64,000 bases of DNA from Nitrospira sp. (GCA_024998625.1 JACOEL010000009.1:1-64000), one strand, 5' to 3'. Counted from the stretch's first letter, positions 1 through 64,000 are shown. Translations and numbers: made by a program. Notes: a model not told the origin generated them from the sequence alone.

Positions 1-37
1 GCTGCGCTACCCCTAGCACATCACGCGCGAGGAATAA

Positions 38-349
38 ATCAGCCCTTCCCTAAGTTTCAGGCTTGACTGGGAACACCGCTTCGAAGAGGGGCTACCGCTC
101 TACATGCAGATCTCGAAAGATCGCTGCATTTTACATCTGTCCGAGCATCATGGCGACTGCAGGCCCGGCGCGGCTATGCGGATCGAAACAACCGGGCTGG
201 AAGCCTTTCAGCAAGAACTTGCGACCAAGCAGTATCGATACGCCCGGCCGACCATCGAAGCGACATCATGGGGCAGTCACGACATGTCGGTGACCGATCC
301 CTTTGGAAACCGACTGACGTTCACTCATACCGACGGCACTCAGCCATAA
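38..349 (+). pseudogene. C-terminal remnant of a VOC/glyoxalase-fold protein
   Basis: The reading frame open from base 38 to the TAA at 347 encodes about 103 residues that look like the second half of a small glyoxalase/bleomycin-resistance (VOC) protein. It has RLDWEHRF and LPLYMQIS near its start, HLSEHHGD in the middle and the family's closing VTDPFGNRLTF. A TAA at 35-37 sits in frame just before it, and the N-terminal beta-alpha-beta module is not found in the 37 bases before that. The first ATG inside is at 104, mid-domain and without a ribosome site. I read this as a 5'-truncated or frameshifted gene. The window edge hides whether the rest survives upstream. Confidence 0.6.
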
Positions 350-436
350 GCTGGTGCTGTGCAACGAACATCACCAAGGGCCTACCATCTCCCGGCGAGT
401 TCACCGTTCAGGGATTACCGACAGGAGGACCGACCC

Positions 437-880
437 ATGCGAATGTCCTTGCTCTCTCTTCCCCTCATGATGTACGCCGCGTTTATGTTGATGGCCTGCG
501 TCACCGCCCCTTCGCCGGAAGAAATGAACAGGCGCGCTGAGAACAATCGATGGGAGCTGTCGCATTGGGGTGATCGTTCGGTTCCCTACGGCGACGACGG
601 AGCACCCGTGCTCCTCTCGTTTAAGGATGGACGAGTGTCGGGCCATGCCGGCTGCAATCGGTATAGTGCAGCCATTGTCTTCGGACCCCGCCGGGGCGAA
701 TTGAAGGTCTCTCACGGCATCACCACCCGCATGGCCTGCGAGCCCCGGCACATGGAGTTTGAAGCCTCGTTTATCAGGGCGTTTGAAAACTCGACTCGCT
801 ACCGCCTGGACGGCGAAAGCTTGTCGTTCGAAAGCGATATCGCTCCTCCCTTGGAGTTTTACCGTCGCCCTCTGAACTGA
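437..880 (+). CDS. META-domain lipoprotein (HslJ-like)
   Basis: This is a predicted 147-residue secreted lipoprotein. A hydrophobic signal ends in the lipobox LMAC, followed by a polar linker. The rest matches the META/HslJ fold: NNRWELSHW at the start, then a segment with SGHAGCNRYSA, then MACEPRHMEFEASF. META proteins are small beta-rich envelope proteins linked to heat-shock or novobiocin responses in enteric bacteria; the role here is unknown. The start at 437 is chosen because AGGAGG lies at 422-427, ten bases upstream; the longer frame from 359 has no such site. It is a single gene with no obvious partner. Confidence 0.8.
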   Translation: MRMSLLSLPLMMYAAFMLMACVTAPSPEEMNRRAENNRWELSHWGDRSVPYGDDGAPVLLSFKDGRVSGHAGCNRYSAAIVFGPRRGELKVSHGITTRMACEPRHMEFEASFIRAFENSTRYRLDGESLSFESDIAPPLEFYRRPLN

Positions 881-952
881 TCAGAAACTCTCGACCTCTC
901 TTGCCGATCCGGACCCAAATTGATTCATTCTCCCACCTCTTTTCTCCGACAC

Positions 953-992
953 CGTATCCCTTTCGATACGACAGGGTATCGCTTCTGATACC
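953..992. promoter_or_regulatory. Two tandem GTATC inverted repeats, candidate operators
   Basis: Two 18-bp dyads share one design: CGTATC-N6-GATACG (953-970) and GGTATC-N6-GATACC (975-992). Their centres are 22 bp apart, about two helical turns, so bound dimers would lie on the same face. A lone GGTATC half-site recurs at 1055-1060. The gene at 1138 begins about 145 bp downstream. The regulator and the promoter are not identified. Confidence 0.4.
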
Positions 993-1137
993 GATCTGCG
1001 TCCTCCACACCCCCCCCTTTCCACTTTGCGGCTTCGCTCACCCCGCTCAGAATCGGTATCCCTCAATGCGGCTCTTTCTCATCACACCCCGGCATCGGTT
1101 TTGCTCATTACAATAGTAGAGACTGGAGCTTCACATC

Positions 1138-1728
1138 ATGGCAGCTGTGACACTCAACGCTCTCCCCACTCCTGGCTTCCCCGTCGCAGTTCTATTCGGC
1201 GACGACCAGCTCCCATCCCATGCGACCGGGCGCGCTGCCGCGATCCGTCAGCCCAGCAATGGGACACAAAATAAACCCGATCCGCTGAACCGGCGCTGGT
1301 TCCGTTATAAGATCATCCCCGTTTTGGAATACCGTAATTGGCTCATGTTCGCACGACGACTGGCAGCTGAGAAATACCTGACCTTCGACTTCCTGTTTCC
1401 GTTCGCATATGGAGGAGCACTCGCAGGCAGTCTCTGGTGGGTCTGGACGACGTTGGGGCGCCCGTTCCACCCCGCATGGATCACAGCGCCGCTTGCGATG
1501 ATACTGACGGCCGACTGGACGGAGCACCTCATTCAACTGGTGCAGCTCCGTCACTACCTCCCCTCGACTGAGGGTCGCATTCAGAGCCTGTGGGTCAGAA
1601 TTTCCAACTGTGCGACGATCATCAAGCTGTGGCTCACCTTGGGCTTCTACGTCAGCCTGGCGGGACTCGTCGTCAGAATGATACTCACGCTCTCAGATCG
1701 TCGTTTGGTGACCGCTGGCGACGAATGA
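1138..1728 (+). CDS. Conserved hypothetical membrane protein
   Basis: This is a 196-residue protein I do not recognise. The first 50 or so residues are polar and Pro-rich. A basic stretch with YRNWLMFARR then precedes three hydrophobic segments, at roughly residues 85-105, 115-130 and 165-185. No signal peptidase site or catalytic motif is apparent. GGAG lies about ten bases before the ATG. Its upstream region carries the tandem GTATC dyads, so it may be the regulated gene. The next gene is 205 bp away and probably separate. Confidence 0.55.
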   Translation: MAAVTLNALPTPGFPVAVLFGDDQLPSHATGRAAAIRQPSNGTQNKPDPLNRRWFRYKIIPVLEYRNWLMFARRLAAEKYLTFDFLFPFAYGGALAGSLWWVWTTLGRPFHPAWITAPLAMILTADWTEHLIQLVQLRHYLPSTEGRIQSLWVRISNCATIIKLWLTLGFYVSLAGLVVRMILTLSDRRLVTAGDE

Positions 1729-1755
1729 TGAGGAAATGAAACGTTGCCGGACTCC

Positions 1756-1783
1756 TTACAGTTTTCTCCGTTTATGCTATACG
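1756..1783 (+). promoter_or_regulatory. Possible sigma70-type promoter for the amidase gene
   Basis: TTACAG and TATACG are separated by 16 bases and lie about 150 bp before the amidase start. Both hexamers deviate from consensus, so this is a weak prediction. Confidence 0.25.
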
Positions 1784-1933
1784 CATTACGGAGCCGTCTC
1801 GTGACGAGATCCACGGCGAATGCACGGGTCTCAATCCCATTTGCTTTCTCTCGTCACCACCTCGTGCTGAGGCTGCGCAAGGGCTCAGTCTCAGAGGTGT
1901 GAGACGCGGGGGAAGTCCACCGGAGGAACCACC

Positions 1934-2614
1934 ATGCCCAATCCCGCCACCTATCAATTCAACCTGCCGAAACGAGGGCGTCCGTCCGATGTGATCCTCA
2001 ACGAGGTCTGGTACCCCGGCATTCAGGCCTATTGGGAAACCAGCACGTCGAGCCGCATCTTCGATGCGATCCTCGGCATCAAAGCCGTCGTCATTCACGC
2101 GACGGCCGGTTCCAGTTCGGCCGGGGCCATCTCGGTGATGAAGGAAGGCAAAGCCTCCTTTCACTGGCTCCTGCCGGATGAAGACGAGCCGCAGCACGGG
2201 CAATTGGTCTGGGCCTGTGCCCCGGAGGCTAGGGCTGCCTGGCACGTCAGGAATTCCTGTTCGCATCCGAGCATCAACGACGGCGCCGACAAGGTCAATC
2301 ACTGGTCGCTCGGGATCGAGGTGGTCAACCGTCAGGCAGGCCGCGATCACTTTTCCGACTGGCAGATCCAGGCCACCGCGCAGATCGTGCGCTATTGCTG
2401 GGCCAAATACCCCCACTTGAAACATGTCGTCTCGCACGCAAAGCTGGACCCGACGCGGCGTAGCGATCCGGGTGCTGCCTTTCCTTGGGCGCGCCTCAAG
2501 ACACTCGTCCTCACGCCGGATGCGGAAGATGGGGTTCCGTCCGTCGCGTTGGACGCGCAACCGGCCTCGTCCATAAAATCGACCACCGACCAGCAGGGCT
2601 GTTGCCACGGATGA
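1934..2614 (+). CDS. N-acetylmuramoyl-L-alanine amidase (Amidase_2/PGRP fold)
   Basis: This is a predicted zinc amidase of 226 residues that cuts the bond between N-acetylmuramic acid and the stem peptide. The domain spans about residues 50-195. VVIHATAG supplies the first zinc histidine, FHWLLPDE and WHVRNSCSHPSIN form the substrate groove, SLGIEVVN is the central strand, and VSHAKLDPTRRSDPG supplies the second histidine and the aspartate region. No signal peptide is seen, so it may act in the cytoplasm or leave by lysis, as phage and recycling amidases do. GGAGG precedes the ATG. Its last 374 bp recur without change at 4810-5183 in a broken second copy. Confidence 0.85.
   Translation: MPNPATYQFNLPKRGRPSDVILNEVWYPGIQAYWETSTSSRIFDAILGIKAVVIHATAGSSSAGAISVMKEGKASFHWLLPDEDEPQHGQLVWACAPEARAAWHVRNSCSHPSINDGADKVNHWSLGIEVVNRQAGRDHFSDWQIQATAQIVRYCWAKYPHLKHVVSHAKLDPTRRSDPGAAFPWARLKTLVLTPDAEDGVPSVALDAQPASSIKSTTDQQGCCHG
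2234..2607 (+). repeat. Direct repeat, copy 1 (374 bp, identical to 4810-5183)
   Basis: I compared this block base by base with 4810-5183 and found no mismatch or indel; the offset is a constant 2576. It covers the C-terminal half of the intact amidase and stops just before its stop codon. Confidence 0.9.
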
Positions 2615-2925
2615 CACAGAGAGCCTGCAGTGAAGCCTTGACCTAACCGATTACCTCGCGCGAGATTTGTGTGCACCACCGGCCATCGGGTAGCGCGGGC
2701 TTAATCTGACGCGGTTCGCGCGATAAGCATCACAGATCATGGCTGGAAAACCTGTGGCGCCGTCGTTCGTTCCTCCTCCGAGCCTCTCTCCTGTGTTTGC
2801 TGGGGGCTACTTCCTCTCCATCCAGCGCGCCTCCGCCGAACAGACAGCATATAAAGGGTAGGCCGCTTATATCCCTCCTCATTCTTCACCTTGCAGGCAG
2901 TTAACATATTTGTTACTCTCCTGCG
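2615..2925. other. Non-coding gap between amidase and toxin genes
   Basis: I find no supported gene in these 311 bases. The only site I would point to is the small dyad at its right end, next to the toxin start. Confidence 0.5.
2902..2915. promoter_or_regulatory. Candidate autoregulatory operator of the toxin-antitoxin pair
   Basis: TAACA-TATT-TGTTA is a perfect 5-bp-arm dyad ending ten bases before the toxin GTG. It lies where an Xre-type antitoxin usually binds its own promoter. The role is inferred from position alone. Confidence 0.35.
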
Positions 2926-3258
2926 GTGGATTACACGATCGCCTATTACAGCGATGCTGTGCAGGACAAGATTCTGAACCTTCCGGATACCTTAGCGGCG
3001 AGATATATCGTGCTCACTCGACGTATGATGGTACTCGGCCCAAACCTGGGTACCCCACATACCAAAGCCTTCGGCGGTGGTCTGTTTGAATTAAGGCTGA
3101 AGGGTGCGGAAGGGATTGCGCGGGTATTTTTCTGCACAGTGGTCGACAAACGCATTGTCATGCTACACAGCTTTATCAAGAAATCTGACAAGTCGCCCCC
3201 TCGCGAGCGCGAGGTCGCAGAAATGCGAATGAAGGAGGTGAAACATGCGCACCCATGA
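2926..3258 (+). CDS. Type II toxin, RelE/HigB superfamily (Gp49-like)
   Basis: This 110-residue protein has the features of the phage Gp49-like branch of RelE/ParE toxins: LPDTLAARYIVLTRRM, then LGTPHTKAFGGGLFELR, GIARVFFCT and the basic end IVMLHSFIKKSDKSP. Relatives are mRNA interferases that act on the ribosome. The only start in reach is a GTG. The antitoxin gene follows and overlaps by 14 bases, so the order is toxin first, as in HigBA. Expression is probably repressed through the antitoxin at the dyad just upstream. The pair is complete and looks functional, unlike the decayed DNA after it. Confidence 0.85.
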   Translation: MDYTIAYYSDAVQDKILNLPDTLAARYIVLTRRMMVLGPNLGTPHTKAFGGGLFELRLKGAEGIARVFFCTVVDKRIVMLHSFIKKSDKSPPREREVAEMRMKEVKHAHP

Positions 3259-3532
3259 TCAACTCGTCAGGAAGCTCATGCGCCGACCGGGCGTGCGCGC
3301 CGAGGTGGTACGCATTGAACGAGAGGAATCCTCCCTTCTTGATGCCTTGCTCAAAGCGCGGCAAGAAGCGGGACTTACCCAGGCACAGGTCGCGGCACGA
3401 ATGGGCACGCAAGCCCCTGCGGTGGCTCGCCTGGAGCGAGCATTGGCAAGCGGATCACATTCTCCATCGATTGCAACATTGCGCAAATACGTCAAGGCTT
3501 GCGGTAAACGCCTGGTACTCCGGGTTGCGTGA
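3245..3532 (+). CDS. Xre-family antitoxin (HigA-like)
   Basis: This is a 95-residue partner of the preceding toxin. Residues 35-90 form a helix-turn-helix of the Cro/CI type, with ARQEAGLTQAQVAARMGT as helices 1-3 and APAVARLERAL as the recognition part. The N-terminal 30 residues are basic and probably wrap the toxin. GGAGG at 3235-3239 serves its ATG, within the toxin's last codons, which suggests coupled translation. Such antitoxins neutralise the toxin and repress the operon. Confidence 0.85.
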   Translation: MRTHDQLVRKLMRRPGVRAEVVRIEREESSLLDALLKARQEAGLTQAQVAARMGTQAPAVARLERALASGSHSPSIATLRKYVKACGKRLVLRVA

Positions 3533-4172
3533 ACACAGCGGACCGCATCAACCAAACGATTGATTACCGGCACTCACCCCAGATTGCCCTCTTGATCGAA
3601 ATGTTCTCGGTCACCTCAAGACAGAACCGGGCAGCGTCTTCTCTATGCCCCATCCCACCGACCTCAACACTCTATGCCTCACCCTCCAACCGTGGCGACA
3701 AGCCGTCCTGACACCGTTCGCGACGATGAATACCGACATTGGTGCCATACAATTACGACCCGATCACTTAGACCGCCGGGCAGTGCAACCTAATTCAGCC
3801 AGAGCTCATGCCTCCCATCGACAAACGAGGCCGACGGTTCTGGGCAGCTGCAGAACAGGCCTCCGATCGTTCATCGGCTTCGTGAGGCTATCGGGCTACA
3901 TGCTCCATTCTGCGAGCTTCGTTCTCTCCCTGTGTGGAAGTCGGCCGGCGCCTTGCCAATTCTATTTGGAGGCTGAGCTACGCGACCGAAGCTGTGCAAT
4001 CAGCCATCACATCGGGCTTTGAGCGCATTTCCGAGAAACGCTTTGGTTGTGATCGTCACCCTTGCAGAATGTCCCTGAGGTTTAATTTGGCACTCTAAAA
4101 CCAATCGGTTTCGATGTCAAAATTCACGACACGGTACTAGCTCCTGCCCATGACCATCAGGAAATCCAGACC
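3533..4172. other. Degenerate segment without an intact gene
   Basis: Several short frames exist but none shows conserved sequence over its length. One short run at about 3808-3860, DKRGRRFWAAAE, resembles the N-terminus of ISAzo13-type transposases, but it breaks off after a few more codons, so I do not call a mobile element. The segment lies between the toxin-antitoxin pair and a gene stub and looks like decayed accessory DNA. Confidence 0.4.
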
Positions 4173-4175
4173 TTG

Positions 4176-4394
4176 ATGCTTATCTATGCTGTGCTATTTC
4201 TCGCCATCCTCACAATCACCTACATACTGATAAAGAAACGGCTCCAGGTAGAGGAGGGTGACGAGCAATGGCCTTACTATGCAAAGACAGTCCTTTCGCA
4301 ACCTGAACAAGCTCTCCATCATCGACTCGTAGCCGCTTTGCCTGAACACATCGTTCTGGCACATGTTCAGCTATCTCGAGTACTTGGCACGTGA
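4176..4394 (+). pseudogene. N-terminal stub of a DUF2726-type membrane-anchored protein
   Basis: The frame encodes 72 residues. An N-terminal transmembrane helix (MLIYAVLFLAILTITYILI) is followed by a basic patch and then by the opening of a DUF2726 domain, LSQPEQALHHRLVAALPEHI and VLAHVQLSRVLG. Complete relatives continue for about 100 more residues with a nuclease-like fold. Here a stop follows LGT, and no continuation is visible in the other frames of the next 300 bases. I read it as a 3'-deleted gene; a functional short protein is unlikely. Confidence 0.55.
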
Positions 4395-4696
4395 GTGCAT
4401 TGCCGGATGAAACTTCCATCCGTCAGGCACTCGCCAAACATACGTCCCTCCTCATCGGATCGACGAATCGCTTAGAGACATTCACTGCCCCCGCCGCAAT
4501 AAGAGTGCACGCTGTCATGAGGCGGATCTGAGGAGACTCGCCCCCGAGTTTGCCCCGCATCCTCCACTCTGCGAATCCTGGCTGCGACGTCACACGCTGC
4601 ATCGGCTGCGGGTGCGTGACGACAACTATTCACATCACACCTGTTGCCGACTTCACCACACCGAATTCAAGTCTGGAACGGGCGTTGCTTTCCATA
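4395..4696. other. Gap with no supported gene
   Basis: I see no conserved coding sequence here. Homology to the first amidase locus begins only at about 4697, so the segment is not part of that duplication. Confidence 0.4.
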
Positions 4697-5190
4697 CAAT
4701 CCCACCACCTACCAATTCAATCTGCCGCAACGAGAGCGCCCGTCCGATGTAATCTACACCGAAGTGTGATATCCCGGCATTCAAGCCTATTGGGAAACCA
4801 GCACGTCGAGCTGCCTGGCACGTCAGGAATTCCTGTTCGCATCCGAGCATCAACGACGGCGCCGACAAGGTCAATCACTGGTCGCTCGGGATCGAGGTGG
4901 TCAACCGTCAGGCAGGCCGCGATCACTTTTCCGACTGGCAGATCCAGGCCACCGCGCAGATCGTGCGCTATTGCTGGGCCAAATACCCCCACTTGAAACA
5001 TGTCGTCTCGCACGCAAAGCTGGACCCGACGCGGCGTAGCGATCCGGGTGCTGCCTTTCCTTGGGCGCGCCTCAAGACACTCGTCCTCACGCCGGATGCG
5101 GAAGATGGGGTTCCGTCCGTCGCGTTGGACGCGCAACCGGCCTCGTCCATAAAATCGACCACCGACCAGCAGGGCTGTTGCCAAGGTTGA
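4697..5190 (+). pseudogene. Second amidase copy, broken by a nonsense codon and a deletion
   Basis: Bases 4697-4810 align without gaps to 1939-2052 of the intact amidase with 15 mismatches in 114. One change turns its TGG into TGA at 4767-4769. A 182-bp deletion, corresponding to 2053-2234, then removes the first zinc-histidine region and shifts the frame. The remaining 374 bp match the intact gene exactly. An open frame persists from a GTG at 4897 but lacks half the domain. The mosaic of a diverged left part and an identical right part points to recent gene conversion or recombination. Confidence 0.85.
4810..5183 (+). repeat. Direct repeat, copy 2 (374 bp, identical to 2234-2607)
   Basis: This is the partner of the block in the intact amidase. 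The two copies are in the same orientation 2576 bp apart and flank the toxin-antitoxin pair and the DUF2726 stub, so recombination between them would delete that DNA. Confidence 0.9.
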
Positions 5191-5234
5191 CGAGCGTTCG
5201 AACCTATCCGGTCCGAACCTAGACTCACAAGCGG

Positions 5235-5252
5235 CCCCCGGGTATCCGGGGG
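5235..5252. terminator. GC-rich hairpin between convergent genes
   Basis: CCCCCGG and CCGGGGG enclose the loop GTAT. It lies between the broken amidase and a convergent lipoprotein gene, a likely place for transcription to stop, but there is no T-run on either side. Confidence 0.35.
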
Positions 5253-5317
5253 GTAACGGAGCGCGGCCGCGGTTGCCACATGGCACCGGGCCACGCATCC
5301 TTCCGACACATTCCGGC

Positions 5318-5728
5318 CTACTGCGTCACACCCGGAATCTGTCCGTACGGCGTATAACAGACGCAGGGCAGCCCACCGTCTGCAGGCTGTGCCAAACGGC
5401 AGGTCCCGACTTGCGTCGCACAGGTCGCTGCTTGTCTCGGGCCGCCTCGGAATGAACGCGCCTGTTCTGAATTTGTCGCAGCGACCGGCGTCGCCTGATT
5501 TCCTCCCTGGCGCGCTTTCACAAGTTCACTCCGCACCGCCTCCGACATGACCTGTACCGCTTCATCATGAATCTTATACGTGACGCAAAGGCGATTGATT
5601 TCGTCCACCCCGAAACCCTTTTCCTTCATGCCGATCATGTCCTGGCTGCTGCAGGTATGCTGGGCGACACAGCCGGTGAAGAGCGCCAGGATACCGATGG
5701 AGCCCAGCATGGTGTACAAGTGTTTCAT
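5318..5728 (-). CDS. Small Cys-rich lipoprotein, unknown function
   Basis: This is a 136-residue predicted lipoprotein: a signal peptide with the lipobox LFTGC, then a polar body with GFGVDEINRLCVTYKIHDEAVQVM, a Gln/Ala-rich stretch and a C-terminal part with CATQVGTC and GLPCVCYTPYG. I do not recognise the family. The four Cys of the tail could form disulfides in the periplasm. AAAGGAGG lies just before the ATG, which makes the start firm. Its gene converges with the broken amidase copy. Confidence 0.7.
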   Translation of the reverse strand: MKHLYTMLGSIGILALFTGCVAQHTCSSQDMIGMKEKGFGVDEINRLCVTYKIHDEAVQVMSEAVRSELVKARQGGNQATPVAATNSEQARSFRGGPRQAATCATQVGTCRLAQPADGGLPCVCYTPYGQIPGVTQ

Positions 5729-6047
5729 GGCTGATCCTCCTTTCGGAGCGTTCCTCGCGAGATGATTTCCGCGATCAGTTTCATTCGCCTACGGTCGTTG
5801 TCTTCCCTCCACTCAGAGGAGCAAGGAACAGGCCAAGAGCGCAACTTTGTACGTATTCCATCGAAGTCGTTGAAACAAGGTCCTTCGAATCTCGCGGGTG
5901 GAAGGCCTCCTGTATCCCATCGGATATACCTGCGAATCGATCGGTGCTGTAGCCGATTCACCCACGGGCCACCCCCACGAGGAGGATACCCTTGACGCTG
6001 CCAGTACGAATCATTGAAAGTTGTACAACTATTTCGTGAGGCGCCTG
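5729..6047. other. Divergent intergenic region
   Basis: The stretch separates the divergent lipoprotein and SGNH-hydrolase genes and must carry their promoters. I see no convincing gene or strong promoter pair. Confidence 0.4.
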
Positions 6048-6788
6048 ATGTACCCACGGTCTTTCCCTGCCCTCCTCTGTCTTACCTTGTGGCTTGGGGC
6101 CATTCTGTCGACCCTGGGTTCTACCCTCACCGCCGCCGACCGCATCAGAGCTGTGGAGCCCACCCCTCAAACTCAATCCTGGTGGTCTGCGCGTCATGCG
6201 CGCGCCGTAGCCCGCATTCAGCGGGGCCACGTCGATCTGTTGTTCATTGGAGATTCGATTACCCAAGGATGGGAGGAGGATGGGCGTCGGGTCTGGGACA
6301 CCTATTACGGGCGCCGTCGGGCGATGAACCTGGGATTTAACAGCGATCAGACCGACAACGTACTCTGGCGGCTACAACATGGCGAAATCGACGGCATCAC
6401 CCCCAAACTGGCGATCGTGATGATCGGCACCAACAACACGACGATGCGGGAAGATCCTCCTGAACATACCGCCGCAGGAATCCAGGCGATTCTGACCACG
6501 TTGCGCACTCGCCTGCCACAGACGAAGGTCTTGCTCCTGGCAGTGTTCCCGAGAGGCGCGTCAGCCGACGATCCGAATCGGCTTGTGAATCAGGCCGTCA
6601 ACGAACGAGTGCGGGCCTTCGCCGACCAGCGCCACGTGTTTTTCCTCGACCTTGGCCCGCACTTTCTCGACAACACAGGACGACTCTCCGAGAATGTCAT
6701 GCCGGACGCCTTGCACCCCAATGAACACGGCTACCGCCTATGGGCCGAGGGCATGGAAGGCCTGATCAAGACGTTGTTGGGCGAATGA
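6048..6788 (+). CDS. Secreted SGNH/GDSL hydrolase (PAF-acetylhydrolase-like)
   Basis: This is an exported esterase or acylhydrolase of about 246 residues. All four SGNH blocks are visible: FIGDSITQGW with the nucleophile Ser, NLGFNSDQTDNV with the Gly, MIGTNNT with the Asn, and DALHPNEHGYRLW with the Asp-His pair. An N-terminal hydrophobic signal ends near TLTAAD. Relatives deacylate lipids or glycans; the substrate here cannot be told. I start at the ATG with GAGG just upstream; TTG or GTG starts at 6021 and 6036 would add up to nine residues. The next gene follows after 57 bp. Confidence 0.85.
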   Translation: MYPRSFPALLCLTLWLGAILSTLGSTLTAADRIRAVEPTPQTQSWWSARHARAVARIQRGHVDLLFIGDSITQGWEEDGRRVWDTYYGRRRAMNLGFNSDQTDNVLWRLQHGEIDGITPKLAIVMIGTNNTTMREDPPEHTAAGIQAILTTLRTRLPQTKVLLLAVFPRGASADDPNRLVNQAVNERVRAFADQRHVFFLDLGPHFLDNTGRLSENVMPDALHPNEHGYRLWAEGMEGLIKTLLGE

Positions 6789-6845
6789 GAACAGACTGGT
6801 GCGCGGGGGAAACATCTCATCAGGCCGGAATCGCACCGGCGCGCT

Positions 6846-7529
6846 ATGATTTATCACATGACCATTCGATCACGCCTAGACAAGACTGGTTGCCGCCGAT
6901 GGCGAATCCCATGCGCCTGGCTTGCCCTCTCACTACTTTTTTCCGGCTGCGCGATCGAGCAGGAGATTTCGCGTACGCCGCGGACGGCGGTGGAGCAACT
7001 GCTGCTGACGGGAGCCGTAGATCAAGCGTTGACGAATCTCACGCTGACACTCCCGCCGCAGGCCGATCTGCATCTGGAAGTCAGCGGGTTTTACATCGAT
7101 CGCGGACGATTGAATATGCGAGACCAAACCTCCGGCACGGTGCAGGATCCCACCGTGGATTTCCTGTTCGTTCGGGATACGGTCGCGGTGGCGCTTGGCC
7201 GGATGGGCTATCGCATTCGAAAACGCGACGATCATCCTGCCTACCTCGTCCGTGTGGCCATCGAAGCACTCGGCACCATGCAGGGCCTGACGTTTGTCGG
7301 CATGCCGCCCATCCAAAGCGTGGTCGTTCCCTTTGCCCTTCCCGAACTGACGCTGTATAAGCTTCAGGCTCAGAGCGGCTATGCGAGGTTCCACCTTGAT
7401 GTCTTCGACAATCTCACCGGCGCATACAAGGGATCGTCCGCCACGATCATCGGTCGCACACACTACGATCAGTACACGGCCCTGTTTTACATCACCTGGA
7501 CCAAGACTGACCTCACAGCGCCGCCCTAG
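6846..7529 (+). CDS. Lipoprotein of unknown function
   Basis: This is a 227-residue predicted lipoprotein. A basic N-terminus and hydrophobic core end in the lipobox LFSGC. The mature part contains VSGFYIDRGRLNMRDQTSGT and VDFLFVRDTVAVALGRMGYRIR, then a beta-rich C-terminal half ending with YDQYTALFYITWTK. I do not recognise the family, although the pattern resembles surface lipoproteins of unknown role found beside envelope enzymes. The ATG at 6858 is an equally possible start, since neither has a clear ribosome site. Confidence 0.7.
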   Translation: MIYHMTIRSRLDKTGCRRWRIPCAWLALSLLFSGCAIEQEISRTPRTAVEQLLLTGAVDQALTNLTLTLPPQADLHLEVSGFYIDRGRLNMRDQTSGTVQDPTVDFLFVRDTVAVALGRMGYRIRKRDDHPAYLVRVAIEALGTMQGLTFVGMPPIQSVVVPFALPELTLYKLQAQSGYARFHLDVFDNLTGAYKGSSATIIGRTHYDQYTALFYITWTKTDLTAPP

Positions 7530-7960
7530 CCAATCATGCATACCTGCTCCGGCGGCCGATCCTCTCGCCCGACGAGGCTGTTCTCGTTCGACCTCCTCGA
7601 CGAACTGCGAGTACACCTGCGTCGGCCTCACGTGCGAGAAGCCTCGGCGGACTTCCGTCTCGAACGCCTCGCGGCGGCATTCATGAGTAATCCGGGCCAG
7701 CGGCAACAGCGGGCCGTTGCTTCCTTTCGACCTTCTATGGGGAGGGTCCTTCGCTGGTATCCGGAGCAACTACCCGCCCGTCTCCACCCATGCAAAACTT
7801 TACGCTTTGCTTGGCAAGTCTCGCCTCTTCCTCAATACTAAGTCACGGCATCGGTCGCTCTTAGACCGAACCCGAAACTCGTTCCCTCCTGGTTCCGCCC
7901 CGAAGTCCACTCGTGGGCAGCAATGACTGGGAGGAACTCCGCAACGATCGGAGTCTGTGC
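7530..7960. other. Intergenic region without a supported gene
   Basis: Frames are open on both strands here but none carries a recognisable domain, start signal or signal peptide. I call nothing. Confidence 0.4.
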
Positions 7961-9199
7961 ATGAAGTCTCGTCTGACCGCAGCCCTGATCGGCGTGGCGC
8001 TCACACTGACCGGCTTACTGGTCCTTGAAGGGGTATCGCGAGCCCTGCTGACGGCGCAGGCCGATCTGGCCCCGGAGCAGCCTGATTGGTATCGATACAC
8101 GCCGGATTTGGGGTGGGAACGCCGCCCGCACTTCAAGGGACTGGTGGCGGGAGAAATGCATCGGCATGAGCCCGCTCGATACCTGCGCGAATTCGACGCG
8201 CAGGGGCTCTTCGCCGTCGATACGGCACAGATCGGCGATACGACCCGTACGCGTATCCTTGCGATCGGCGACTCCAATACCTTCGGCTGGGGTGTGCCGA
8301 CCCGTAATGCTTACCCGGAAGTGCTGGACGACCTGCGTCCGGATGCCGACGTGATCAACCTGGGCGTAAGCGGTTACAGTTCTTTCCAGGGCCATACGGC
8401 GCTGCTCAAATATTTCGACCGCGTCCGCCCGGATGTCGTCATCGCCTCATTCAGTTTCAACGATCGTCGCGTGGTGCCCTCGGAAGCAGCCACCGACAGC
8501 CACGAAAAATTCGAGCGGGAGGCGTTGCTGCATCGGATGGACTTCAGAGAGAGGATCTATCTGTACCGAGGCCTCCAGCACCTGCTGATCAGATTACACC
8601 TCATGAAACGAAGCGGCGACGGCAGCACGACCGTTGACGCAAGAACAGCGCCGACCCGGGTCTCGCCCGACCAATACCGGCAGAATCTTGAGCGCATCGC
8701 GCGATTCTGTCAGGAACGGCACGTGCCGCTGGTCTTCGTTGCGTTTCAGGATAATCCGGCGCACTCCGAGCACCTGCGGGCAGGCATCGCCCACCTGAAT
8801 GCCGGTCGGCAGGACCAGGCCGAGGCGGAACTGCGGATTGCCGTGAACATGGAGAATTGGTTCTCGGATCTCGCCAGGAAATACCTCGCCGTAGTCCTGG
8901 AGCAACGCGGGGCGACAGAAGAAGCGACGATCACAGCGAGCCTCACCCTACCGGCCTGGAAACTGACGCACGGCGGGAAACCGCTCCGCCTCGACAGTGA
9001 GTACAACGACATCATGCGGGCCGTCGCCCGCCGGCATGGCGCGATCGTGGTCGAGGCCGGTCAGGTGCTCGCCCGGGACGCCAGTCTCTACCTTGACCTC
9101 GCCCATCCGGACGAACGCGGCCACCGCATCGTTGCGACGCTGGTGAACGAGATCCTCGACAGCCTACTGCATCCGCATCAGATCGCAGCCCAGCCTTGA
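7961..9199 (+). CDS. Membrane-anchored SGNH/GDSL hydrolase-like protein
   Basis: This 412-residue protein begins with one membrane helix (residues 5-25), which places the enzyme in the periplasm. The SGNH fold is interrupted. ILAIGDSNTFGWGV gives the nucleophile block, NLGVSGYSSFQG the Gly block and ASFSFNDRRV the Asn block. A helical insert of about 180 residues with a TPR-like piece (AHLNAGRQDQAEAELRIAV) follows, before LDLAHPDERGHRIVA with the Asp-His pair. Similar proteins occur in O-acetylation or alginate-type systems, but no such partner is next door. The start is the ATG after a GGAG at about 7954. Confidence 0.8.
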   Translation: MKSRLTAALIGVALTLTGLLVLEGVSRALLTAQADLAPEQPDWYRYTPDLGWERRPHFKGLVAGEMHRHEPARYLREFDAQGLFAVDTAQIGDTTRTRILAIGDSNTFGWGVPTRNAYPEVLDDLRPDADVINLGVSGYSSFQGHTALLKYFDRVRPDVVIASFSFNDRRVVPSEAATDSHEKFEREALLHRMDFRERIYLYRGLQHLLIRLHLMKRSGDGSTTVDARTAPTRVSPDQYRQNLERIARFCQERHVPLVFVAFQDNPAHSEHLRAGIAHLNAGRQDQAEAELRIAVNMENWFSDLARKYLAVVLEQRGATEEATITASLTLPAWKLTHGGKPLRLDSEYNDIMRAVARRHGAIVVEAGQVLARDASLYLDLAHPDERGHRIVATLVNEILDSLLHPHQIAAQP

Positions 9200-9318
9200 G
9201 TCTATGGCACCGGTTAATGGACTCAACTTCCGAACGTCGGTGAGAAATCACACTCGTTGAGAATAGCGCTGCAACAACGGTGGAAACCTGTCTTTGTGTC
9301 AAAGAGGCGAGGAGGACC

Positions 9319-9432
9319 CTACGGTTTCTTTTTTTTCTTGTCGGAGGGATTATCGGAAAAGAGCAACCAGGCAAGGACGACGAAACCGATCGCCACACCA
9401 GTCACAGCCAGCCATGTGCCGAGTTTGTCCAT
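9319..9432 (-). CDS. 37-residue single-pass membrane protein coupled to ybgC
   Basis: This gene is too short for routine ORF calling. The frame starts with MDKLGTWLAV, continues through a clean hydrophobic helix (about residues 8-25) and ends in a charged tail with SDKKKKKP before TAG. Its ATG overlaps the ybgC stop as TAATG, a classic arrangement for translational coupling. The shape, one helix with a lysine-rich cytoplasmic tail, resembles small membrane partners of larger complexes. Its place after ybgC suggests a link with acyl-CoA thioesterase or envelope functions, but that is inference from position. Confidence 0.6.
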   Translation of the reverse strand: MDKLGTWLAVTGVAIGFVVLAWLLFSDNPSDKKKKKP

Positions 9433-9833
9433 TAGCTCCTCGTCTCTGGAGGTCCTTGTAACGCAGCCAAGGTGGGTTTGTCGAGTCGCTTTACTTTCAA
9501 GTTGTCATCCACCGTCACCAACTTGGCCGAGCCTTCGACCACCACGCGCCCGCTCGTCCGTTCTCTCATGACATGGGCGAAGGTGAGAGAAACCTGGCCC
9601 ACCGCCGCGAGATTCGTATCGATGGTTAAGATATCACCATAGCGGGCAGGTGACCGATAGTCCAGTTCTGCATGCACGACCATAAACTGCGTCCCGCCGT
9701 CCCGTAACTCGGCAACCGACAGGCCCCGCTCTTCGAGATAGTGCGTACGCGCCCGCTCGAAATACTTCAGATAGTTGGCGTAGTACACCACCCCGCCGCA
9801 ATCGGTGTCTTCGTAATAAATGCGAATCTCCAT
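9432..9833 (-). CDS. ybgC: Acyl-CoA thioesterase, YbgC family
   Basis: This is a 133-residue hot-dog fold thioesterase that hydrolyses short or acyl-carrier-bound thioesters; in proteobacteria it belongs to the Tol-Pal gene cluster. The N-terminal active-site motif YYEDTDCGGVVYYANYLKYF is intact, with the conserved Asp, and ARTHYLEERGL and the beta-strand ELDYRSPARYGDIL follow as expected. Length is normal. The CARF-type gene lies just upstream with a six-base gap and a small membrane gene overlaps its stop, so the three probably form one operon. No tolQR, tolA or pal genes are in the window. Confidence 0.92.
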   Translation of the reverse strand: MEIRIYYEDTDCGGVVYYANYLKYFERARTHYLEERGLSVAELRDGGTQFMVVHAELDYRSPARYGDILTIDTNLAAVGQVSLTFAHVMRERTSGRVVVEGSAKLVTVDDNLKVKRLDKPTLAALQGPPETRS

Positions 9834-9839
9834 CGTCGG

Positions 9840-11096
9840 CTAGAGACTGAGGACAGGGAACTTCGGCAGCGAGGACTCGCTCACGTCGGTGAGTTTCATG
9901 ACCACATCAGACAGTTGCTGCACGCGCTCCGCCTTGATCGCCTCAAACCCGTGGCCCAGCACAGCATGGTTGGCAGCGTCGAAAAGCGGTTTCATCTTGG
10001 GCCAATCACGGAGAAACGCCTGTCCCATCTGATCGCCCAGACTGGCCAATACACGGAACTGGCTCTGCAACGGCAACTTGTACTTCCCGTCCACATCGTC
10101 CAGGTAACAGGTGCGGCAGGTGTCGCGCATCGCGTCAGGCAATTGCTCCGGCTGCGCATCCCAGGTCTTGATCTTGTACTGCTTGAAGAGTTGCCGTTGG
10201 GCGCAGGCTTCCATCGCGCGCACGAGCGCCACCATGGCCCGTTCATAGTCGTGGTCCACGTGGGCGCGACGATGGGCATGCGCGAGCAGATCGAGCACCA
10301 CCCCCTCCTTCACGTCGGCGGGATCCAGCACCAGCTTTTCCAAAAATCCGTTATTGGCTTTGATCAAGGGCAGGAGCGCCTTTAACCCGGGCGGCCCGCC
10401 CCAGAGCGACGCCATGTCGAGCGCCTTCAACGAGGTCTTCAGTTTGTCCCATGCCTGGCGGTAGTGAAACTGCTCCCACAACCCGTACCCAGACGCCAAT
10501 TCGCCCAAGGCACGATAGAGGGGCTTTTGTCCCCCGCTCACGCGAGCTTCCAGGGTATGAAACAGCGTGGCGGCAGCTCTGAATGAACCATGATTAAAGG
10601 CGTCGCTGGCCTCACGGCGCACCACGACCGCCGACTCATCCCAGGGATTGCCCTGCAACCAATACTTGGTCAACCCGCCGATCGCGATCGCCTCACTCTC
10701 CTCGCGGCCCTCCGCATCGACCAGACTGATGACCCGCGACGTCCAGGGTTGGCTCACCGTCGCCAGCGCCGCGGCCATGGCGGGGGTGGCGCCGGTCAAA
10801 TCGACCACCACCTCGCCGACTTGCACCGCCCAATTTCGAAACAGATCATGGATGGTTCGTGACAAGGCCTGATGACAGGCGATGACGTCGGCCGGATCGG
10901 GCGTCACCACCCAATCCCAGCGCTTCGGCATCTGCTGCACCAGCGGTTGCACCGCCTCTTCGACCTGCGTCTTCGCCGATTCCGGCACAAAAAAGCAGAG
11001 CAATTCCGGCTGCAGCCGGTTGATCACATAGGCGGCGAGCGACGGCGCGTTGGTGAAGGCGAGGATGAGCGCTTTGACAGGAGTATCCGCAGGCAT
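9840..11096 (-). CDS. CARF-domain protein, TIGR02710 (Cas02710)-like, with a degenerate HEPN motif
   Basis: The first 130 of 418 residues look like a CARF sensor: ALILAFTNAPSLAAYVI forms the first strand and loop, and VVVDLTGATPAMAAAL at residues 96-111 is the ligand-loop signature of the family. CARF domains bind cyclic oligoadenylates made by type III CRISPR systems. The C-terminal half is helical and ends with ANHAVLGHGF at 375-384, where the family usually has the HEPN ribonuclease motif RN-x5-H. The Arg position is Ala here. No cas gene or repeat array is in the window; instead the gene leads the ybgC operon. It may be a non-CRISPR sensor. The family assignment is from memory. Confidence 0.75.
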   Translation of the reverse strand: MPADTPVKALILAFTNAPSLAAYVINRLQPELLCFFVPESAKTQVEEAVQPLVQQMPKRWDWVVTPDPADVIACHQALSRTIHDLFRNWAVQVGEVVVDLTGATPAMAAALATVSQPWTSRVISLVDAEGREESEAIAIGGLTKYWLQGNPWDESAVVVRREASDAFNHGSFRAAATLFHTLEARVSGGQKPLYRALGELASGYGLWEQFHYRQAWDKLKTSLKALDMASLWGGPPGLKALLPLIKANNGFLEKLVLDPADVKEGVVLDLLAHAHRRAHVDHDYERAMVALVRAMEACAQRQLFKQYKIKTWDAQPEQLPDAMRDTCRTCYLDDVDGKYKLPLQSQFRVLASLGDQMGQAFLRDWPKMKPLFDAANHAVLGHGFEAIKAERVQQLSDVVMKLTDVSESSLPKFPVLSL

Positions 11097-11236
11097 GACC
11101 GCGGACTATACCACTGCACTCCGGCTGCTTCAACGAACGACGGTTTCCTCACAGTTCTTGACGCTCTCGGAAAAGACGCATAGACTTCCGCGTGAATCAC
11201 GAGACAACCCGCGCCCGTGACGGCTGAGGAGGTGCG

Positions 11237-11671
11237 ATGACCTGGTGGCTCTGGGCCTTTCTGGGACTGTTTCTGCTCGGCAGCGAAATTGTCACACCCG
11301 GCGGGTTTTACATGTTGTTCTTCGGCATCGGGGCGTTGGTTGTTGGCGCGCTGGTCGGCCTGGACATGATTCAAAGTGAATGGATGTCCTGGCTTCTCTT
11401 TTCGGTCTTCTCCGTCGCCTCCCTCGTCATCCTCCGTCCTCCGCTCCGCCGTCTCATGACCGGCGAGCGGGGCAACGTCTCACCGGTCGATACCATGGGC
11501 GGCGAAACCGCCATCGTCCTGGACGACCTTCCTCCCGGCGCCACGGGCAAAGCGGAATGCCGGGGCAGCACCTGGAATGCGCACAATGCCGGCGACAAGC
11601 CGCTGCTCAAAGGACAACGCAGCCGCGTCGAGCGTGTCGACGGCATTACCCTGTGGATCAAACCTGAATGA
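11237..11671 (+). CDS. Short NfeD-family membrane protein
   Basis: This is a 144-residue protein with two or three membrane helices in its first 75 residues, then a C-terminal OB-fold (NfeD domain) with GETAIVLDDLPPGATGKAE and the strand GDKPLLKGQRSRVERVDGITLWI. Short NfeD proteins pair with SPFH proteins at the membrane and are thought to act in membrane-domain organisation or quality control. The SPFH partner follows 27 bases downstream, so the two form the usual operon. GAGG precedes the ATG. Confidence 0.88.
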   Translation: MTWWLWAFLGLFLLGSEIVTPGGFYMLFFGIGALVVGALVGLDMIQSEWMSWLLFSVFSVASLVILRPPLRRLMTGERGNVSPVDTMGGETAIVLDDLPPGATGKAECRGSTWNAHNAGDKPLLKGQRSRVERVDGITLWIKPE

Positions 11672-11698
11672 GGTCGCACCATCATGGAGGATAGCGGA

Positions 11699-12637
11699 AT
11701 GCCAGGCGGACTCTGGGTTGTTATGTTCCTTGCAGGCCTCGTCCTGCTCGTCATCTCGAAAACCGCGCGGGTGGTGCCGCAACAGAGCGCCTATGTCGTC
11801 GAGCGGCTGGGCCGATACTCGCGGACACTCGGCGCGGGGTTCCATATCCTGTGGCCCTTTCTCGACAGTGTGCAGTACAAACACTCGCTGAAAGAAACGG
11901 CGATCGATATTCCCGAACAGATCTGCATCACGCGCGACAACGTGCAAGTCGGCGTCGACGGCATTTTGTATTCCAAGGTGCTGGATCCGCAGCGAGCCTC
12001 CTACGGCATCAGCGACTATCGCTTTGCGATCACACAGCTGGCTCAGACCGCGCTCCGGAGCGAGATCGGAAAAATCGAACTCGACCGCACCTTCGAAGAG
12101 CGCACCAACATCAACAGCCAGGTTGTGAATGAGCTGGACAAGGCCACGGAGCCTTGGGGCGTGAAGGTGCTGCGGTACGAGATCAAGAACATCACGCCAC
12201 CGAAAGATGTGCTGGCCGCGATGGAAAAGCAAATGCGGGCCGAACGGGAAAAACGCGCCGTGATTCTGACCTCTGAAGGCGAACGCGACGCCGCCATCAA
12301 CCAGGCGGAAGGGGAGAAACAACAGGTCATCAAGGCCTCCGAGGCTAAAAAGCAACAGCAGATCAACGAGGCCGAAGGCGCCGCCTCCGCAATTATGGCC
12401 ATTGCCAGCGCCACGGCAGACGGACTCCGAAAAGTCGCCGAATCCACGCAAATCCCCGGCGGCTACGAAGCCGTGCAGCTGCGCGTCGCCGAGCAGTACA
12501 TCACCAAGTTCGGGGAACTGGCCAAAGCCAGCAACACCCTGGTGCTCCCCGCCAATGTCTCCGACGTGGGGTCGATGCTGACGTTGGCAATGAACATGAT
12601 CACGAAACGGTCTTCACCCGCATCTCCGGGAAAGTAA
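11699..12637 (+). CDS. SPFH/band 7 protein, QmcA-like paraslipin
   Basis: This is a 312-residue stomatin-type protein: an N-terminal membrane anchor (residues 5-23), then the SPFH domain with VPQQSAYVVERLGRYSRTLG and HSLKETAIDIPEQICITRDN, then a long Ala/Glu/Lys/Gln-rich coiled coil from about residue 175 with repeated EGE and AEGEKQQ motifs. Such proteins oligomerise into membrane rings and are partnered by NfeD, encoded just upstream. I prefer the second ATG because GGAGG at 11686-11690 lies eight bases before it; a start at 11684 would add five residues. Confidence 0.9.
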   Translation: MPGGLWVVMFLAGLVLLVISKTARVVPQQSAYVVERLGRYSRTLGAGFHILWPFLDSVQYKHSLKETAIDIPEQICITRDNVQVGVDGILYSKVLDPQRASYGISDYRFAITQLAQTALRSEIGKIELDRTFEERTNINSQVVNELDKATEPWGVKVLRYEIKNITPPKDVLAAMEKQMRAEREKRAVILTSEGERDAAINQAEGEKQQVIKASEAKKQQQINEAEGAASAIMAIASATADGLRKVAESTQIPGGYEAVQLRVAEQYITKFGELAKASNTLVLPANVSDVGSMLTLAMNMITKRSSPASPGK

Positions 12638-12654
12638 GAGACGTCCGCGGTCGT

Positions 12655-12683
12655 TTGACAGTGACTCGGGGCTTCCCTACAAT
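12655..12683 (+). promoter_or_regulatory. Strong sigma70-type promoter of gmhA
   Basis: TTGACA and TACAAT are separated by exactly 17 bases. The expected transcription start is near 12690, two bases before the gmhA ATG, so the message would be leaderless or nearly so. Confidence 0.75.
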
Positions 12684-12691
12684 TCCGGACG

Positions 12692-13270
12692 ATGAAAGAG
12701 TTTGCCATCAAGGCCTTCGACGACAGCGCCGAGATCAAGCGGCGCTTCGCGCGGGACCATGCCGACCGAATCGTGCAGGTCGCGCAACTCATCGGCGGCG
12801 CGTTTCAAGCCGGACATAAAGTCTTGCTCTTCGGCAACGGCGGTAGCGCCACCGATGCCGCGCATATCGCCGCCGAGTTTGTCGGCCGGTATAAGCGCGA
12901 ACGTGCCCCGTTGCCGGCGATTGCCCTCGCTACGGACATTGCCGCCATCACCTGCATTGCCAACGACTACGGCTTCGAGGCGCTGTTCGCCCGTCAGGTT
13001 CACGCACACGGGCAGCGTGGAGATGTGGCGATCGCGATCAGCACCAGCGGCAATTCTCCCAATGTGCTGAAAGGGGTCGAAGCGGCCAAGTCCCTGGGCC
13101 TCACCACCATCGCATGGACCGGCGGGTCCGGCGGCAAATTGGCCGGCATGGCGGACTACGCCTTCATCGTGCCTTCCACGCTGACCGCCCGCATTCAGGA
13201 AAGTCACATCACGCTGGGCCATGTGCTCTGCGAACTCATTGAGGATCACGTTCTTGCCAACCCGGCGTAA
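12692..13270 (+). CDS. gmhA: Sedoheptulose-7-phosphate isomerase
   Basis: GmhA converts sedoheptulose 7-phosphate to D-glycero-D-manno-heptose 7-phosphate, the first step to the LPS inner-core heptose. The 192-residue protein is one SIS domain: KVLLFGNGGSATDAAHIAAEF with the phosphate loop, RAPLPAIALATD, IAISTSGNSPNVL and the helix with IQESHITLGHVLCELIE that carries active-site residues. Length is typical. The gene has its own promoter and almost no leader. The next gene overlaps its end. The adenylyltransferase for the pathway is at 16248; kinase and phosphatase genes are not in the window. Confidence 0.93.
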   Translation: MKEFAIKAFDDSAEIKRRFARDHADRIVQVAQLIGGAFQAGHKVLLFGNGGSATDAAHIAAEFVGRYKRERAPLPAIALATDIAAITCIANDYGFEALFARQVHAHGQRGDVAIAISTSGNSPNVLKGVEAAKSLGLTTIAWTGGSGGKLAGMADYAFIVPSTLTARIQESHITLGHVLCELIEDHVLANPA

Positions 13271-14252
13271 GCGCCCCACTGCAGCATCGACGCCCCCCGC
13301 GATCATCCGGCCGATCGATGCGTCGCGCCTGAAGACCTATCCGCTCCAGCGCCGGCACAGTAAGGTGCAAGTGTCGAACTTCGCCAAGGTCTGGACGAAG
13401 GGGCGATCGTTCGCGCGATTTCTGGACTCACTCCCCGATATCCTGGCGGTCAAAACGTTACGCGAAGTGGCGCAAGCTATTGCCAAAGCCCATCGAAACG
13501 GCCGGCCGGTGATCGTCGGCATGGGCGCCCATGTGGTGAAAGTCGGGCTCGGCCCGCTCCTCGTCGATCTGATGGAACGTGGCATCGTCACCGCCCTGGC
13601 CATGAACGGAGCCGTGATCATCCATGACTTCGAACTTGCGTTTATGGGGCACACATCCGAAGAAGTGGACGCGGAGATCGACTCCGGTCGATTCGGCATG
13701 GCGGAAGAAACCGGCCGCATGCTGAATGAAGCCATCACCCTGGGCATGAAAGAAGGTCAGGGGCTCGGCGAAGCGCTCGGCAGCTATATTCATCGACGGA
13801 AGCAACTGTTTCCGCATCGCGCCACCAGCCTGCTGGCCACCGGCTTCCGGCTGGGCCTCCCCGTCACCGTGCACGTGGCCGTCGGAACCGACATCATCCA
13901 CATGCATCCGTCCGCAGACGGCGCCGCGATCGGGGCAGGTTCGCTACTCGATTTTCGCCGCCTGGCAGCTGTTGTCTCCGGGATGGAAGGTGGGGTCTAT
14001 CTCAATCTGGGGTCGGCCGTGATCCTGCCGGAGGTCTTCCTGAAAGCCGTCTCGCTCGGACGCAACCTCGGCCACTCGTTGACCAACATCACGACGGTGA
14101 ATATGGATTTCCTCACGCATTATCGCCCCATGACGAATGTCGTGCGCCGCCCCACCCAGAAAGGCGGCAAGGGGTACGCCTTGACCGGCCACCACGAGAT
14201 CATGGTGCCGCTGTTGGCCGCCGCAGTCATTGAAGAGTTGTCCGGCCGCTGA
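13254..14252 (+). CDS. Conserved protein of unknown function, deoxyhypusine-synthase-like
   Basis: This protein of about 332 residues has VIVGMGAHVVKVGLGPLL, ALAMNGAVIIHDFELAF, RFGMAEETGRMLNEA, VTVHVAVGTDIIHMHPS and VYLNLGSAVILPEVFLKA. The glycine-rich loops and the GxGAHVxKxG element recall the deoxyhypusine-synthase Rossmann fold, but I cannot assign a reaction. Hypusine is not made in bacteria, so a different NAD-dependent chemistry is likely. I start at a TTG because GAGG lies nine bases before it; this overlaps gmhA by 17 bases. An ATG at 13221 has no ribosome site. The overlap suggests a role tied to GmhA, possibly in sugar metabolism. Confidence 0.7.
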   Translation: MPTRRKRPTAASTPPAIIRPIDASRLKTYPLQRRHSKVQVSNFAKVWTKGRSFARFLDSLPDILAVKTLREVAQAIAKAHRNGRPVIVGMGAHVVKVGLGPLLVDLMERGIVTALAMNGAVIIHDFELAFMGHTSEEVDAEIDSGRFGMAEETGRMLNEAITLGMKEGQGLGEALGSYIHRRKQLFPHRATSLLATGFRLGLPVTVHVAVGTDIIHMHPSADGAAIGAGSLLDFRRLAAVVSGMEGGVYLNLGSAVILPEVFLKAVSLGRNLGHSLTNITTVNMDFLTHYRPMTNVVRRPTQKGGKGYALTGHHEIMVPLLAAAVIEELSGR

Positions 14253-14307
14253 ACCGGAGCGCTGAGCCCTATCGCTCATTCGGCATCTGAACCATCCCGT
14301 GAATACC

Positions 14308-14970
14308 ATGCCACCCTCTACGGAACCGCTGCTCGCCATCTGGGCCGATCTCAACGGCCGCTATTTTCAGGGCAGCTTACCCCCGATTCCCATTGAATGG
14401 AGCCGCCGACTGACCTCCTCAGCCGGAATGTTTGTCTGCCGGATCGGGCCACGACAGCCACTCGCACGCACTAGCGAGGAACCGACAAGGCGGCGCTGCA
14501 TCAGACTGTCGGCGGTGCTGCTTCAACACAACAACCCGGAGCCGAGCCACGAAACAGTCATGACCCTGGCGCATGAAATGATTCACCAATGGCAGTACGA
14601 TATCTTGAAGCGTCGCCCGAACCATGGGGTCGATTTTCGTCGCATGATGAACCAAATGAACCGGGACGGCCTGGGCATCACGATCTATCACTCGCAGGGA
14701 AAAGCAGTGGCTGCTTTGGCCAAATATGCCTGGCGCTGCCTGCACTGCGGCTGCCTCTATCAACGGCAGCGCCGGACCATTCAACCGCGCCGCCATTTCT
14801 GCGGGTCCTGCCGGGGGCCGCTTCGCGAACTGAGTCCCTCAGCGGACGTTTGTCACCCGTCATTCGTCACACATCCGCAACGGCTCGATGAGGGGCCGGC
14901 GATCCCGGCCGGTCAGTTGGATTTGACGTTCCCCGAGCAACCCGCGCCGCTCTTCACATTTGACCCATGA
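14308..14970 (+). CDS. SprT-like zinc metalloprotease domain protein
   Basis: This is a 220-residue protein with a SprT-like domain: LNGRYFQGSLPPIPIEWS near the start, then the metal site in TLAHEMIHQWQ, where HExxH is completed by a further His in PNHGVDF. A C-terminal zinc ribbon follows, with CLHCGCLY and FCGSC about 20 residues apart. Eukaryotic Spartan proteins of this type cut DNA-protein crosslinks; the bacterial role is little known. The DinB polymerase gene starts 23 bases downstream, which fits a role in damage tolerance. A GTG at 14299 is an alternative start three codons earlier. Confidence 0.82.
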   Translation: MPPSTEPLLAIWADLNGRYFQGSLPPIPIEWSRRLTSSAGMFVCRIGPRQPLARTSEEPTRRRCIRLSAVLLQHNNPEPSHETVMTLAHEMIHQWQYDILKRRPNHGVDFRRMMNQMNRDGLGITIYHSQGKAVAALAKYAWRCLHCGCLYQRQRRTIQPRRHFCGSCRGPLRELSPSADVCHPSFVTHPQRLDEGPAIPAGQLDLTFPEQPAPLFTFDP

Positions 14971-14993
14971 CCGTTGACGCGTGACGACCGCTT

Positions 14994-16184
14994 ATGGCCC
15001 GATGGCCCCGACAAATTCTCTTCGGCGATATCGACGCCATGTTTGCCGCTGCCGCGGTTCTCGCGGATCCATCGCTGAGAGGCAAACCGGTTGCCGTGGG
15101 CGGGCCTCCGCCACGCGGCATTGTTGCCGCAGCGAGTTATGAGATCCGTCGATTCGGGGTGCGATCGGCGATGCCGACCATTCAGGCGATGCGGCTCTGC
15201 CCTCAGCTCATTCTCGTACCACCAGACCGTCCGTTGTACCAGCGTCTGCACCGCCAGCTTCAGGACATCACCGACCGGTTTTTCCCGGAAACTGAGTGGA
15301 CAAGTATCGATGAGTTTTATGCGGATACGACCAGATTGCAGACACGCCATCCCGATCCGCGCGAGTTGGGGCAGGCGCTCAAAACCGACATTACCCACGT
15401 CACGGGGCTGACCTGCACCATTGCCCTGGCATCCGGCAAGACCGTCGCCAAAATCGCTGCCGATGCGCATAAGCCCGACGGGCTGGCCGTGATTGAACCG
15501 GGCACAGAAACGGCGTTCCTCGCCCCGCTACCGATTCGCTCCTTGCCGGGCATGGGTCCCAAATCCACAGAAGCAATCGAGCGTCTGGGCATTCATACGG
15601 TCGGCGATCTGCTCGAGCCTCGATTCGAACAATCCCTCATCCGCCTGCTTGGCTCACGGCTGGCGGCGTTTCAATCACTCGCTCGCGGCCACGACTCCGA
15701 TCCCGTGGTGGCCGATCGCGAGGCCAAGAGTATGAGCCATGAAACCACCTTCGACGAAGACACGAACGATCCGGCCCTGCTGGAACCAATCATTCATGGC
15801 TTCCTTGAGACGTTGACGCACGATCTCCGGCTGGAGGGACTCGCCGCCGGGTCATTCACCGTGAAGCTCAAAGATTCGCACTTCCGCATCACGACGCGGC
15901 AACGGAAATTCTCGTCACCGGCGAACTATGATCCGGATATGTGGCCGGACATCCGCCACGCCCTCGCCGAACTGCTACAGCCGCAATCGCGCTATCGCCT
16001 GGTGGGCCTTGGGCTGTCGGATCTCGTTCCGGCGCCTGAACCCTTGTTCGACCGGCGACAGCGCAACGCGGTCGCGATCCTCGATCGGTTGATCGAGCAA
16101 CATGGCGCGGGGGTGGTTCGACTGGGAGGACTTCCGCACGGCGGAGACAGCCCAAAGAAGCGGGGACGTCGCACAGAATCCTGA
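14994..16184 (+). CDS. dinB: Y-family DNA polymerase (DinB/Pol IV)
   Basis: This is a translesion polymerase of 396 residues. The palm motifs are present: FGDIDAMFAAAAVL with the first metal Asp and a Phe in the steric-gate position, then TSIDEFYADTT with the Asp-Glu pair. A helix-hairpin-helix (PIRSLPGMGPKSTEAIERLGI) and the little-finger domain, starting around residue 245 (KSMSHETTFDED), follow. The wording of both catalytic motifs differs from the usual DMDAFFA and SIDEAYLD, but no key acid is lost. It follows the SprT-like gene closely. I see no LexA-type box before either gene. Confidence 0.88.
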   Translation: MARWPRQILFGDIDAMFAAAAVLADPSLRGKPVAVGGPPPRGIVAAASYEIRRFGVRSAMPTIQAMRLCPQLILVPPDRPLYQRLHRQLQDITDRFFPETEWTSIDEFYADTTRLQTRHPDPRELGQALKTDITHVTGLTCTIALASGKTVAKIAADAHKPDGLAVIEPGTETAFLAPLPIRSLPGMGPKSTEAIERLGIHTVGDLLEPRFEQSLIRLLGSRLAAFQSLARGHDSDPVVADREAKSMSHETTFDEDTNDPALLEPIIHGFLETLTHDLRLEGLAAGSFTVKLKDSHFRITTRQRKFSSPANYDPDMWPDIRHALAELLQPQSRYRLVGLGLSDLVPAPEPLFDRRQRNAVAILDRLIEQHGAGVVRLGGLPHGGDSPKKRGRRTES

Positions 16185-16247
16185 TCGGCAAGTGCACCCG
16201 GACCGTCGCGGATTCCTTGTGGCAGACTTTTTCCACATCCTGTTAAG

Positions 16248-16754
16248 ATGAGTTTTTTTGGCGCACCCACGATGCACACCAAGATCACCACGCGACAAGA
16301 ACTTGCCTCACGGCTGGATGAGCGCCGTCGGCAGGGACACCGCATCGTCTTCACGAACGGCTGCTTCGACCTGATGCACATCGGCCATACCCGGTATCTG
16401 CAAGCGGCCCGCGATCTGGGGGATGTGCTGGTGGTCGGCGTGAATTCCGACGAATCTGTGCGCACCTTGAACAAGGGCACGGATCGTCCCATTGTGCCCG
16501 ATGCCCAGCGAGCCGAGATCCTGGCTGCACTGGCCTGCGTGGACTATGTTGTGATCTTCCCCGAACCGGATCCGGGAGCCCTCATTACAACCCTTCAGCC
16601 GGATGTTCTCGTGAAAGGCGGAGACTGGTCGGCAGACCGGGTCGTCGGACGGGAAACCGTTGAAGCCCGTGGCGGACACGTCCAGACCATTCCGCTCGTC
16701 CCCGGCGTGTCGACGACCACGCTGGTGCAACGTATTCGCTCCACGACAGCCTAA
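16248..16754 (+). CDS. rfaE2: D-beta-D-heptose 1-phosphate adenylyltransferase
   Basis: RfaE2 transfers AMP from ATP to heptose 1-phosphate to give ADP-heptose for LPS core synthesis. In enterics it is the C-terminal half of the bifunctional HldE; here it stands alone at 168 residues. The nucleotidyltransferase signature is clear: FTNGCFDLMHIGHTRYLQ with the HxGH, VVGVNSDESVRTLNKG, then DYVVIFPEPDP and VLVKGGDW. The ATG at 16272 is an alternative start. mfd begins seven bases after its stop, so the two are probably co-transcribed. Confidence 0.92.
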   Translation: MSFFGAPTMHTKITTRQELASRLDERRRQGHRIVFTNGCFDLMHIGHTRYLQAARDLGDVLVVGVNSDESVRTLNKGTDRPIVPDAQRAEILAALACVDYVVIFPEPDPGALITTLQPDVLVKGGDWSADRVVGRETVEARGGHVQTIPLVPGVSTTTLVQRIRSTTA

Positions 16755-16761
16755 GGATATT

Positions 16762-19700
16762 GTGCCTCCCCTGATCCCGCTACATCTGACTCAATGGCTC
16801 GCGCCTGCGCGAGAAGCCCTTCGCGGCGGTTCGGGCAAACCCTGCCTCATGGGGTTGCACGGTTCGACCGCCGGCTTCGGCCTGGCGCTCCTTACACACA
16901 GCCTTCCGTCTCAGCCCCTGGCCGACCGTTCTTGGCTGATCGTCGCCAAAAACGATGACGAGGCGGAACGCCTCTATCGCGACACGCTGTTTTTTAGAAC
17001 GCTCTGCGGACAATCCAGTGATGACCTGGCGCTCTTCCCGAAATGGGAGACGCTGCCCTATGAATCGACGGTCCCCCACATCGATCTAGTGGCCCGGCGC
17101 ATGCAGACGCTCAACCGCCTCTGCACCACCGCACGCACGGTTCTGTTTACCTCCATCCCGGCCTTGACGCAGCGGGTCCTGCCGGCCCTGGTCTTCACCG
17201 ACGCGATATTGCAGTTTCAACCGGATGGTTCGCTGGAGCGGGAAGTGCTCGTCTCGAGCCTGCTGCGGTTGGGCTACCGGAAGGGATCAGTGGTGGAAAT
17301 TCCCGGCGAGTTCAGCATTCGCGGCGGGATCGTCGATATCTATTCGACGGCCTACCCCGACCCGCTACGGGTGGAGTTTCTCGGCGACACAATTGAATCG
17401 ATCCGCTTCTTCGATCCGGCCACACAAAAATCGACCGACAAGATCAAACAGGCCCAGGTGCTGCCGGCCCGCGAATTGATCCGCCCTGAGGACGCGCCCG
17501 ATGCCCTCACGCCCCTGGCCGCCGACGCCGAATGGCACGCCCCATCGGTCTACGGAACCATGGACAGCCTCCTCGACTATTTCCCTCAGCCGCCAGTGCT
17601 CGTCCTGGATCAACCCGGCACGCTGAAGGCTCACACGGAAGAATGTTGGCAGGCCATCGACGAAGGATTCCTGCGTCACGAAGATCGCACGGATCCGAAT
17701 CCGTACCCGACACCGGACAACCTGTACCTCACCTGGGACCAGATTCTTGCCGCCACCCGAGGTTATGCGACGCTCGCCCTTGAACCGCTGACCGCACCGG
17801 ATGCGAGTTGGGACCCGGTGCTCACCTGCCCGGCTCAAACCCCGGCCAGCGTCGGACTCGGCCAACGCGGCACCGCGTTCAGCCATGCGCTAGAGGTACT
17901 CGATCGCTTGCGAGAAGCCGGACCTGTCGTCCTGGTCGCCCGCAGTCAGGGCCAAGTCGGGCGCCTGCTGGCGTTATTTGGTGAACACGATCGACCGGCT
18001 TCGGAATGGAAGCCCTCGGCGCTCTCGGCCGGCGGCGCGCAAAAGGCCCCGTTTTCGGTCTTGAACGGCGAAGTCTCGGCTGGTTTTCTCTCCCCCGATC
18101 TGCGACTGGTGGTCCTCACAGAAGAAGAACTCTTCGCGAAAGGCGCCAGACATAAGCCGCAGCCCAAGAGCAAAGCCGCCACCTTCCTCTCCTCGCTGGA
18201 AGATCTCAACATCGGCGACTATATCGTGCACATGCAATACGGCATCGCGAAGTATCAGGGGCTGCGCCGGCTCTCGGTGCAGGATTTCGACAGCGATTTT
18301 CTAGTGCTCGAATTCGCCGGGACCGACAAGCTTTATGTCCCGCTCGATCGGATCAGCCAGGTCCAACGGTACGCGGGAGCGGATGCCCATGTGCCCCGCC
18401 TGGACCGCCTGGGCGGAACCAGTTGGGCCAAAACGACCGCGCGGGTCAAAAAAGACATCGAGGAAATGGCACACGAACTCGTCGATCTCTACGCCAACCG
18501 CGAGCTGGTCCATCGCACCTCGTACGGCAAAGACAGCATGCTCTACCACGAATTTGAAGCGGCCTTCGAATACGAAGAAACGCCGGATCAGCGCAAGGCG
18601 ATTGAAGACATTGCGAACGACCTGGCCTCGACCAAGCCCATGGATCGCCTCGTGTGCGGCGACGTGGGCTACGGCAAGACCGAAGTCGCCATGCGAGCCG
18701 CATTCAAGGCCGTCGAGGAAAATAGGCAGGTGGCCGTGCTGGTGCCGACCACATTGCTCGCACACCAGCATTACGATAACTTCGCCGAACGGTTTGCGCC
18801 CTTTCCAACCCGCGTCGCCCTGCTGTCACGATTTCAATCTCCAAAGGACACGAAGGCGATCATCAAAGATACGGAAGCCGGACTGGTCGATATCCTCATC
18901 GGCACTCACCGGCTGCTCCAAAAAGATGTGACGTTCCGCAACCTCGGCCTTGTCATCATCGACGAGGAGCAATGGTTCGGCGTGAAGCATAAAGAACGAT
19001 TGAAACAGCTGCGCACCCAGGTCGATGTGCTGACCCTGACGGCGACGCCGATCCCACGGACGTTGCAAATGACCATGGCGAGTGTGCGCGACCTCTCGAT
19101 CATCGATACGCCCCCGTCGGGACGGCTGGCGATCCGCACCCAAGTCCTCCGCTTCAGTGAAAAAGCGATCCGTGAGGCGATTCTTCGCGAACTCGGTCGA
19201 GGGGGACAAACCTACTTCGTCCACAATCGCGTCGAAACCATGGAGCGGATGGGCACCTGGCTCCAGGAACTGGTGCCGGAAGCCCGCATCGTCATGGCGC
19301 ACGGCCAGATGGACTCGAAACCGCTGGAAGCCGTGATGCTGAAATTCTTTCACCGGGAAGCGGATATTCTGATCGCCTCCGCCATTATTCAATCGGGCAT
19401 CGACGTGCCGACCGCCAACACCATCATCGTGAATCGCGCCGACACGTTCGGGCTTGCGCAGCTCTATCAACTTCGCGGTCGGGTCGGACGAGGAGGTGAA
19501 CAGGCCTATGCCTATTTCCTCGTGCCGGATGAAGGCATGCTCTCTGAGGATGCCCAGAAGCGGCTGACCGCCATCCAACAGTTTACCGAACTCGGATCGG
19601 GCTTCCGCATCGCCGCCGCGGATCTTGAAATCCGCGGCGCCGGGAATCTGCTCGGCAAACAGCAATCGGGCCACATCGCCGCCGTCGGGCTCGATCTCTA

Positions 19701-20235
19701 CCTGCAAATGGTGGAACAGGCCGTCCAACGACTGAAGGGTCAAGTGGTGGAGGAAGAACCGGATCCCGAGCTGCGCCTCAGCGTCTCCGCCTATATTCCA
19801 GAAGACTACGTGGCCGACAGCCACCAGCGCCTGTCGCTCTACAAGCGGCTGTCTTCCTGCGGACAACTCGGCGACCTTGCGCTGATGCACGGAGAACTCG
19901 AAGACCGCTACGGGCATCCACCTGATCCGGTTGAGCGTCTGTTCGAACTCATGCAAATCCGGCTGCTGGCCAAACAACTCCGGCTAAGTTCTGTGGTCGA
20001 GCAACCCCATGCGGTCGTGATCACCTTCGATTCAAAGGCCACGGTCTCGGAAACCGCCGTACAGGCCCTGATGGACCGATACAAGAAACGGTTACGATTT
20101 CTCTCGCCGCTGTCGTTTGAACTCCAGATACCGCATGAAGACTGGAGTTTGGTCTTTCCAGAACTCAACGCAACCTTGCAAACCCTCCACGTCTGTGGTA
20201 CCAACAATCAAGGGCCCCGCACGGCCTCGACCTGA
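16762..20235 (+). CDS. mfd: Transcription-repair coupling factor
   Basis: Mfd removes RNA polymerase stalled at lesions and recruits UvrA. At about 1157 residues it has normal length. The N-terminal UvrB-like module contains RKGSVVEIPGEFSIRGGIVDI. The RNA-polymerase-interacting domain starts near GDYIVHMQYGIAKYQGL (residue 485). The RecG-like motor has CGDVGYGKTEVAMRA (about 631) and IDEEQWFGVKHKE (about 733), followed by LYQLRGRVGRGGEQAYAYF. The C-terminal autoinhibitory domain is present. The GTG start is chosen for AAGGA just upstream and its position after rfaE2; a longer frame would run into rfaE2. Confidence 0.95.
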   Translation: MPPLIPLHLTQWLAPAREALRGGSGKPCLMGLHGSTAGFGLALLTHSLPSQPLADRSWLIVAKNDDEAERLYRDTLFFRTLCGQSSDDLALFPKWETLPYESTVPHIDLVARRMQTLNRLCTTARTVLFTSIPALTQRVLPALVFTDAILQFQPDGSLEREVLVSSLLRLGYRKGSVVEIPGEFSIRGGIVDIYSTAYPDPLRVEFLGDTIESIRFFDPATQKSTDKIKQAQVLPARELIRPEDAPDALTPLAADAEWHAPSVYGTMDSLLDYFPQPPVLVLDQPGTLKAHTEECWQAIDEGFLRHEDRTDPNPYPTPDNLYLTWDQILAATRGYATLALEPLTAPDASWDPVLTCPAQTPASVGLGQRGTAFSHALEVLDRLREAGPVVLVARSQGQVGRLLALFGEHDRPASEWKPSALSAGGAQKAPFSVLNGEVSAGFLSPDLRLVVLTEEELFAKGARHKPQPKSKAATFLSSLEDLNIGDYIVHMQYGIAKYQGLRRLSVQDFDSDFLVLEFAGTDKLYVPLDRISQVQRYAGADAHVPRLDRLGGTSWAKTTARVKKDIEEMAHELVDLYANRELVHRTSYGKDSMLYHEFEAAFEYEETPDQRKAIEDIANDLASTKPMDRLVCGDVGYGKTEVAMRAAFKAVEENRQVAVLVPTTLLAHQHYDNFAERFAPFPTRVALLSRFQSPKDTKAIIKDTEAGLVDILIGTHRLLQKDVTFRNLGLVIIDEEQWFGVKHKERLKQLRTQVDVLTLTATPIPRTLQMTMASVRDLSIIDTPPSGRLAIRTQVLRFSEKAIREAILRELGRGGQTYFVHNRVETMERMGTWLQELVPEARIVMAHGQMDSKPLEAVMLKFFHREADILIASAIIQSGIDVPTANTIIVNRADTFGLAQLYQLRGRVGRGGEQAYAYFLVPDEGMLSEDAQKRLTAIQQFTELGSGFRIAAADLEIRGAGNLLGKQQSGHIAAVGLDLYLQMVEQAVQRLKGQVVEEEPDPELRLSVSAYIPEDYVADSHQRLSLYKRLSSCGQLGDLALMHGELEDRYGHPPDPVERLFELMQIRLLAKQLRLSSVVEQPHAVVITFDSKATVSETAVQALMDRYKKRLRFLSPLSFELQIPHEDWSLVFPELNATLQTLHVCGTNNQGPRTAST

Positions 20236-20265
20236 CCTTCGTAGAGGACGCTCCGCCCCGACCGC

Positions 20266-21162
20266 ATGACGCCACCGCGCACACGACAGAGTTCATCCTG
20301 GCCGACACGATTGACCAGCGCCGCGCTGGGTCTCTGCGCGCTCGGGTCCTTGGCCGCCTGCACTGAGCCACCACAGGAAGAGCCGGTGATCGCCATGATC
20401 AACGGCCGATCCATCACTCAATCCGAATTCGACATCCGCTGGGAAGACTTGTCGCAGGCCACGCGCGCGCGCTACGAGAAGGAAGGCGGGAAACGCCGTT
20501 TTCTTGACGAATTGATCATGCGCGAGCTCCTGATGCAGGAGGCGCGCAAGCAGGGTTTGGATCAGTCCGATGAGATCCGCGAAAAGACCCAGCGCTACCG
20601 CGAACAACTGATTCTGGATGAATTGCTCAAAGACCGGATCAAGACCAAGGTCGAAGTCAGCAAAGAGGAACTGGACGCCTACCTGGGGAAACACGCCAAT
20701 CAGCTCCTGGCCAACCCCAAGGTGCAAGTGTCGATTATGCTGCTGCCGAACATCTATGCAGCCAAAGACCTCAAACGGCAGGTCGAAGCCGGCGGCAACT
20801 TCACGCGATTCGCCCTCCGGTATTCAATCGACGAGCGCAGCCGTGCCAAAGGCGGCGATCTGGGCCCCTATAAGAAAGGCCTGTTGGAGCCGGAAGTCGA
20901 TGCGCTGATTCCATCTCTGCACCCCGGAGTCATCAGTGATCCGATCAAGACCGCGCAGGGCTATTACCTCGTGAAGGTGAGCCCCCTGGAGCCGGAAATT
21001 CTGCAGGCGGACCAAGCCACTCGTGAACGACTCCGCCAGGAACTGTTGGCCGAGAAGCGCCGGAAACGTTTGGACGACGTGTTTGCCGAACTTCGCACCG
21101 GGGCCACAATCCGTCTGGCCGACGCAGCTCGTTACGTGACCGATGAACCAGCGCGCCCGTAA
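20266..21162 (+). CDS. Parvulin-type peptidyl-prolyl isomerase lipoprotein
   Basis: This is a 298-residue periplasmic folding factor. A basic N-terminus and signal end in the lipobox LAAC. A SurA-like N-terminal helical module (ITQSEFDIRWEDL, LMQEARKQGL) follows, and the parvulin domain covers about residues 145-245, with VQVSIMLLP and ALRYSIDERSRAKGGDLGPY. Proteins of this build assist outer-membrane protein folding. It follows mfd by 30 bases and precedes a second parvulin gene, so the pair may divide labour as lipid-anchored and soluble chaperones. Confidence 0.88.
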   Translation: MTPPRTRQSSSWPTRLTSAALGLCALGSLAACTEPPQEEPVIAMINGRSITQSEFDIRWEDLSQATRARYEKEGGKRRFLDELIMRELLMQEARKQGLDQSDEIREKTQRYREQLILDELLKDRIKTKVEVSKEELDAYLGKHANQLLANPKVQVSIMLLPNIYAAKDLKRQVEAGGNFTRFALRYSIDERSRAKGGDLGPYKKGLLEPEVDALIPSLHPGVISDPIKTAQGYYLVKVSPLEPEILQADQATRERLRQELLAEKRRKRLDDVFAELRTGATIRLADAARYVTDEPARP

Positions 21163-21271
21163 CCGCCCGCGCACTCTCCTCCTGCATACTCTCCGTCTTC
21201 ACCCGTCCGCGTTTTTCATCTCCAGGGCGCTCCCTTTCTGAAGCCTCGATTGTGTACAATCCAGCAACCCT

Positions 21272-22306
21272 ATGAACGATCAATCGCTGTTCGCCCACAC
21301 GTGCCTCTACGGCTCCCGGCTCTTCTCGTCCCTGAGGGGCGCGCCTTCCCCCGGACCCGTTCGCAGCGCAACCGGGTTCACGACCACTGGCGCGCTTTTT
21401 CTCTGTTTCTGCATAGTCTTTGTCCTGCTCTCCAACGCGGATGCCGCCAAGCTGGAAGATCGCATTGTCGCGGTCGTCAATTCCGACCTGATCATGCTGT
21501 CCGAATTGAAACGCGACCTGCTTCCCGATCAGGACCGACTGCGCAAGCTGTACAAAGGCGAAGACCTGGAGCGTCGCCTCAAGACGGCTGAGGCCATGGG
21601 CCTCACGAAAATGATCGAGCGGAAACTGCAGCTGCAGGCCGCAAAGAACAAAGGTGTGGATGTGTCCGATCAGGAAGTCGTGCAGGCGGTCGAGGAGATG
21701 AAGAAACAGGGCGAGGCCGTCGACAGCGCCGACCCGAACACCGCCAGGAGTATCCGCGAGCAGTTGACCCTGATGCGAGTTGTCGACCGCGAAGTCCGCG
21801 GCCTGATTATGGTGGCGGACTCGGAAATGAAACGGTACTACCAGGAGCACCAGGACCGGTTTGCCTACCCCGAGGAATACCAACTTAGCCAAATCCTGAT
21901 CAAGCCGCGCACGCCGGACGGCCTCTCCGCCGCCCACGGACGAGCCGAAGCGCTCCTGGCAACCCTCAAGCAAGGTGAACCGTTCGAGGATCTAGCCCTG
22001 CGCTTTTCCGACGGAGCCGATGCCTCGCGCGGCGGGCGGCTCGGCCTGGTACGGCAAGGCGAGTTGATTCCCGCGCTGGAACAGGCGCTGACTTCCGTGG
22101 AGGTGGGGCAGATCACGGGTATTGTGGAGACTGCGGAAGGGCTACACATCGTGCGGGTCGACGACAAAAAGCCGCGTCAGTTTCGGCCGTTTGAACAGGT
22201 GAAGGCCGAGATTCAATCCCTCGTGTTTCAGCAGAAAACCGAAGATCAATATCAGATCTGGATGGCCGATTTGAAGAACAAAGCCTACATCGAGATCAAG
22301 TTTTAA
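21272..22306 (+). CDS. SurA-like periplasmic chaperone/peptidyl-prolyl isomerase
   Basis: This is a 344-residue protein with a late hydrophobic signal segment (about residues 42-58) and the SurA N-domain opening LEDRIVAVVNSDLIMLSEL. A helical part with Glu/Lys-rich sequence follows. One parvulin domain covers about residues 205-305: YQLSQILIKPRTPDG, FEDLALRFSDGADASRGGRLG and IVETAEGLHIVRVDDKKP. Its role is probably outer-membrane protein biogenesis. The long N-terminus suggests the true start may lie later, but no better start codon with a ribosome site is visible. Its last 11 bases overlap the convergent engB gene. Confidence 0.88.
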   Translation: MNDQSLFAHTCLYGSRLFSSLRGAPSPGPVRSATGFTTTGALFLCFCIVFVLLSNADAAKLEDRIVAVVNSDLIMLSELKRDLLPDQDRLRKLYKGEDLERRLKTAEAMGLTKMIERKLQLQAAKNKGVDVSDQEVVQAVEEMKKQGEAVDSADPNTARSIREQLTLMRVVDREVRGLIMVADSEMKRYYQEHQDRFAYPEEYQLSQILIKPRTPDGLSAAHGRAEALLATLKQGEPFEDLALRFSDGADASRGGRLGLVRQGELIPALEQALTSVEVGQITGIVETAEGLHIVRVDDKKPRQFRPFEQVKAEIQSLVFQQKTEDQYQIWMADLKNKAYIEIKF

Positions 22307-22898
22307 GCTGCGCGCGAATCTCCCCCCACAAGACGTCCCGCCCCTCATGCGTTTCAGCCGAGTACAGCACAATCGGCACCTCGGGCCCCAATCCGCAAGC
22401 AGTCCGCACGGCAGCGAGGCTGGGCGCCCGCTCACTTTGCCGCAATTTATCGGCTTTCGTCAGGACGATGATCATGCCGCACCCCAGGGACTGGACCCAC
22501 TGCACCGTCATCACATCCTGCGGCATCCACACACGCGCCTCGATCAACAGAATCACGGCTCCGAGGGACTGTCGCTGTTCGAGGTACTGCTCGATCATCG
22601 GCCCCCATTGCGCGCGCATGGTTTTGGAGACCTTGGCGTAACCGTATCCGGGCAGATCGACCAGCGACAGCAGGGCGAGCTTCGGATCCGAGGTACGGAC
22701 CGTGAAAAAATTGACGGCGCGTGTTTTCCCGGGAGTCTTGCTGACCTTGGCCAACTTCTTGCGGTGGAGCAGGGAATTGATCAACGACGACTTCCCGACA
22801 TTCGATCGGCCGACGAACGCGATCTCCGGCAATCGGTCGGGAGGAAACTGTTCTGGGGACACCGAACTTTTGATAAACTCAGCGTTGAGTAATTTCAT
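22296..22898 (-). CDS. engB: Ribosome-biogenesis GTPase EngB/YsxC
   Basis: EngB is an essential GTPase of large-subunit assembly. The 200-residue protein has all G motifs: G1 in FVGRSNVGKSSLINSLL, G2 around TRAVNFFTV, G3 in LVDLPGYGYAKVSK, G4 in VLTKADKL and G5 in VLYSAETHEG. Length is typical. The last codons overlap those of the convergent parvulin gene, so read-through of either gene would give antisense RNA to the other. The gene divergent from it is mtgA, about 100 bp away. Confidence 0.95.
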   Translation of the reverse strand: MKLLNAEFIKSSVSPEQFPPDRLPEIAFVGRSNVGKSSLINSLLHRKKLAKVSKTPGKTRAVNFFTVRTSDPKLALLSLVDLPGYGYAKVSKTMRAQWGPMIEQYLEQRQSLGAVILLIEARVWMPQDVMTVQWVQSLGCGMIIVLTKADKLRQSERAPSLAAVRTACGLGPEVPIVLYSAETHEGRDVLWGEIRAQLKT

Positions 22899-22999
22899 GG
22901 TGATCCACCGCGTACCGACGTGCGGGATGTACGGTCACCTCCGGAAACAGGGGCCGGACCGGTGCAACACCTCGTATCTTCATAAATAGAGTGTAGGGA

Positions 23000-23785
23000 A
23001 TGAGCAAGTCAACTGGCAGCCTGTTCGGCCGGACGCTGTTTTGGATCACAGTTCTTTTCGGTCTCCCCACAGCCGCCTTGGCCTTGTATTGGCTGGTGAC
23101 GCTACCGGACGTCTCGCACCTGGCCAAACATCACCCCACGGAAACGGCCTTGATGGAGGCGCGGCGGGCCCAGGCCAAGGAACAAGGCCGCACACTGCAT
23201 CCGCAATTCGTCTGGGTGCCGTTGTCACGGATCGCGCCGGCACTCCAACGAGCCGTGGTGGCGGCCGAAGACGCCTCCTTCTTCGCGCACGAGGGATTCG
23301 ATTGGGAAGGCATCAAAGACGCCGCCCTGTACAACCTGGAAGTCGGCGAATTCAAGCGCGGCGGCAGCACCATTACGCAGCAGCTGGCGAAGAATCTGTA
23401 CCTCTCGTCTGAACGCTCCCTGCTACGGAAGGCCCGCGAAGCCCTCATCACCCGTTCTCTGGAACACCATCTGACGAAGGAACGGATTCTGGAATTGTAT
23501 TTGAATGTCGCGGAATGGGGGCAGGGCATATTCGGCGCGGAAGCGGCGGCGCGGCACCATTTCGGGAAATCGGCCAAGGAGCTGACGATAGACGAGGCAG
23601 CGTTACTGGCCGCGATTCTTCCCTCCCCGCGCCGTTATGACCCGATCCGCCATACCGCCTACTTGAATCGACGCCAGCATCACATCGTCCGATGGCTGGA
23701 ACGGGGCAACGGACGCAGGGCCGGCTCACTCTCGACGAACCGACAGGCACCGGACCCGCACGACCTCACCTCCTCTGAAGACTGA
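23000..23785 (+). CDS. mtgA: Monofunctional peptidoglycan glycosyltransferase
   Basis: MtgA polymerises lipid II into glycan strands. The protein is 261 residues with one membrane anchor at residues 13-35 and a GT51 domain: VVAAEDASFFAHEGFDWEGI with the catalytic Glu, RGGSTITQQLAKNLYLS, then EHHLTKERILELYLNVAEWG, GIFGAEAAARHHFGK and DEAALLAAILPSPRRYDP. No transpeptidase domain follows, as expected. AGGGA directly precedes the ATG. It is divergent from engB and convergent with a VOC gene. Confidence 0.94.
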   Translation: MSKSTGSLFGRTLFWITVLFGLPTAALALYWLVTLPDVSHLAKHHPTETALMEARRAQAKEQGRTLHPQFVWVPLSRIAPALQRAVVAAEDASFFAHEGFDWEGIKDAALYNLEVGEFKRGGSTITQQLAKNLYLSSERSLLRKAREALITRSLEHHLTKERILELYLNVAEWGQGIFGAEAAARHHFGKSAKELTIDEAALLAAILPSPRRYDPIRHTAYLNRRQHHIVRWLERGNGRRAGSLSTNRQAPDPHDLTSSED

Positions 23786-23832
23786 ACACAACTTCATCAG
23801 GATGGTCCGCGCGATGCTGCGGAGAGCGTTCG

Positions 23833-24261
23833 CTACTCAGCATCCCCGACCGCTGCCACGTCTCGTTCCCCGAAAATCGCGGACTCGTGCCGATAGTGTT
23901 TAAACTCGAGGAGATTTTGAGAAGGGTCTTGCAGGAAAAATGTGAGATGCTCGATGCGGGTGCCGGCAAACCGCCGCCTGGGCTGCTGGTAAAACGTCAG
24001 GCCCTTCGCTTTGGCGCGATCGGCCAGCGCCTGCCATTCCTCTTCCTGCGTCAACACCAGCCCGAAATGACGCGGATAGACACCCTTCTGCGGCACAGTC
24101 GGCTGGGTGGAGAGATGGGCGACCAATTGGTGCCCAGCCAGTCCGAGGGTAACTGCGGTGGAAGATTCCCGACCCAGCACACAACCAAGACCATCGACGT
24201 AAAATTGCTTGGCCGCGGCGAGATCGTGGACAGGGAAGGCGAGGTGAAAGAGTGCCGGCAT
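23833..24261 (-). CDS. VOC/glyoxalase-fold protein
   Basis: This is a 142-residue protein with the paired beta-alpha-beta-beta-beta modules of the VOC superfamily: FHLAFPVHDLAAAKQFYVDG at the start, HFGLVLTQEEEWQALADRA in the middle and FFLQDPSQNLLEFKHYR at the end. Metal-ligand candidates are the first-strand His and the Glu of LLEFK. Related proteins are annotated as dioxygenases or glyoxalases; the substrate is unknown. The isoaspartyl peptidase gene lies 40 bases upstream on the same strand, so they may share a transcript. Confidence 0.82.
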   Translation of the reverse strand: MPALFHLAFPVHDLAAAKQFYVDGLGCVLGRESSTAVTLGLAGHQLVAHLSTQPTVPQKGVYPRHFGLVLTQEEEWQALADRAKAKGLTFYQQPRRRFAGTRIEHLTFFLQDPSQNLLEFKHYRHESAIFGERDVAAVGDAE

Positions 24262-24301
24262 GAGCTGATACCTCTCGTCACTGTATCAGCCACTCGCGCG
24301 G

Positions 24302-25240
24302 CTAGGCAAACCGGCCTTTCACGTGCGGGCGGCCATCGTACCCGATCACGCCGGCCACCATGTGCGGCGTATTGTGTCGAATGGCGACTCGGCCATCCGG
24401 TGAGAGCACCAGCACCCCGGCTGCGCCGTGAATACGCTCCGCGACTTTCCGAAGCACCCGGTTCGCCGATACCAGCGGACTCAGGCCGCTTGCCAATAAA
24501 TCGCTGATCTCTTTCGCAACAGCCACTCGAATGATGCTCTCCCCTAATCCAGTCATGGAGACCGCTCCGGCCTCATTATCGGCATAGACCCCGCATCCGA
24601 TCAAAGGGGTATCGCCGACCCGGCCTGGCAACATCACATCCACCCCGCCGGTCGATGCGCCGGCAGCTACCGTTCCGGTGAGATCCAAGGCCACTGCGCC
24701 CACGGTTTCCTTGCCCAGACTTCGCGCACGGAGGCGGCCCGTCTGCATGATCGCCTGATGCAACCGCAATGTGTGCTTCAGTCCGGCCCGCGGCCTCAAT
24801 TCCTTGAGCTGCGGCCCTGCTGTCCTCTGGGCTCGGGGCGTGCGCTCCAATCCGAAATAGTTCGCAAAGCGGGAGGCGGATTGCCCGACCAGCAACACAT
24901 GGGCCGTTTTTTCCATCACCAGCCGCGCGGCGGTGATGGGATGCACGATACCCTCGATGGAAGCCACAGCTCCTGCCCGCAGGTCGCGCCCTTCCATAAT
25001 TGAAGCGTCCATGCGCCGCACTCCATCAAGTTGACGGTTCGAGCCTCGCCCCGCGTTGAACAGGCCCGACTCTTCCAGCAAGCGAATGGCTTCCTCCACG
25101 ACCAACAGTGCCGGGGTTTCGGCCATGAGCAGGCGATAGCCTTGGGCCAAGGCGGCCTCAACGCAGGCCGCTTGAGCGACGGTCATGGCGCGGCGTCCCG
25201 CGCCACCGTGAATGAGCAGAATCGGCCGTGATGGTTTCAA
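24302..25240 (-). CDS. Isoaspartyl peptidase/L-asparaginase (Ntn hydrolase)
   Basis: This is an autoprocessing amidohydrolase of about 312 residues that removes isoaspartyl residues from damaged peptides or deamidates asparagine. It shows PILLIHGGAG at the start, GLFNAGRGSN, RRMDASIMEG and the processing site before the nucleophile Thr in ETVGAVALD, then GASTGGV and GDTPLIGCGVYAD. The usual Gly before the Thr is Glu here, which could slow self-cleavage. I start at a TTG that overlaps the stop of the upstream gene by four bases; the ATG at 25327 would overlap that gene by 91 bases. Confidence 0.85.
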   Translation of the reverse strand: MKPSRPILLIHGGAGRRAMTVAQAACVEAALAQGYRLLMAETPALLVVEEAIRLLEESGLFNAGRGSNRQLDGVRRMDASIMEGRDLRAGAVASIEGIVHPITAARLVMEKTAHVLLVGQSASRFANYFGLERTPRAQRTAGPQLKELRPRAGLKHTLRLHQAIMQTGRLRARSLGKETVGAVALDLTGTVAAGASTGGVDVMLPGRVGDTPLIGCGVYADNEAGAVSMTGLGESIIRVAVAKEISDLLASGLSPLVSANRVLRKVAERIHGAAGVLVLSPDGRVAIRHNTPHMVAGVIGYDGRPHVKGRFA

Positions 25241-25803
25241 TTCAGCAGAAGATCTTTCACGCGGCGGCAGGCAGGATCTTGCATACGATCGAGGTCCGAT
25301 CGGACAAACCCCAAACCGGTCACACACAGCTCGAAGTTTTCCGACAGCTTCCGGAACAACGGGGAATCCTGCTCAGGATCGTAGCTGCCGTACTCGGCGA
25401 CTAACCCGTACGAGCGTTTGCCCGTCTTCACGTAATCCACCAGGAAATCTTTATGGTAGATGCGGCCCACGCTCTTGAGGCGGCGGAGATATTCTGGAAA
25501 CAGGCCGGTCATGAAGAGTGTAAAGTCGCCGATATGGCGGTGCACTTCTCGCTCTCGCTCGAAGGATTGCGCTTCTAGCAGCACTTCGGATTCGAACAGC
25601 ATCTCGACGACGGAATCGACGGCGCGGCCCTGCGTACTCTTGATTTTGTAGAGTTGATCGGTGTGAGCGAATTCGACGAGCAGGTTGGAAACGTACTCGG
25701 TGACATTCAGATCAGGCCACCCGAGGTGTTCGGTGAAGCTTTTTTCCGTCAACGCTCCGAAGAGCTGTCGGAGTGGATGGTTGCGAGAAACGGGACTTCC
25801 CAT
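25237..25803 (-). CDS. Conserved hypothetical protein
   Basis: This is a soluble 188-residue protein without a recognised domain. It is rich in charged helices, with HIGDFTLFMTGLFPEYLRRL and DFLVDYVKTGKRSYGLVAEYG as distinctive stretches. GGAGG lies five bases before the chosen ATG; an in-frame ATG 34 codons earlier has no ribosome site. Its stop overlaps the TTG start of the isoaspartyl peptidase gene, which suggests coupled translation. dtd lies about 100 bp upstream in the same direction. Confidence 0.7.
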   Translation of the reverse strand: MGSPVSRNHPLRQLFGALTEKSFTEHLGWPDLNVTEYVSNLLVEFAHTDQLYKIKSTQGRAVDSVVEMLFESEVLLEAQSFEREREVHRHIGDFTLFMTGLFPEYLRRLKSVGRIYHKDFLVDYVKTGKRSYGLVAEYGSYDPEQDSPLFRKLSENFELCVTGLGFVRSDLDRMQDPACRRVKDLLLN

Positions 25804-25901
25804 CTCGACCTCCCGGGCAATCCCTGCCCTTTGAAAATAGTATAGCAGACCATGCTCAACCCACGCAGACTTTCTCCCTGATCCCTTATCGGCATCCGCG
25901 A

Positions 25902-26372
25902 TCAAGACTTGAGAGTCGAAGCTGGCACTCCTCGCCGGCTGTCCAACAGGAACGTCACAGGACCGTCGTTGAGCAATTCCACTTGCATGTGCGCTCCGAA
26001 GACCCCGGCTTCCACCGTCAGGCCATCCGCCCGCAGCCGACCGACCGCCTGCTCGTACAATGTACGCGCCTCCTCCGGTGGGGCAGCTAGGTCGAACCCT
26101 GGCCGCCGGCCCTTGGTGGTATCACCGAGCAGCGTAAACTGGGAGACGACCAACAACGCCCCGCCAACCTCGGTAAACGTCCGATTCATCTTCCCCTTCT
26201 CGTCGCCGAAGATCCGCAGGGTCTGAAGTTTCTCAACGATATACAGCAGATCGCCCTCGTCATCCCCCTTCGCGACGCCCAACAGCACCAGTAGACCTGC
26301 GCCGATCCGGCCAACGATCCGGCCCTCCACCTCGACCGAGGCGCGTGCGACCCGTTGAATGACAGCTTTCAT
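25902..26372 (-). CDS. dtd: D-aminoacyl-tRNA deacylase
   Basis: Dtd removes D-amino acids from mischarged tRNA. The 156-residue protein starts [15 protein letters not shown]. It contains [13 protein letters not shown], in which the SQFTL element lines the active site, and ends with [15 protein letters not shown], which carries the NxGPVT signature. Length is slightly above the usual 145-150 because of a short tail. It lies just downstream of ogt on the same strand. Confidence 0.95.
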
Positions 26373-26407
26373 GCATCATCCTTCACAGACCGATGGCCAG
26401 ACGCAAC

Positions 26408-26911
26408 TCACTGCGCATTTCGCAATTGATTCAACGTGCCTTCCAAATTAAGCAGGCGGCGCTTCAACGGCAGCCCGCAAGAAAATCCACCCAGCGAACC
26501 GTCATGCGAAATGATCCGGTGACAAGGCACCACAATGGGGACCGGATTGGCTCCGAGTGCCATTCCCACCGCCCGGGCATACTGCTTTCCACCCACACGC
26601 ATGGCCACCCATTGATAGGACCGCACCCGGCCATAGGGAATCCGCGTGATCGCCTTCCAAACTTTCCGCTGAAACGGCGTGCCCGCCGAACAATCCACTG
26701 GAAAAGAAAACTCGCGACGCGTGCCCGCGATATAGGCCATAAGCTGCGCGTGCGCCTCTTCTATGATCGATGCGGTTGCGCCACCACCTTCAGCCGGTGG
26801 CTGTCGGACAACAAGATCAGGAGGGGACAAATCAATGGCGGTGACCCCCTTCTCGGAAGCCGTAATCCTGATCAACCCCCAAGCGGTCTGAAAGGTGATT
26901 GCGTGCGTCAT
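26408..26911 (-). CDS. ogt: Methylated-DNA-protein cysteine methyltransferase
   Basis: Ogt repairs O6-alkylguanine by moving the alkyl group to its own Cys. The 167-residue protein has the helix-turn-helix with RIPYGRVRSYQWVA, the acceptor motif VPCHRIISHDGSLGGF, and the N-terminal ribonuclease-like domain. The ATG follows the murJ stop after one base, so translation is probably coupled to murJ. No ada-type regulator is nearby. Confidence 0.92.
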   Translation of the reverse strand: MTHAITFQTAWGLIRITASEKGVTAIDLSPPDLVVRQPPAEGGGATASIIEEAHAQLMAYIAGTRREFSFPVDCSAGTPFQRKVWKAITRIPYGRVRSYQWVAMRVGGKQYARAVGMALGANPVPIVVPCHRIISHDGSLGGFSCGLPLKRRLLNLEGTLNQLRNAQ

Positions 26912-26912
26912 G

Positions 26913-28541
26913 TCAAGCTGCCCCAAACTTTTTCGCAAATCGTCCGAACTTCCGCTTCACCATTCCTAACACCACGTCCAATTCCTCCGAACCGAACATA
27001 ATATGCACCCCGAGATACCCGATGACGCTGACTCCGATTCCACCAAACAAGGCTACGGATTTCTCGACCCATGCACCATCGCGGTCCCACAGGGACGCAT
27101 TCGCTACCCAGAAGCACATCACAGTGACCGGAATGCAGGCCCCCAGCACTCGAATAGCCGACCGTACAATCGAACCCCAATCGACACGCCCCAGACGCCG
27201 GTGCAACACGGCGACCAGAATACTCCCATTCAGCATGGAAGCCAGTGCCGTGGCCAGCGCCAATCCCGCAGCATCCAGCAGCGTCATCAACCACAAGGAC
27301 AACAGAATATTCGCCCCGACCGCAATCCCCGCCGTAATCGCCGGCGTTCTTGTATCCTGTAAGGAATAAAACGCGGAGACAATGATACGCACTCCGGCAA
27401 AGGCCCACAAGCCGACGGCATAACAGAGGAGCGCCGTCGCCGTTGCCAAGGTATCGGCTTTGGTGAACGACCCGTGCTCGAACACCAGATGCACGATCGG
27501 GTGCCGCAAGAGGATCAATCCCAACATCGCCGGCAGAATGATGAAAAAAATCATTCTGAGCCCGAACCCGATCGTCGTCCGCAATTCATCCAGCGCTCCA
27601 CGGGCGGCCTGTGCGGAGAGCGTCGGAAGAATCGCCGTCGCGAGCGCCACGCCGAAAATGCCGAGCGGAAACTGAATGAGCCGCATGCCGTAAAACAAAT
27701 AGGTCGGTCCACCGGCGAAATACGATGCCAGGATCGTGCTCACGGTGATATTGATCTGCGTCACCGACAATCCCAGCAACGAGGGTACCATCAACCACCC
27801 GATACGCTTCACGCCCGGATGGCCGGGCTGAAACCGCAGACCGAACAACATCCCGCAGCCTTGTAAACCCGGCAGTTGCATCGCAAATTGCGCCACCCCT
27901 CCGATGACGATGCCGATCGCCACTCCGATGATGGGCTCCGGCAACCAGGGCGAGAGGAACACCATGCAGGCAATGGTGAAAATATTGAAAAACACCGGCG
28001 AGAAAGCCGGCGCGGCAAAGGCGCGTAGCGAGTTCAGAATCCCCATTGCCAGAGCCGCCAGACTGATAAAGATCAGATAGGGAAACATCATCTGCGTCAA
28101 CAGCGTCGTCAGCGCCAGCTTGTCCGGACTTCCCCGGAAACCCGGGGCAAGGAGCCAGACAATCCCGGGTGCCGCCAGAATCCCCAGCAGGGTCACTGCG
28201 GTGACGATCGTCAGCAGCGTCGTGAAGGTGGCGCTGGCCAGTTCCCAGGCATCCCGCTTGGTCTTGAGAGTGTGGTATTCGGTAAAGACCGGAATGAAGG
28301 CGGCGGACATCGAGCCTTCGGCGAAGAGTTCCCGTAGCAAATTGGGGATGCGGTAGGCGACAAAGAACGCGTCGGCCTCCGGAGTCGCGCCAAACAACCT
28401 CGCCAACACCATGTCGCGAACAAAACCGAGGATGCGGCTGGAAAAAGTCGCTACGCCGATGAGGCCCGCCGCCTTGACGACGGAACGGGCTTCATCCGGA
28501 GCTGGTCGAGAAGCGTCAACGGGTGTGGCGGGATCCGACAT
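26913..28541 (-). CDS. murJ: Lipid II flippase
   Basis: MurJ carries lipid II across the inner membrane. The 542-residue protein has 13-14 hydrophobic segments and typical sequence: SRILGFVRDMVLARLFGA near the N-terminus, DAFFVAYRIPNLLRELFAEG, then LNSLRAFAAPAFSPVFFNI and LLRHPIVHLVFEHGSFT. The start used is the second ATG, since the longer frame adds 16 residues unlike the family. ogt follows immediately. Upstream, on the same strand, lies the LemA/TPM operon. Confidence 0.94.
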   Translation of the reverse strand: MSDPATPVDASRPAPDEARSVVKAAGLIGVATFSSRILGFVRDMVLARLFGATPEADAFFVAYRIPNLLRELFAEGSMSAAFIPVFTEYHTLKTKRDAWELASATFTTLLTIVTAVTLLGILAAPGIVWLLAPGFRGSPDKLALTTLLTQMMFPYLIFISLAALAMGILNSLRAFAAPAFSPVFFNIFTIACMVFLSPWLPEPIIGVAIGIVIGGVAQFAMQLPGLQGCGMLFGLRFQPGHPGVKRIGWLMVPSLLGLSVTQINITVSTILASYFAGGPTYLFYGMRLIQFPLGIFGVALATAILPTLSAQAARGALDELRTTIGFGLRMIFFIILPAMLGLILLRHPIVHLVFEHGSFTKADTLATATALLCYAVGLWAFAGVRIIVSAFYSLQDTRTPAITAGIAVGANILLSLWLMTLLDAAGLALATALASMLNGSILVAVLHRRLGRVDWGSIVRSAIRVLGACIPVTVMCFWVANASLWDRDGAWVEKSVALFGGIGVSVIGYLGVHIMFGSEELDVVLGMVKRKFGRFAKKFGAA

Positions 28542-28599
28542 TATCGGCGATTGTAGCGAAACAGGATAGAGCCGTCCATTGTCGGGCAAGAACCGGCGA

Positions 28600-29262
28600 T
28601 CACGTATCCTGAATCACCCGATTCGACAGCTCATTGGGATTGTCACCGTCGTGCGCTGGACAGGCGCGGGCCAGGAGTGTTCCGCCGGCTTCGATGCCCC
28701 CGCAAAGGCCGCCGACGAGATCCCCGACCTTCAGTCGTTCGACAACGACGGCGACAACCTCCTGCCACTGCTCAGCTGAGATCCGATCGCGCAAGGATTG
28801 GTCTGCCAACACAGAGACCTGCCGCTCGAGTAGGGAGACCAGCAGCAGAAGTCCTGTTCGCTCGCGGGTCTGCGCGAGACCATGCTGAGCAAACGCTAAG
28901 TTCGCCCGCAACTGTACCTTCCGATGCATTCGCTCGCGGGAGGTGAAGAGTCGCAGCACCGGAGGCCATGTCCCGACCCAGGCTCCGAGGGCATAGGCCA
29001 GCGTGGTCACGCCAAGCAACCAAACGGCATTCGCCGCGTGCCACCCCCACGGGAGCCAGGTGGTTTCGATCGTCAGCAGCACTGTCAAGGCGACCACCGC
29101 ACTCAATAGCCCGGCACGATGGTGTGCCTCACGATACACACCGGATTGCCCGACGATCATCGGCACTATTTCGGCGCTGGTCCGTTGCTCGACCGCCTGC
29201 ACCGCCGCCTCAACCCGCGCACGCTCTTCATCTGTCAGCGTCGGCCGTCTACCAGTCGCCAC
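28600..29262 (-). CDS. TPM-domain membrane protein (second of two)
   Basis: This is a 220-residue protein. A TPM domain starts at RRPTLTDEERARVEAAVQAV with EIVPMIVGQSGVYREA. Two membrane helices follow at about residues 55-75 and 80-105, then the domain resumes with RERTGLLLLVSLLERQVSVLAD. The GTG start overlaps the end of the previous TPM gene by 14 bases, and GGAGG is placed about seven bases before it. Paired TPM proteins with LemA are a common bacterial trio of unknown envelope function, with links to photosystem repair in plastids. Confidence 0.85.
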   Translation of the reverse strand: MATGRRPTLTDEERARVEAAVQAVEQRTSAEIVPMIVGQSGVYREAHHRAGLLSAVVALTVLLTIETTWLPWGWHAANAVWLLGVTTLAYALGAWVGTWPPVLRLFTSRERMHRKVQLRANLAFAQHGLAQTRERTGLLLLVSLLERQVSVLADQSLRDRISAEQWQEVVAVVVERLKVGDLVGGLCGGIEAGGTLLARACPAHDGDNPNELSNRVIQDT

Positions 29263-30154
29263 TGGCGCCTCCTCCTCCGAAATCGCCGCCACCGCCGGAG
29301 AAACCACCGGATCCTCCGAACGACCCCTCGAGACTACCGGACCCCCATCCGCCTTGTTGCGTACTGAACCAGGTCCCGTCAAATGAGCTGCCGTGCCTCC
29401 GCCTGCCTGAACCACTGCTTTGCCCCAGCCCACTCAGCAGACCGACCAGAACCAGGCTCACGACCCCGGCGATCACTGCCGGTATCACCCATGGAGCAGC
29501 CAAAAACGAGAGACCTCCTCCGACAACAGGTCCCAGCACACGATGAGCGCGTGAGAAGAAGAGACCAACCACGACACCCAGAATCACCGCGAAGGCTGCA
29601 TTGGCGAAGGCATCGCTCGAAGAGGGAGTAGCTGCCGGATGTTCCGGTGCACTGTAGGTCCCTTCAATGGTTCGCAAGATGGCTTGAACCCCGGCCGTCA
29701 CGCCGGCAGGAACATCCCCGGCTCGAAACCGTGGCACAATCTCGTTCCGGATGATCTGGGCCGACCTTGCATCCGTCAACACCCCTTCCAATCCGTAGCC
29801 GACCTCCAGGCGAATTTTTCGATCCTTGATTGAGACGAGAAGGAGAACTCCGTTGTCGGTCCCCTTGCGGCCCAACTTCCACGCCGTCGCGACACGATGA
29901 GAAAAATCAAACAGCGGCTCACCCTCCAACGATGGAATGAGGAGGACCGCGACCTGATTGGAGGTTTTGGCTTCGTGTGCTGCCAGATCGGCTGAGAGTC
30001 GCTCTGTTACGGCAGGAGGCAGGGCATGCGCCTGATCCACGATGCGGCCGCTGAGGGGTGGCACATCCAGCGCCGCGGCTGGAAGGCTCGCCCCCCCTGT
30101 GAGCCAGAGCCACCCGATGACGAGCCTCCACCCCATCCGCCCCATCAGTCGCAT
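29249..30154 (-). CDS. TPM-domain membrane protein with Gly-rich tail (YgcG-like)
   Basis: This is a 301-residue exported protein. A signal peptide ends near PAAALD. The TPM domain then covers about residues 38-155: LSGRIVDQAHALPPAVTERL, NQVAVLLIPSLEGE and TDNGVLLLVSIKDRKIRLEVGYGLEG. Two membrane helices lie around 190-240. The C-terminus ends in a serine and glycine tail, SGGFSGGGGDFGGGGASGDW. It lies between lemA and a second TPM gene in one operon. The start at the ATG after GGGAG discards an implausible 102-residue extension. Confidence 0.88.
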   Translation of the reverse strand: MRLMGRMGWRLVIGWLWLTGGASLPAAALDVPPLSGRIVDQAHALPPAVTERLSADLAAHEAKTSNQVAVLLIPSLEGEPLFDFSHRVATAWKLGRKGTDNGVLLLVSIKDRKIRLEVGYGLEGVLTDARSAQIIRNEIVPRFRAGDVPAGVTAGVQAILRTIEGTYSAPEHPAATPSSSDAFANAAFAVILGVVVGLFFSRAHRVLGPVVGGGLSFLAAPWVIPAVIAGVVSLVLVGLLSGLGQSSGSGRRRHGSSFDGTWFSTQQGGWGSGSLEGSFGGSGGFSGGGGDFGGGGASGDW

Positions 30155-30185
30155 CGCAATCGCTCCCTGACACACGAGACCGTCG

Positions 30186-30788
30186 TTAGAATTTGACTTC
30201 GGGTGGCTTGGCCACCGCTTTTTCGTCAGCCACGGTGAAATTGGCCTTCTCCTCCAGATGCAGGAGAAACTTGGCGGTGAGATTGGTGGGGAAATAGCGA
30301 ACCATCTTGTTGAATTCTGCAACCTTGTCGATGTACCGCTTGCGTGCCACGGTGATGCGATTCTCCGTGCCTTCGAGTTGACTCTGCAGATCGCGGAACC
30401 CTTGATCCGCCTTGAGGTTGGGATAATTCTCGGCCAAGGCCAGCAATCGCCCCAGCGCACTCGCGAGACCCTGTTGAGCCTCTTGAAACTTTTTGAAGGC
30501 GACCTCGTCCTTGAGCAACTCCGGCGTCACCTGAACGCTGGTAGCCTTGGCACGCGCCTGCACGACGCTTTCCAACGTCTCTTTCTCATGTGCGGCATAT
30601 CCTTTCACCGTATTTACCAGATTCGGAATCAAATCGGCCCGACGCTGATATTGGTTGATCACTTCACTCCAAGCCGCCTTGGTATCCTCATCAAGACCTT
30701 GCAAGTCGTTATAGCCACAGCCGGACAGGGCCAGCACGGCCGCAAGTAGCGCGACTCCCCCCATCAAACGCGTCAATGACATGAACAT
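30186..30788 (-). CDS. lemA: LemA-family lipoprotein
   Basis: This is a 200-residue helical protein with a signal peptide and lipobox LSGCG, then the LemA opening YNDLQGLDEDTKAAWSEV, the core INQYQRRADLIPNLVNTVKG and the end ARKRYIDKVAEFNKMVRYFP. AAAGGAGG just before the ATG fixes the start. It is the first gene of a LemA-TPM-TPM operon. The function of LemA proteins is not established. Confidence 0.9.
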   Translation of the reverse strand: MFMSLTRLMGGVALLAAVLALSGCGYNDLQGLDEDTKAAWSEVINQYQRRADLIPNLVNTVKGYAAHEKETLESVVQARAKATSVQVTPELLKDEVAFKKFQEAQQGLASALGRLLALAENYPNLKADQGFRDLQSQLEGTENRITVARKRYIDKVAEFNKMVRYFPTNLTAKFLLHLEEKANFTVADEKAVAKPPEVKF

Positions 30789-30950
30789 GCTCTCCTCCTT
30801 TGTGCCGGTCGTAGCGAACCACGCATTCATAGGACGTAAGGCTTTCACCGGCGAAGTCAATCGCCGGCGGGACCCGCGAGATGTCGATTCCTTTATAACC
30901 TTGCTATACTCACCCATTCTTAGTCGATCAGCACACAACGGGGAAGCGGC

Positions 30951-31256
30951 ATGGCACTCGATCGTTCAACTGATGCTGCGGGGGGTTTTCAAGTCCGGCA
31001 TCGAGCCTTAGGGGTGTTTCAAGGCAGCTCCATCGGGCTGGCCTTTTGGCATCCATCCTCTCATATGCCGGAGTACGGACTCTGCCGCTTTGCCACCGAG
31101 ACGAAAGCTCAAGACTATGTCGATTTTCTCTCCTCACCGGCATGCCCTGAACCACTGAACCGAGCAGACCTGATCGTGGAACCCTTCGACCACATCGAAC
31201 ACGACCGCCTCACGACTGAGTATCCCCAGGTCTCCGCCTGGGAAACTCCACTCTAA
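30951..31256 (+). CDS. Small conserved hypothetical protein
   Basis: This is a 101-residue soluble protein with no family I recognise. It has FQGSSIGLAFWHPSSHMPEY, RFATETKAQDYVDFLSSPA and an acidic end, LIVEPFDHIEHDRL. Codon and base use resemble its neighbours. A TATACT at 30905-30910 may be its -10 element, but no good -35 is placed upstream. It is divergent from lemA. Confidence 0.5.
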   Translation: MALDRSTDAAGGFQVRHRALGVFQGSSIGLAFWHPSSHMPEYGLCRFATETKAQDYVDFLSSPACPEPLNRADLIVEPFDHIEHDRLTTEYPQVSAWETPL

Positions 31257-31393
31257 CAGAACGTTGAAACGAGCGCCGTCCCTCCAGCAGCAGGTTGCTC
31301 GCTAACCTCCGACGAGCAGACTGTTCACATGATTGGGTACGGCTCTGGGAACACTGGGGCGGAGCATCTGAGGAAATAGGCAGGTGGATACGG

Positions 31394-31894
31394 CTAGCTG
31401 GCGGAACCGGCTCCGGAAGATTCAGTCTTGGCATGCACAAACGCGAGAAGTCGCTTGTTTTCTTGCGCCGACCGAAGAAATTTGAACGCAATGCCGCGGG
31501 AACCCACAGACCGGACCATCGCAGCCACTTCGAGCGGCGTCTGGTCGTTCTCAAGCGCGATCTGAAGATAAAAGATATCGTCCACATGCACCGACGCTAG
31601 GCTTTCGATAATGCACCCGCCCATCGAAATGTCCAGGACGGTTCCTTCCCCTCTGATTTTGCCGCCGGAGAAGGACAAAAACAGGCGCACGGGAATACGC
31701 AGATGTTTTCGCCGATCGAGCATCTGCGCTGGATAACGGCGCCTCAATCGAAAGGCCTGGAAACGGAAGCTACAAGACTGACAGTGGAACGGGGCAATAC
31801 AGGCAAGCGACTGCAGCCGCTCCATCAGCGTGGAGCAACGTGAACGAAACACATTATCTTGGCCACACTGCGGACATGTGACGGGTTGGGCCAT
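31394..31894 (-). CDS. PilZ-domain protein with N-terminal zinc ribbon
   Basis: This is a 166-residue candidate cyclic-di-GMP receptor. CPQCGQDN near the start and CQSCSFRF about 30 residues on look like a zinc ribbon. The PilZ domain begins at RKHLRIPVRLFLSF, which carries the RxxxR motif, and continues with VLDISMGGC, the D/NxSxxG motif; both c-di-GMP-binding motifs are intact. No diguanylate cyclase is in the window. It could serve the exopolysaccharide locus 15 kb away, but nothing in the sequence ties them together. Confidence 0.85.
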   Translation of the reverse strand: MAQPVTCPQCGQDNVFRSRCSTLMERLQSLACIAPFHCQSCSFRFQAFRLRRRYPAQMLDRRKHLRIPVRLFLSFSGGKIRGEGTVLDISMGGCIIESLASVHVDDIFYLQIALENDQTPLEVAAMVRSVGSRGIAFKFLRSAQENKRLLAFVHAKTESSGAGSAS

Positions 31895-32478
31895 GCTCTA
31901 TGATCGGCGGGGGTTAGCGCCGCTCTCCTGAATACAAGATACACTGCTGGACACCGGTCACGGCTCCGCCTGAATACTCGCCGCAGTTGGTCTTGAGCAA
32001 AACCAACTGCGGGAACAAATCACAGCAACTTTCTACCGTCTGTACGCCACAGACCGACGGGGCAATGGAATGGCGCTGTCAGTTCAATCGATAAAGGATG
32101 GGGGAAGTTCTGTCAAGAAACTCAACGGTTCTCTCCAGAAGGAAAGCAGATTTACTGATAAGCCCATCTCTTTTCAGGGGCCAGTCAGAAGTAGTTCTGC
32201 TGATTCCGATGCTCACCAAAGCGACCCTACGATTTTTCATCTTCGGAGCGTGCATCGCCACCACACCTCTCATCGCATACCTCATTTTGTACAGAACTCT
32301 TCCGCTTCGCTCCGAATTTGTCCAACCGTGAAACGTGAACGCCATGATATTTCTATACAATCAGGATTAAATGCTTTTAACGTCTCACTAACACCTCTTT
32401 AATCTCGCGTTGCTACTCTCTCCTCACATGGGCACGGCCCTTAAACAATAAGGGCGCAATCCTAAGGAGGTGGGAACC
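31895..32478. other. Long intergenic region with two hairpins
   Basis: I find no supported gene in these 584 bases. It contains a perfect 11-bp stem (31981-31991 with 32002-32012) and a second hairpin at 32038-32054. A 40-codon frame at 32209 encodes one hydrophobic helix but lacks a ribosome site, so I do not call it. Confidence 0.4.
31981..32054. ncRNA. Candidate structured RNA or leader (two adjacent hairpins)
   Basis: The first hairpin pairs CCGCAGTTGGT with ACCAACTGCGG over a ten-base loop. The second pairs GTCTGT with ACAGAC over five bases. They lie about 90-160 bp upstream of the PilZ gene start. No T-run follows on either strand, so this is not an ordinary terminator. Confidence 0.3.
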
Positions 32479-32658
32479 ATGACATGCGGACGATGCAAAG
32501 GGTTAATGGTCGATGAGTGGAGACCGGACTTTTCCCCGGAAACGTTTGTGTGGCGTTGCATTAATTGCGGATCGATTGTTGATCCGTTGATTGAGCAGAA
32601 TCGCCGAACTCGGCTCGCTGAACAACTGTTAATGGAGCCAGTCGAAGTATTGCAGTAA
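32479..32658 (+). CDS. Small zinc-ribbon protein
   Basis: This is a 59-residue protein with two Cys pairs, MTCGRCKG at the start and WRCINCGSIVD about 25 residues on, the layout of a single zinc ribbon. The rest is a short charged helix. AAGGAGG lies eight bases before the ATG, a strong ribosome site that makes the gene credible despite its size. The function is unknown; nucleic-acid or protein binding is likely. Two hairpins after its stop probably end the transcript. Confidence 0.7.
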   Translation: MTCGRCKGLMVDEWRPDFSPETFVWRCINCGSIVDPLIEQNRRTRLAEQLLMEPVEVLQ

Positions 32659-32666
32659 TTGGGAAG

Positions 32667-32703
32667 TCGCAGGACCGTCCTGACAAACGCCCCGGTCCTG
32701 TGA
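32667..32703. terminator. Hairpin downstream of the zinc-ribbon gene
   Basis: An 11-position stem with one G-T pair joins TCGCAGGACCG to CGGTCCTGTGA over a 15-base loop. It begins eight bases after the stop codon. It has no T-run but is well placed to end or stabilise the transcript. Confidence 0.45.
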
Positions 32704-32721
32704 TACTGCCGGACGAGTAGA

Positions 32722-32759
32722 ATCTTCGCTGCGGCCTTCAAGCCGGCCGTAGCGAAGAT
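32722..32759. terminator. Long hairpin between convergent genes
   Basis: ATCTTCGCT-G-CGGCC pairs with GGCCG-T-AGCGAAGAT, fifteen positions with one G-T pair and an eight-base loop. Together with the hairpin before it, it separates the zinc-ribbon gene from the convergent xthA. Confidence 0.45.
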
Positions 32760-32842
32760 GGAGATAAAGAGAACAGATTATCTACTAGATCGGTCTTCAG
32801 AACGAGACGAAGGCGGATCCGGCAAGTCTGTGCAAAGCATTG

Positions 32843-33616
32843 CTAGGTGGAGAACTCGGCCCACAGGACAGTGTGATCAGAGGGATCGGCCGCACGTCGT
32901 GGCTCTAAATCGACATCAACGCGCTGACACTTCTGAGCCAAGGGCGGTGTTGCCAGAATATGATCGATCCGCCACCCTTTGTTCGCGGCAAGGGCACCGG
33001 GTGCACGGTAGTCAAAAAACGTGAACTGCTGGCGATCTGGATACAGTTTGCAGAACACATCTTCGAAGCCCCACGCAACCGTCTTCCCATAGGCATTGCG
33101 CGCGTCTTCGTGGTAGCAGACATGGTTCAGATGTTTCTCCGGGCTGTGGACATCAATGGGTCTTGGGGCCACATTCATGTCTCCACACCAGATCGCCGGC
33201 TCCTTCGGGGAAAGATGAGTTTCGAAATGCTTTCGTAACCGGTTGTACCAACCCAGTTTATATTGGTACTTGGGCGACTCGATCTCGAAACCCTGCGGAA
33301 CATACGTATTGATGATCGGGATGCCTTGAATCACCACGCGTAAGAGACGCGCATCCTCTGCTTCCCCCCCGTCATCGAACCCATGCCAGACTGCTTCAGG
33401 CTTCGTTCGGCTGAGAATCGCAACGCCATTGTAGGCTTTCATGCCCCGGAACGTAATCTCGTAACCGGAGGAGGTGAGCGCAGTCAGAGGAAATTCGCTA
33501 TCCTGAACTTTTGTTTCTTGCAGACACAGCACATCAGGCTGGTGGCGTTCGAGCCACTGCAGCACGATAGGGAGGCGCTTGCGCAGCGAATTGACGTTGA
33601 AGGTAGCGATTTTCAT
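32843..33616 (-). CDS. xthA: Exodeoxyribonuclease III
   Basis: XthA is an AP endonuclease and 3'-5' exonuclease of base-excision repair. The 257-residue protein starts MKIATFNVNSLRKRLP. It has CLQETKVQD with the metal Glu, NTYVPQGFE, WCGDMNVAP with the catalytic Asp-Asn, GWRIDHILAT and the final SDHTVLWAEF with the Asp-His pair. Length and motif order are standard. It is a single gene, with a terminator-like stem behind its upstream neighbour. Confidence 0.95.
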   Translation of the reverse strand: MKIATFNVNSLRKRLPIVLQWLERHQPDVLCLQETKVQDSEFPLTALTSSGYEITFRGMKAYNGVAILSRTKPEAVWHGFDDGGEAEDARLLRVVIQGIPIINTYVPQGFEIESPKYQYKLGWYNRLRKHFETHLSPKEPAIWCGDMNVAPRPIDVHSPEKHLNHVCYHEDARNAYGKTVAWGFEDVFCKLYPDRQQFTFFDYRAPGALAANKGWRIDHILATPPLAQKCQRVDVDLEPRRAADPSDHTVLWAEFST

Positions 33617-33675
33617 ACGGCGGAGATTCTAGCAGACCCCACCCGCCGCAACAACTGAGGCAGACAGAACAACAA

Positions 33676-33708
33676 GGCCTGTGATCGGACCTTTTCCAAT
33701 CACAGGCC
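33676..33708 (-). terminator. Rho-independent terminator of the Lys/Ala-rich gene
   Basis: A perfect 10-bp stem, GGCCTGTGAT with ATCACAGGCC, has a 13-base loop. On the minus strand it is followed by TTGTTGTTCT. It lies 50 bases after the stop of the gene upstream on that strand. Confidence 0.7.
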
Positions 33709-33757
33709 GTAATTGTGGAATACGAGCGTTACTCAGCTCCAGGCCGACCGGCCGAGC

Positions 33758-34162
33758 TCAGTTCCTCATCGCGCCAGCCAGGTCGTTCTTCATCCCGCCA
33801 ACCTCGTGAGCCGCATCGTCGGCCACACTCCTCGCTTCTGCCGCCTTCGCGCGAGCCGCGTCTTTCTTTGCCTTGGCCTTGGCTTTCATGTGTTCCTTCT
33901 TTGCCTTCAAGTCGGCCTTCGTTTGCTTTTTCTTCGCTTTCGCCTCCTCCCGCTTCGCCTTCATCTCGCTCTTCACCGATTCTTTCTTGGCTTTCAGGTC
34001 ACTCGCCAGATCTTCCTTTTGGGCGTTCAGGTCGCTCGACAGCCCGCTCATGTCCTGCTTCATCCCCTCGGACATCTGACCCAGCCCCATATCATCGGCC
34101 ACAGCCAACGAACTCATTCCCACAAATGCGACGGCGACCAACACAGCAATTGACCTTCTCAT
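33758..34162 (-). CDS. Exported Lys/Ala-rich coiled-coil protein
   Basis: This is a 134-residue protein with a signal peptide cleaved after SSLAVA. A mature part follows that begins DDMGLGQMSEGMKQDMSG and then consists almost wholly of Lys, Ala, Glu and Asp in a heptad-like pattern (DLKAKKE, EMKAKREEAKAKKK, AKAKKDAARAKAAE). It is probably one long charged helix in the periplasm. Similar low-complexity proteins resemble desiccation-type (LEA-like) or lipoprotein-like spacers, but sequence alone cannot decide. A purine-rich AAGGGGGGA precedes the start. Confidence 0.7.
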   Translation of the reverse strand: MRRSIAVLVAVAFVGMSSLAVADDMGLGQMSEGMKQDMSGLSSDLNAQKEDLASDLKAKKESVKSEMKAKREEAKAKKKQTKADLKAKKEHMKAKAKAKKDAARAKAAEARSVADDAAHEVGGMKNDLAGAMRN

Positions 34163-34366
34163 CAACAACTCCCCCCTTGGTTGAAATAAATATGGTGCCC
34201 GGCTTTATGGCGAATCGGCCGGCTTGCAGGATTCATCAATACCGTGAAGGAGCGAGTTTGCCAATTGTTTTGCCGTTTCTACCGGGACGGCGAATCCAAG
34301 CAGGACAAGCCGCTGGCAGAGGCTTGACAGAAGTCGGCAAGTGATGGAAAGGATCGTCGCGAGACT

Positions 34367-35191
34367 TTACGGCCGCACGGCGATGAGATAGCGCCTGAGA
34401 ATGGCTTGTTCGACCCGTGAACGACCACGGTCGGGGGCCGGAAACCTGAGCACCAGATGAATACGTCCTGCCTCAGGAAGTTGGATGGTAATACGCGGCT
34501 CTGGAGACGGCGCTTCCAGCAGGTTTCGCTGTTCCAACAATTTCATCTGCCGGCCCATTTGATCCATGAAGGAGGCGCACTCGACTTTTGCGGCATTGAG
34601 CAGAGCCTGTTCGGCGGCTTGCCAATCGTCCGTGCTCTGAAGCGGAACCGACAACACATAGAGGCCGTATTCCTGCGACGGGCTCTCTTTGATCAAGGGG
34701 TTTCCAAACAGAAGACTGTTGGGAAAGACTACGGTGCGACCGGTGTAGAGATGCGACGTCTGACCAGGCCCGATTTCCAACAGCTTCGTCGCAAAGACGT
34801 CGTATTCCAGGACAACACCCCGATAAGTGCCCAGCTGGATACGATCACCCACACCGTACACGCCCCCGCCCACACGCAACGCCGCTCCGCTCCAGCAGAG
34901 AATCAATTCCTTTGTCGCCAACACCACGGTAGCCGCCAACGCGACCAGAGACACGGCAAACGCTTCCAACTCGTGGGCCCAGATCACGACGAGCCCCACG
35001 AAGAGCCCCAGCACCATGCTGTTCCGAGCCGTGACGATCCATCGTCGCTTCGCATCGATGGTCAGCGTCTGATTGCCTTTGATCCAGCGGACCAAAACCG
35101 TGCGTGCGATGAGCAGAATGAGGAGGAGGAGGATGGACTTCAGTAGATCGAAAAAAACACTCGACCCGATCACCGGCAACAGTTCGCGCAT
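34367..35191 (-). CDS. MscS-family mechanosensitive channel
   Basis: This is a 274-residue small-conductance channel protein. Three N-terminal helices lie at about residues 10-30, 55-75 and 78-98. The pore helix is followed by the beta domain with GVGDRIQLGTYRGVVLEYDVFATKL and the FPNSLLFGNPLIKES signature (usually VPNS). The cytoplasmic alpha-beta domain runs to the end. Such channels release solutes on hypo-osmotic shock. No regulator is adjacent. Confidence 0.88.
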   Translation of the reverse strand: MRELLPVIGSSVFFDLLKSILLLLILLIARTVLVRWIKGNQTLTIDAKRRWIVTARNSMVLGLFVGLVVIWAHELEAFAVSLVALAATVVLATKELILCWSGAALRVGGGVYGVGDRIQLGTYRGVVLEYDVFATKLLEIGPGQTSHLYTGRTVVFPNSLLFGNPLIKESPSQEYGLYVLSVPLQSTDDWQAAEQALLNAAKVECASFMDQMGRQMKLLEQRNLLEAPSPEPRITIQLPEAGRIHLVLRFPAPDRGRSRVEQAILRRYLIAVRP

Positions 35192-35208
35192 AACGTCGTG
35201 TGTCCGCC

Positions 35209-35655
35209 TTATTGGGATGCGTTCTCATCCTCACTGGCGCGAGGAACACATTCTTCCCGTTTCCAGTCTTTCAGCAGCTTGGCCTCATCAAACGACAGCG
35301 TATATCGATAACAATAGAGCGGCTCCCGGTAGGGTTCGTCATTACCGGCCAGACTCTTTCCGAACGGCGAGGGCGAAGGTGGGGCTTTGGTTTTCTTACC
35401 GGCAGTCAGGCTACCGGGATCCCATGGATGCACTTCTCGATCCCCCATAGGCACGCGATACGTCCAGACTGTGTCACCACCCAGCACCGGTGTCTTCGCG
35501 GTACTTGGAGGACCGAATTTTTCTGCAATATCGTCCTGCGTGAGCTTCTTCACTCCCTTATCCAAATACCGGTCACGCCAAGGCCCGCCGCAACCGGATA
35601 GCACCACGACACAGAAAAGGAGCAGGAGGGTACTCCATCGACCAGGGCACACCAT
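35209..35655 (-). CDS. Lipoprotein with BamE/SmpA-like hint
   Basis: This is a 148-residue predicted lipoprotein with the lipobox LSGCG. KKLTQDDIAEKFGPPSTAKT followed by DTVWTYRVP resembles the start of a BamE/SmpA-type fold, which begins with a helix and a GxP turn before beta strands. The later Pro/Ser/Lys-rich loop and the CYRYTLSFDEAKLL strand are not typical, so the assignment is weak. The ATG chosen is 28 codons inside the longest frame, just before the signal peptide. Confidence 0.65.
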   Translation of the reverse strand: MVCPGRWSTLLLLFCVVVLSGCGGPWRDRYLDKGVKKLTQDDIAEKFGPPSTAKTPVLGGDTVWTYRVPMGDREVHPWDPGSLTAGKKTKAPPSPSPFGKSLAGNDEPYREPLYCYRYTLSFDEAKLLKDWKREECVPRASEDENASQ

Positions 35656-35683
35656 CGTCTTCTCCGTCTCGCGTCTCAACTGG

Positions 35684-35899
35684 CTACCGTTCCGAATCAC
35701 GCTGCTCCCGAATCCGCCGAATGGAGCAATACATCGCATAGCCCTGAGCCATCATCCCGGTGACGAGCAGCCCCAACGCAGTTTGAAGCCACATGCTGTT
35801 GGGGAATTCCAACCCGTAAATACCAAGCATGAAGCCCCCGGCAATGAAGACAATGCCCATGCCGCGCGCAATCAATGCATTGGTTCGCCAATCAGACAT
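35684..35899 (-). CDS. Small two-helix membrane protein
   Basis: This is a 71-residue protein with two membrane helices, GMGIVFIAGGFMLGIYGL and ALGLLVTGMMAQGYAMYCSI, and a basic C-terminal tail with RRIREQRDSER. GAGG sits seven bases before the chosen ATG; a second ATG directly before it is an alternative. I do not recognise a family. It lies between a TPR lipoprotein gene and another lipoprotein gene, all on one strand. Confidence 0.6.
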   Translation of the reverse strand: MSDWRTNALIARGMGIVFIAGGFMLGIYGLEFPNSMWLQTALGLLVTGMMAQGYAMYCSIRRIREQRDSER

Positions 35900-35976
35900 C
35901 ATTCGTCCTCGAGCCCTTACGAATCTGTACGCTACACCGGCGCATCCCATCGGTTCAACTCTGCACCTCTCCGTCA

Positions 35977-36660
35977 TCACGATTTCGGTTTTCCCCGAAT
36001 CGCGCCTGCCCTCCGCTCGAGCCCCTCCGCCTCTGCGACCCGACCTACCTTGCGCAACGCAATCGCATAGTCTTCAAGATTTTTGGCCACGTCCGGATGG
36101 TCAGGCCCCAAATGCTTCTCCCGCACCGCCAAGGCCCGCGCAAATAACGCCCCTGCTTGCTCCCCGTCACCTTGCGCCAAATACATCGCGGCCAAATTGC
36201 TCAGGGCCAGCGCCACCTCCGGATGCTCCGGTCCCAGGAGCTTCTCCTTGATCGAGAGCGCCCGCGTCAGGAGGCGTTGCGCATCGGCATATTGTCCGTG
36301 CTTGCGATGCAAAACACCAAGGTTATTCAACATAGCTGCCACATCGAGGTGGTTCTCGCCGTGCACGTCCTGGTAAATCTTAAGCGCTTCCAGATACACC
36401 GGCTCAGCCTCGACGAATTTCCCCTGCGCGCTATAGGCTTGGGCCAAATGGGCCAAGGTCACCGCCACCCGCCGATCATGTAGGCCGAACTCTTCTGCCT
36501 TAGGCACGGCGGCCGAGAAAATTTTTTCGGCCTGCTCATACTGCCCTTGCTGTAATGCCGTTTCGCCTGCCTGCATCGCAGCATCCCACGTCTGTTGCCC
36601 GCAGGCCAGAGTCACCAGCAGCAGAAACGCTGACGCACCGGCGACAACGGTTCGTTTCAT
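35977..36660 (-). CDS. TPR-repeat lipoprotein
   Basis: This is a 227-residue protein with a lipobox-like VTLACG after the signal peptide. At least four 42-residue TPR units of the kinesin-light-chain type follow, each with the pattern LGPEHPEVALALSNLAAMYL or GENHLDVAAMLNNLGVLH. These units mediate protein binding, probably in the periplasm. The ATG overlaps the stop of the upstream oxidoreductase gene by four bases (ATGA), so the two are translated in step. Confidence 0.82.
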   Translation of the reverse strand: MKRTVVAGASAFLLLVTLACGQQTWDAAMQAGETALQQGQYEQAEKIFSAAVPKAEEFGLHDRRVAVTLAHLAQAYSAQGKFVEAEPVYLEALKIYQDVHGENHLDVAAMLNNLGVLHRKHGQYADAQRLLTRALSIKEKLLGPEHPEVALALSNLAAMYLAQGDGEQAGALFARALAVREKHLGPDHPDVAKNLEDYAIALRKVGRVAEAEGLERRAGAIRGKPKS

Positions 36661-38066
36661 GCTCGACCCATCTGCTCGACGATGGACTCCGCCGGATAGG
36701 TCACAATCTCCGCGAGCGTCGGATGATAGTGGGGAATGCGCAGCAGGTCCTGTGCGGTGCCATGAAAATACATCACCGCGATCAGCTCATGAATCAGTTC
36801 CCCCGCCTCCGGCCCCACAATCTGGGCGCCCAGCAAGGCGCCGTCGTCCGGGCGACAGAGCAGCTTCACAAATCCATGCACGGCGCCCAGACACATGGCC
36901 TTTCCATGGTCGGCAAACGGGTATGACGCCGTCAGATAAGGAATCGCCTCTTCGCGACACTGCCGTTCACTCATTCCCGCGACCGCAACCTGAGGTTCGG
37001 TGAACACGACTTCGGCATCCAACCGGTGATCGATCACCCGCGAAGGTTCATCCGGGTGTGTCGCATTAAACCCAGCCGTCTCGCCTTGTTGAATCGCCAG
37101 ATGCACAATGGGAGTGAGATCGTTGACGTCACCCACGGCAAAGATGTGCGGCTGAGCAGTCCGCATATCCCCGCCGACCACCAGCCGACCGTCGATGACT
37201 TGCACACCAGCCGCTTCCAGATTGAGCCCATTCAGGTTGGGACGACGACCGAGGGCTTGAAAAATGACTTCGGCAGAGCGTGCGTGCGTGATCCCCCCCT
37301 GCACAAAATGCATGGTCTTCTCAGACGGGGTTGAGGTCACACGTTGGAACGAGACGCCGGTCATCACCTCGATCCCCTCATCCTGAAAGGCCGCCGCCAG
37401 TGCCTGACCGATGTCTTCATCCATGTCGGACAACAAGGTCGTGCCACGCTGTAGCATGGTGACCTTTGTGCCGATTCGGGCAAAAAATTGCGCGAACTCG
37501 ACGGCGACCAGGCCGCCCCCCAACACCAGGAGCGACGCCGGTTGGCGGCGAACATCGAGCATCTCATCGCTGGTCAGATAACCGGCTTCATCCAGCCCCG
37601 GAATGGCCACCTCGGCCGCACTCGACCCGGTGGCAATGACGAATGCGCCGCCGCGAATCCGAACATCTCCGGCACGAAGTTCGTGAGGTGAGAGAAACTC
37701 GGCGCGGGACTCATACAAGGTAAACCGCGGGTCTCGCAGTGCGGCGATGCGGTAGTCGGCGAACTCTCGAACCAATCGGTTCTTGCGATCGACGATAGCC
37801 GACAGATCCGCTTGGGCAGTGACCGGACTCAGCCCGAACTCGCGCGCGCGCTTCATCAGCGTCATGATCTCAGCCGACCGCAGAATCGTTTTGGTCGGCA
37901 TGCAACCCCGCAGGATGCACAACCCCCCGAGCGGACCCTGATCCACGATGGCCACATCGGCGCCCGCGTCGCGAGCCGTCCGTGCGGCGGCATAACCCGC
38001 CGATCCGCCGCCGATCACCACGACATCGTGCCGCCGTTCAGGCATGTGAGAGAGTTGTGATGACAT
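36657..38066 (-). CDS. FAD-dependent pyridine nucleotide-disulfide oxidoreductase (Lpd/MerA-like)
   Basis: This is a flavoprotein of about 469 residues. VVVIGGGSAGYAAARTARDAG binds FAD. GGLCILRGCMPTKTILRS carries the redox-active pair CxxxxC, and LLVLGGGLVAVEFAQFFARIG binds NAD(P). The dimer domain ends with HYHPTLAEIVTYPAE, which has the His-Pro-Glu of the partner active site. It could be a dihydrolipoamide dehydrogenase or a mercuric or soluble disulfide reductase; no 2-oxoacid dehydrogenase or mer genes are near. The start could also be 38045. Confidence 0.85.
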   Translation of the reverse strand: MSSQLSHMPERRHDVVVIGGGSAGYAAARTARDAGADVAIVDQGPLGGLCILRGCMPTKTILRSAEIMTLMKRAREFGLSPVTAQADLSAIVDRKNRLVREFADYRIAALRDPRFTLYESRAEFLSPHELRAGDVRIRGGAFVIATGSSAAEVAIPGLDEAGYLTSDEMLDVRRQPASLLVLGGGLVAVEFAQFFARIGTKVTMLQRGTTLLSDMDEDIGQALAAAFQDEGIEVMTGVSFQRVTSTPSEKTMHFVQGGITHARSAEVIFQALGRRPNLNGLNLEAAGVQVIDGRLVVGGDMRTAQPHIFAVGDVNDLTPIVHLAIQQGETAGFNATHPDEPSRVIDHRLDAEVVFTEPQVAVAGMSERQCREEAIPYLTASYPFADHGKAMCLGAVHGFVKLLCRPDDGALLGAQIVGPEAGELIHELIAVMYFHGTAQDLLRIPHYHPTLAEIVTYPAESIVEQMGRA

Positions 38067-38115
38067 TCCCGGTCCGATAGACTGTCTCGCAGGTATGAAC
38101 CTGCAAGGATACACT

Positions 38116-38334
38116 ATGATGAAACCTGGCCGCTATCGTCACTACAAAGGGAACGACTATGAAGTATTGGGCGTGGCTCGGCATTCCGAGACCGAGGAGG
38201 AGTATGTCGTCTATCGGCAGCTCTATGGGGCAGGCGGACTGTGGATCAGACCGCTGGGAATGTTTCTCGAATCGGTGAGCATCGGCGAAACCGTCGTCCC
38301 CCGATTCCGATGGTTAGAGGAAGGTCCAGCGTGA
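38116..38334 (+). CDS. DUF1653-domain protein
   Basis: This is a 72-residue protein that matches DUF1653 from end to end: MKPGRYRHYKGNDYEVLGVA, then HSETEEEYVVYRQLYG, LWIRPLGMFLE and VPRFRWLEE. The domain is widespread, small and beta-rich, with unknown function. Translation may begin at either of two adjacent ATGs. Its last 21 bases overlap the end of the convergent MEKHLA gene. Confidence 0.85.
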   Translation: MMKPGRYRHYKGNDYEVLGVARHSETEEEYVVYRQLYGAGGLWIRPLGMFLESVSIGETVVPRFRWLEEGPA

Positions 38335-38787
38335 GAAGGTCGCGGCCTGTCCCTGACGACGCCCGGCTTGGTCGATGACACTCCAAACAATCGCGCTTTC
38401 GATCAGGAACCGTCGCCCGCTGTTTGAAATTCTCACCCCGCGGTAATTATCCACATACCCCTGCGCGCGAGCCTGTTCAAGCATCCACTCTCGCTCGGCA
38501 CGATTCACGGCTTCTGCCGTCAAGCGTGATGGAGTCTGCAAGAGCTGCTCCCACGTTGTCTCCCACAAGGTGAGGGCGAGATGCGACCCGTAATTAAGGA
38601 TCGGGTCCTCCTGCAACCCGTGCGACACCACGACAAAGGGCGCCATGAACAACGCATGGGCCTGCTCCTCGGGCCCGCCGGTCCGTGGCATCAAATCCCG
38701 TCCGACCCAGTGGCGATAACTGTTCAAGAGCAGCCGGGACCATTCGACGACCGACGGCTGACTCCACACCTGATTCGGATCGTCCAT
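38314..38787 (-). CDS. MEKHLA-domain protein
   Basis: This is a 157-residue PAS-like protein. Family features are FVVVSHGLQEDPILNYGSHLAL, ALTLWETTWEQLLQTPSRLTA and the end GRRFLIESAIVWSVIDQAGR. MEKHLA domains resemble PAS folds and are found alone in bacteria and at the end of plant HD-ZIP III regulators; no ligand is known. GAGG lies five bases before the start chosen, whereas the longest frame adds 34 unlikely residues. Confidence 0.85.
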   Translation of the reverse strand: MDDPNQVWSQPSVVEWSRLLLNSYRHWVGRDLMPRTGGPEEQAHALFMAPFVVVSHGLQEDPILNYGSHLALTLWETTWEQLLQTPSRLTAEAVNRAEREWMLEQARAQGYVDNYRGVRISNSGRRFLIESAIVWSVIDQAGRRQGQAATFSRWTFL

Positions 38788-38878
38788 GACTTCCTCGGCG
38801 TAATAGGTCGATGCGTTGCGCCCGACGCATGACTGACTTGCCGGTAGTAGCACGCCTCCCCGCTCCATGCCAAGCAGG

Positions 38879-39430
38879 TTATGCGGCACGCTTTCTCAAA
38901 TGACGGACAAACAACCCCTGCCCGTTGCTGCCTATCAAGGTCATGACCAGATCGCCGCGTTGCAGCCTGGTTCCATCTCCCATCGCCTCAGCATCTTGCG
39001 TGACGACCCTGCAGGTCCAGGTTTCCACCGTCTCATCGTGCCCCCTCGTCTTGAGCACGACGCGGCCTTTTCCATCAACTCGATAGGTCATATCCAACGG
39101 AACCGCCTCAAACAGCTGGTCTGGATCGCCGAAGAGGGGGTGGAGCGAGTGGGCCGATTTGGCGTCGCCCCGATGCGAGTATTGAAAGGCTTGGTGAGGA
39201 AACAGATACGGAGCCTGTGGGTTTCTGAACCGATACGATGAGTCGAAGGCAATCAGTTGCCAAATTCCTGGCAGATCGTCTCCCGCACAGGCCCGGGAAG
39301 AGTGCCCGTGGGCGGCAAGTCCTGTTCGCGTCATCGACTTCGCCACTGGATGGTCCTTCGCCTCGGCCGGACACCAACCGGCCACACCCAGGCAGCCCGC
39401 CACCACGAATGCTCCGAGCCATCGTGCCAT
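38879..39430 (-). CDS. Secreted protein of unknown function
   Basis: This is a 183-residue exported protein with a signal peptide ending near PAEAKD. The mature part has GDDLPGIWQLIAFDSSYRFR, YLFPHQAFQYSHRGDAKSA and a beta-rich end, VETWTCRVVTQDAEAM and GDLVMTLIGSNGQGLFVRHL. The pattern GxWxL followed by strands suggests a lipocalin-like or small beta-barrel fold, but I cannot name a family. CGGAGG is placed a few bases before the ATG. Confidence 0.65.
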   Translation of the reverse strand: MARWLGAFVVAGCLGVAGWCPAEAKDHPVAKSMTRTGLAAHGHSSRACAGDDLPGIWQLIAFDSSYRFRNPQAPYLFPHQAFQYSHRGDAKSAHSLHPLFGDPDQLFEAVPLDMTYRVDGKGRVVLKTRGHDETVETWTCRVVTQDAEAMGDGTRLQRGDLVMTLIGSNGQGLFVRHLRKRAA

Positions 39431-39530
39431 ACGGTCCTCCGTTTCAGATATGATCTCTCCAGCCCCATGCCCGGAGCCTGCCCGAAGACAAACCTGGCAG
39501 GGATCGGAGATTGTCAGACACTCAGCGAGA

Positions 39531-39764
39531 TTAGGGTTCTTTTCGTACGTCTGCCGCCGTGGACGGGGCGGGAAGCGCTTTAGGAGCGCGAGGCAGCACA
39601 CGATACTCGATCAACCGGCAAGTACAGAACGAAACTTGCCGCCATTCGGCGGTAATTTTCACGATCGCTGATCCACAGATCGTGCAGCCCAGCGCCCGGG
39701 GATCGCGCTTGATCGTCCAGCGGGGAATCGTGATGCGTTCGGCGTCGACCGATTTCTGTTCCAT
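39531..39764 (-). CDS. Small Cys-motif protein
   Basis: This is a 77-residue protein with LGCTICGSAIVKI and, about 20 residues on, VSFCTCRLIEYRVL, four Cys likely to bind one zinc. The tail is Pro/Ala-rich. It is divergent from leuC and separated from it by about 160 bp. I do not recognise the family, and the call rests on the Cys pattern and composition. Confidence 0.5.
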   Translation of the reverse strand: MEQKSVDAERITIPRWTIKRDPRALGCTICGSAIVKITAEWRQVSFCTCRLIEYRVLPRAPKALPAPSTAADVRKEP

Positions 39765-39829
39765 GCAGACTTTATCGGTCCCCGGTTGTAAAATCTAAAG
39801 AGGCAATTTCTTCCGTCCCGCCTTTGCCC

Positions 39830-39860
39830 TTGATGCTATAGGCCTGCTCGCATATATAAT
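39830..39860 (+). promoter_or_regulatory. Promoter of leuCD
   Basis: A perfect TATAAT at 39855-39860 lies 64 bp before the leuC ATG. TTGATG 19 bases upstream is a possible -35 element at longer than ideal spacing. Confidence 0.5.
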
Positions 39861-39923
39861 AGGCACGCATCGCACCTGCGCCTTCAATCACTTGCAACGG
39901 CGCGGGTCTACAAGGAGATCGCT

Positions 39924-41327
39924 ATGGCTGCACAGACATTATTCGAAAAAATTTGGAACGACCACGTGGTTCGGGCGGAACCGGACGGGACCACGTTGCT
40001 CTATATTGACCGCCACTTAGTGCATGAAGTGACCTCACCGCAGGCCTTCGAAGGGTTGGCCGTGGCAGGCCGGACACCCCGCAGACCGGGTGCCGCACTG
40101 GCCGTTCCTGACCATAATGTCCCGACAACCGACCGCCGCGTGGCCATCGCCGACCCGATCAGCGCCAAACAAATTCAGACGCTGGACGATAACTGCAAAA
40201 CGTTCGGCATCACGATGTTCGGCATGAACGACATTCGGCAAGGCGTCGTCCACGTTATCGGCCCTGAGCAGGGGTTCACGCTGCCGGGTATGACGATCGT
40301 CTGCGGGGACTCACACACCTCGACCCATGGAGCCTTCGGCGCGCTAGCGTTCGGCATCGGCACCAGCGAGGTCGAACATGTCCTGGCCACGCAATGTCTG
40401 GTGCAGAAACGCCCCAAGACGATGGAAGTCCGCGTCGACGGCCAACTGTCGCCCCGTTGTTCCGCCAAGGATGTCATTCTGGCCATCATTGGAAAAATCG
40501 GCACGGCCGGCGGAACCGGGTACGTGATTGAGTACACCGGATCGGCTATTCGCGCGCTCAGCATGGAAGGCCGCATGACCCTCTGCAACATGTCGATCGA
40601 GGGTGGAGCCCGCGCCGGCATGGTGGCACCGGACGAGACCACCTTTGTCTATATCAAAGGCCGCCCGATGGCTCCGAAGGGTATCCTCTGGGATCAGGCC
40701 GTGACGGCCTGGCGGCAACTCGCCACCGATCCCGGCGCGAAGTATGACGCCGTCGTAGAGTTACAAGCCGAGGCGATCGCCCCGCAAGTCACCTGGGGCA
40801 CCAGCCCGGGGATGGTCACTGGAGTGGACGGGAACGTTCCGGACCCTCGCACCATGGGGGACGACAAACTCCGCCAGGCGACGGAACGGGCCATCGAATA
40901 CATGGCGTTGCTGCCCGGCATGCCGATCCGCGACATCAAGATCGACAAGGTCTTCATCGGGTCCTGTACCAATTCCAGGATTGAAGACCTCCGCCTGGCC
41001 GCCTCGTTCGCCAAGGGGAAAAAAGTCGCCAGCACCGTACATGCCATGGTGGTCCCCGGATCGGGACTCGTGAAGCAGCAGGCGGAACAAGAGGGACTAG
41101 ATCGTATTTTCAAGGAATCGGGATTCGAATGGCGGGAAGCGGGCTGCAGCATGTGCCTGGCGATGAACGCTGACGTTCTCCAGCCGGGGGAACGGTGCGC
41201 GTCAACCAGCAACCGGAACTTCGAAGGGCGTCAGGGAGCCGGCGGGCGGACTCATCTGGTATCGCCGGCAATGGCCGTCGCCGCCGCTGTCGAAGGACAT
41301 TTCGTCGATATCCGTCACTGGTCGTAA
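39924..41327 (+). CDS. leuC: 3-isopropylmalate dehydratase large subunit
   Basis: LeuC with LeuD isomerises 2- to 3-isopropylmalate in leucine synthesis, using a 4Fe-4S cluster. The 467-residue protein has [54 protein letters not shown] with the first cluster Cys and GCSMCLAMN with the other two. AAGGAG precedes the ATG. leuD follows after 76 bp, and both share the promoter upstream. Confidence 0.96.
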
Positions 41328-41403
41328 GCCAGGACACATTCCGAGACTGACGGCGGGGCGATTGAATCGACGCCCGTCAGGCACGAAGCAGAAGAGGACA
41401 TAT

Positions 41404-42024
41404 ATGGACGCATTCACAACACTCACAGGACTGGTCGCTCCGTTGGACCGGCTCAATGTCGATACCGATCAGATCATTCCAAAACAGTTCTTGAAGACCA
41501 TCAAGCGGACGGGCCTGCGCGAAGGACTGTTCTACGATTGGCGGCGGCTGAAGGATGGCTCGCAGGATCCCTCCTTCTTTCTGAACCAGCCTCGTTATCA
41601 GAAGGCCACGATTCTGTTGGCGCGGGACAACTTCGGCTGCGGATCGTCGCGCGAACATGCGCCATGGGCGCTGCTCGATCAAGGGTTTCGTTGCGTCCTC
41701 GCCCCCAGCTTCGCGGACATTTTCTACAACAACTGCTTTCAAAACGGCATTCTCCCGGTGGTACTGACAGGGCCAGAAATCCACGCCCTCTTCGAGGGCG
41801 TGACGGCCCGCGAAGGCTATCAACTGACGGTGGACCTGGCAGCGCAGCTAGTCATCACGCCGGACGGCGCCACCTACCATTTCGAGATCGATCCGTTCCG
41901 AAAAGATTGTTTGTATCGAGGATTGGACGCGATCGGCCTCACGCTCCAACATGCTGATCGGATCACGGAATACGAACAACGCCGCCGCACACAAACCCCC
42001 TGGCTGTTTCAAGACGTGCGCTAA
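41404..42024 (+). CDS. leuD: 3-isopropylmalate dehydratase small subunit
   Basis: LeuD is the swivel-domain partner of LeuC. The 206-residue protein shows [35 protein letters not shown], the substrate-binding loop of the family, and ILPVVL. Length is typical. A 14-residue longer frame is discarded because it is unlike LeuD. The gene after it is only 21 bases away and may be read through. Confidence 0.95.
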
Positions 42025-42045
42025 CCGTCGGGAAAGGAACGCCCT

Positions 42046-42435
42046 ATGACGTGGTGGGAAACCATTCTGTTTCCGGTAGCCTGGCTGTGGAGACCGAAAC
42101 TTCTCTTCACGTTGCTCTTTTTCGGCGGGGCCGCTTATTTGCTGATCATCTTCAACTGGAGTTATTCCGACGGAGACCGCGTGGGCTATCTCCAGAAGCT
42201 TTCTCGGAAAGGGTGGATTTGCAAGACCCAGGAAGGCGAACTCGCGATGACGACTGTGCCCGGCGTCGCACCGGTATTATGGAGTTTCAGCGTGTGGGAT
42301 GATGCCGTGGCCAAGAAACTCGACGGGCAGATGGGAAAACGAGTGGTCCTCCATTATAAGGAATTCCGCTACATCCCCACCACCTGCTTCGGGGAGACCG
42401 CCTACTTTGTGGATCGCGCCGAAGTCTTGGATTGA
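42046..42435 (+). CDS. Conserved small membrane-anchored protein
   Basis: This is a 129-residue protein with one or two hydrophobic segments up to about residue 40, then a compact soluble domain with VGYLQKLSRKGWICKTQEGELA, LWSFSVWDDAVAKKL and VLHYKEFRYIPTTCFGETAYFV. The domain looks like a small beta-barrel family found beside biosynthesis genes in many bacteria, without known function. GGAAAGGA precedes the start. It probably ends the leuCD transcript; corA converges 20 bases on. Confidence 0.7.
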   Translation: MTWWETILFPVAWLWRPKLLFTLLFFGGAAYLLIIFNWSYSDGDRVGYLQKLSRKGWICKTQEGELAMTTVPGVAPVLWSFSVWDDAVAKKLDGQMGKRVVLHYKEFRYIPTTCFGETAYFVDRAEVLD

Positions 42436-42455
42436 CGGCCCCATTCTGCACGCCA

Positions 42456-43520
42456 TCACAGCCACTTCTTTTTCTTAAAAAAGTACAGCATGGCCAGCCC
42501 GGTTGCGGCCATGACACCGAGCACGGCCGGGTATCCCCAGGGCGATTTCAATTCCGGCATGTGCTCGAAATTCATCCCGTAGATACTGGCGATAAAGCTG
42601 AGCGGCATGAAAATGGTCGTGATGATCGTCAACACTTTCATGACGCCGTTCAAGCGATAACTCACGCTGGAGAGATACACTTCCATCATGGACGACACCA
42701 TTTCGCGTAAGGTCTCGATCGTATCGCCGATCTGAATGATGTGGTCATAGACATCGCGGAAAAAAACCTTCGTCGAACCCTGCAAAAATTGGCCGTCCGA
42801 GCGCGACAGGTTGTTCATCACATCCCGGAGCGGCCAGACGGAGCGACGCAGAAACAGCAGTTGCCGCTTGAGGCCGTGGATATCGCGCAATGTCTCCGGA
42901 CCGGGGTTCGTGACGCACACATCCTGGAGCGCTTCAATTCTTTCTCCCAGCGTCTCCAGAATGACGAAATACCGGTCCACAATCGAGTCCATCAGGGCGT
43001 ACAAGAGATAATCCGCGCCGGCATGACGTAATCGGCCTTTCCCGTTCCGCAGCCGTTCCTTCACACCTTGAAAGACATCCCCGCCGTTCTCTTGAAACGA
43101 CAGGAGAAAGTTCTCACCGAATACCAGGCTCACCTGCTCGACGTTGATGTCGCCCTCCCGATCCCCTTCATACAGCATCTTGAGCACCACATAGCCGTAC
43201 GAGCCGTAGTCGTCGAGTTTCGGACGTTGGTCGGTATTCGCGATATCTTCCAGCAGCAAGGGATGGAGGCCGAACATTTTCCCGAAACTCTCCAGCACCT
43301 CCATCTTGTGAATGCCGCCGACGTCCACCCATCGGACCGTCGGCTCCCCGGTCATCGCGATCTCGTCCGGCTTCGACACCGGTCGCTCTTGAAACTGTCC
43401 CTCGCCGTATTCGTACACCGAGATCGTGACCGTCTCGGACTTTTTTTCGCCGATATGGACCAGGGTGCCAGGCGGCAACCCCGCCTTGCGGGAATGTTTA
43501 TGCTTCAACTTCATCGTCAT
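42456..43520 (-). CDS. corA: CorA-type magnesium/cobalt transporter
   Basis: This is a 354-residue channel subunit. The N-terminal cytoplasmic alpha/beta domain contains VRWVDVGGIHKMEVLESFG and HPLLLEDIANTDQRPKLDDY. A long helix follows. The two C-terminal helices include the selectivity signature YGMNFEHMPEL and a lysine-rich end, FKKKKWL. CorA proteins form pentamers that admit Mg2+. An ATG two codons later is an equally good start. Confidence 0.93.
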   Translation of the reverse strand: MTMKLKHKHSRKAGLPPGTLVHIGEKKSETVTISVYEYGEGQFQERPVSKPDEIAMTGEPTVRWVDVGGIHKMEVLESFGKMFGLHPLLLEDIANTDQRPKLDDYGSYGYVVLKMLYEGDREGDINVEQVSLVFGENFLLSFQENGGDVFQGVKERLRNGKGRLRHAGADYLLYALMDSIVDRYFVILETLGERIEALQDVCVTNPGPETLRDIHGLKRQLLFLRRSVWPLRDVMNNLSRSDGQFLQGSTKVFFRDVYDHIIQIGDTIETLREMVSSMMEVYLSSVSYRLNGVMKVLTIITTIFMPLSFIASIYGMNFEHMPELKSPWGYPAVLGVMAATGLAMLYFFKKKKWL

Positions 43521-43664
43521 TCCAGCTTGTACGCGGAACCGGCAGGAGGGTCAAGAGCCGGGGGCGGTGCCACGCCACTCCAGGCTTTGTTCCCGAGCCA
43601 AGACCTGGTACGGTGAAGACATGCAGCCATCACCTGCCCCTACGAACCGGGAGCCTGCGTGACG

Positions 43665-44477
43665 ATGGATCATGAACTCAGCATCGTATCGGAAGCCATG
43701 AGGCGAGCCGGGCGTGAAGCGCTCCGATTGGCGGCCGTCGGATTCGACACCTACACCAAACCAGATCAGTCACCCGTTACCTCTGCCGACCTGTTGGTCA
43801 ATCAAATCCTTCAGGGCCATTTGTCGGCGGCATTTCCGGAGGACGGCTGGCTGTCGGAGGAAACCGAAGACAATCACCAGCGCCTGACCAGATCACGAGT
43901 CTGGATCGTCGATCCGATTGATGGGACGCGCTCATTCGTGCGAGGCCTGCCGGAATTCTGCCTCTCAGTGGCGCTCGTCGAGCAGGGCAAGCCGGCCGTT
44001 GCAGCCATCTTCAATCCCGCGACCGGCGAATTCTTCTCGGCCATTCGCGGACAGGGGATGCGCGTCGACCGCTTGTCCGATGCGGACCAGCCGCCGTTTA
44101 CCCCAACTGAGCGTCCACTCGCGTTGGTGAATCCATGGGAACTCCGGGTCGGCCGCTTTCAGACCCTCGAGCCTCATCTCCATTGCCGTCCGATCGGATC
44201 GATTGCTTACGCCCTTGCACTGGTCGCAGCCGGCCAGGCCGATGCCGTCGTAACGTTGGAAGGAGGCAATGAGTGGGACATCGCCGCCGGCGTCCTGTTG
44301 ATCGAAGAAAGCGGAGGGCGCGCCACCACGGCCGCGGGCCATCCGTTTACGTTCAACCGCGCCGATCCCAGAGTGAAGGGCACCTTGGCCATCGGCACAG
44401 ACCTGAGCACACCGACGCGCACACACCTCATTCAACTCAGTGCCGCATGTCGAGACCTTCGCGCCCCTCTCCCTTGA
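43665..44477 (+). CDS. Inositol monophosphatase/CysQ-family phosphatase
   Basis: This is a 270-residue Mg2+-dependent phosphatase. DQSPVTSADLLVNQIL and WLSEETEDN supply metal ligands; WIVDPIDGTRSFVRGLPEF is the diagnostic DPIDGT motif, and NEWDIAAGVLLIEESGG is the C-terminal signature. The substrate could be inositol phosphate or 3'-phosphoadenosine 5'-phosphate; the sequence does not decide. A GTG two codons earlier is possible. The dehydrogenase-like gene follows 63 bases on. Confidence 0.9.
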   Translation: MDHELSIVSEAMRRAGREALRLAAVGFDTYTKPDQSPVTSADLLVNQILQGHLSAAFPEDGWLSEETEDNHQRLTRSRVWIVDPIDGTRSFVRGLPEFCLSVALVEQGKPAVAAIFNPATGEFFSAIRGQGMRVDRLSDADQPPFTPTERPLALVNPWELRVGRFQTLEPHLHCRPIGSIAYALALVAAGQADAVVTLEGGNEWDIAAGVLLIEESGGRATTAAGHPFTFNRADPRVKGTLAIGTDLSTPTRTHLIQLSAACRDLRAPLP

Positions 44478-44540
44478 CCCTTTCAACCGCCGCCGCTTCT
44501 CTGTACGATGTCCGTCTCGCGTACAAGATGGAGGTTACCC

Positions 44541-45410
44541 ATGAACGTGGCCTTGTTAGGCACTGGGTTGCTGGGGCAGGCGGTGGCGGAGCGGCTGCAT
44601 GCCACCGGTCATCACCTGTCGGCCTATAATCGTACCCCTGAAAAGACCCTGGCGCTGCGGCAACAGGGTATTCACATCGCCTCGACTGCAGTAGAAGCCA
44701 TCGCCGCTGCAGATGTGGTCATCCTCTTGCTGGCAGACGCGACGGCCATTCGTACCGTGCTGCTTACGCCCCCCACCCCCGAGGCGCTTCGCGGACGCAC
44801 CATCATTCAAATGGGCACGATCGGCCCGTCGGAAAGTTGCTCGATCGGAGAAGAAATCGAGCGCCTGGGCGGACAGTACCTGGAAGCGCCGGTGTTGGGA
44901 AGTATCGCCGAAGCCAAAGCGGGTGCCCTGCTGATCATGGTCGGGGCGACTCCGGAGCGTTATGCCACATGGTCACCGCTCCTGCAGGCCCTCAGTTCGG
45001 ACGTGCGCCTGATCGGGCCGGTCGGCAAGGCCGCCGTGATGAAGCTCGCGCTGAATCAGCTCATTGCCGCAGAAACGGCAGCGTTCTCCCTCAGTCTGGG
45101 ACTCATTCGCCGTGGCGGGGTCGATGTGGAGAATTTTATGGCGGTGTTACGCAAGAGTGCCCTGTATGCGCCGACGTTCGATAAGAAATTGCCTCGACTG
45201 GCGGAACGCAACTATGCCCGGCCGAATTTTTCGACCCGCCACTTGCTGAAAGATGTGGAGTTGACCCTCGCCGCTGCAGGCAACGCCCAGCTCTCTCCCG
45301 GCGGACTTCCGAGCGTCCGATCACTGCTCATCGATACGATTGCCCTGGGGCTGGGAGATGTGGACTACTCAGCGCTCTATGAACAGATCGATCCTGCAAC
45401 AGGCGGGTGA
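44541..45410 (+). CDS. NAD(P)-dependent beta-hydroxyacid dehydrogenase-family oxidoreductase
   Basis: This is a 289-residue protein of the 3-hydroxyisobutyrate dehydrogenase family. MNVALLGTGLLGQAVAERL is the Rossmann loop, YNRTPEK binds the cofactor's 2' side (Arg suggests NADP), GGQYLEAPVLGS is the substrate motif, and GPVGKAAVMKLALNQL carries the catalytic Lys. Many relatives reduce succinic semialdehyde or glyoxylate. GGAGG lies before the ATG chosen, and an 11-residue longer frame is discarded. Confidence 0.88.
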   Translation: MNVALLGTGLLGQAVAERLHATGHHLSAYNRTPEKTLALRQQGIHIASTAVEAIAAADVVILLLADATAIRTVLLTPPTPEALRGRTIIQMGTIGPSESCSIGEEIERLGGQYLEAPVLGSIAEAKAGALLIMVGATPERYATWSPLLQALSSDVRLIGPVGKAAVMKLALNQLIAAETAAFSLSLGLIRRGGVDVENFMAVLRKSALYAPTFDKKLPRLAERNYARPNFSTRHLLKDVELTLAAAGNAQLSPGGLPSVRSLLIDTIALGLGDVDYSALYEQIDPATGG

Positions 45411-45419
45411 CCGCGATAA

Positions 45420-45905
45420 CTACTGTGAGGCGTGCTCGGCAGGCAGACCCTGATTCTCGACGATCGATTGCACCTTCATCACGTGGAACGTTCCACCGGC
45501 CTTGGTCGGAGCGGCATCACTCTCGATGCGTGTATACCACCAACGACCCTCGCCTTCCGAGTAATCGGGCGACAGGGTGATCTCGAATCCGCCTTCCCGA
45601 TCGTTTTCCCGTTGAGCCCAGGCCCCGGCCCAACGGTGATCGGAGAGGACATCCGTCCGAAACCGTCCATCCTTAAAGTCATACGAGCCGTTGCCGAATT
45701 GATCCAATCTCAACGGCACCACCATCCCGCTTTCCTCATATTCCCATTCGCCCGCAAGGACCGAGTGTTCAGCCCGGTGGAGGGAAATTTCCCCCGACAC
45801 AGGCTCCGCCCAGGAAGCTTCCTGTAGGCGTGGCGCATGACTGCAGGCCTGCAACACGACCGCACCGAAGCAGATCGACAAGAACGACAGACGCTTCAAC
45901 TTCAT
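45420..45905 (-). CDS. Lipoprotein of unknown function
   Basis: This is a 161-residue lipoprotein with the lipobox LQACS. The body is beta-rich: EHSVLAGEWEYEESGMVVPL, RFRTDVLSDHRWAGAWAQ and GGFEITLSPDYSEGEGRWWY. That pattern suggests a lipocalin-like barrel, although no family can be named. The start follows from the signal peptide. It converges with the dehydrogenase gene nine bases away. Confidence 0.7.
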   Translation of the reverse strand: MKLKRLSFLSICFGAVVLQACSHAPRLQEASWAEPVSGEISLHRAEHSVLAGEWEYEESGMVVPLRLDQFGNGSYDFKDGRFRTDVLSDHRWAGAWAQRENDREGGFEITLSPDYSEGEGRWWYTRIESDAAPTKAGGTFHVMKVQSIVENQGLPAEHASQ

Positions 45906-46299
45906 CGTGTATATCCCTGGTGTTTCCGTACGCACTCTTCTCTCCATGTTTGCTCGAAATTATTTACATACCATGCATGCCCGCCTGCCTCAAGGTTCCT
46001 GCGAATTTTGGCTCATTTCAACCAACTCCAACAATTGTCTCATATTGCGCCGCCAGCCGGCCGCGCAACCGTTTCGAGGCCACCAGTGAAGCCAGACTCT
46101 GTTTCCTGCCATCATCCCGCCCTCAATCCAGTGCCTCAAGGGCGGCCCCCCTCAACCGATAAGGAAAAGGGAGGAAAGGCTGGTCCGGTAGGCATGGCCG
46201 CGCGGCTTCGTCTGGCCTACCTCGGAGAGCTATGGTTCGCCTCCCCCGTTACGAACCATAGCTGGCAAGGATCGGGCGACGAAAGCACGTGATCGCACA
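45906..46299. other. Divergent intergenic region with a structured segment
   Basis: It separates the lipoprotein gene from the first response-regulator gene. No supported gene lies here; the right third holds two strong hairpins listed separately. Confidence 0.5.
46187..46263 (+). ncRNA. Candidate structured 5' leader of the receiver/Hpt operon
   Basis: Two adjacent stems can form. GGTAGGC (46187-46193) pairs with GCCTACC (46215-46221), and the 12-bp arms AGCTATGGTTCG (46228-46239) and CGAACCATAGCT (46252-46263) enclose a 12-base loop. The second ends 36 bases before the ATG of the first receiver. No T-run follows. I cannot match it to a riboswitch class. Confidence 0.4.
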
Positions 46300-46806
46300 A
46301 TGCATAAGGTCCCATTTTCAGACAAAGAACCCCAGCCAGTCGACGCGCTCAAGACACCAGCCGCGGCGCGAAAACCGGTGCCGAACCACTTCGAGGCCTC
46401 AACCCCTACTTTGGTTGCCATCCTGCTCGTCGACGATATGGAGGACAATCGCCTCCTAATCACCCTGTTCCTGAAAGGAACGACATACCGACTCGACACG
46501 GCTGAAAACGGAGCCATCGCGGTGGACAAATTCCAGTCCGGCACGTACGACCTCGTCTTGATGGATATTCAGATGCCGGTCATGGACGGCTACCAGGCCA
46601 CACTCACCATCCGGGCGTGGGAACGAGAGCAGGGGCGATTCCCCACACCGATCATCGCCCTCACGGCCAGTGCGCTCACAGAAGACGTCGAGAAATGCCA
46701 GGCGGCCGGATTCACCTCCCACCTGACGAAGCCCATCAAAAAGACAACGTTGCTGGAGGCTATTCCTCGCTATGCCGTCATCCCGCCGCTGGAGAAGGCC
46801 ATCTGA
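46300..46806 (+). CDS. Response regulator, receiver domain only
   Basis: This is a 168-residue protein with about 40 polar residues before one receiver domain. ILLVDDMEDNR gives the acidic pair, LVLMDIQMPVMDGYQA the phospho-acceptor Asp, IIALTAS the Thr/Ser switch and LTKPIKK the Lys. There is no output domain, so it must act by protein contact or pass phosphate on. The Hpt gene overlaps its stop (TGATG), which suggests the two proteins work as a pair. No histidine kinase is in the window. Confidence 0.9.
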   Translation: MHKVPFSDKEPQPVDALKTPAAARKPVPNHFEASTPTLVAILLVDDMEDNRLLITLFLKGTTYRLDTAENGAIAVDKFQSGTYDLVLMDIQMPVMDGYQATLTIRAWEREQGRFPTPIIALTASALTEDVEKCQAAGFTSHLTKPIKKTTLLEAIPRYAVIPPLEKAI

Positions 46807-47147
46807 TGCGTGATACGTCGCCAGCGCCTCCGGACCTCGAATCCTGGCCTCCGGTGGCTCACGTTGACGCCTCCTTCGAGCCGCTGATTCACAAATTCAT
46901 GACCAACCGGAAGAAAGAGATCACGATCATGGCGGAAGCCGTGACCCAGGACGACTTTGACACGATTCTGAAAATAGCCCATGGCATGAAGGGCGTCAGC
47001 GGGAGCTATGGCTTTCCCGCGCTGACCGCCGCTGCGGCCCTGCTCGAACAGGCGGCCAAGAGTGCCGACGGAGAATCAATCAACCGGCAGCTCACGGCGC
47101 TGGCCTCGTACCTTGACCGGGTCCAAATCATCTATGAGGAATCGTGA
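46806..47147 (+). CDS. Hpt-domain phosphotransfer protein
   Basis: This is a 113-residue four-helix protein. The Hpt motif is KIAHGMKGVSGSYGFPAL, where the His carries phosphate and the Lys and Gly residues are those expected. The N-terminal 30 residues are Pro-rich. Its ATG shares a base with the stop of the preceding receiver gene. It could carry phosphate between that receiver and one of the two receivers that follow, but the direction and kinase are unknown. Confidence 0.88.
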   Translation: MRDTSPAPPDLESWPPVAHVDASFEPLIHKFMTNRKKEITIMAEAVTQDDFDTILKIAHGMKGVSGSYGFPALTAAAALLEQAAKSADGESINRQLTALASYLDRVQIIYEES

Positions 47148-47205
47148 ACCTTATTCAAGTTAGGGCTCATCACCCAATACCTACTGAGCCAGCGGGAAGG
47201 ACCAC

Positions 47206-47625
47206 ATGACCAGCATCAAGGGCTCGCCAGGACTCACGATTCTCATGGTCGAAAATGAAGAAGTTACCGCGTGTCTTTTGGAATTCGTGCTACAAGAGAA
47301 CGGGTACCGTGTGATTCATTCCAACAATGGAGCACACGCCACACGCCTGATGTCCGCCATGGATCCTCCGGATGCCGTCCTCATAGACACGATCTTACCC
47401 GATACGACGGGCCTGAGCCTTCTCGCCTACCTGCGGATACAGGCACACTGGCAGACAACCCCGGTAGCCATGCTCACGACCAATGCCGAGAGCCTCGATC
47501 CGGGACAGGCAGCACTCCTTGGAGTTGACGACTATATTCTCAAACCCGTGAGCCCGACGCGGTTGGCAACTCGATTGAACCGTCTGTTGAAGCATTCGGG
47601 AAGGAAATGGACTCGGGTGGCCTGA
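47206..47625 (+). CDS. Stand-alone receiver protein with altered acidic pocket
   Basis: This is a 139-residue single receiver domain. ILMVENEEVTACLLEFVL starts it; the usual Glu-Asp or Asp-Asp metal pair reads Glu-Asn, which would weaken Mg2+ binding. The phospho-acceptor is kept in VLIDTILPDTTGL, with MLTTN and YILKPVSP. A basic C-terminal tail with RKWTRVA follows. It may be a weakly phosphorylated or constitutive binding form, in contrast to the next receiver. Confidence 0.85.
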   Translation: MTSIKGSPGLTILMVENEEVTACLLEFVLQENGYRVIHSNNGAHATRLMSAMDPPDAVLIDTILPDTTGLSLLAYLRIQAHWQTTPVAMLTTNAESLDPGQAALLGVDDYILKPVSPTRLATRLNRLLKHSGRKWTRVA

Positions 47626-47666
47626 GGGCATACCCTCTCACGATCCCGCAATAAAGGAGCGCTAGC

Positions 47667-48062
47667 ATGGAACCCACCACGAACCACAAACCCGCAGTGC
47701 TCATGGTGGAGGATGAGGAAGATACCGCGAGTCTGCTGAAATTTCTGCTGGAGCGGGCGAGTTACGCAGTCGTCCATGCCAAAGACGGACGGCAGGCTCG
47801 GGAATTGGTCGATACCCTGTCACCGCCTGACATCATTCTGTTGGATGTGATGCTCCCCTTTTTCACCGGCCTACAGGTGCTCGCCTACATCCGAAGTAAC
47901 AGGGCATGGGAGAAGGTACCCATCGTCATGTTGACGGCCGACGGCAGCGAGCACGATATCACCCGCGCGCTCGAAAATGGAGCGAACGATTACATACTCA
48001 AGCCGTTCAACCCTCGCGAGCTGGCCAGCCGGCTGAAGCGCTTCCTGGGCCCATCGGCTTAA
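47667..48062 (+). CDS. Stand-alone receiver protein (CheY-like)
   Basis: This is a 131-residue receiver with all key positions: VLMVEDEEDTASLLKFLL, IILLDVMLPFFTGLQVLAYI, MLTADGSE and YILKPFNPRELASRL. AAAGGAG precedes the ATG. It resembles the preceding receiver in length and layout, so the two probably arose by duplication. The HEAT-repeat membrane gene begins 23 bases after its stop, which makes that protein a likely target. Confidence 0.9.
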   Translation: MEPTTNHKPAVLMVEDEEDTASLLKFLLERASYAVVHAKDGRQARELVDTLSPPDIILLDVMLPFFTGLQVLAYIRSNRAWEKVPIVMLTADGSEHDITRALENGANDYILKPFNPRELASRLKRFLGPSA

Positions 48063-48085
48063 GCGGTTCCGAAAAGGATGTCCGC

Positions 48086-49189
48086 ATGCCTGTTTTGCAC
48101 GATTCCAATGTGACACTCCGGCTGGGTAGCCTCGCGATCTTATGCATCTATTCCGCCGTTATCCTCCTCTTATCAGGCATTCTCCTCCTCAGGCTCATAC
48201 GCCTCGTGAAGGAACGCCGACGCCGGAACGTCACAGCAATCTGGCGCCCGCTCCTCGCCCAATGTGTCGTCGAGGTTCCCGAGACACTTCCCCAGCTCAA
48301 GCCTCGCGACCATCTCGTCTTTCTGTATCTCTGGAACCATTGTTACGAATCGATCCGCGGAGACGCACGGACGCAATTGAACGAACTCGCGCGGCGGACA
48401 AAAAGCGACCAGTTTGCCAAACAACTCCTGCACGCCAGACGCCTGCGTCGACGCCTCCTGGCCATCGTCACGTTGGGGCACCTCCAGGAACGGTCAATTT
48501 GGAACGAGCTCGTCCCCATGTTACGCGCGGACAACGCGTTCCTCTCCCTGGTCGCAGCGAAAGCGCTGCTCACCATCGATGCGCAGGCAGCGGTCCCGCT
48601 CCTGATCCCGGTCATCAGCCGGCGAACGGACTGGTCACCGCTCAAGGTCGTCGCCATGTTCGCGGCCGTGGGAGCGGACATCGCCGCAGACACCATTGCC
48701 AAAGCCGCCTGCCAGGCCTCGCCGGAAATCGGCTCTCGACTGATACGACACCTGGCCGCAACCCAGAGCCAGCAAGGATTGCCTCCGCTCCGGGCCCTCC
48801 TTCGAGAAGATTCGCCGTCCGATGACATCCTCGCCGCCTGCCTATTTTTGTTCGGGGAATGCAGCGACCCGAGGGATGCGGCAACGGTTCGGGCGCATCT
48901 CTCCCATCCAACATGGTACGTGCGCCTTCAGGCGGCATCGGCATTGGGCAAGATGGGTATCGAGGAGGACGAGCCGTTGCTGATCACATTGCTCGATGAC
49001 GAGCACTGGTGGGTGCGCCATCGGGCCGCCGAAGCCTTGTCGAATCTCCCGTGGATGACCGCCGAACGAATGACCCGACTCTGCGGCTCGCTTGCCACCA
49101 TCGAGTCGCATGAACACATGCTTCCCTTCATCGCCCAATCGAATGTCAGGAAAGCCGGATCCCAGCCGACTGCTTCTCCTCGCCTCTAG
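48086..49189 (+). CDS. Membrane-anchored HEAT-repeat protein
   Basis: This is a 367-residue protein with one N-terminal membrane helix (about residues 13-35, LAILCIYSAVILLLSGILLL). Helical repeats of the HEAT/PBS type follow, clearest as VRAHLSHPTWYVRLQAASAL and LLDDEHWWVRHRAAEALSNL. The repeats lie in the cytoplasm, where the receivers are. I infer that it links the receivers to the nearby glycan synthase. AAAAGGA precedes the start. The longest frame adds 60 residues that overlap the receiver gene and are rejected. Confidence 0.82.
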   Translation: MPVLHDSNVTLRLGSLAILCIYSAVILLLSGILLLRLIRLVKERRRRNVTAIWRPLLAQCVVEVPETLPQLKPRDHLVFLYLWNHCYESIRGDARTQLNELARRTKSDQFAKQLLHARRLRRRLLAIVTLGHLQERSIWNELVPMLRADNAFLSLVAAKALLTIDAQAAVPLLIPVISRRTDWSPLKVVAMFAAVGADIAADTIAKAACQASPEIGSRLIRHLAATQSQQGLPPLRALLREDSPSDDILAACLFLFGECSDPRDAATVRAHLSHPTWYVRLQAASALGKMGIEEDEPLLITLLDDEHWWVRHRAAEALSNLPWMTAERMTRLCGSLATIESHEHMLPFIAQSNVRKAGSQPTASPRL

Positions 49190-49263
49190 ACTTCCTAATC
49201 ATCGGCCGGCCAAGGTCTCGCCAGAATGTAATGACAAGTCTGCTCGCTGTCTGTGTGATCTGA

Positions 49264-51201
49264 TTATGAGTGAGGGATAGGCGATGAATGAGGAGACGCT
49301 ACCGACCCGGAAAGCTGCTCGAACCGGAATACGTGCGTACCCTTTAATTCCGGGAAGATGACCACTCGCCCCCGCTGCGTGACGCCTTTATGCACGGAAT
49401 CAGCTTGTCGGAGAATCCATCCTTCAGGTAGCTCGATCGTCAAGCCGGCTATCGATTGTGGCATCGTCAGTGTAACGCGCAAACTCGCAGCGTCACGCGC
49501 TACATCGGTCTCGACCAGATTGCGCGCGGCCCACCAGTGACCGAATTCACGCACCGAGCCGAACCAGGCATACGGCCGCACGCCTTCCACAAATCCCCTC
49601 TCGAAGGCGAGTTTGTGATCGAGAATGTTCGGGTGTATCAGCACGACGAGCGAACCGCCGTAACGACTGATCTGTCTTGCGACCTCCAGAGCCTGCGGGA
49701 GCCGGTCACCCATTTTCGGCAGCTCTTCGTCCTCGATCGTGACCGGAAATTCAAAGATATCCACTTCACTCTCGGTCAACCGGTCGTAGGTCAATTGATA
49801 GGGCAGATGCGTGAGCGAATTGTTCGCCGTGGCCGTCGAACTGTAGCGAAACCCCGTCGCCAGAAGCGCTTGCGGGAGCCCGAATGGATTGGACAGCTCG
49901 CCGGGACGGAAGGAGACGATCTCCTGGCCGGAAAAGTGATCGATCAGAAACTTGCTGACGCGCAATTCACCGAGCACACTCGCATTGACGGCCGTCATGC
50001 GATCTTTGACGAATGGAGCGTAGGACGGATAGGCCTCCAGCCCCGTCCCCATCGGAAACTGATTGAAGACCTTCGAATGGGCGATCGTGTGACTCCCCAA
50101 CTCCATCCCGAGTTCCGCAAGCCGGCCAAGATACCGCACCCCTTCGTCGTTGAAGAAAATATCGTCGTTGTAATCTCGAATGTATTTCACCTGGATGAAA
50201 TAGGTGCCGACCAGCCCCTGACTCTTTTCATACTCCGCGTAGTCGACGGCGTTTTTGATCGACTGGGTGAAATCCACATCGTGCGTGAGCATCACGGAGA
50301 GCGACTTTCCGAACGGCACCGTCCCCACCGTCACCGCCCCCTCTTGCGCCGTACGATAGATGGATTTGAGCAGGCGCAACCAGACATCAAGCGTCGGATC
50401 GAACTGATTATCGTAGGTCCGAACGAGTTCCTCTCCCCGATTGTTGTATCCCTTCAGTAGCAGAAACCCGAGATCCAATCCGATGGCATAGGCCCGACCA
50501 CTCCCGTACAGAGCCTGAGTGACAGCGGCGGTCCCATCATCGAACACCGCGAGCGGAGCGGCGCTTTCGGTGTAGCCATACGTCCCCATCACATCGAGCC
50601 CCTTCTCTCGAATACCGATCCTCAGCCGCTGTTCACGCGGGTCGGTCAATTCCACCAGCAGGGGATCAGACGCCGCCAATCTCAGGCCATACCGCTGACG
50701 GGAAGCAACGGCGTCGCGAAAGCCGAACACCCGGTTCAATCCGCCGCCTAATACCTGCACTCCGATCAGCGTGCCACCCGTCTTTGGGAAATCCCCCAGC
50801 GCCTGAAGTTCTGCCGGAGACAACACCTTCCCGGAGATCATCGGATAAACCAACACAACCTGGTGGGTGAGGGCCTCACGCACATCGCGGGTGATGCGAA
50901 AGGGGATACCGATTGACTTCAATCCATGTGCCAGGCCGAGCCAGGAGGAGTCCGGATCGGTCAGCAAAATCGCCATGCGACTCTTGGAGCCCTGTCCATA
51001 GGTCGTCCATGAGGCCGGCACCCGAGGCGGCACGACCGTCACATGACTGGGGCCCGCGACCCCGGAAAACCGATGAAAATCCTGTTCGGGAATGGTGAGT
51101 GGCCGATCCGCGCGTGGCTCGAAAAAGATCGCAACTCCGATCACCATCGAGAGGAAGAGAACGGCGATCCCGGTAAGCCGAACAACTGTGGCTCGTTCCA
51201 T
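49264..51201 (-). CDS. Membrane-anchored polysaccharide deacetylase-family protein
   Basis: This is a 645-residue protein with an N-terminal anchor (residues 8-27). A domain of about 250 residues with SRMAILLTDPDSSWLGLAHG is followed by a NodB-type deacetylase core: SVMLTHDVDFT with the metal Asp, LGMELGSHTIAHSK with the HxxxH and VSFRPGELSNP. A beta-sandwich C-terminus closes it. It sits in the periplasm and would deacetylate an exported glycan. The TPR/beta-barrel gene ends three bases before its start, so they are one operon. In PgaB this activity is joined to a glycosidase domain; here it is separate. Confidence 0.85.
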   Translation of the reverse strand: MERATVVRLTGIAVLFLSMVIGVAIFFEPRADRPLTIPEQDFHRFSGVAGPSHVTVVPPRVPASWTTYGQGSKSRMAILLTDPDSSWLGLAHGLKSIGIPFRITRDVREALTHQVVLVYPMISGKVLSPAELQALGDFPKTGGTLIGVQVLGGGLNRVFGFRDAVASRQRYGLRLAASDPLLVELTDPREQRLRIGIREKGLDVMGTYGYTESAAPLAVFDDGTAAVTQALYGSGRAYAIGLDLGFLLLKGYNNRGEELVRTYDNQFDPTLDVWLRLLKSIYRTAQEGAVTVGTVPFGKSLSVMLTHDVDFTQSIKNAVDYAEYEKSQGLVGTYFIQVKYIRDYNDDIFFNDEGVRYLGRLAELGMELGSHTIAHSKVFNQFPMGTGLEAYPSYAPFVKDRMTAVNASVLGELRVSKFLIDHFSGQEIVSFRPGELSNPFGLPQALLATGFRYSSTATANNSLTHLPYQLTYDRLTESEVDIFEFPVTIEDEELPKMGDRLPQALEVARQISRYGGSLVVLIHPNILDHKLAFERGFVEGVRPYAWFGSVREFGHWWAARNLVETDVARDAASLRVTLTMPQSIAGLTIELPEGWILRQADSVHKGVTQRGRVVIFPELKGTHVFRFEQLSGSVASPHSSPIPHS

Positions 51202-51204
51202 AGG

Positions 51205-53556
51205 TTACCAGTGATAAATCAGGCTGAGGTTGCCGCCACGGCGGATATAGAGAAATCCGCGGTCTTCATAGTAACCAGCGGCTTCTGCCGAGAATCGCTC
51301 GGTGATCGGGAAAGTCGCGCCCCCCTGAATGGTGCGACTCGCCACCCGGGTAAAGTCCTGCGCGGCCACGATGCGTTCACCGGACGTCCCGAACGAACCG
51401 GACGCGAAGAATTGCAGTCGATCCGTCGGTCGCCAAGTGAGTTGTGAGGAAAGCGTAACGGCGCCCGTGTTCGGAATCAGATAGACCTTTTCCGTCAACC
51501 ACAGATTGAACGGCAGAAAAATCGTCAATCCCGGCATCAACAGATCGATATCGTCCTGCTTGTAATTCAGCCGGCGATAACCGAACGACACTTCGAGCGG
51601 CGCCAACGAAGCATGCAGCCCTCCCAACCCTTGCGCCACTTCGCCGATGAATGAGTAGTTGGGGGAGAAACGGGGGTTGATCGTCCCTTGCGCTGCAATA
51701 TACCCCCAGGCCCGCTGCCACAGCGGACTATACAACTCGGCCGACAGAGGGGTGTCGTGAAACCCGAACCGATTGATCGGCTCAGCCCGCAACACCAGTG
51801 TCTGATTGCCGAAGGGTTTGGCAATCTCAAAGAGCAAATCGCGCTCGTCCGGCTGGTTCTTGGTATAGGAATAATGGCCATACCCGATCTTGGCATAGTC
51901 CCGATAGGGCAGGCGCAACCCGATCAGTCCTTGTCCCACCGCCGCCCGCGGCGATACCAACAATTCGGATTTCACGGCGCGTAATCGTTGTTCGATATCC
52001 GGATCCTGTGTCTCGGCGAGCAGCGCTTCGTACCGCTGCAGGGCTTGAGACCGCTCGCCGCGCCAATGGGCCACCTCGGCAAGCCCACGCCGGGCTTCGA
52101 TCTGTCTGGGATCAGCTTCCAAAACCTGTTCATAGAGAAGGTGGGCTTCGTCGAACTGCTGCTGCCAGGAGAGCACTTGTGCGAGCGCCACACGAACGTC
52201 CTGATCCGCAGGATGATGCGCTAATACCTCTCGATAGAACATGGCGGCTTCCGCGTGGGCACCCTGCCAGGACAGCACTCGCGCCAATGCACTGCGAACT
52301 TCATCGTTCCTGGGATACTGCTGGAGTACCTCACGGTAAACGGCCTCCGCCTCGCGATACTGTTTGGCGACCTCAAACCTGGTGGCTCGCTCCATCGCGC
52401 TCGTGATGGCTCGCACCTCCACTTCCTGCGTGGAAGTATTCGGGTCGGGCGCGGCGGCACGAGTCGGCTTCGAATCGGCCAGCAGTTCAACCTTCACGGC
52501 ATTCAGCTGTGCCTCGATCTGAGGATCGTGGGTTTCCGAGAGCAAGGCTTCGTACCGTTGCAATGCTTCCGACCGATCGCCGCGCCAATGGGCCACCTCG
52601 GCAAGCCCACGCCGGGCTTCGATCTGTCTGGGATCAGCTTCCAAAACCTGTTCATAGAGAAGGTGGGCTTCGTCGAACTGCTGCTGCCAGGAGAGCACTT
52701 GTGCGAGCGCCACACGAATGTCCCGATCCTCGGGATGGCGCACCAACAGGTCTCGATAGAGTGTCGTGGCCTCCACATGGGCGCCCTGCCAGGACAGCAC
52801 TCGCGCCAACGCAGTTCGCAACTCGTCATTTCCGGGAGACCGTTGCAATGCTTCCCTATAGAGAGCTGCGGCCTCGACATAGTCACGTATGGTCTCCAGT
52901 CGTCGTCCCCGTTCCAGCACCTGCTTGCTATCGGGTGATACCGGGTCGGCCGTCGGGGCAGGAACTGGAACAGGCTGAACAACCTCGCCTTTCATGGCAT
53001 GAAAACGGGCCGCGACTTCTGCATCGCCTGTGACCGCCACAATGCGCTCATAGTAGAGGATCGCCTGTTCCTGGTGGCCGCCCCACAACAGCACATCGCC
53101 GAGTCCAGTTAAGGCTTCGACATGGCTCGGCTCGTCACGAAGAATCTGTTCGTACTGTTCCTGCGCCTCATCAAACTTCTTTTGCCATGACAGCACTCGG
53201 GCGAGTCCCGCTCGACTGTCGTGGTCGAGCGGTTGATGGGCGAGGACTTCCCGGTACAGGACAACGGCGTCGTCCCACTGTCCCTGCCAGGACAGGAGCT
53301 TGGCGGTGGTGGCGCGGACCTCATCATTGTCCGGTCGTACCACCAGGTATTGGTGATAGGCGTCGAGAGCTTTAGCGTATTCCTTCTGCTCTTCCAGAAC
53401 CTTGGCCCGTTCCAGCAGCTGACGAGGAGAGGGTTCCTGGGCGTTGGCCGGACCCGTCATGCCGAAGGCATGAAACCAGATCGTGGAGAACAGGGTCAGC
53501 AGGAGGAGACCCGCAAGGGGACTGAATGGACTGCTCCGCATGATGGGATCGCTCAT
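51205..53556 (-). CDS. TPR plus outer-membrane beta-barrel export protein (PgaA/YaiO-like)
   Basis: This is a 783-residue protein. A signal peptide ends near ANAQEP, followed by about twelve TPR units up to residue 530, among them LLSWQGQWDDAVVLYREVLA and VLSWQQQFDEAHLLYEQVLE. The C-terminal 240 residues form beta strands (IGYGHYSYTKNQ, VSFGYRRLNYKQ, AEAAGYYEDRGFLYI) and end in an aromatic residue, LIYHW, as outer-membrane barrels do. TPR plus barrel is the plan of PgaA, the poly-N-acetylglucosamine exporter; the barrel itself recalls YaiO. Long repeats within the TPR part are near-identical in DNA. Confidence 0.85.
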   Translation of the reverse strand: MSDPIMRSSPFSPLAGLLLLTLFSTIWFHAFGMTGPANAQEPSPRQLLERAKVLEEQKEYAKALDAYHQYLVVRPDNDEVRATTAKLLSWQGQWDDAVVLYREVLAHQPLDHDSRAGLARVLSWQKKFDEAQEQYEQILRDEPSHVEALTGLGDVLLWGGHQEQAILYYERIVAVTGDAEVAARFHAMKGEVVQPVPVPAPTADPVSPDSKQVLERGRRLETIRDYVEAAALYREALQRSPGNDELRTALARVLSWQGAHVEATTLYRDLLVRHPEDRDIRVALAQVLSWQQQFDEAHLLYEQVLEADPRQIEARRGLAEVAHWRGDRSEALQRYEALLSETHDPQIEAQLNAVKVELLADSKPTRAAAPDPNTSTQEVEVRAITSAMERATRFEVAKQYREAEAVYREVLQQYPRNDEVRSALARVLSWQGAHAEAAMFYREVLAHHPADQDVRVALAQVLSWQQQFDEAHLLYEQVLEADPRQIEARRGLAEVAHWRGERSQALQRYEALLAETQDPDIEQRLRAVKSELLVSPRAAVGQGLIGLRLPYRDYAKIGYGHYSYTKNQPDERDLLFEIAKPFGNQTLVLRAEPINRFGFHDTPLSAELYSPLWQRAWGYIAAQGTINPRFSPNYSFIGEVAQGLGGLHASLAPLEVSFGYRRLNYKQDDIDLLMPGLTIFLPFNLWLTEKVYLIPNTGAVTLSSQLTWRPTDRLQFFASGSFGTSGERIVAAQDFTRVASRTIQGGATFPITERFSAEAAGYYEDRGFLYIRRGGNLSLIYHW
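52055..52196. repeat. Internal repeat copy A in the TPR gene (142 bp)
   Basis: This block is identical to 52577-52718, offset 522 bp or 174 codons. It encodes the TPR units around QQQFDEAHLLYEQVLEAD. Confidence 0.9.
52577..52718. repeat. Internal repeat copy B in the TPR gene (142 bp)
   Basis: It is identical to 52055-52196. The surrounding 522-bp units are clearly related but have diverged, so this block has been kept alike by recent duplication or conversion. Confidence 0.9.
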
Positions 53557-53589
53557 CCGTGACGGTCCGGGCTTAGCTGCAGCGTGACG

Positions 53590-55269
53590 CTACTCGGCGA
53601 GGGCTCGGAATCCATCGAGATCGTGAATAATCACCCCGGCAAAACTGCGATGAGAAGTGCTGTCTAACATCCTCCTGACGGCCATGGACACATCCGCCCG
53701 AGGGCGACCGGCAAAGGTCAGGCGCTCCGGCCTGACGGTAAATCGATGATGAATGCGGAACCGCTCCTGACGAGATGACGTCGCCTGCGCCTCAGAAGTC
53801 GGCGTCAGTCGGAGCAGCCGGTGGTCGTAATCCAGCAGCGCGTCGGCCCGCCCTGGGCGCGTCTCACGCCGCAACACCACATGTTGTTCCAGCGGTAACG
53901 CCGTCGTTTCGACTGCCAACCACACCGGCGTTCCACTCACCTCGCCATACCGCAGAATATCTTCCGCGATGTCCTGCACTTCGTCGAGATCGGTGCGATA
54001 ACTCATCACCGCCACTTCATCGACACGGTCCATGACGGCACAAGCCAGGGGCCGGCCGTCGATCGTCGGACCGGTCAACCAGAAGGGAATCACTATCGAT
54101 AGCCTCGTTCGCCCCGCGATGGCGCCCTTCAGCACCTCGATGGTTTCGAGATAACGACGAAGCTGCCTGTCATCCTCAAGGAACCCCGGCAGAAGATAGG
54201 GCTCGATGTCGAGCTGCACTCCGAACAGCACGCCAGGCCCCACGAGATCGAGCAATCTCCGTATTTTATCGGCTAAAACAAGAGGTTCCTGAATGGCTTC
54301 GGGGTACCCGTCCAACGCCAGCGCATCGATCCCGCGGTCACGCACCGCTCTCAGCAGTCGTGCATACCCACGCCACAGTGCCTCATCGTCGGATTGAGAG
54401 GGCATTTGAATCAAAACTCTGGAACAGCCCTGGGACCGGCATGTCGCCAACATCGTCTCCGGGTTTTCTAGGGCCGCCCGGTAGTTCCACACCCAGAACC
54501 CGATCCCACCGGGCTGCCGACTCCCTAACGGCTCCCGGACAACCTCTATACGGTCGAACAGGATGCGAGTGCTCTCCGCCTCCGTGGAAATCACGAGGGC
54601 CGTCACATACCGGAGATCCATGCGGCGCCCGACCTCCTTCAAGGGAATGGTCAGATCGAACGGACCGGTTACCGTCGCGAGCGGTACATTGTCCTCCCGC
54701 CGGTGACCAGCCAGATCGTCCAGCGCCACCACCACCTGGCCATCTGCTTGACCACGCAGCCGCACCCACTGGTAGGACAGGAGGTCCATCGGCAATCCAG
54801 CCTGATGCAGCGCGATGCGTTGTCCACAACGCACCCGACCCTGAGCGGTCCACTGCACATCGATGCCCTGGTCGCGCTTGGTCACCTGCCCCTGGCAAGC
54901 GCCGAACGGTCTGGCCTCCCCGAGTTCTGAGGACAGTTCAAGAATAGGCACAAACGGTCGATAAGGAAGAGGGGGAACAGTCTGCGGAGGACCGCTCAAG
55001 GTCGCAGTTGGAGTCGTGCGCTCGCCGATATAGGTAAGCTCAATTTCATAGACGAAGGACGGAATGGGCCCGGACAGGGGAATGTCACCGGCCTGTGCAA
55101 CAGGGAACATGGCCATCAATCCGAACACAGCCTGCAGCAACATCAAGGTCGGCACACTTGGACGCCGGAATGTGTCGCCGGCAAATCTCGCCGAGCCCCG
55201 GAGAATCCTGTTCGGACTGACGCTATTACCGATGGAAAGACTCTGACCCATGTCGTTGGAGGCGCTCAT
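53590..55269 (-). CDS. Exported TIM-barrel glycosidase-like protein
   Basis: This is a 559-residue protein with an N-terminal hydrophobic segment (about residues 40-60) ending AQAGD. A beta-rich domain lies at 70-245 and a barrel at 250-500, with GIGFWVWNYRAALENP, DALALDGYPEAIQEPL, VLFGVQLDIEPYLLPGF and DEVAVMSYRTDLDE. The acidic residues of LDIEP sit where such barrels have their catalytic pair, as in the C-terminal glycosidase domain of PgaB. It is the first gene of the minus-strand operon with the porin and deacetylase genes. Its start overlaps that of the synthase on the other strand. Confidence 0.75.
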   Translation of the reverse strand: MSASNDMGQSLSIGNSVSPNRILRGSARFAGDTFRRPSVPTLMLLQAVFGLMAMFPVAQAGDIPLSGPIPSFVYEIELTYIGERTTPTATLSGPPQTVPPLPYRPFVPILELSSELGEARPFGACQGQVTKRDQGIDVQWTAQGRVRCGQRIALHQAGLPMDLLSYQWVRLRGQADGQVVVALDDLAGHRREDNVPLATVTGPFDLTIPLKEVGRRMDLRYVTALVISTEAESTRILFDRIEVVREPLGSRQPGGIGFWVWNYRAALENPETMLATCRSQGCSRVLIQMPSQSDDEALWRGYARLLRAVRDRGIDALALDGYPEAIQEPLVLADKIRRLLDLVGPGVLFGVQLDIEPYLLPGFLEDDRQLRRYLETIEVLKGAIAGRTRLSIVIPFWLTGPTIDGRPLACAVMDRVDEVAVMSYRTDLDEVQDIAEDILRYGEVSGTPVWLAVETTALPLEQHVVLRRETRPGRADALLDYDHRLLRLTPTSEAQATSSRQERFRIHHRFTVRPERLTFAGRPRADVSMAVRRMLDSTSHRSFAGVIIHDLDGFRALAE

Positions 55270-56656
55270 TTCAATTTCCGAATGGCTGTTCCTGCTCTAC
55301 TTTCTCGGCCTGACTGCCGGATACTTGATGCTGGACCTCATCGCCATCTTCCATCTGCGGCGATACCTGCAAGAGCGCGTGCTCGAAAGCCTACCGCAAT
55401 GCTATACGGGCTTCGAACCGCAAATCAGTATCCTGGTCCCGGCCTATAACGAAGCCGCCACGATCGCCGGCTCCATCCGCTCGCTGCTGCAACTCAGCTA
55501 CTCGGAATACGAAATCGTCGTGATCAACGACGGCTCGAAAGACGCCACGATTGAGGTGCTCCGAAAGGAGTTCGAGCTCTTTCCTTTTCCGGAGCCCTAC
55601 AACACGCAACTGCCCACGGCGGAGATCCGCGCGATCTATCATTCGACGCATCATGCGAACTTGCGCGTGATCGACAAGGAAAACGGCGGCAAAGCCGATT
55701 CTCTGAATGCCGGGATCAACCTGTCGCTCTATCCCCTGTTTTGCTGTATCGATGCGGACTCGATTCTCCAGCCGGACAGTCTGCGACGGGCGGTCCAGCC
55801 CTTCCTGGACGACCATCGCACGGTCGCGAGCGGAGGGACCGTCCGTATCGCCAACGGCTGCCGAGTGGAAAACGGGTTTCTGACAAAGATCGGCCTCCCG
55901 ACGAATCTTCTGGCGCTGTTTCAGATCGTCGAATATCTCCGCGCATTTCTCTTCGGGCGGTTGGGCTGGTCGCCGATGAATGCCATGCTGATCATCTCCG
56001 GCGCGTTCGGCATCTTCCGCAAAGAGGCCGTGGTCACCGTGGGTGGATACCGGTCGGATACGATCGGAGAAGACATGGAACTGGTCGTCCGCCTACACCG
56101 CCATCTACGCCTGAGCGACAAACCCTATCGCATCACGTTCGTGCCCGACTCGGTCTGCTGGACCGAAGCCCCGGAAGATCTTCACACGCTCAAGAATCAA
56201 CGCATTCGCTGGCAGCGGGGGTTGTGCGAGAGTCTGACAAAGAACCTCGACCTCCTCTGCCACCCAAAGGGCGGCACGATCGGCTGGTTCGCGTTTCCCT
56301 TTATGGCCGTTTTCGAGTGGATCGGGCCGGCGATCGAGGTATTCGGCTACTGTTTCCTGACGCTGGGATTTACGATGGGATTTGTCTCCGTGCAGGTCTG
56401 GCTGGTTCTGTTGATCGCAGCCATCGGGCTCGGGGTGCTGCTCTCGGTGAGCGCGCTGCTGCTTGAGGAGATGTCATTTCACGTCTATCCCGATCAACGC
56501 GATGTGCTAAAACTACTCTTGGCCGCCATCCTGGAAAATTTCGGCTTTCGTCAGCTGAATTCCGTGTGGAAACTAATCGGCCTGTATCGATGGGTACGCG
56601 GAAAGAAGGCCACCTGGGGCGCCATGACGAGAACCGCCTCCTGGCAGGCACGATGA
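55250..56656 (+). CDS. Processive family 2 glycosyltransferase, membrane synthase (PgaC-like)
   Basis: This is a 468-residue synthase. An N-terminal helix lies at residues 11-33. The GT-A domain has ISILVPAYNEAATIAGSI, VVINDGSKDAT, FCCIDADSILQPD with the DxD, TIGEDMELVVRL with the catalytic Asp, and QRIRWQRGLCESL with the QxxRW motif of processive enzymes. Four to five helices follow up to residue 440. Relatives make poly-N-acetylglucosamine, cellulose or hyaluronan. No PilZ domain is attached. It is divergent from the operon that would modify and export its product. Confidence 0.9.
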   Translation: MSLEALISISEWLFLLYFLGLTAGYLMLDLIAIFHLRRYLQERVLESLPQCYTGFEPQISILVPAYNEAATIAGSIRSLLQLSYSEYEIVVINDGSKDATIEVLRKEFELFPFPEPYNTQLPTAEIRAIYHSTHHANLRVIDKENGGKADSLNAGINLSLYPLFCCIDADSILQPDSLRRAVQPFLDDHRTVASGGTVRIANGCRVENGFLTKIGLPTNLLALFQIVEYLRAFLFGRLGWSPMNAMLIISGAFGIFRKEAVVTVGGYRSDTIGEDMELVVRLHRHLRLSDKPYRITFVPDSVCWTEAPEDLHTLKNQRIRWQRGLCESLTKNLDLLCHPKGGTIGWFAFPFMAVFEWIGPAIEVFGYCFLTLGFTMGFVSVQVWLVLLIAAIGLGVLLSVSALLLEEMSFHVYPDQRDVLKLLLAAILENFGFRQLNSVWKLIGLYRWVRGKKATWGAMTRTASWQAR

Positions 56657-56680
56657 ACCCCCGGGCCTGCTGCGGCTGCG

Positions 56681-57835
56681 TCATGACTTGAAGCGTTCGA
56701 TCGCCTGACTGGCTCGCTCCAGATCCTGGTCGGTCTTCGCCATACAAAACCGCATAAACCGACGCCCCTCCGGCCCGTCGAAGAACGCTTCACCCGGCAC
56801 GCCCGCCACGCCGGTCTTGTCCAACAGATACAACGCGCGTTCGCGACTCGTCTCTCCTGGAAGCCGGGACACATCCGCCAGCACGTAATAGGCACCTTGC
56901 GGCACGGCAGGAGGCAGTCCCGCTTTGGCTAACGCGCCGCAGAACCGATCGCGCTTCTGCTGATGCTCCTTTGTCAGGTCGCTGTAAAACGAGGGACCGA
57001 GCGCACGAATGCCGGCGACGACACCATGCTGCAGCGGGGTGGGCGCGCAGACGTATAACACATCGCTCATCGCGCCGATGGCCTTCGCCCACGTGGCCTC
57101 CGCCACGCTATAGCCGATGCGCCAACCGGTGATACTGAACGTTTTCGAGTAACCCCCGATGGTAATGGTTCGGTCGGCCATACCGGGGAGGGAGGCCATG
57201 CTCACATGCTCCCGTCCATCGAACACGAAATATTCATAGATCTCGTCTGTGATCACCATCACGTCATAACGACAGGCAATCTCCGCAATCTGTTCCAACT
57301 CCCGTCGTGTGAAGACCTTGCCGGAAGGGTTTCCCGGAGTGTTCACCACGATGGCCTTGGTCCTGGATGTCATGGCCTGCTCGAGGCCTTTGAAATCGAC
57401 CGTCCAATCCGGCAGTCGCATCGACACACAGCGGGGAACGGCCTCGACCGCAAGAATTGCCTGAATGTGATAGGCGTAGAAGGGTTCAAAGAGAATCACT
57501 TCGTCGCCCGGATTGAGCAACGCCATGCAGGTGGCCTGAAACGATCCGGTGGCTCCTGCGCTCACGGTAATATTGATGTCCGGGTCCGCCGTGATTCGAT
57601 TGTACGCAGCCAGTTTGTCGGCAATGGCCTGCCGCAGTTCCACAATGCCGTCAAAGCGTGAATAGATGTTATGCCCTTGCGCCATGGCCTGTTGCGCGCC
57701 CTGCACCACAACGGAAGGAACGGGGGTATCGCAGACTCCCTGAGACATATTGATCCCGTTCACCTTTGCGCAGGCAAGGGTCATCGCGCGGATATCCGAT
57801 TGAGCCAAACGAGCGGTCCGATCGCTTTTCTTCAT
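56681..57835 (-). CDS. Class I/II pyridoxal-phosphate aminotransferase
   Basis: This is a 384-residue aminotransferase of the aspartate/aromatic type. NINMSQGVCDTPVP starts the N-terminal arm; TVSAGATGSFQATCMAL binds cofactor, VVNTPGNPSGKVFTRRELEQ carries the conserved Asn and Pro, and TIGGYSKTFSITGWRIGY holds the Lys that forms the internal aldimine. The substrate cannot be told. It converges with the synthase gene 24 bases away. An 11-residue longer frame is rejected. Confidence 0.92.
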   Translation of the reverse strand: MKKSDRTARLAQSDIRAMTLACAKVNGINMSQGVCDTPVPSVVVQGAQQAMAQGHNIYSRFDGIVELRQAIADKLAAYNRITADPDINITVSAGATGSFQATCMALLNPGDEVILFEPFYAYHIQAILAVEAVPRCVSMRLPDWTVDFKGLEQAMTSRTKAIVVNTPGNPSGKVFTRRELEQIAEIACRYDVMVITDEIYEYFVFDGREHVSMASLPGMADRTITIGGYSKTFSITGWRIGYSVAEATWAKAIGAMSDVLYVCAPTPLQHGVVAGIRALGPSFYSDLTKEHQQKRDRFCGALAKAGLPPAVPQGAYYVLADVSRLPGETSRERALYLLDKTGVAGVPGEAFFDGPEGRRFMRFCMAKTDQDLERASQAIERFKS

Positions 57836-57991
57836 CACTATCCTCAAATATCGTGGTCTGGTTTTCACCGGCTACGCGGCCGGAGGCTGTCTCGCCTCGA
57901 TGGCGCGAGTCAGAATCCCGTACCCGTTCCTACCGGAAAATGCAACCGTCTCCGCCTGCCTGCAACGGGGCAAGTCGATGCACAGACCGCT

Positions 57992-58606
57992 TCATTCACG
58001 CTCCCGAGGAGAAGCCGGAAACACCTCGCCGCCTGATTCATGCGTCCTAGAATGCGCCGCCTGATTGGACTCCGCACGGAATCGATGGTAATGACCCAGC
58101 ACGCGATCGACATAGAACTGCGTCGCGGGAAGCGCCGGCGTACCGAGCGTCTGCCTGACTCGCGTCTCACCGACATGGTACGCAGCCAGCGCCAACGAAA
58201 GGTCCCCGTCGAAGCGGTTCAAGAGTCGTCGGAGCAGAGCTGCACCCGCATGGATATTGTCTTTCGGATCGAACGGGTCCAGCACATGGAGCGCCGCCGC
58301 GGTCAGCGGCATGAGTTGCATCAACCCGATGGCCCCTTTTGACGACACGGCTTCCGAATTGAAATTCGATTCGACCTTGATCACGGCCCGCAGGAGGGCC
58401 GGGTCGAGCCCGTACTGCGCGGCGGAGTGGGCAATAAGCGAGGTGATCGATTCGGACCCGCGAGGAAACGGGACATCCCGTATGCCGGGATCGATCGCAA
58501 CCCGGCTCACCGGAGGCATCATCACCACGAGGCACCCTACCACCACGAACGGGCAGAGCACGCGGGCCACACGCTCCCAACGGGAATTCCATTCCGGCTC
58601 TTGCAT
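57992..58606 (-). CDS. Soluble lytic transglycosylase (SLT family)
   Basis: This is a 204-residue peptidoglycan-cleaving enzyme. An N-terminal hydrophobic segment (residues 14-35) exports or anchors it. The SLT domain covers about 55-175: YGLDPALLRAVIKVESNFNS with the catalytic Glu, GAIGLMQLMPLTAAAL, NIHAGAALLRRLLNRFDGD and LALAAYHVGETRV, in which His replaces the usual Asn of AYNAG. It is a single gene, with a lipoprotein gene 39 bases upstream. Confidence 0.88.
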   Translation of the reverse strand: MQEPEWNSRWERVARVLCPFVVVGCLVVMMPPVSRVAIDPGIRDVPFPRGSESITSLIAHSAAQYGLDPALLRAVIKVESNFNSEAVSSKGAIGLMQLMPLTAAALHVLDPFDPKDNIHAGAALLRRLLNRFDGDLSLALAAYHVGETRVRQTLGTPALPATQFYVDRVLGHYHRFRAESNQAAHSRTHESGGEVFPASPRERE

Positions 58607-58645
58607 GATCGTGCAAGGACTCGAGCGGCATGTGCCGGGCTCGTC

Positions 58646-59032
58646 CTACCGGGCCTCCTCATCAAGGCTTCTGATGAGCACGGCTCGCCCCTGCCGATCG
58701 AACCAGGATTGGATACGATCGCCCACATGGGCCGGCCGATCGATCCTCGTGTTTTGATCATGGGGGATACGATATTCTTGCCCGCGAACATCGCGGACCA
58801 GATACGCTCCCCCTTCCACGGCTTGCACCTGTCCGACCAACGACCCGCCGAGCTGGTCACCGGCCGTGGCCGCAACCGGGATTTGCGCTCCGAGCGTTCC
58901 CGTCACGATGCCCATGCCAAGATTTTCCTGCGGAGAAGGTGCCTGCAGAGCCGACTGTGTACAACCTACGACAAAGAACCCCAGGGGAAGGACGAGCAAC
59001 AAACGACGACACACCGTGAGCAAGGGCATCAT
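58646..59032 (-). CDS. Lipoprotein with Gly-rich segment
   Basis: This is a 128-residue lipoprotein with the lipobox VVGCT. LGMGIVTGTLGAQIPVAATA is a glycine-rich helix-like stretch, and a small beta domain follows: VGQVQAVEGGAYLVRDVRGQ, IPHDQNTRIDRP and GDRIQSWFDRQGRAVLIRSL. The latter resembles the SH3-like or OB-like domains seen in small envelope lipoproteins. GGAGG lies twelve bases before the first of two ATGs. Confidence 0.7.
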   Translation of the reverse strand: MMPLLTVCRRLLLVLPLGFFVVGCTQSALQAPSPQENLGMGIVTGTLGAQIPVAATAGDQLGGSLVGQVQAVEGGAYLVRDVRGQEYRIPHDQNTRIDRPAHVGDRIQSWFDRQGRAVLIRSLDEEAR

Positions 59033-59128
59033 GGCTGGCTGTAACCTCCAAGGATGAATAGTATGGAAGCCGGTGCAAGAGAGGTACGGGGCACCGTCAC
59101 GTCACTATTCCATGGAGATGCGGAATGC

Positions 59129-59425
59129 TCAAGAAAATGACACAAATCGGCTCGAGGGGAAATCAATGGAAGGTCTGCGAACGAGGTTACCGGGAAACAG
59201 GACGAGGCACGGTGAAGTGATGTAGGTGATGCCGCAGGTAGATCTGCGGGACAGCCCTGATCCCATTCCAATCACGAGGTAGACGGCGGCGGCGAGCACA
59301 AAACCAATCGATTGCCCATCAAGCGGCCAGTGGAAGTCTCCCCGAATCACGTGGTCGAGCGTATGCATCCCATTCAGCCAAGCAATGACCAGGATCAGGC
59401 GGAGCAGGGAACGATCCACGTTCAT
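59129..59425 (-). CDS. Small membrane protein, probably C-terminally truncated
   Basis: This is a 98-residue protein. RLILVIAWLNGMHTLDHVIR and GDFHWPLDGQSIGFVLAAAV form the start of a four-helix membrane family in which the TLDH and GDFHWP elements are fixed. After the second helix (YLVIGMGSGL) the sequence turns polar, RRSTCGITYITS, without the later helices, so a frameshift or recombination has probably replaced the end. Its ATG overlaps the stop of the CoA-binding gene by four bases, which fits coupled translation. Confidence 0.6.
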   Translation of the reverse strand: MNVDRSLLRLILVIAWLNGMHTLDHVIRGDFHWPLDGQSIGFVLAAAVYLVIGMGSGLSRRSTCGITYITSPCLVLFPGNLVRRPSIDFPSSRFVSFS

Positions 59426-59868
59426 GCGTTCGCGGGCATGACATCCGAGCCGTTCTCGCTGACGCAACGAATATGCTCCTTCAGCCAGCAACGATCCATC
59501 ACCACTTGCAGCCCGGCCCGACGCGCACGTTCAGCCGCCGCCTCGTCGATGACGCCCTCCTGGAGCCAGACGGCCTTGGCCTTGATCCGGATGGCCTCAT
59601 CGACGACCGCACCCGCCTCTTCAGATCGTCGGAAAATATTCACCATATCGACCGGACCGGACACAGCAGAGAGTGCCGGATAAGCCCGCTCCCCCAACAC
59701 GGCCGGCTCTCGCGGAGTGACCGGAACCACCACCTTGCCCTGCCGCTGCATGTAGGCGGCCACGCGGTATGAGGGTCGGGCCGGATTCGACGACAATCCC
59801 ACCACGGCAATCGTCCGGCATTCGCGGATCAGCCGCGCCAGCCACTCCTGAGAGTCCTCACCTGTCAT
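59422..59868 (-). CDS. CoA-binding Rossmann protein (YccU-like)
   Basis: This is a 148-residue single-domain protein that matches the CoA-binding family: RTIAVVGLSSNPARPSYRVA, with the nucleotide loop, then VVPVTPREPAVLGERAYPAL and VDMVNIFRRSEEAGAVVDEA, ending WLQEGVIDEAAAERARRAGL and the MDRCWLKEH signature. The function is unknown. It overlaps msrA upstream by four bases and the membrane gene downstream by four, giving a tight three-gene operon. Confidence 0.88.
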   Translation of the reverse strand: MTGEDSQEWLARLIRECRTIAVVGLSSNPARPSYRVAAYMQRQGKVVVPVTPREPAVLGERAYPALSAVSGPVDMVNIFRRSEEAGAVVDEAIRIKAKAVWLQEGVIDEAAAERARRAGLQVVMDRCWLKEHIRCVSENGSDVMPANA

Positions 59869-60488
59869 GGAGCCCCCCAGAGATCTTCCAGTCGCTGCGC
59901 ACGCCCGCAGTTATATTTGTAGAATTTGTACCGGATCGGATTCTTCTTATAAAAATCCTGGTGATAGTCCTCGGCCGGATAAAACATCGAAGCCATGGTG
60001 AGTTCCGTGACAATCCGCCCGGGGAGCCGCCCGGATTGTTCGATCGCGCCTTTCGACTCCTCAGCCAGGCGCTTCTCTTCGTCGCCCTGGTAAAAGATCA
60101 CGGCCCGATATTGGGTGCCATGGTCGCAGAACTGTGCATTCGCCGTGACCGGGTCCACATTGTGCCAAAAGGCATCGAGCAAGGCGGTATAACTTACCTT
60201 GGCTGGATCGTAGACGACCTCCACCGACTCGGCATGACCCGTTCCACCGGCAGAGACCTGTTCATAGCTGGGGTGTTCGACCCGTCCGCCCATATATCCG
60301 CTGGTCACGGATGTGACGCCCGGCACTTTCTCGAACACTTCCTCCATGCACCAGAAACACCCTCCGGCAAAATACGCCTTCGCCGGACCGGCAGGACCAG
60401 CGGCCTGCCCGACCGAGACCAGTGAACCTGCCAGCACCATCGGCAGGACCAGCAACGCACGCATTCCCCTGCGTGTGACAATGTTCAT
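59865..60488 (-). CDS. msrA: Exported peptide-methionine (S)-sulfoxide reductase
   Basis: MsrA repairs oxidised methionine in proteins. The 207-residue enzyme has KAYFAGGCFWCMEEVFEK with the catalytic Cys, SGYMGGRVEHPSYEQV, GHAESVEVVYDP, HGTQYRAVIFY and YHQDFYKKNP. A signal peptide of about 30 residues places it in the periplasm, as its hydrophobic N-terminus ends near GQAAGP. A resolving Cys may be that in KYNCGRA. It heads the operon with the CoA-binding gene. Confidence 0.93.
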   Translation of the reverse strand: MNIVTRRGMRALLVLPMVLAGSLVSVGQAAGPAGPAKAYFAGGCFWCMEEVFEKVPGVTSVTSGYMGGRVEHPSYEQVSAGGTGHAESVEVVYDPAKVSYTALLDAFWHNVDPVTANAQFCDHGTQYRAVIFYQGDEEKRLAEESKGAIEQSGRLPGRIVTELTMASMFYPAEDYHQDFYKKNPIRYKFYKYNCGRAQRLEDLWGAP

Positions 60489-60670
60489 CGGATGAATCCT
60501 CCCTGCAACTGTGTCGGCGTTTCGCCGTTCATCTTACCAAAGCGTTCAACCCGCTGCGATTGCAGCGCCGGTTATTTCCCCGGTGTAGGCGGCAGAACAA
60601 CTCTAGGGTTGGATAACCCGCACGTTCAGCTGACATGCGATGTCGGGGCATCCCGATATTCTGCTGGATG

Positions 60671-60850
60671 TGCAAAAGGCTGTCCGGCAAGGCCGCAGCG
60701 ATGCAAGGAGGCGAGGCGTACCCTTGCGGTACGTTGAGCCTCGGAGGTTCACGACGCGCTGAATAAAGCGCGTCACGTTTGTGAACGCCGCCGAGATAGT
60801 GAGGCGGCAGTGTCCCGCGAGAACGAAGCTGGCAGGTTTTTCAGCCGCCT
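60671..60850. repeat. Multi-hairpin intergenic repeat element (REP-like)
   Basis: This element of about 180 bases consists of nested inverted repeats: CGTACC with GGTACG (60717-60733) inside GAGGC and GCCTC; GTTCAC with GTGAAC (60747-60786) enclosing ACGCGCT with AGCGCGT; and GCCGCC with GGCGGC (60787-60808). It starts with AAAAGGCTGTCCGGCAAGGC and ends with GCTGGCAGGTTTTTCAGC. I recall similar interspersed elements in Nitrospira genomes. It fills the gap between msrA and the TIGR00725 gene. Confidence 0.6.
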
Positions 60851-60851
60851 G

Positions 60852-61385
60852 CTAGACTCCGCCCCAGGAACGCGCCCCCTGCACCAAATCCGGTTGCTGC
60901 TGTTCGAACTGCTTCAGCATGAGCCCGATGGCTTCTTCCGGGCTGTCTACGGAAGCGATGAGCCGCCCGCCGAGTTTCTTGAAAAATTTCTCTTCGGCCG
61001 GCGTGGCCCCGACCAGAATCACCGGCTTTCCCGCCTTGAGCGCGAGCGCCACCTCCGACACGGTGCCGGCCCCCATCAGGCCGCAGACCACGACCACATT
61101 GCTGGACATGACGTTGACGTTGTTGCGGGCATTGCCCATTTCGGTGATGATGGCCAGATCAACATACTTAGACACGCGTTCACGAGCCGACGGCAGCACC
61201 CCGATCGTCAGGCTGCCGGGAACCTTCTTGGCGCCTTGACAGGCCGCATCCATCACGCCAACGTCACGACCGCCGGTCAGCACCACCCACTCGCGTCGCG
61301 CAATCAATTCGCCCAGCACGCGAGCATTGTCGACATCTTTTTTCCTGGCCTTGGCCGGCCCCATGACCCCTACAATGTATCGCAT
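60852..61385 (-). CDS. TIGR00725-family protein (LOG/MoCo-carrier-like fold)
   Basis: This is a 177-residue protein with MRYIVGVMGPAKARKKDVDN, WVVLTGGRDVGVMDAACQGA, NVNVMSSNVVVVCGLMGAGT and VSEVALALKAGKPVILVG. The GGxxGxM and GxGT loops mark the nucleotide-binding fold shared by LOG-type nucleoside hydrolases and molybdenum-cofactor carriers. The true activity is unknown. It follows the methyltransferase gene with a two-base gap, and AAGGA serves its ATG. Confidence 0.85.
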   Translation of the reverse strand: MRYIVGVMGPAKARKKDVDNARVLGELIARREWVVLTGGRDVGVMDAACQGAKKVPGSLTIGVLPSARERVSKYVDLAIITEMGNARNNVNVMSSNVVVVCGLMGAGTVSEVALALKAGKPVILVGATPAEEKFFKKLGGRLIASVDSPEEAIGLMLKQFEQQQPDLVQGARSWGGV

Positions 61386-61387
61386 GC

Positions 61388-62209
61388 CTATCCTTGGGTT
61401 CGCCCGCCGCATTGCGGCTGCCACCAGCCGGTCACCGCCACCGTCGCGTAATAAATGGCCCAGAAGTCCGGATCGTCGGCAAGCTTCCCATACTGCTCAA
61501 TATCGGACTCCGTCACTAATCCTGTCGCTACATACTTCGCTTGAAGCTGCTGGGCAGACAATTTCATCATCTGCGGAATCCGGTCGCCTCCTGCGGATAA
61601 ATGCCCCTCGTGTTCCACCGTCACCTGGTCCAGATGGTGGCGCCGGAACAACACAGGCAACTTCGCACCTAAGGCGTGGTCCATTCCGAGGGACGTGAAC
61701 ATCCGTTCGATCGCATCGCTCACTCGCTCGAATGCCGCCCGGGCCTCATCCGGTCCGGCCACAGCGCGAGCCGCTTGAAAATCCGGTTCTTCGATCACGA
61801 CCCAACCGCCCGGTTTGACGCACCGCAGCATCCGCTCGAACGCCGCCTGATAACCCGCAATATGAATCATCACATATCGCGCATGCACCAGATCGAACGC
61901 GGCGGGCGGAAGCTCCAAGTGACAGATATCCCCTTGCAAGATTTCGATGGTCGAACTGCCGCTCCCGCGCAGGAACCTCGGGTTCGTGTCGACAGCAACC
62001 ACTTTGCCGGATGGCCCGACCCGCTGCTCCAGCCAACGCACGATGGAGCCGGCGCCCGCTCCCACTTCCAGGCAGTGCCACCCGGTCGTCAGTCCGGTGG
62101 CTAACATTCGTCGTTGCGTGCCCGGATCAAAGATCCGCTCCAGCATCTGCAACCGTTCCAATTCACGTGTCTCTTCACTGGCATGAAACACGTAATCCGT
62201 CTTCAGCAT
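61388..62209 (-). CDS. Class I SAM-dependent methyltransferase
   Basis: This is a 273-residue methyltransferase. HCLEVGAGAGSIVRWLEQRV is motif I, KVVAVDTNPRFL motif II, ILQGDICHLELPPAAFDLVH motif III and RCVKPGGWVVIEEPDFQ motif IV-V. The C-terminal third is helical and may bind the substrate, which is unknown. AAAGGA precedes the ATG; the frame is open for another 221 codons upstream, but that part is an antisense shadow of the TPR gene and is rejected. Confidence 0.88.
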   Translation of the reverse strand: MLKTDYVFHASEETRELERLQMLERIFDPGTQRRMLATGLTTGWHCLEVGAGAGSIVRWLEQRVGPSGKVVAVDTNPRFLRGSGSSTIEILQGDICHLELPPAAFDLVHARYVMIHIAGYQAAFERMLRCVKPGGWVVIEEPDFQAARAVAGPDEARAAFERVSDAIERMFTSLGMDHALGAKLPVLFRRHHLDQVTVEHEGHLSAGGDRIPQMMKLSAQQLQAKYVATGLVTESDIEQYGKLADDPDFWAIYYATVAVTGWWQPQCGGRTQG

Positions 62210-62265
62210 CTCGTATCCTTTGTCCGGCACATCGATGGGCTCCGAGGCCGATCCGTCGCACGACT

Positions 62266-63900
62266 CTAAAATCGAGACCCCGTCAATGTCACGTCGGCCT
62301 GTGCCCATGCGGCACGAAACCGGGCTTCTTCCTGGGTCGCATCCTTGTTCTGAGCCCGCAGGCTCTGCATCAATCCGTGCAGCGCCCATCCATTCTCGGG
62401 GTTGAGGCGCAAGTCTTCCCGGTACACAGCTTCGGCCTCGGCTGGACGTTCCGCCAACAGCAGCACCGCGCCCAGGTTGTGGCGAACCGGCTGAACCCAG
62501 AACGGCGGCTCGCTGTAGGGCAATGACGCCTCCAACTGCAGCGCCTCGCGCAAGGCCTGAATTCCCGCCTCGTATTGCCCGCGTCGCGCGGCCATTTCCC
62601 CGACCAGGATCCGTTCGGCCACCTTCAACATCGTGCGACTGATCCTGCCTTCCGCCGTCTTGGCGCGAGCGAATGACTTCATCGCCTTCCGGAGATTCGA
62701 CAATTCCCCCTCGGCGCTTCCGAATCGTGTCGTCGCGGCAAAGGCCAACCCGCGCGAAAAATGCCAGAGACCCGTAGTGAGCCGCAGACTCTTGGACGGC
62801 GGCGGATGCCTGATCAAATCCCCCCACTGACCGAAGCGGGCCATGGTCAGCAGCACGGTCGGCGCATACCATTCCAGCGACGGCTCCTTGGCAATCTCGT
62901 CAGCCGGAACCTTCGCCAGGAGATCCCGCGCGACTTGCAGCGCTTCCGCGCTTCGGCCTTCCATCATCAAGGAGGCATTCAGGAAATGGAGATTGTGCGC
63001 ATAATATCCCGATGCGTAGTTGCCCTGAAGGGGGTGATGGGACAAATACTCATGATCCACCATCGCGGCGGTCGCATTACGCTCCGAGGCCTCCCGATAA
63101 CGCCCCAGCCGCATGTAGATATGCGCCGGCATATGCACCAGATGTCCGGCACCCGGCATCAACGAGGGCAACCGCTTCGCACAGTCGAGCGCGCGCTGAG
63201 GGTCGGGTGAAGCTTCGACCGCATGAATGTAATAGTGACAGGCACCCGGATGATCCGGATGATGCCGCAAGGCCGCTTCCAACGTTGCCACGATCTCCTC
63301 CGTCCCCGGTTGAGGCCGCCCATCGGCGCGCCAGTAGTCCCATGGCCGGAGTACCATCATGGCTTCAGCCGCCAGGGTCGCGGCATCGGCATCATCGGGG
63401 ACATCCCGCGCGACCTGACGCATCGCTTTGGCATAGGCGTCGTCCTTCGCCTTGCGGGTGACAGATTTCTTGGTCGAGTAGCGAGCGGCAAGGGCTTCCA
63501 CGTAGGCTCGCTCCCTGGTGGTGGCTTGCGACAGACGCGCAGTAGCCTTCTGAACCGCCTCCACGGCACGAGGCTCCACCTTGGGATCCATGGCCGCGTT
63601 GATGTTCGGCCCCAGGCTCACTGCCACACCCCAATAGGGCATGGGCGCATCAGGATCGAGACGGGAGGCCTCGGTGAAGGCCGCAATCGCCTCCTCGTGA
63701 TTGAAAGCATAGACCAGCCGGAGCCCTTGATCGAAAAAGTTTTGAGCGAGGTCTGAGTTGGTCGTGATCTTATGATGCAGGGATCCAAGATTCTCGAACA
63801 ACGTGACCTCCGCCCGCGCGACTCCACCCGAAACAGGTAGTGCCAACCCCGCGACCATCAAGCCGTGAACCAGCGCCCTCACATATCGCCCCTTTACCAT
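62266..63900 (-). CDS. Exported TPR-repeat protein
   Basis: This is a 544-residue protein with a signal peptide ending near GVARAE. The first TPR lies at about residues 45-85 (AQNFFDQGLRLVYAFNHEEA, FTEASRLDPDAPMPYWGVAV). A helical middle contains ALRHHPDHPGACHYYIHAVE and AGHLVHMPAHIYMRLGRYRE, a His-rich stretch typical of this family. Further TPRs run to the end (GAVLLLAERPAEAEAVYRED). Proteins of this type are common in environmental bacteria; the function is unknown. The ATG is chosen for AGGAGAG eight bases upstream. Confidence 0.85.
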   Translation of the reverse strand: MVKGRYVRALVHGLMVAGLALPVSGGVARAEVTLFENLGSLHHKITTNSDLAQNFFDQGLRLVYAFNHEEAIAAFTEASRLDPDAPMPYWGVAVSLGPNINAAMDPKVEPRAVEAVQKATARLSQATTRERAYVEALAARYSTKKSVTRKAKDDAYAKAMRQVARDVPDDADAATLAAEAMMVLRPWDYWRADGRPQPGTEEIVATLEAALRHHPDHPGACHYYIHAVEASPDPQRALDCAKRLPSLMPGAGHLVHMPAHIYMRLGRYREASERNATAAMVDHEYLSHHPLQGNYASGYYAHNLHFLNASLMMEGRSAEALQVARDLLAKVPADEIAKEPSLEWYAPTVLLTMARFGQWGDLIRHPPPSKSLRLTTGLWHFSRGLAFAATTRFGSAEGELSNLRKAMKSFARAKTAEGRISRTMLKVAERILVGEMAARRGQYEAGIQALREALQLEASLPYSEPPFWVQPVRHNLGAVLLLAERPAEAEAVYREDLRLNPENGWALHGLMQSLRAQNKDATQEEARFRAAWAQADVTLTGSRF

Positions 63901-64000
63901 GGCCCACTCTCCTGCTCGATTCTTCATGCGTGAGACGGACAGCGCCATCATCCCGCGACGACTCCACCACCCCATAGAACGGCACAAATTAGCAGTCCCG

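Follow-up and report, generated by a model that had tools for sequence, protein, structure and literature searches.

What kind of machine is encoded at positions 48086-56656 of the Nitrospira sp. contig JACOEL010000009.1 (GCA_024998625.1)? We analysed a 64,000-nucleotide stretch of this contig (positions 1-64000, referred to here as the window), in which an initial annotation had read the locus as a Pga-like exopolysaccharide system with PgaB split over two genes and a HEAT-repeat protein as an additional partner. Current accounts of synthase-dependent exopolysaccharides rely for the most part on a handful of named systems and on control through c-di-GMP. The present locus probably serves to make a sugar polymer, to trim it and to export it. 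Furthermore, we consider it likely that this is a synthase-dependent exopolysaccharide machine in which a GT2 synthase and its HEAT partner, under phosphorelay control, produce an N-acetylhexosamine polymer that is processed by a deacetylase and a TIM-barrel protein and leaves through a barrel. The stronger finding of the analysis is that the HEAT protein, an unstudied membrane protein, is a steady partner of the GT2 synthase across bacteria and haloarchaea.

Organization of the locus

ORF calling in the window confirmed the contiguous genes of the initial annotation, which we assign to a membrane-anchored HEAT protein (48086-49189, + strand), a predicted polysaccharide deacetylase with an N-terminal helix anchor (49264-51201, - strand), a TPR array joined to a YaiO-family outer-membrane barrel (51205-53556, - strand), a TIM-barrel protein (hereafter TIM; 53590-55269, - strand) and a processive GT2 polysaccharide synthase (55250-56656, + strand). 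The set also includes the receiver and Hpt genes of 46300-48062, which immediately precede the start originally given for the locus. These encode the stand-alone receiver REC1 (46300-46806, + strand; Response_reg, 85.5 bits), an Hpt protein with the phosphotransfer motif HGMKG (46806-47147, + strand, the start having been chosen within the ORF; PF01627, 45.2 bits) and two further stand-alone receivers, REC2 (47206-47625, + strand; 67.7 bits) and REC3 (47667-48062, + strand; 97.7 bits), the latter directly 5' of the HEAT gene. The end of REC1 and the start of the Hpt gene overlap by one base, and the five genes from REC1 to HEAT (46300-49189) are separated by gaps of less than 60 bases.

On the - strand, TIM, TPR/barrel and deacetylase genes follow one another with gaps of 33 and 3 bases in an operon-like run, and GT2 is divergent from TIM, whose ORF start overlaps that of GT2. 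As GT2 and HEAT lie on the + strand and only the TIM, barrel and deacetylase genes share the - strand run, the locus comprises three transcription units and not one operon. GT2 and HEAT are 6 kb apart in the window, in separate units; in relatives they are directly adjacent. Outside the set, a lipoprotein-like ORF (45420-45947, - strand) lies between an NAD-dependent dehydrogenase-like gene and the first receiver. The association of these genes is more than chance, because the set is found again in other genomes and in other phyla.

The GT2 synthase

The synthase is a protein of 468 residues in which profile searches found glycosyltransferase domains only (Glycos_transf_2, 86.6 bits) and no MshEN domain. 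Judged on its sequence, it is a distant relative of PgaC/IcaA: PgaC_IcaA (TIGR03937) is its top NCBIfam model, at 151.6 bits far under the cut-off of 422.3, and identity to E. coli PgaC is 28% over 294 residues. The DxD, GED and QRIRW motifs are invariant in eight relatives. In a tree of 37 GT2s, the 29 HEAT-paired synthases formed one side of a 100/100 branch, apart from PgaC/IcaA; NfrB, BcsA and YaiP had very long branches in a first tree, which was rebuilt without them. The window synthase falls within the HEAT-paired clade, as defined here, both by its position on that branch and because its cluster contains a HEAT gene.

A divergent Pga (PNAG) system, with PgaB split into two genes and PgaD lost or replaced, would be in keeping with PgaC_IcaA as the best NCBIfam model and with the familiar combination of a synthase with a deacetylase, a TIM protein and a TPR barrel. 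We regard such a system as unlikely, because the synthase neither groups with the PgaC/IcaA branch nor reaches the PgaC cut-off, and because the genome contains no match to PgaD (PF13994) at E 0.1 and none to GHL13 (PF14883), the PgaB hydrolase domain, in a search that was positive in E. coli. The absence of PgaD and the assignment to a synthase-dependent glycan system of a type other than Pga, both proposed in the initial annotation, are supported.

A HEAT protein accompanies the synthase across phyla

The HEAT protein (HEAT_2, PF13646, 78.4 bits) has a single N-terminal membrane helix at residues 8-43, followed by seven K/R in 22 residues. From this K/R-rich stretch and the positive-inside rule, the HEAT domain is predicted to be cytosolic.

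When loci were chosen by GT2 homology alone, HEAT was found in all that were testable (18 in Nitrospirota, 12 in gamma/betaproteobacteria and 11 plasmid records), nearly always directly adjoining GT2. In Nitrospirota the synthase occurs in 70 of 396 genomes; of 20 loci read, HEAT adjoins GT2 in 17 and lies elsewhere in the locus in one (18/18 testable), the other two not being readable far enough to test for HEAT. Similarly, in the class that contains Massilia, GT2 is present in 13 of 369 genomes and HEAT was adjacent in 12/12 new loci. The 11 plasmid-record synthases (three haloarchaea, Mesorhizobium, Erythrobacter, Deinococcus, Paenibacillus, Planococcus, Emticicia, Bacteroides and Legionella), read as full-length matches of about 33% identity or more, all have HEAT alongside, a call made by annotation only in Halosolutus and by the custom HMM only in Emticicia. 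Across 70 GT2 loci HEAT was present in 65, and the five without it are on contigs that are short or come to an end. The HEAT-paired clade thereby ranges over Nitrospirota, three proteobacterial classes, Deinococcota, Bacillota, Bacteroidota and haloarchaea. No HEAT gene was seen beside the more distant GT2s of Sulfitobacter, Prevotella, Novosphingobium, Levilactobacillus and Deinococcus taeanensis, or beside IcaA and PgaC.

The window's own genome has about 17 HEAT genes, so that a HEAT neighbour would be expected by chance for near 1% of GT2s. The GT2-chosen loci across phyla rule out both chance and a pairing confined to Nitrospira, and the proposal in the initial annotation that the HEAT protein belongs to the system is upheld by its retention with GT2 in all testable loci. 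Our searches of open full-text papers found no description of the module or of a HEAT partner of a GT2 synthase; papers on biofilm loci of Rubrivivax, Variovorax and B. pseudomallei do not describe the HEAT-GT2 set.

Natural fusions would be direct proof of contact, but among the loci read none of HEAT to a receiver or to GT2 was seen. Two long HEAT ORFs, L194:7532-11050 and L195:7493-11746, encode HEAT partners 1173 and 1418 residues long, one of which carries a SPOR domain at its N-terminus; they were considered as fusions and rejected, being longer HEAT arrays.

Accessory genes around the synthase

TIM was found in 16 of 148 sampled Nitrospirota genomes, of which 15 belong to two genera within a single family. 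These genomes keep GT2, TIM, barrel and HEAT as neighbours, with the deacetylase in part of them only; the latter is absent from fifteen TIM-less relatives and from G131, a genome with a distant TIM only. Scattering of the genes in related genomes, which the initial annotation had named as a refutation, is not seen within Nitrospira. In other phyla TIM and the deacetylase can be unlinked, yet they co-occur with the synthase set.

A scan of 84,980 species genomes with the TIM alignment gave 80 loci in alpha-, beta- and gammaproteobacteria, Nitrospira, Brevibacillus and Paenibacillus, most of them with HEAT and GT2. In 13 genomes TIM lies away from a synthase, and in 13/13 of these the GT2 of this clade, with HEAT beside it, is found elsewhere (base rate 13/369). 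In the Massilia class, with the anchor left out, GT2 is present in 3 of 4 TIM genomes versus 9 of 364 others (p 1e-4), in a search that scored few candidates per genome and may undercount TIM. In many proteobacteria the core operon reads receiver, TPR/barrel, HEAT, GT2, with genes touching or overlapping. HMMs for HEAT, barrel and receivers were built iteratively on the fetched loci, and barrel calls under about 60 bits are indicative only.

TIM and the deacetylase are accessory parts, exchangeable periplasmic enzymes that are missing from many loci. In a distant Nitrospirota locus (L190), GT2 is followed by genes for a canonical CE4 deacetylase and TPR proteins, so deacetylation recurs there with another enzyme. 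No YaiO barrel is encoded in the haloarchaeal and Bacillota loci read, which is what one would expect of a barrel that serves only as an outer-membrane exit.

Several loci showed individual peculiarities. In Nitrospira MAG ACE_NIT13, GT2 and TIM form one frame of 1070 residues (L089:8042-11251) with a signal-like stretch at the joint; this frame occurs in one genome only and may be a mutation or an assembly effect. In Erythrobacter aureus (L133) a receiver-TPR-HEAT-GT2 set sits inside a flagellar gene cluster, beside PilZ-domain and motAB genes, and in Planococcus (L138) HEAT-GT2 is preceded by genes for a TIM relative, a polyphosphate polymerase-like protein, DUF4956 and CotH kinase. Finally, four loci from draft genomes (L025, L028, L083 and L063) have broken or split TIM, deacetylase, barrel, HEAT or GT2 frames, which reflect decay or assembly errors.

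Predicted processing enzymes and outer-membrane exit

The initial annotation had called one gene a NodB-type deacetylase. Its match to PF01522 (Polysacc_deac_1; E 0.007, 16.8 bits) is under the gathering score of 23.1, but the fold is supported by the AF2 model (pLDDT 83), whose catalytic domain matches CE4 deacetylases (Z 23.1). Furthermore, the metal-binding and catalytic residues D308, D310, H371, H375, R432 and H523 (D, D, H-x3-H, R, H) are invariant in 12 relatives. In the model the protein consists of a mixed alpha/beta domain, the deacetylase domain and a beta-rich end, and it resembles PelA (9cgy; Z 16.1, 442 residues, rmsd 6.0, 10% identity) and Agd3 (6nwz; Z 15.1, 465 residues, rmsd 8.6) over nearly its whole length, which at 10-13% identity suggests likeness of fold rather than demonstrated homology. 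PelA is built of hydrolase, mixed alpha/beta (ThuA-like), deacetylase and beta-rich domains (PMC12022489), and in its predicted layout the window deacetylase looks like the last three of these.

The deacetylase model can be aligned with PelA along 442 residues, its domains in matching order, and the set also has a hydrolase-like protein of its own and a TPR/barrel protein as exporter. This could point to a Pel-like system with a GalNAc-rich polymer and a PelA-type modification enzyme divided over two genes. We find this very improbable: the synthase is a PgaC-like GT2, R432 is an arginine that PelA lacks, and Agd3 is about as good a match as PelA, to which identity is 10%, while CE4 enzymes score higher over the catalytic domain. 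Among the genes of the set there is no PelD-G gene.

TIM matched no family among the Pfam and NCBIfam profiles. Its AF2 model (mean pLDDT 91.6) has a beta-sandwich and the (beta/alpha)8 barrel with an LDIEP motif that the initial annotation had recognized. The nearest folds are GH18-like, GH5, GH164 and PgaB C-terminal domains (Z 16-20), a list from which absence of a GH family does not exclude that family. Across 30 sequences the two acidic residues of LDIEP, D294 and E296, are invariant, and E394 is conserved in at least 90%; in the model the former pair follows strand 290-293 and the latter strand 389-393, which places acidic residues at the ends of barrel strands 4 and 7. Given this position and conservation, an acid/base and nucleophile pair is plausible, and TIM is predicted to be a periplasmic, glycoside hydrolase-like enzyme. 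Its true start is more likely to be near 55143, which fits a signal-like stretch at residues 37-61. A Cellulomonas protein in the PDB (10yv) is a sequence relative of TIM (E 1e-15). This C. fimi entry, named 'Putative GH97' by its depositors, has a D-x-E-P motif, and the label deserves checking.

Do these two enzymes represent a split PgaB? That the deacetylase and the hydrolase-like protein are separate genes was correctly noted; that they are halves of PgaB was not supported. Profile comparison of the deacetylase and TIM alignments with PgaB gave no significant match, the genome has no GHL13 match, and the deacetylase model is laid out like PelA without its hydrolase, and like Agd3. TIM does resemble the C-terminal domain of PgaB in fold (Z 17.5), a point in favour of a divergent Pga system, but this is one of many GH barrels and is accompanied by no sequence match. 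The two proteins represent families that no curated model used here recognizes above cut-off.

The TPR/barrel protein, the only YaiO match in the genome, exceeds the cut-offs of PF19413 (YaiO; 39.2 bits versus 23.9) and TIGR04390 (80 versus 32), matches many TPR models and ends in an aromatic residue (C-terminus LIYHW), as first noted. Against the PgaA porin model TIGR03939 it scores 97.1 bits, over the TPR part, far under the cut-off of 366.65, which together with its YaiO-type barrel also argues against a divergent Pga system. The TPR array contains near-copies, residues 203-537 being about 52% identical to an earlier part of the protein, and the protein has 783 residues versus 609-639 in many relatives; the array thus seems to expand and contract by whole blocks.

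Receivers and a possible switch

REC3 is the counterpart of the receiver found in the cassettes of other phyla, and it has the phospho-acceptor D60 and K112 that are conserved in the receiver alignment. Cassette receivers keep phospho-acceptor and lysine with few exceptions, one being the L064 receiver, which has no phospho-acceptor. Of 65 loci, 44 have a receiver no more than 1.5 kb away; the third without a nearby receiver includes a Nitrospira subclade in which HEAT directly follows the barrel gene and receivers are not nearby. In one locus (L062) the ORF 3' of GT2 resembles a histidine kinase and weakly matches Hpt. In haloarchaea, PAS or GAF kinases and receivers flank HEAT-GT2, and the plasmids L131, L135 and L136 carry receiver-HEAT-GT2 sets.

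The initial annotation had proposed regulation by receivers instead of a PilZ domain. The association with receivers stands; the contrast with PilZ does not, as Pga itself uses c-di-GMP, which according to an operon survey stabilizes the PgaC-PgaD interaction (PMC7112194).

As the receivers have no output domain, they must act by protein contact, and we infer that the target is HEAT or the HEAT-GT2 complex. It is possible, and we suggest it tentatively, that membrane HEAT proteins are receiver-dependent switches of a large, as yet unnamed bacterial and archaeal synthase clade, in which phosphorylation directly gates polymer synthesis, in parallel to the c-di-GMP switches (PilZ, PgaC-PgaD and MshEN). 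It is quite possible that HEAT is instead a structural accessory subunit for folding or assembly, like PgaD or IcaD, that receives no phospho-signal, with receivers acting elsewhere or linked through common expression only. Retention of HEAT with GT2 in the third of loci without a nearby receiver fits a structural role, as do PgaD and IcaD, mutually unrelated proteins that fill such a role (PMC7112194). On the other hand, receivers need a protein to contact, and the set offers no cytosolic soluble domain other than HEAT and GT2. Furthermore, receiver-barrel-HEAT-GT2 is the commonest proteobacterial order, and flanking receivers are also found in haloarchaea. Were a receiver to work through HEAT, phosphorylation would gate polymer synthesis with no need for transcription.

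In the proposed machine, GT2 would polymerize a nucleotide sugar, most likely UDP-N-acetylhexosamine, and push the chain through the inner membrane, with HEAT, through its single helix and cytosolic domain, as the synthase partner in place of PgaD/IcaD of PNAG systems. An Hpt phosphorelay would feed a stand-alone receiver, which would most likely bind the HEAT domain or the HEAT-GT2 complex and so switch the synthase. Some acetyl groups would be removed by the PelA/Agd3-like deacetylase in the periplasm, where TIM would cut or hold the chain, and the TPR/YaiO barrel would let the chain out. The gene set, the folds, the conserved catalytic residues and the linkage of GT2 with HEAT (often with barrel and receiver) across phyla are directly supported. 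Points that count against the model are the third of loci without a nearby receiver, the L064 receiver with no phospho-acceptor, the many loci that lack the deacetylase and TIM, and the 6 kb between GT2 and HEAT in the window.

Deacetylases suggest an N-acetylated sugar, and in Halosolutus a sugar-phosphate nucleotidyltransferase gene and glmS follow receiver-HEAT-GT2, which fits an amino-sugar precursor. A Legionella locus has nucleotide-sugar dehydrogenase and epimerase genes, so the clade need not share one polymer, and N-acetylhexosamine is our guess for the window. As with this sugar, we infer the HEAT-GT2 contact and the target and direction of control. The genes provide testable candidates for a matrix glycan of nitrifying Nitrospira.

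Comparison with known systems

PgaABCD/HmsHFRS has the same division of labour between a processive GT2, a TPR and outer-membrane barrel protein, a NodB-type deacetylase and a TIM-barrel protein. Here, however, PgaD is absent, the GT2 is of another clade, the barrel is of YaiO type, deacetylase and TIM are separate genes without a PgaB sequence match, and HEAT and receivers are added. By sequence comparison, the Pga label fails on every gene tested, though the logic is the same. IcaADBC (PIA) likewise combines a PgaC/IcaA-kind GT2 with a small membrane partner and a separate deacetylase, but the partner here is HEAT, there is no IcaC-like gene in the set and GT2 is outside the IcaA branch. In PelA (CE21) and Agd3 (CE18), as in the model of the window protein, a mixed alpha/beta domain comes before the deacetylase domain and a beta-rich part ends the protein; in the window the hydrolase domain is unfused, a PgaC-like GT2 would make the chain, identity is 10-13% and R432, absent in PelA, is present.

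The E. coli Nfr system (NfrB-NfrA-YbcH) also joins a GT2 synthase, a TPR/barrel protein and a periplasmic protein (PMC8669469), but NfrB has a c-di-GMP-binding MshEN domain, in place of which the window has HEAT and receivers. In E. coli YaiO-YaiP-YaiS, a YaiO barrel is found beside a GT2 and a putative deacetylase, although that YaiO is short, without the long TPR array, and HEAT, TIM and receiver genes are not present there. Finally, the operon survey, in its available part, describes pga-like operons without pgaD or pgaB, whose regulation is said to be unknown and suggested to be novel (PMC7112194). These share a PgaC-like synthase without pgaD, and that part of the survey mentions neither a HEAT partner nor a receiver. 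In place of a split PgaB, the locus is better read, more widely, as a synthase-dependent exopolysaccharide system built on a GT2-HEAT(-receiver) module with exchangeable periplasmic enzymes.
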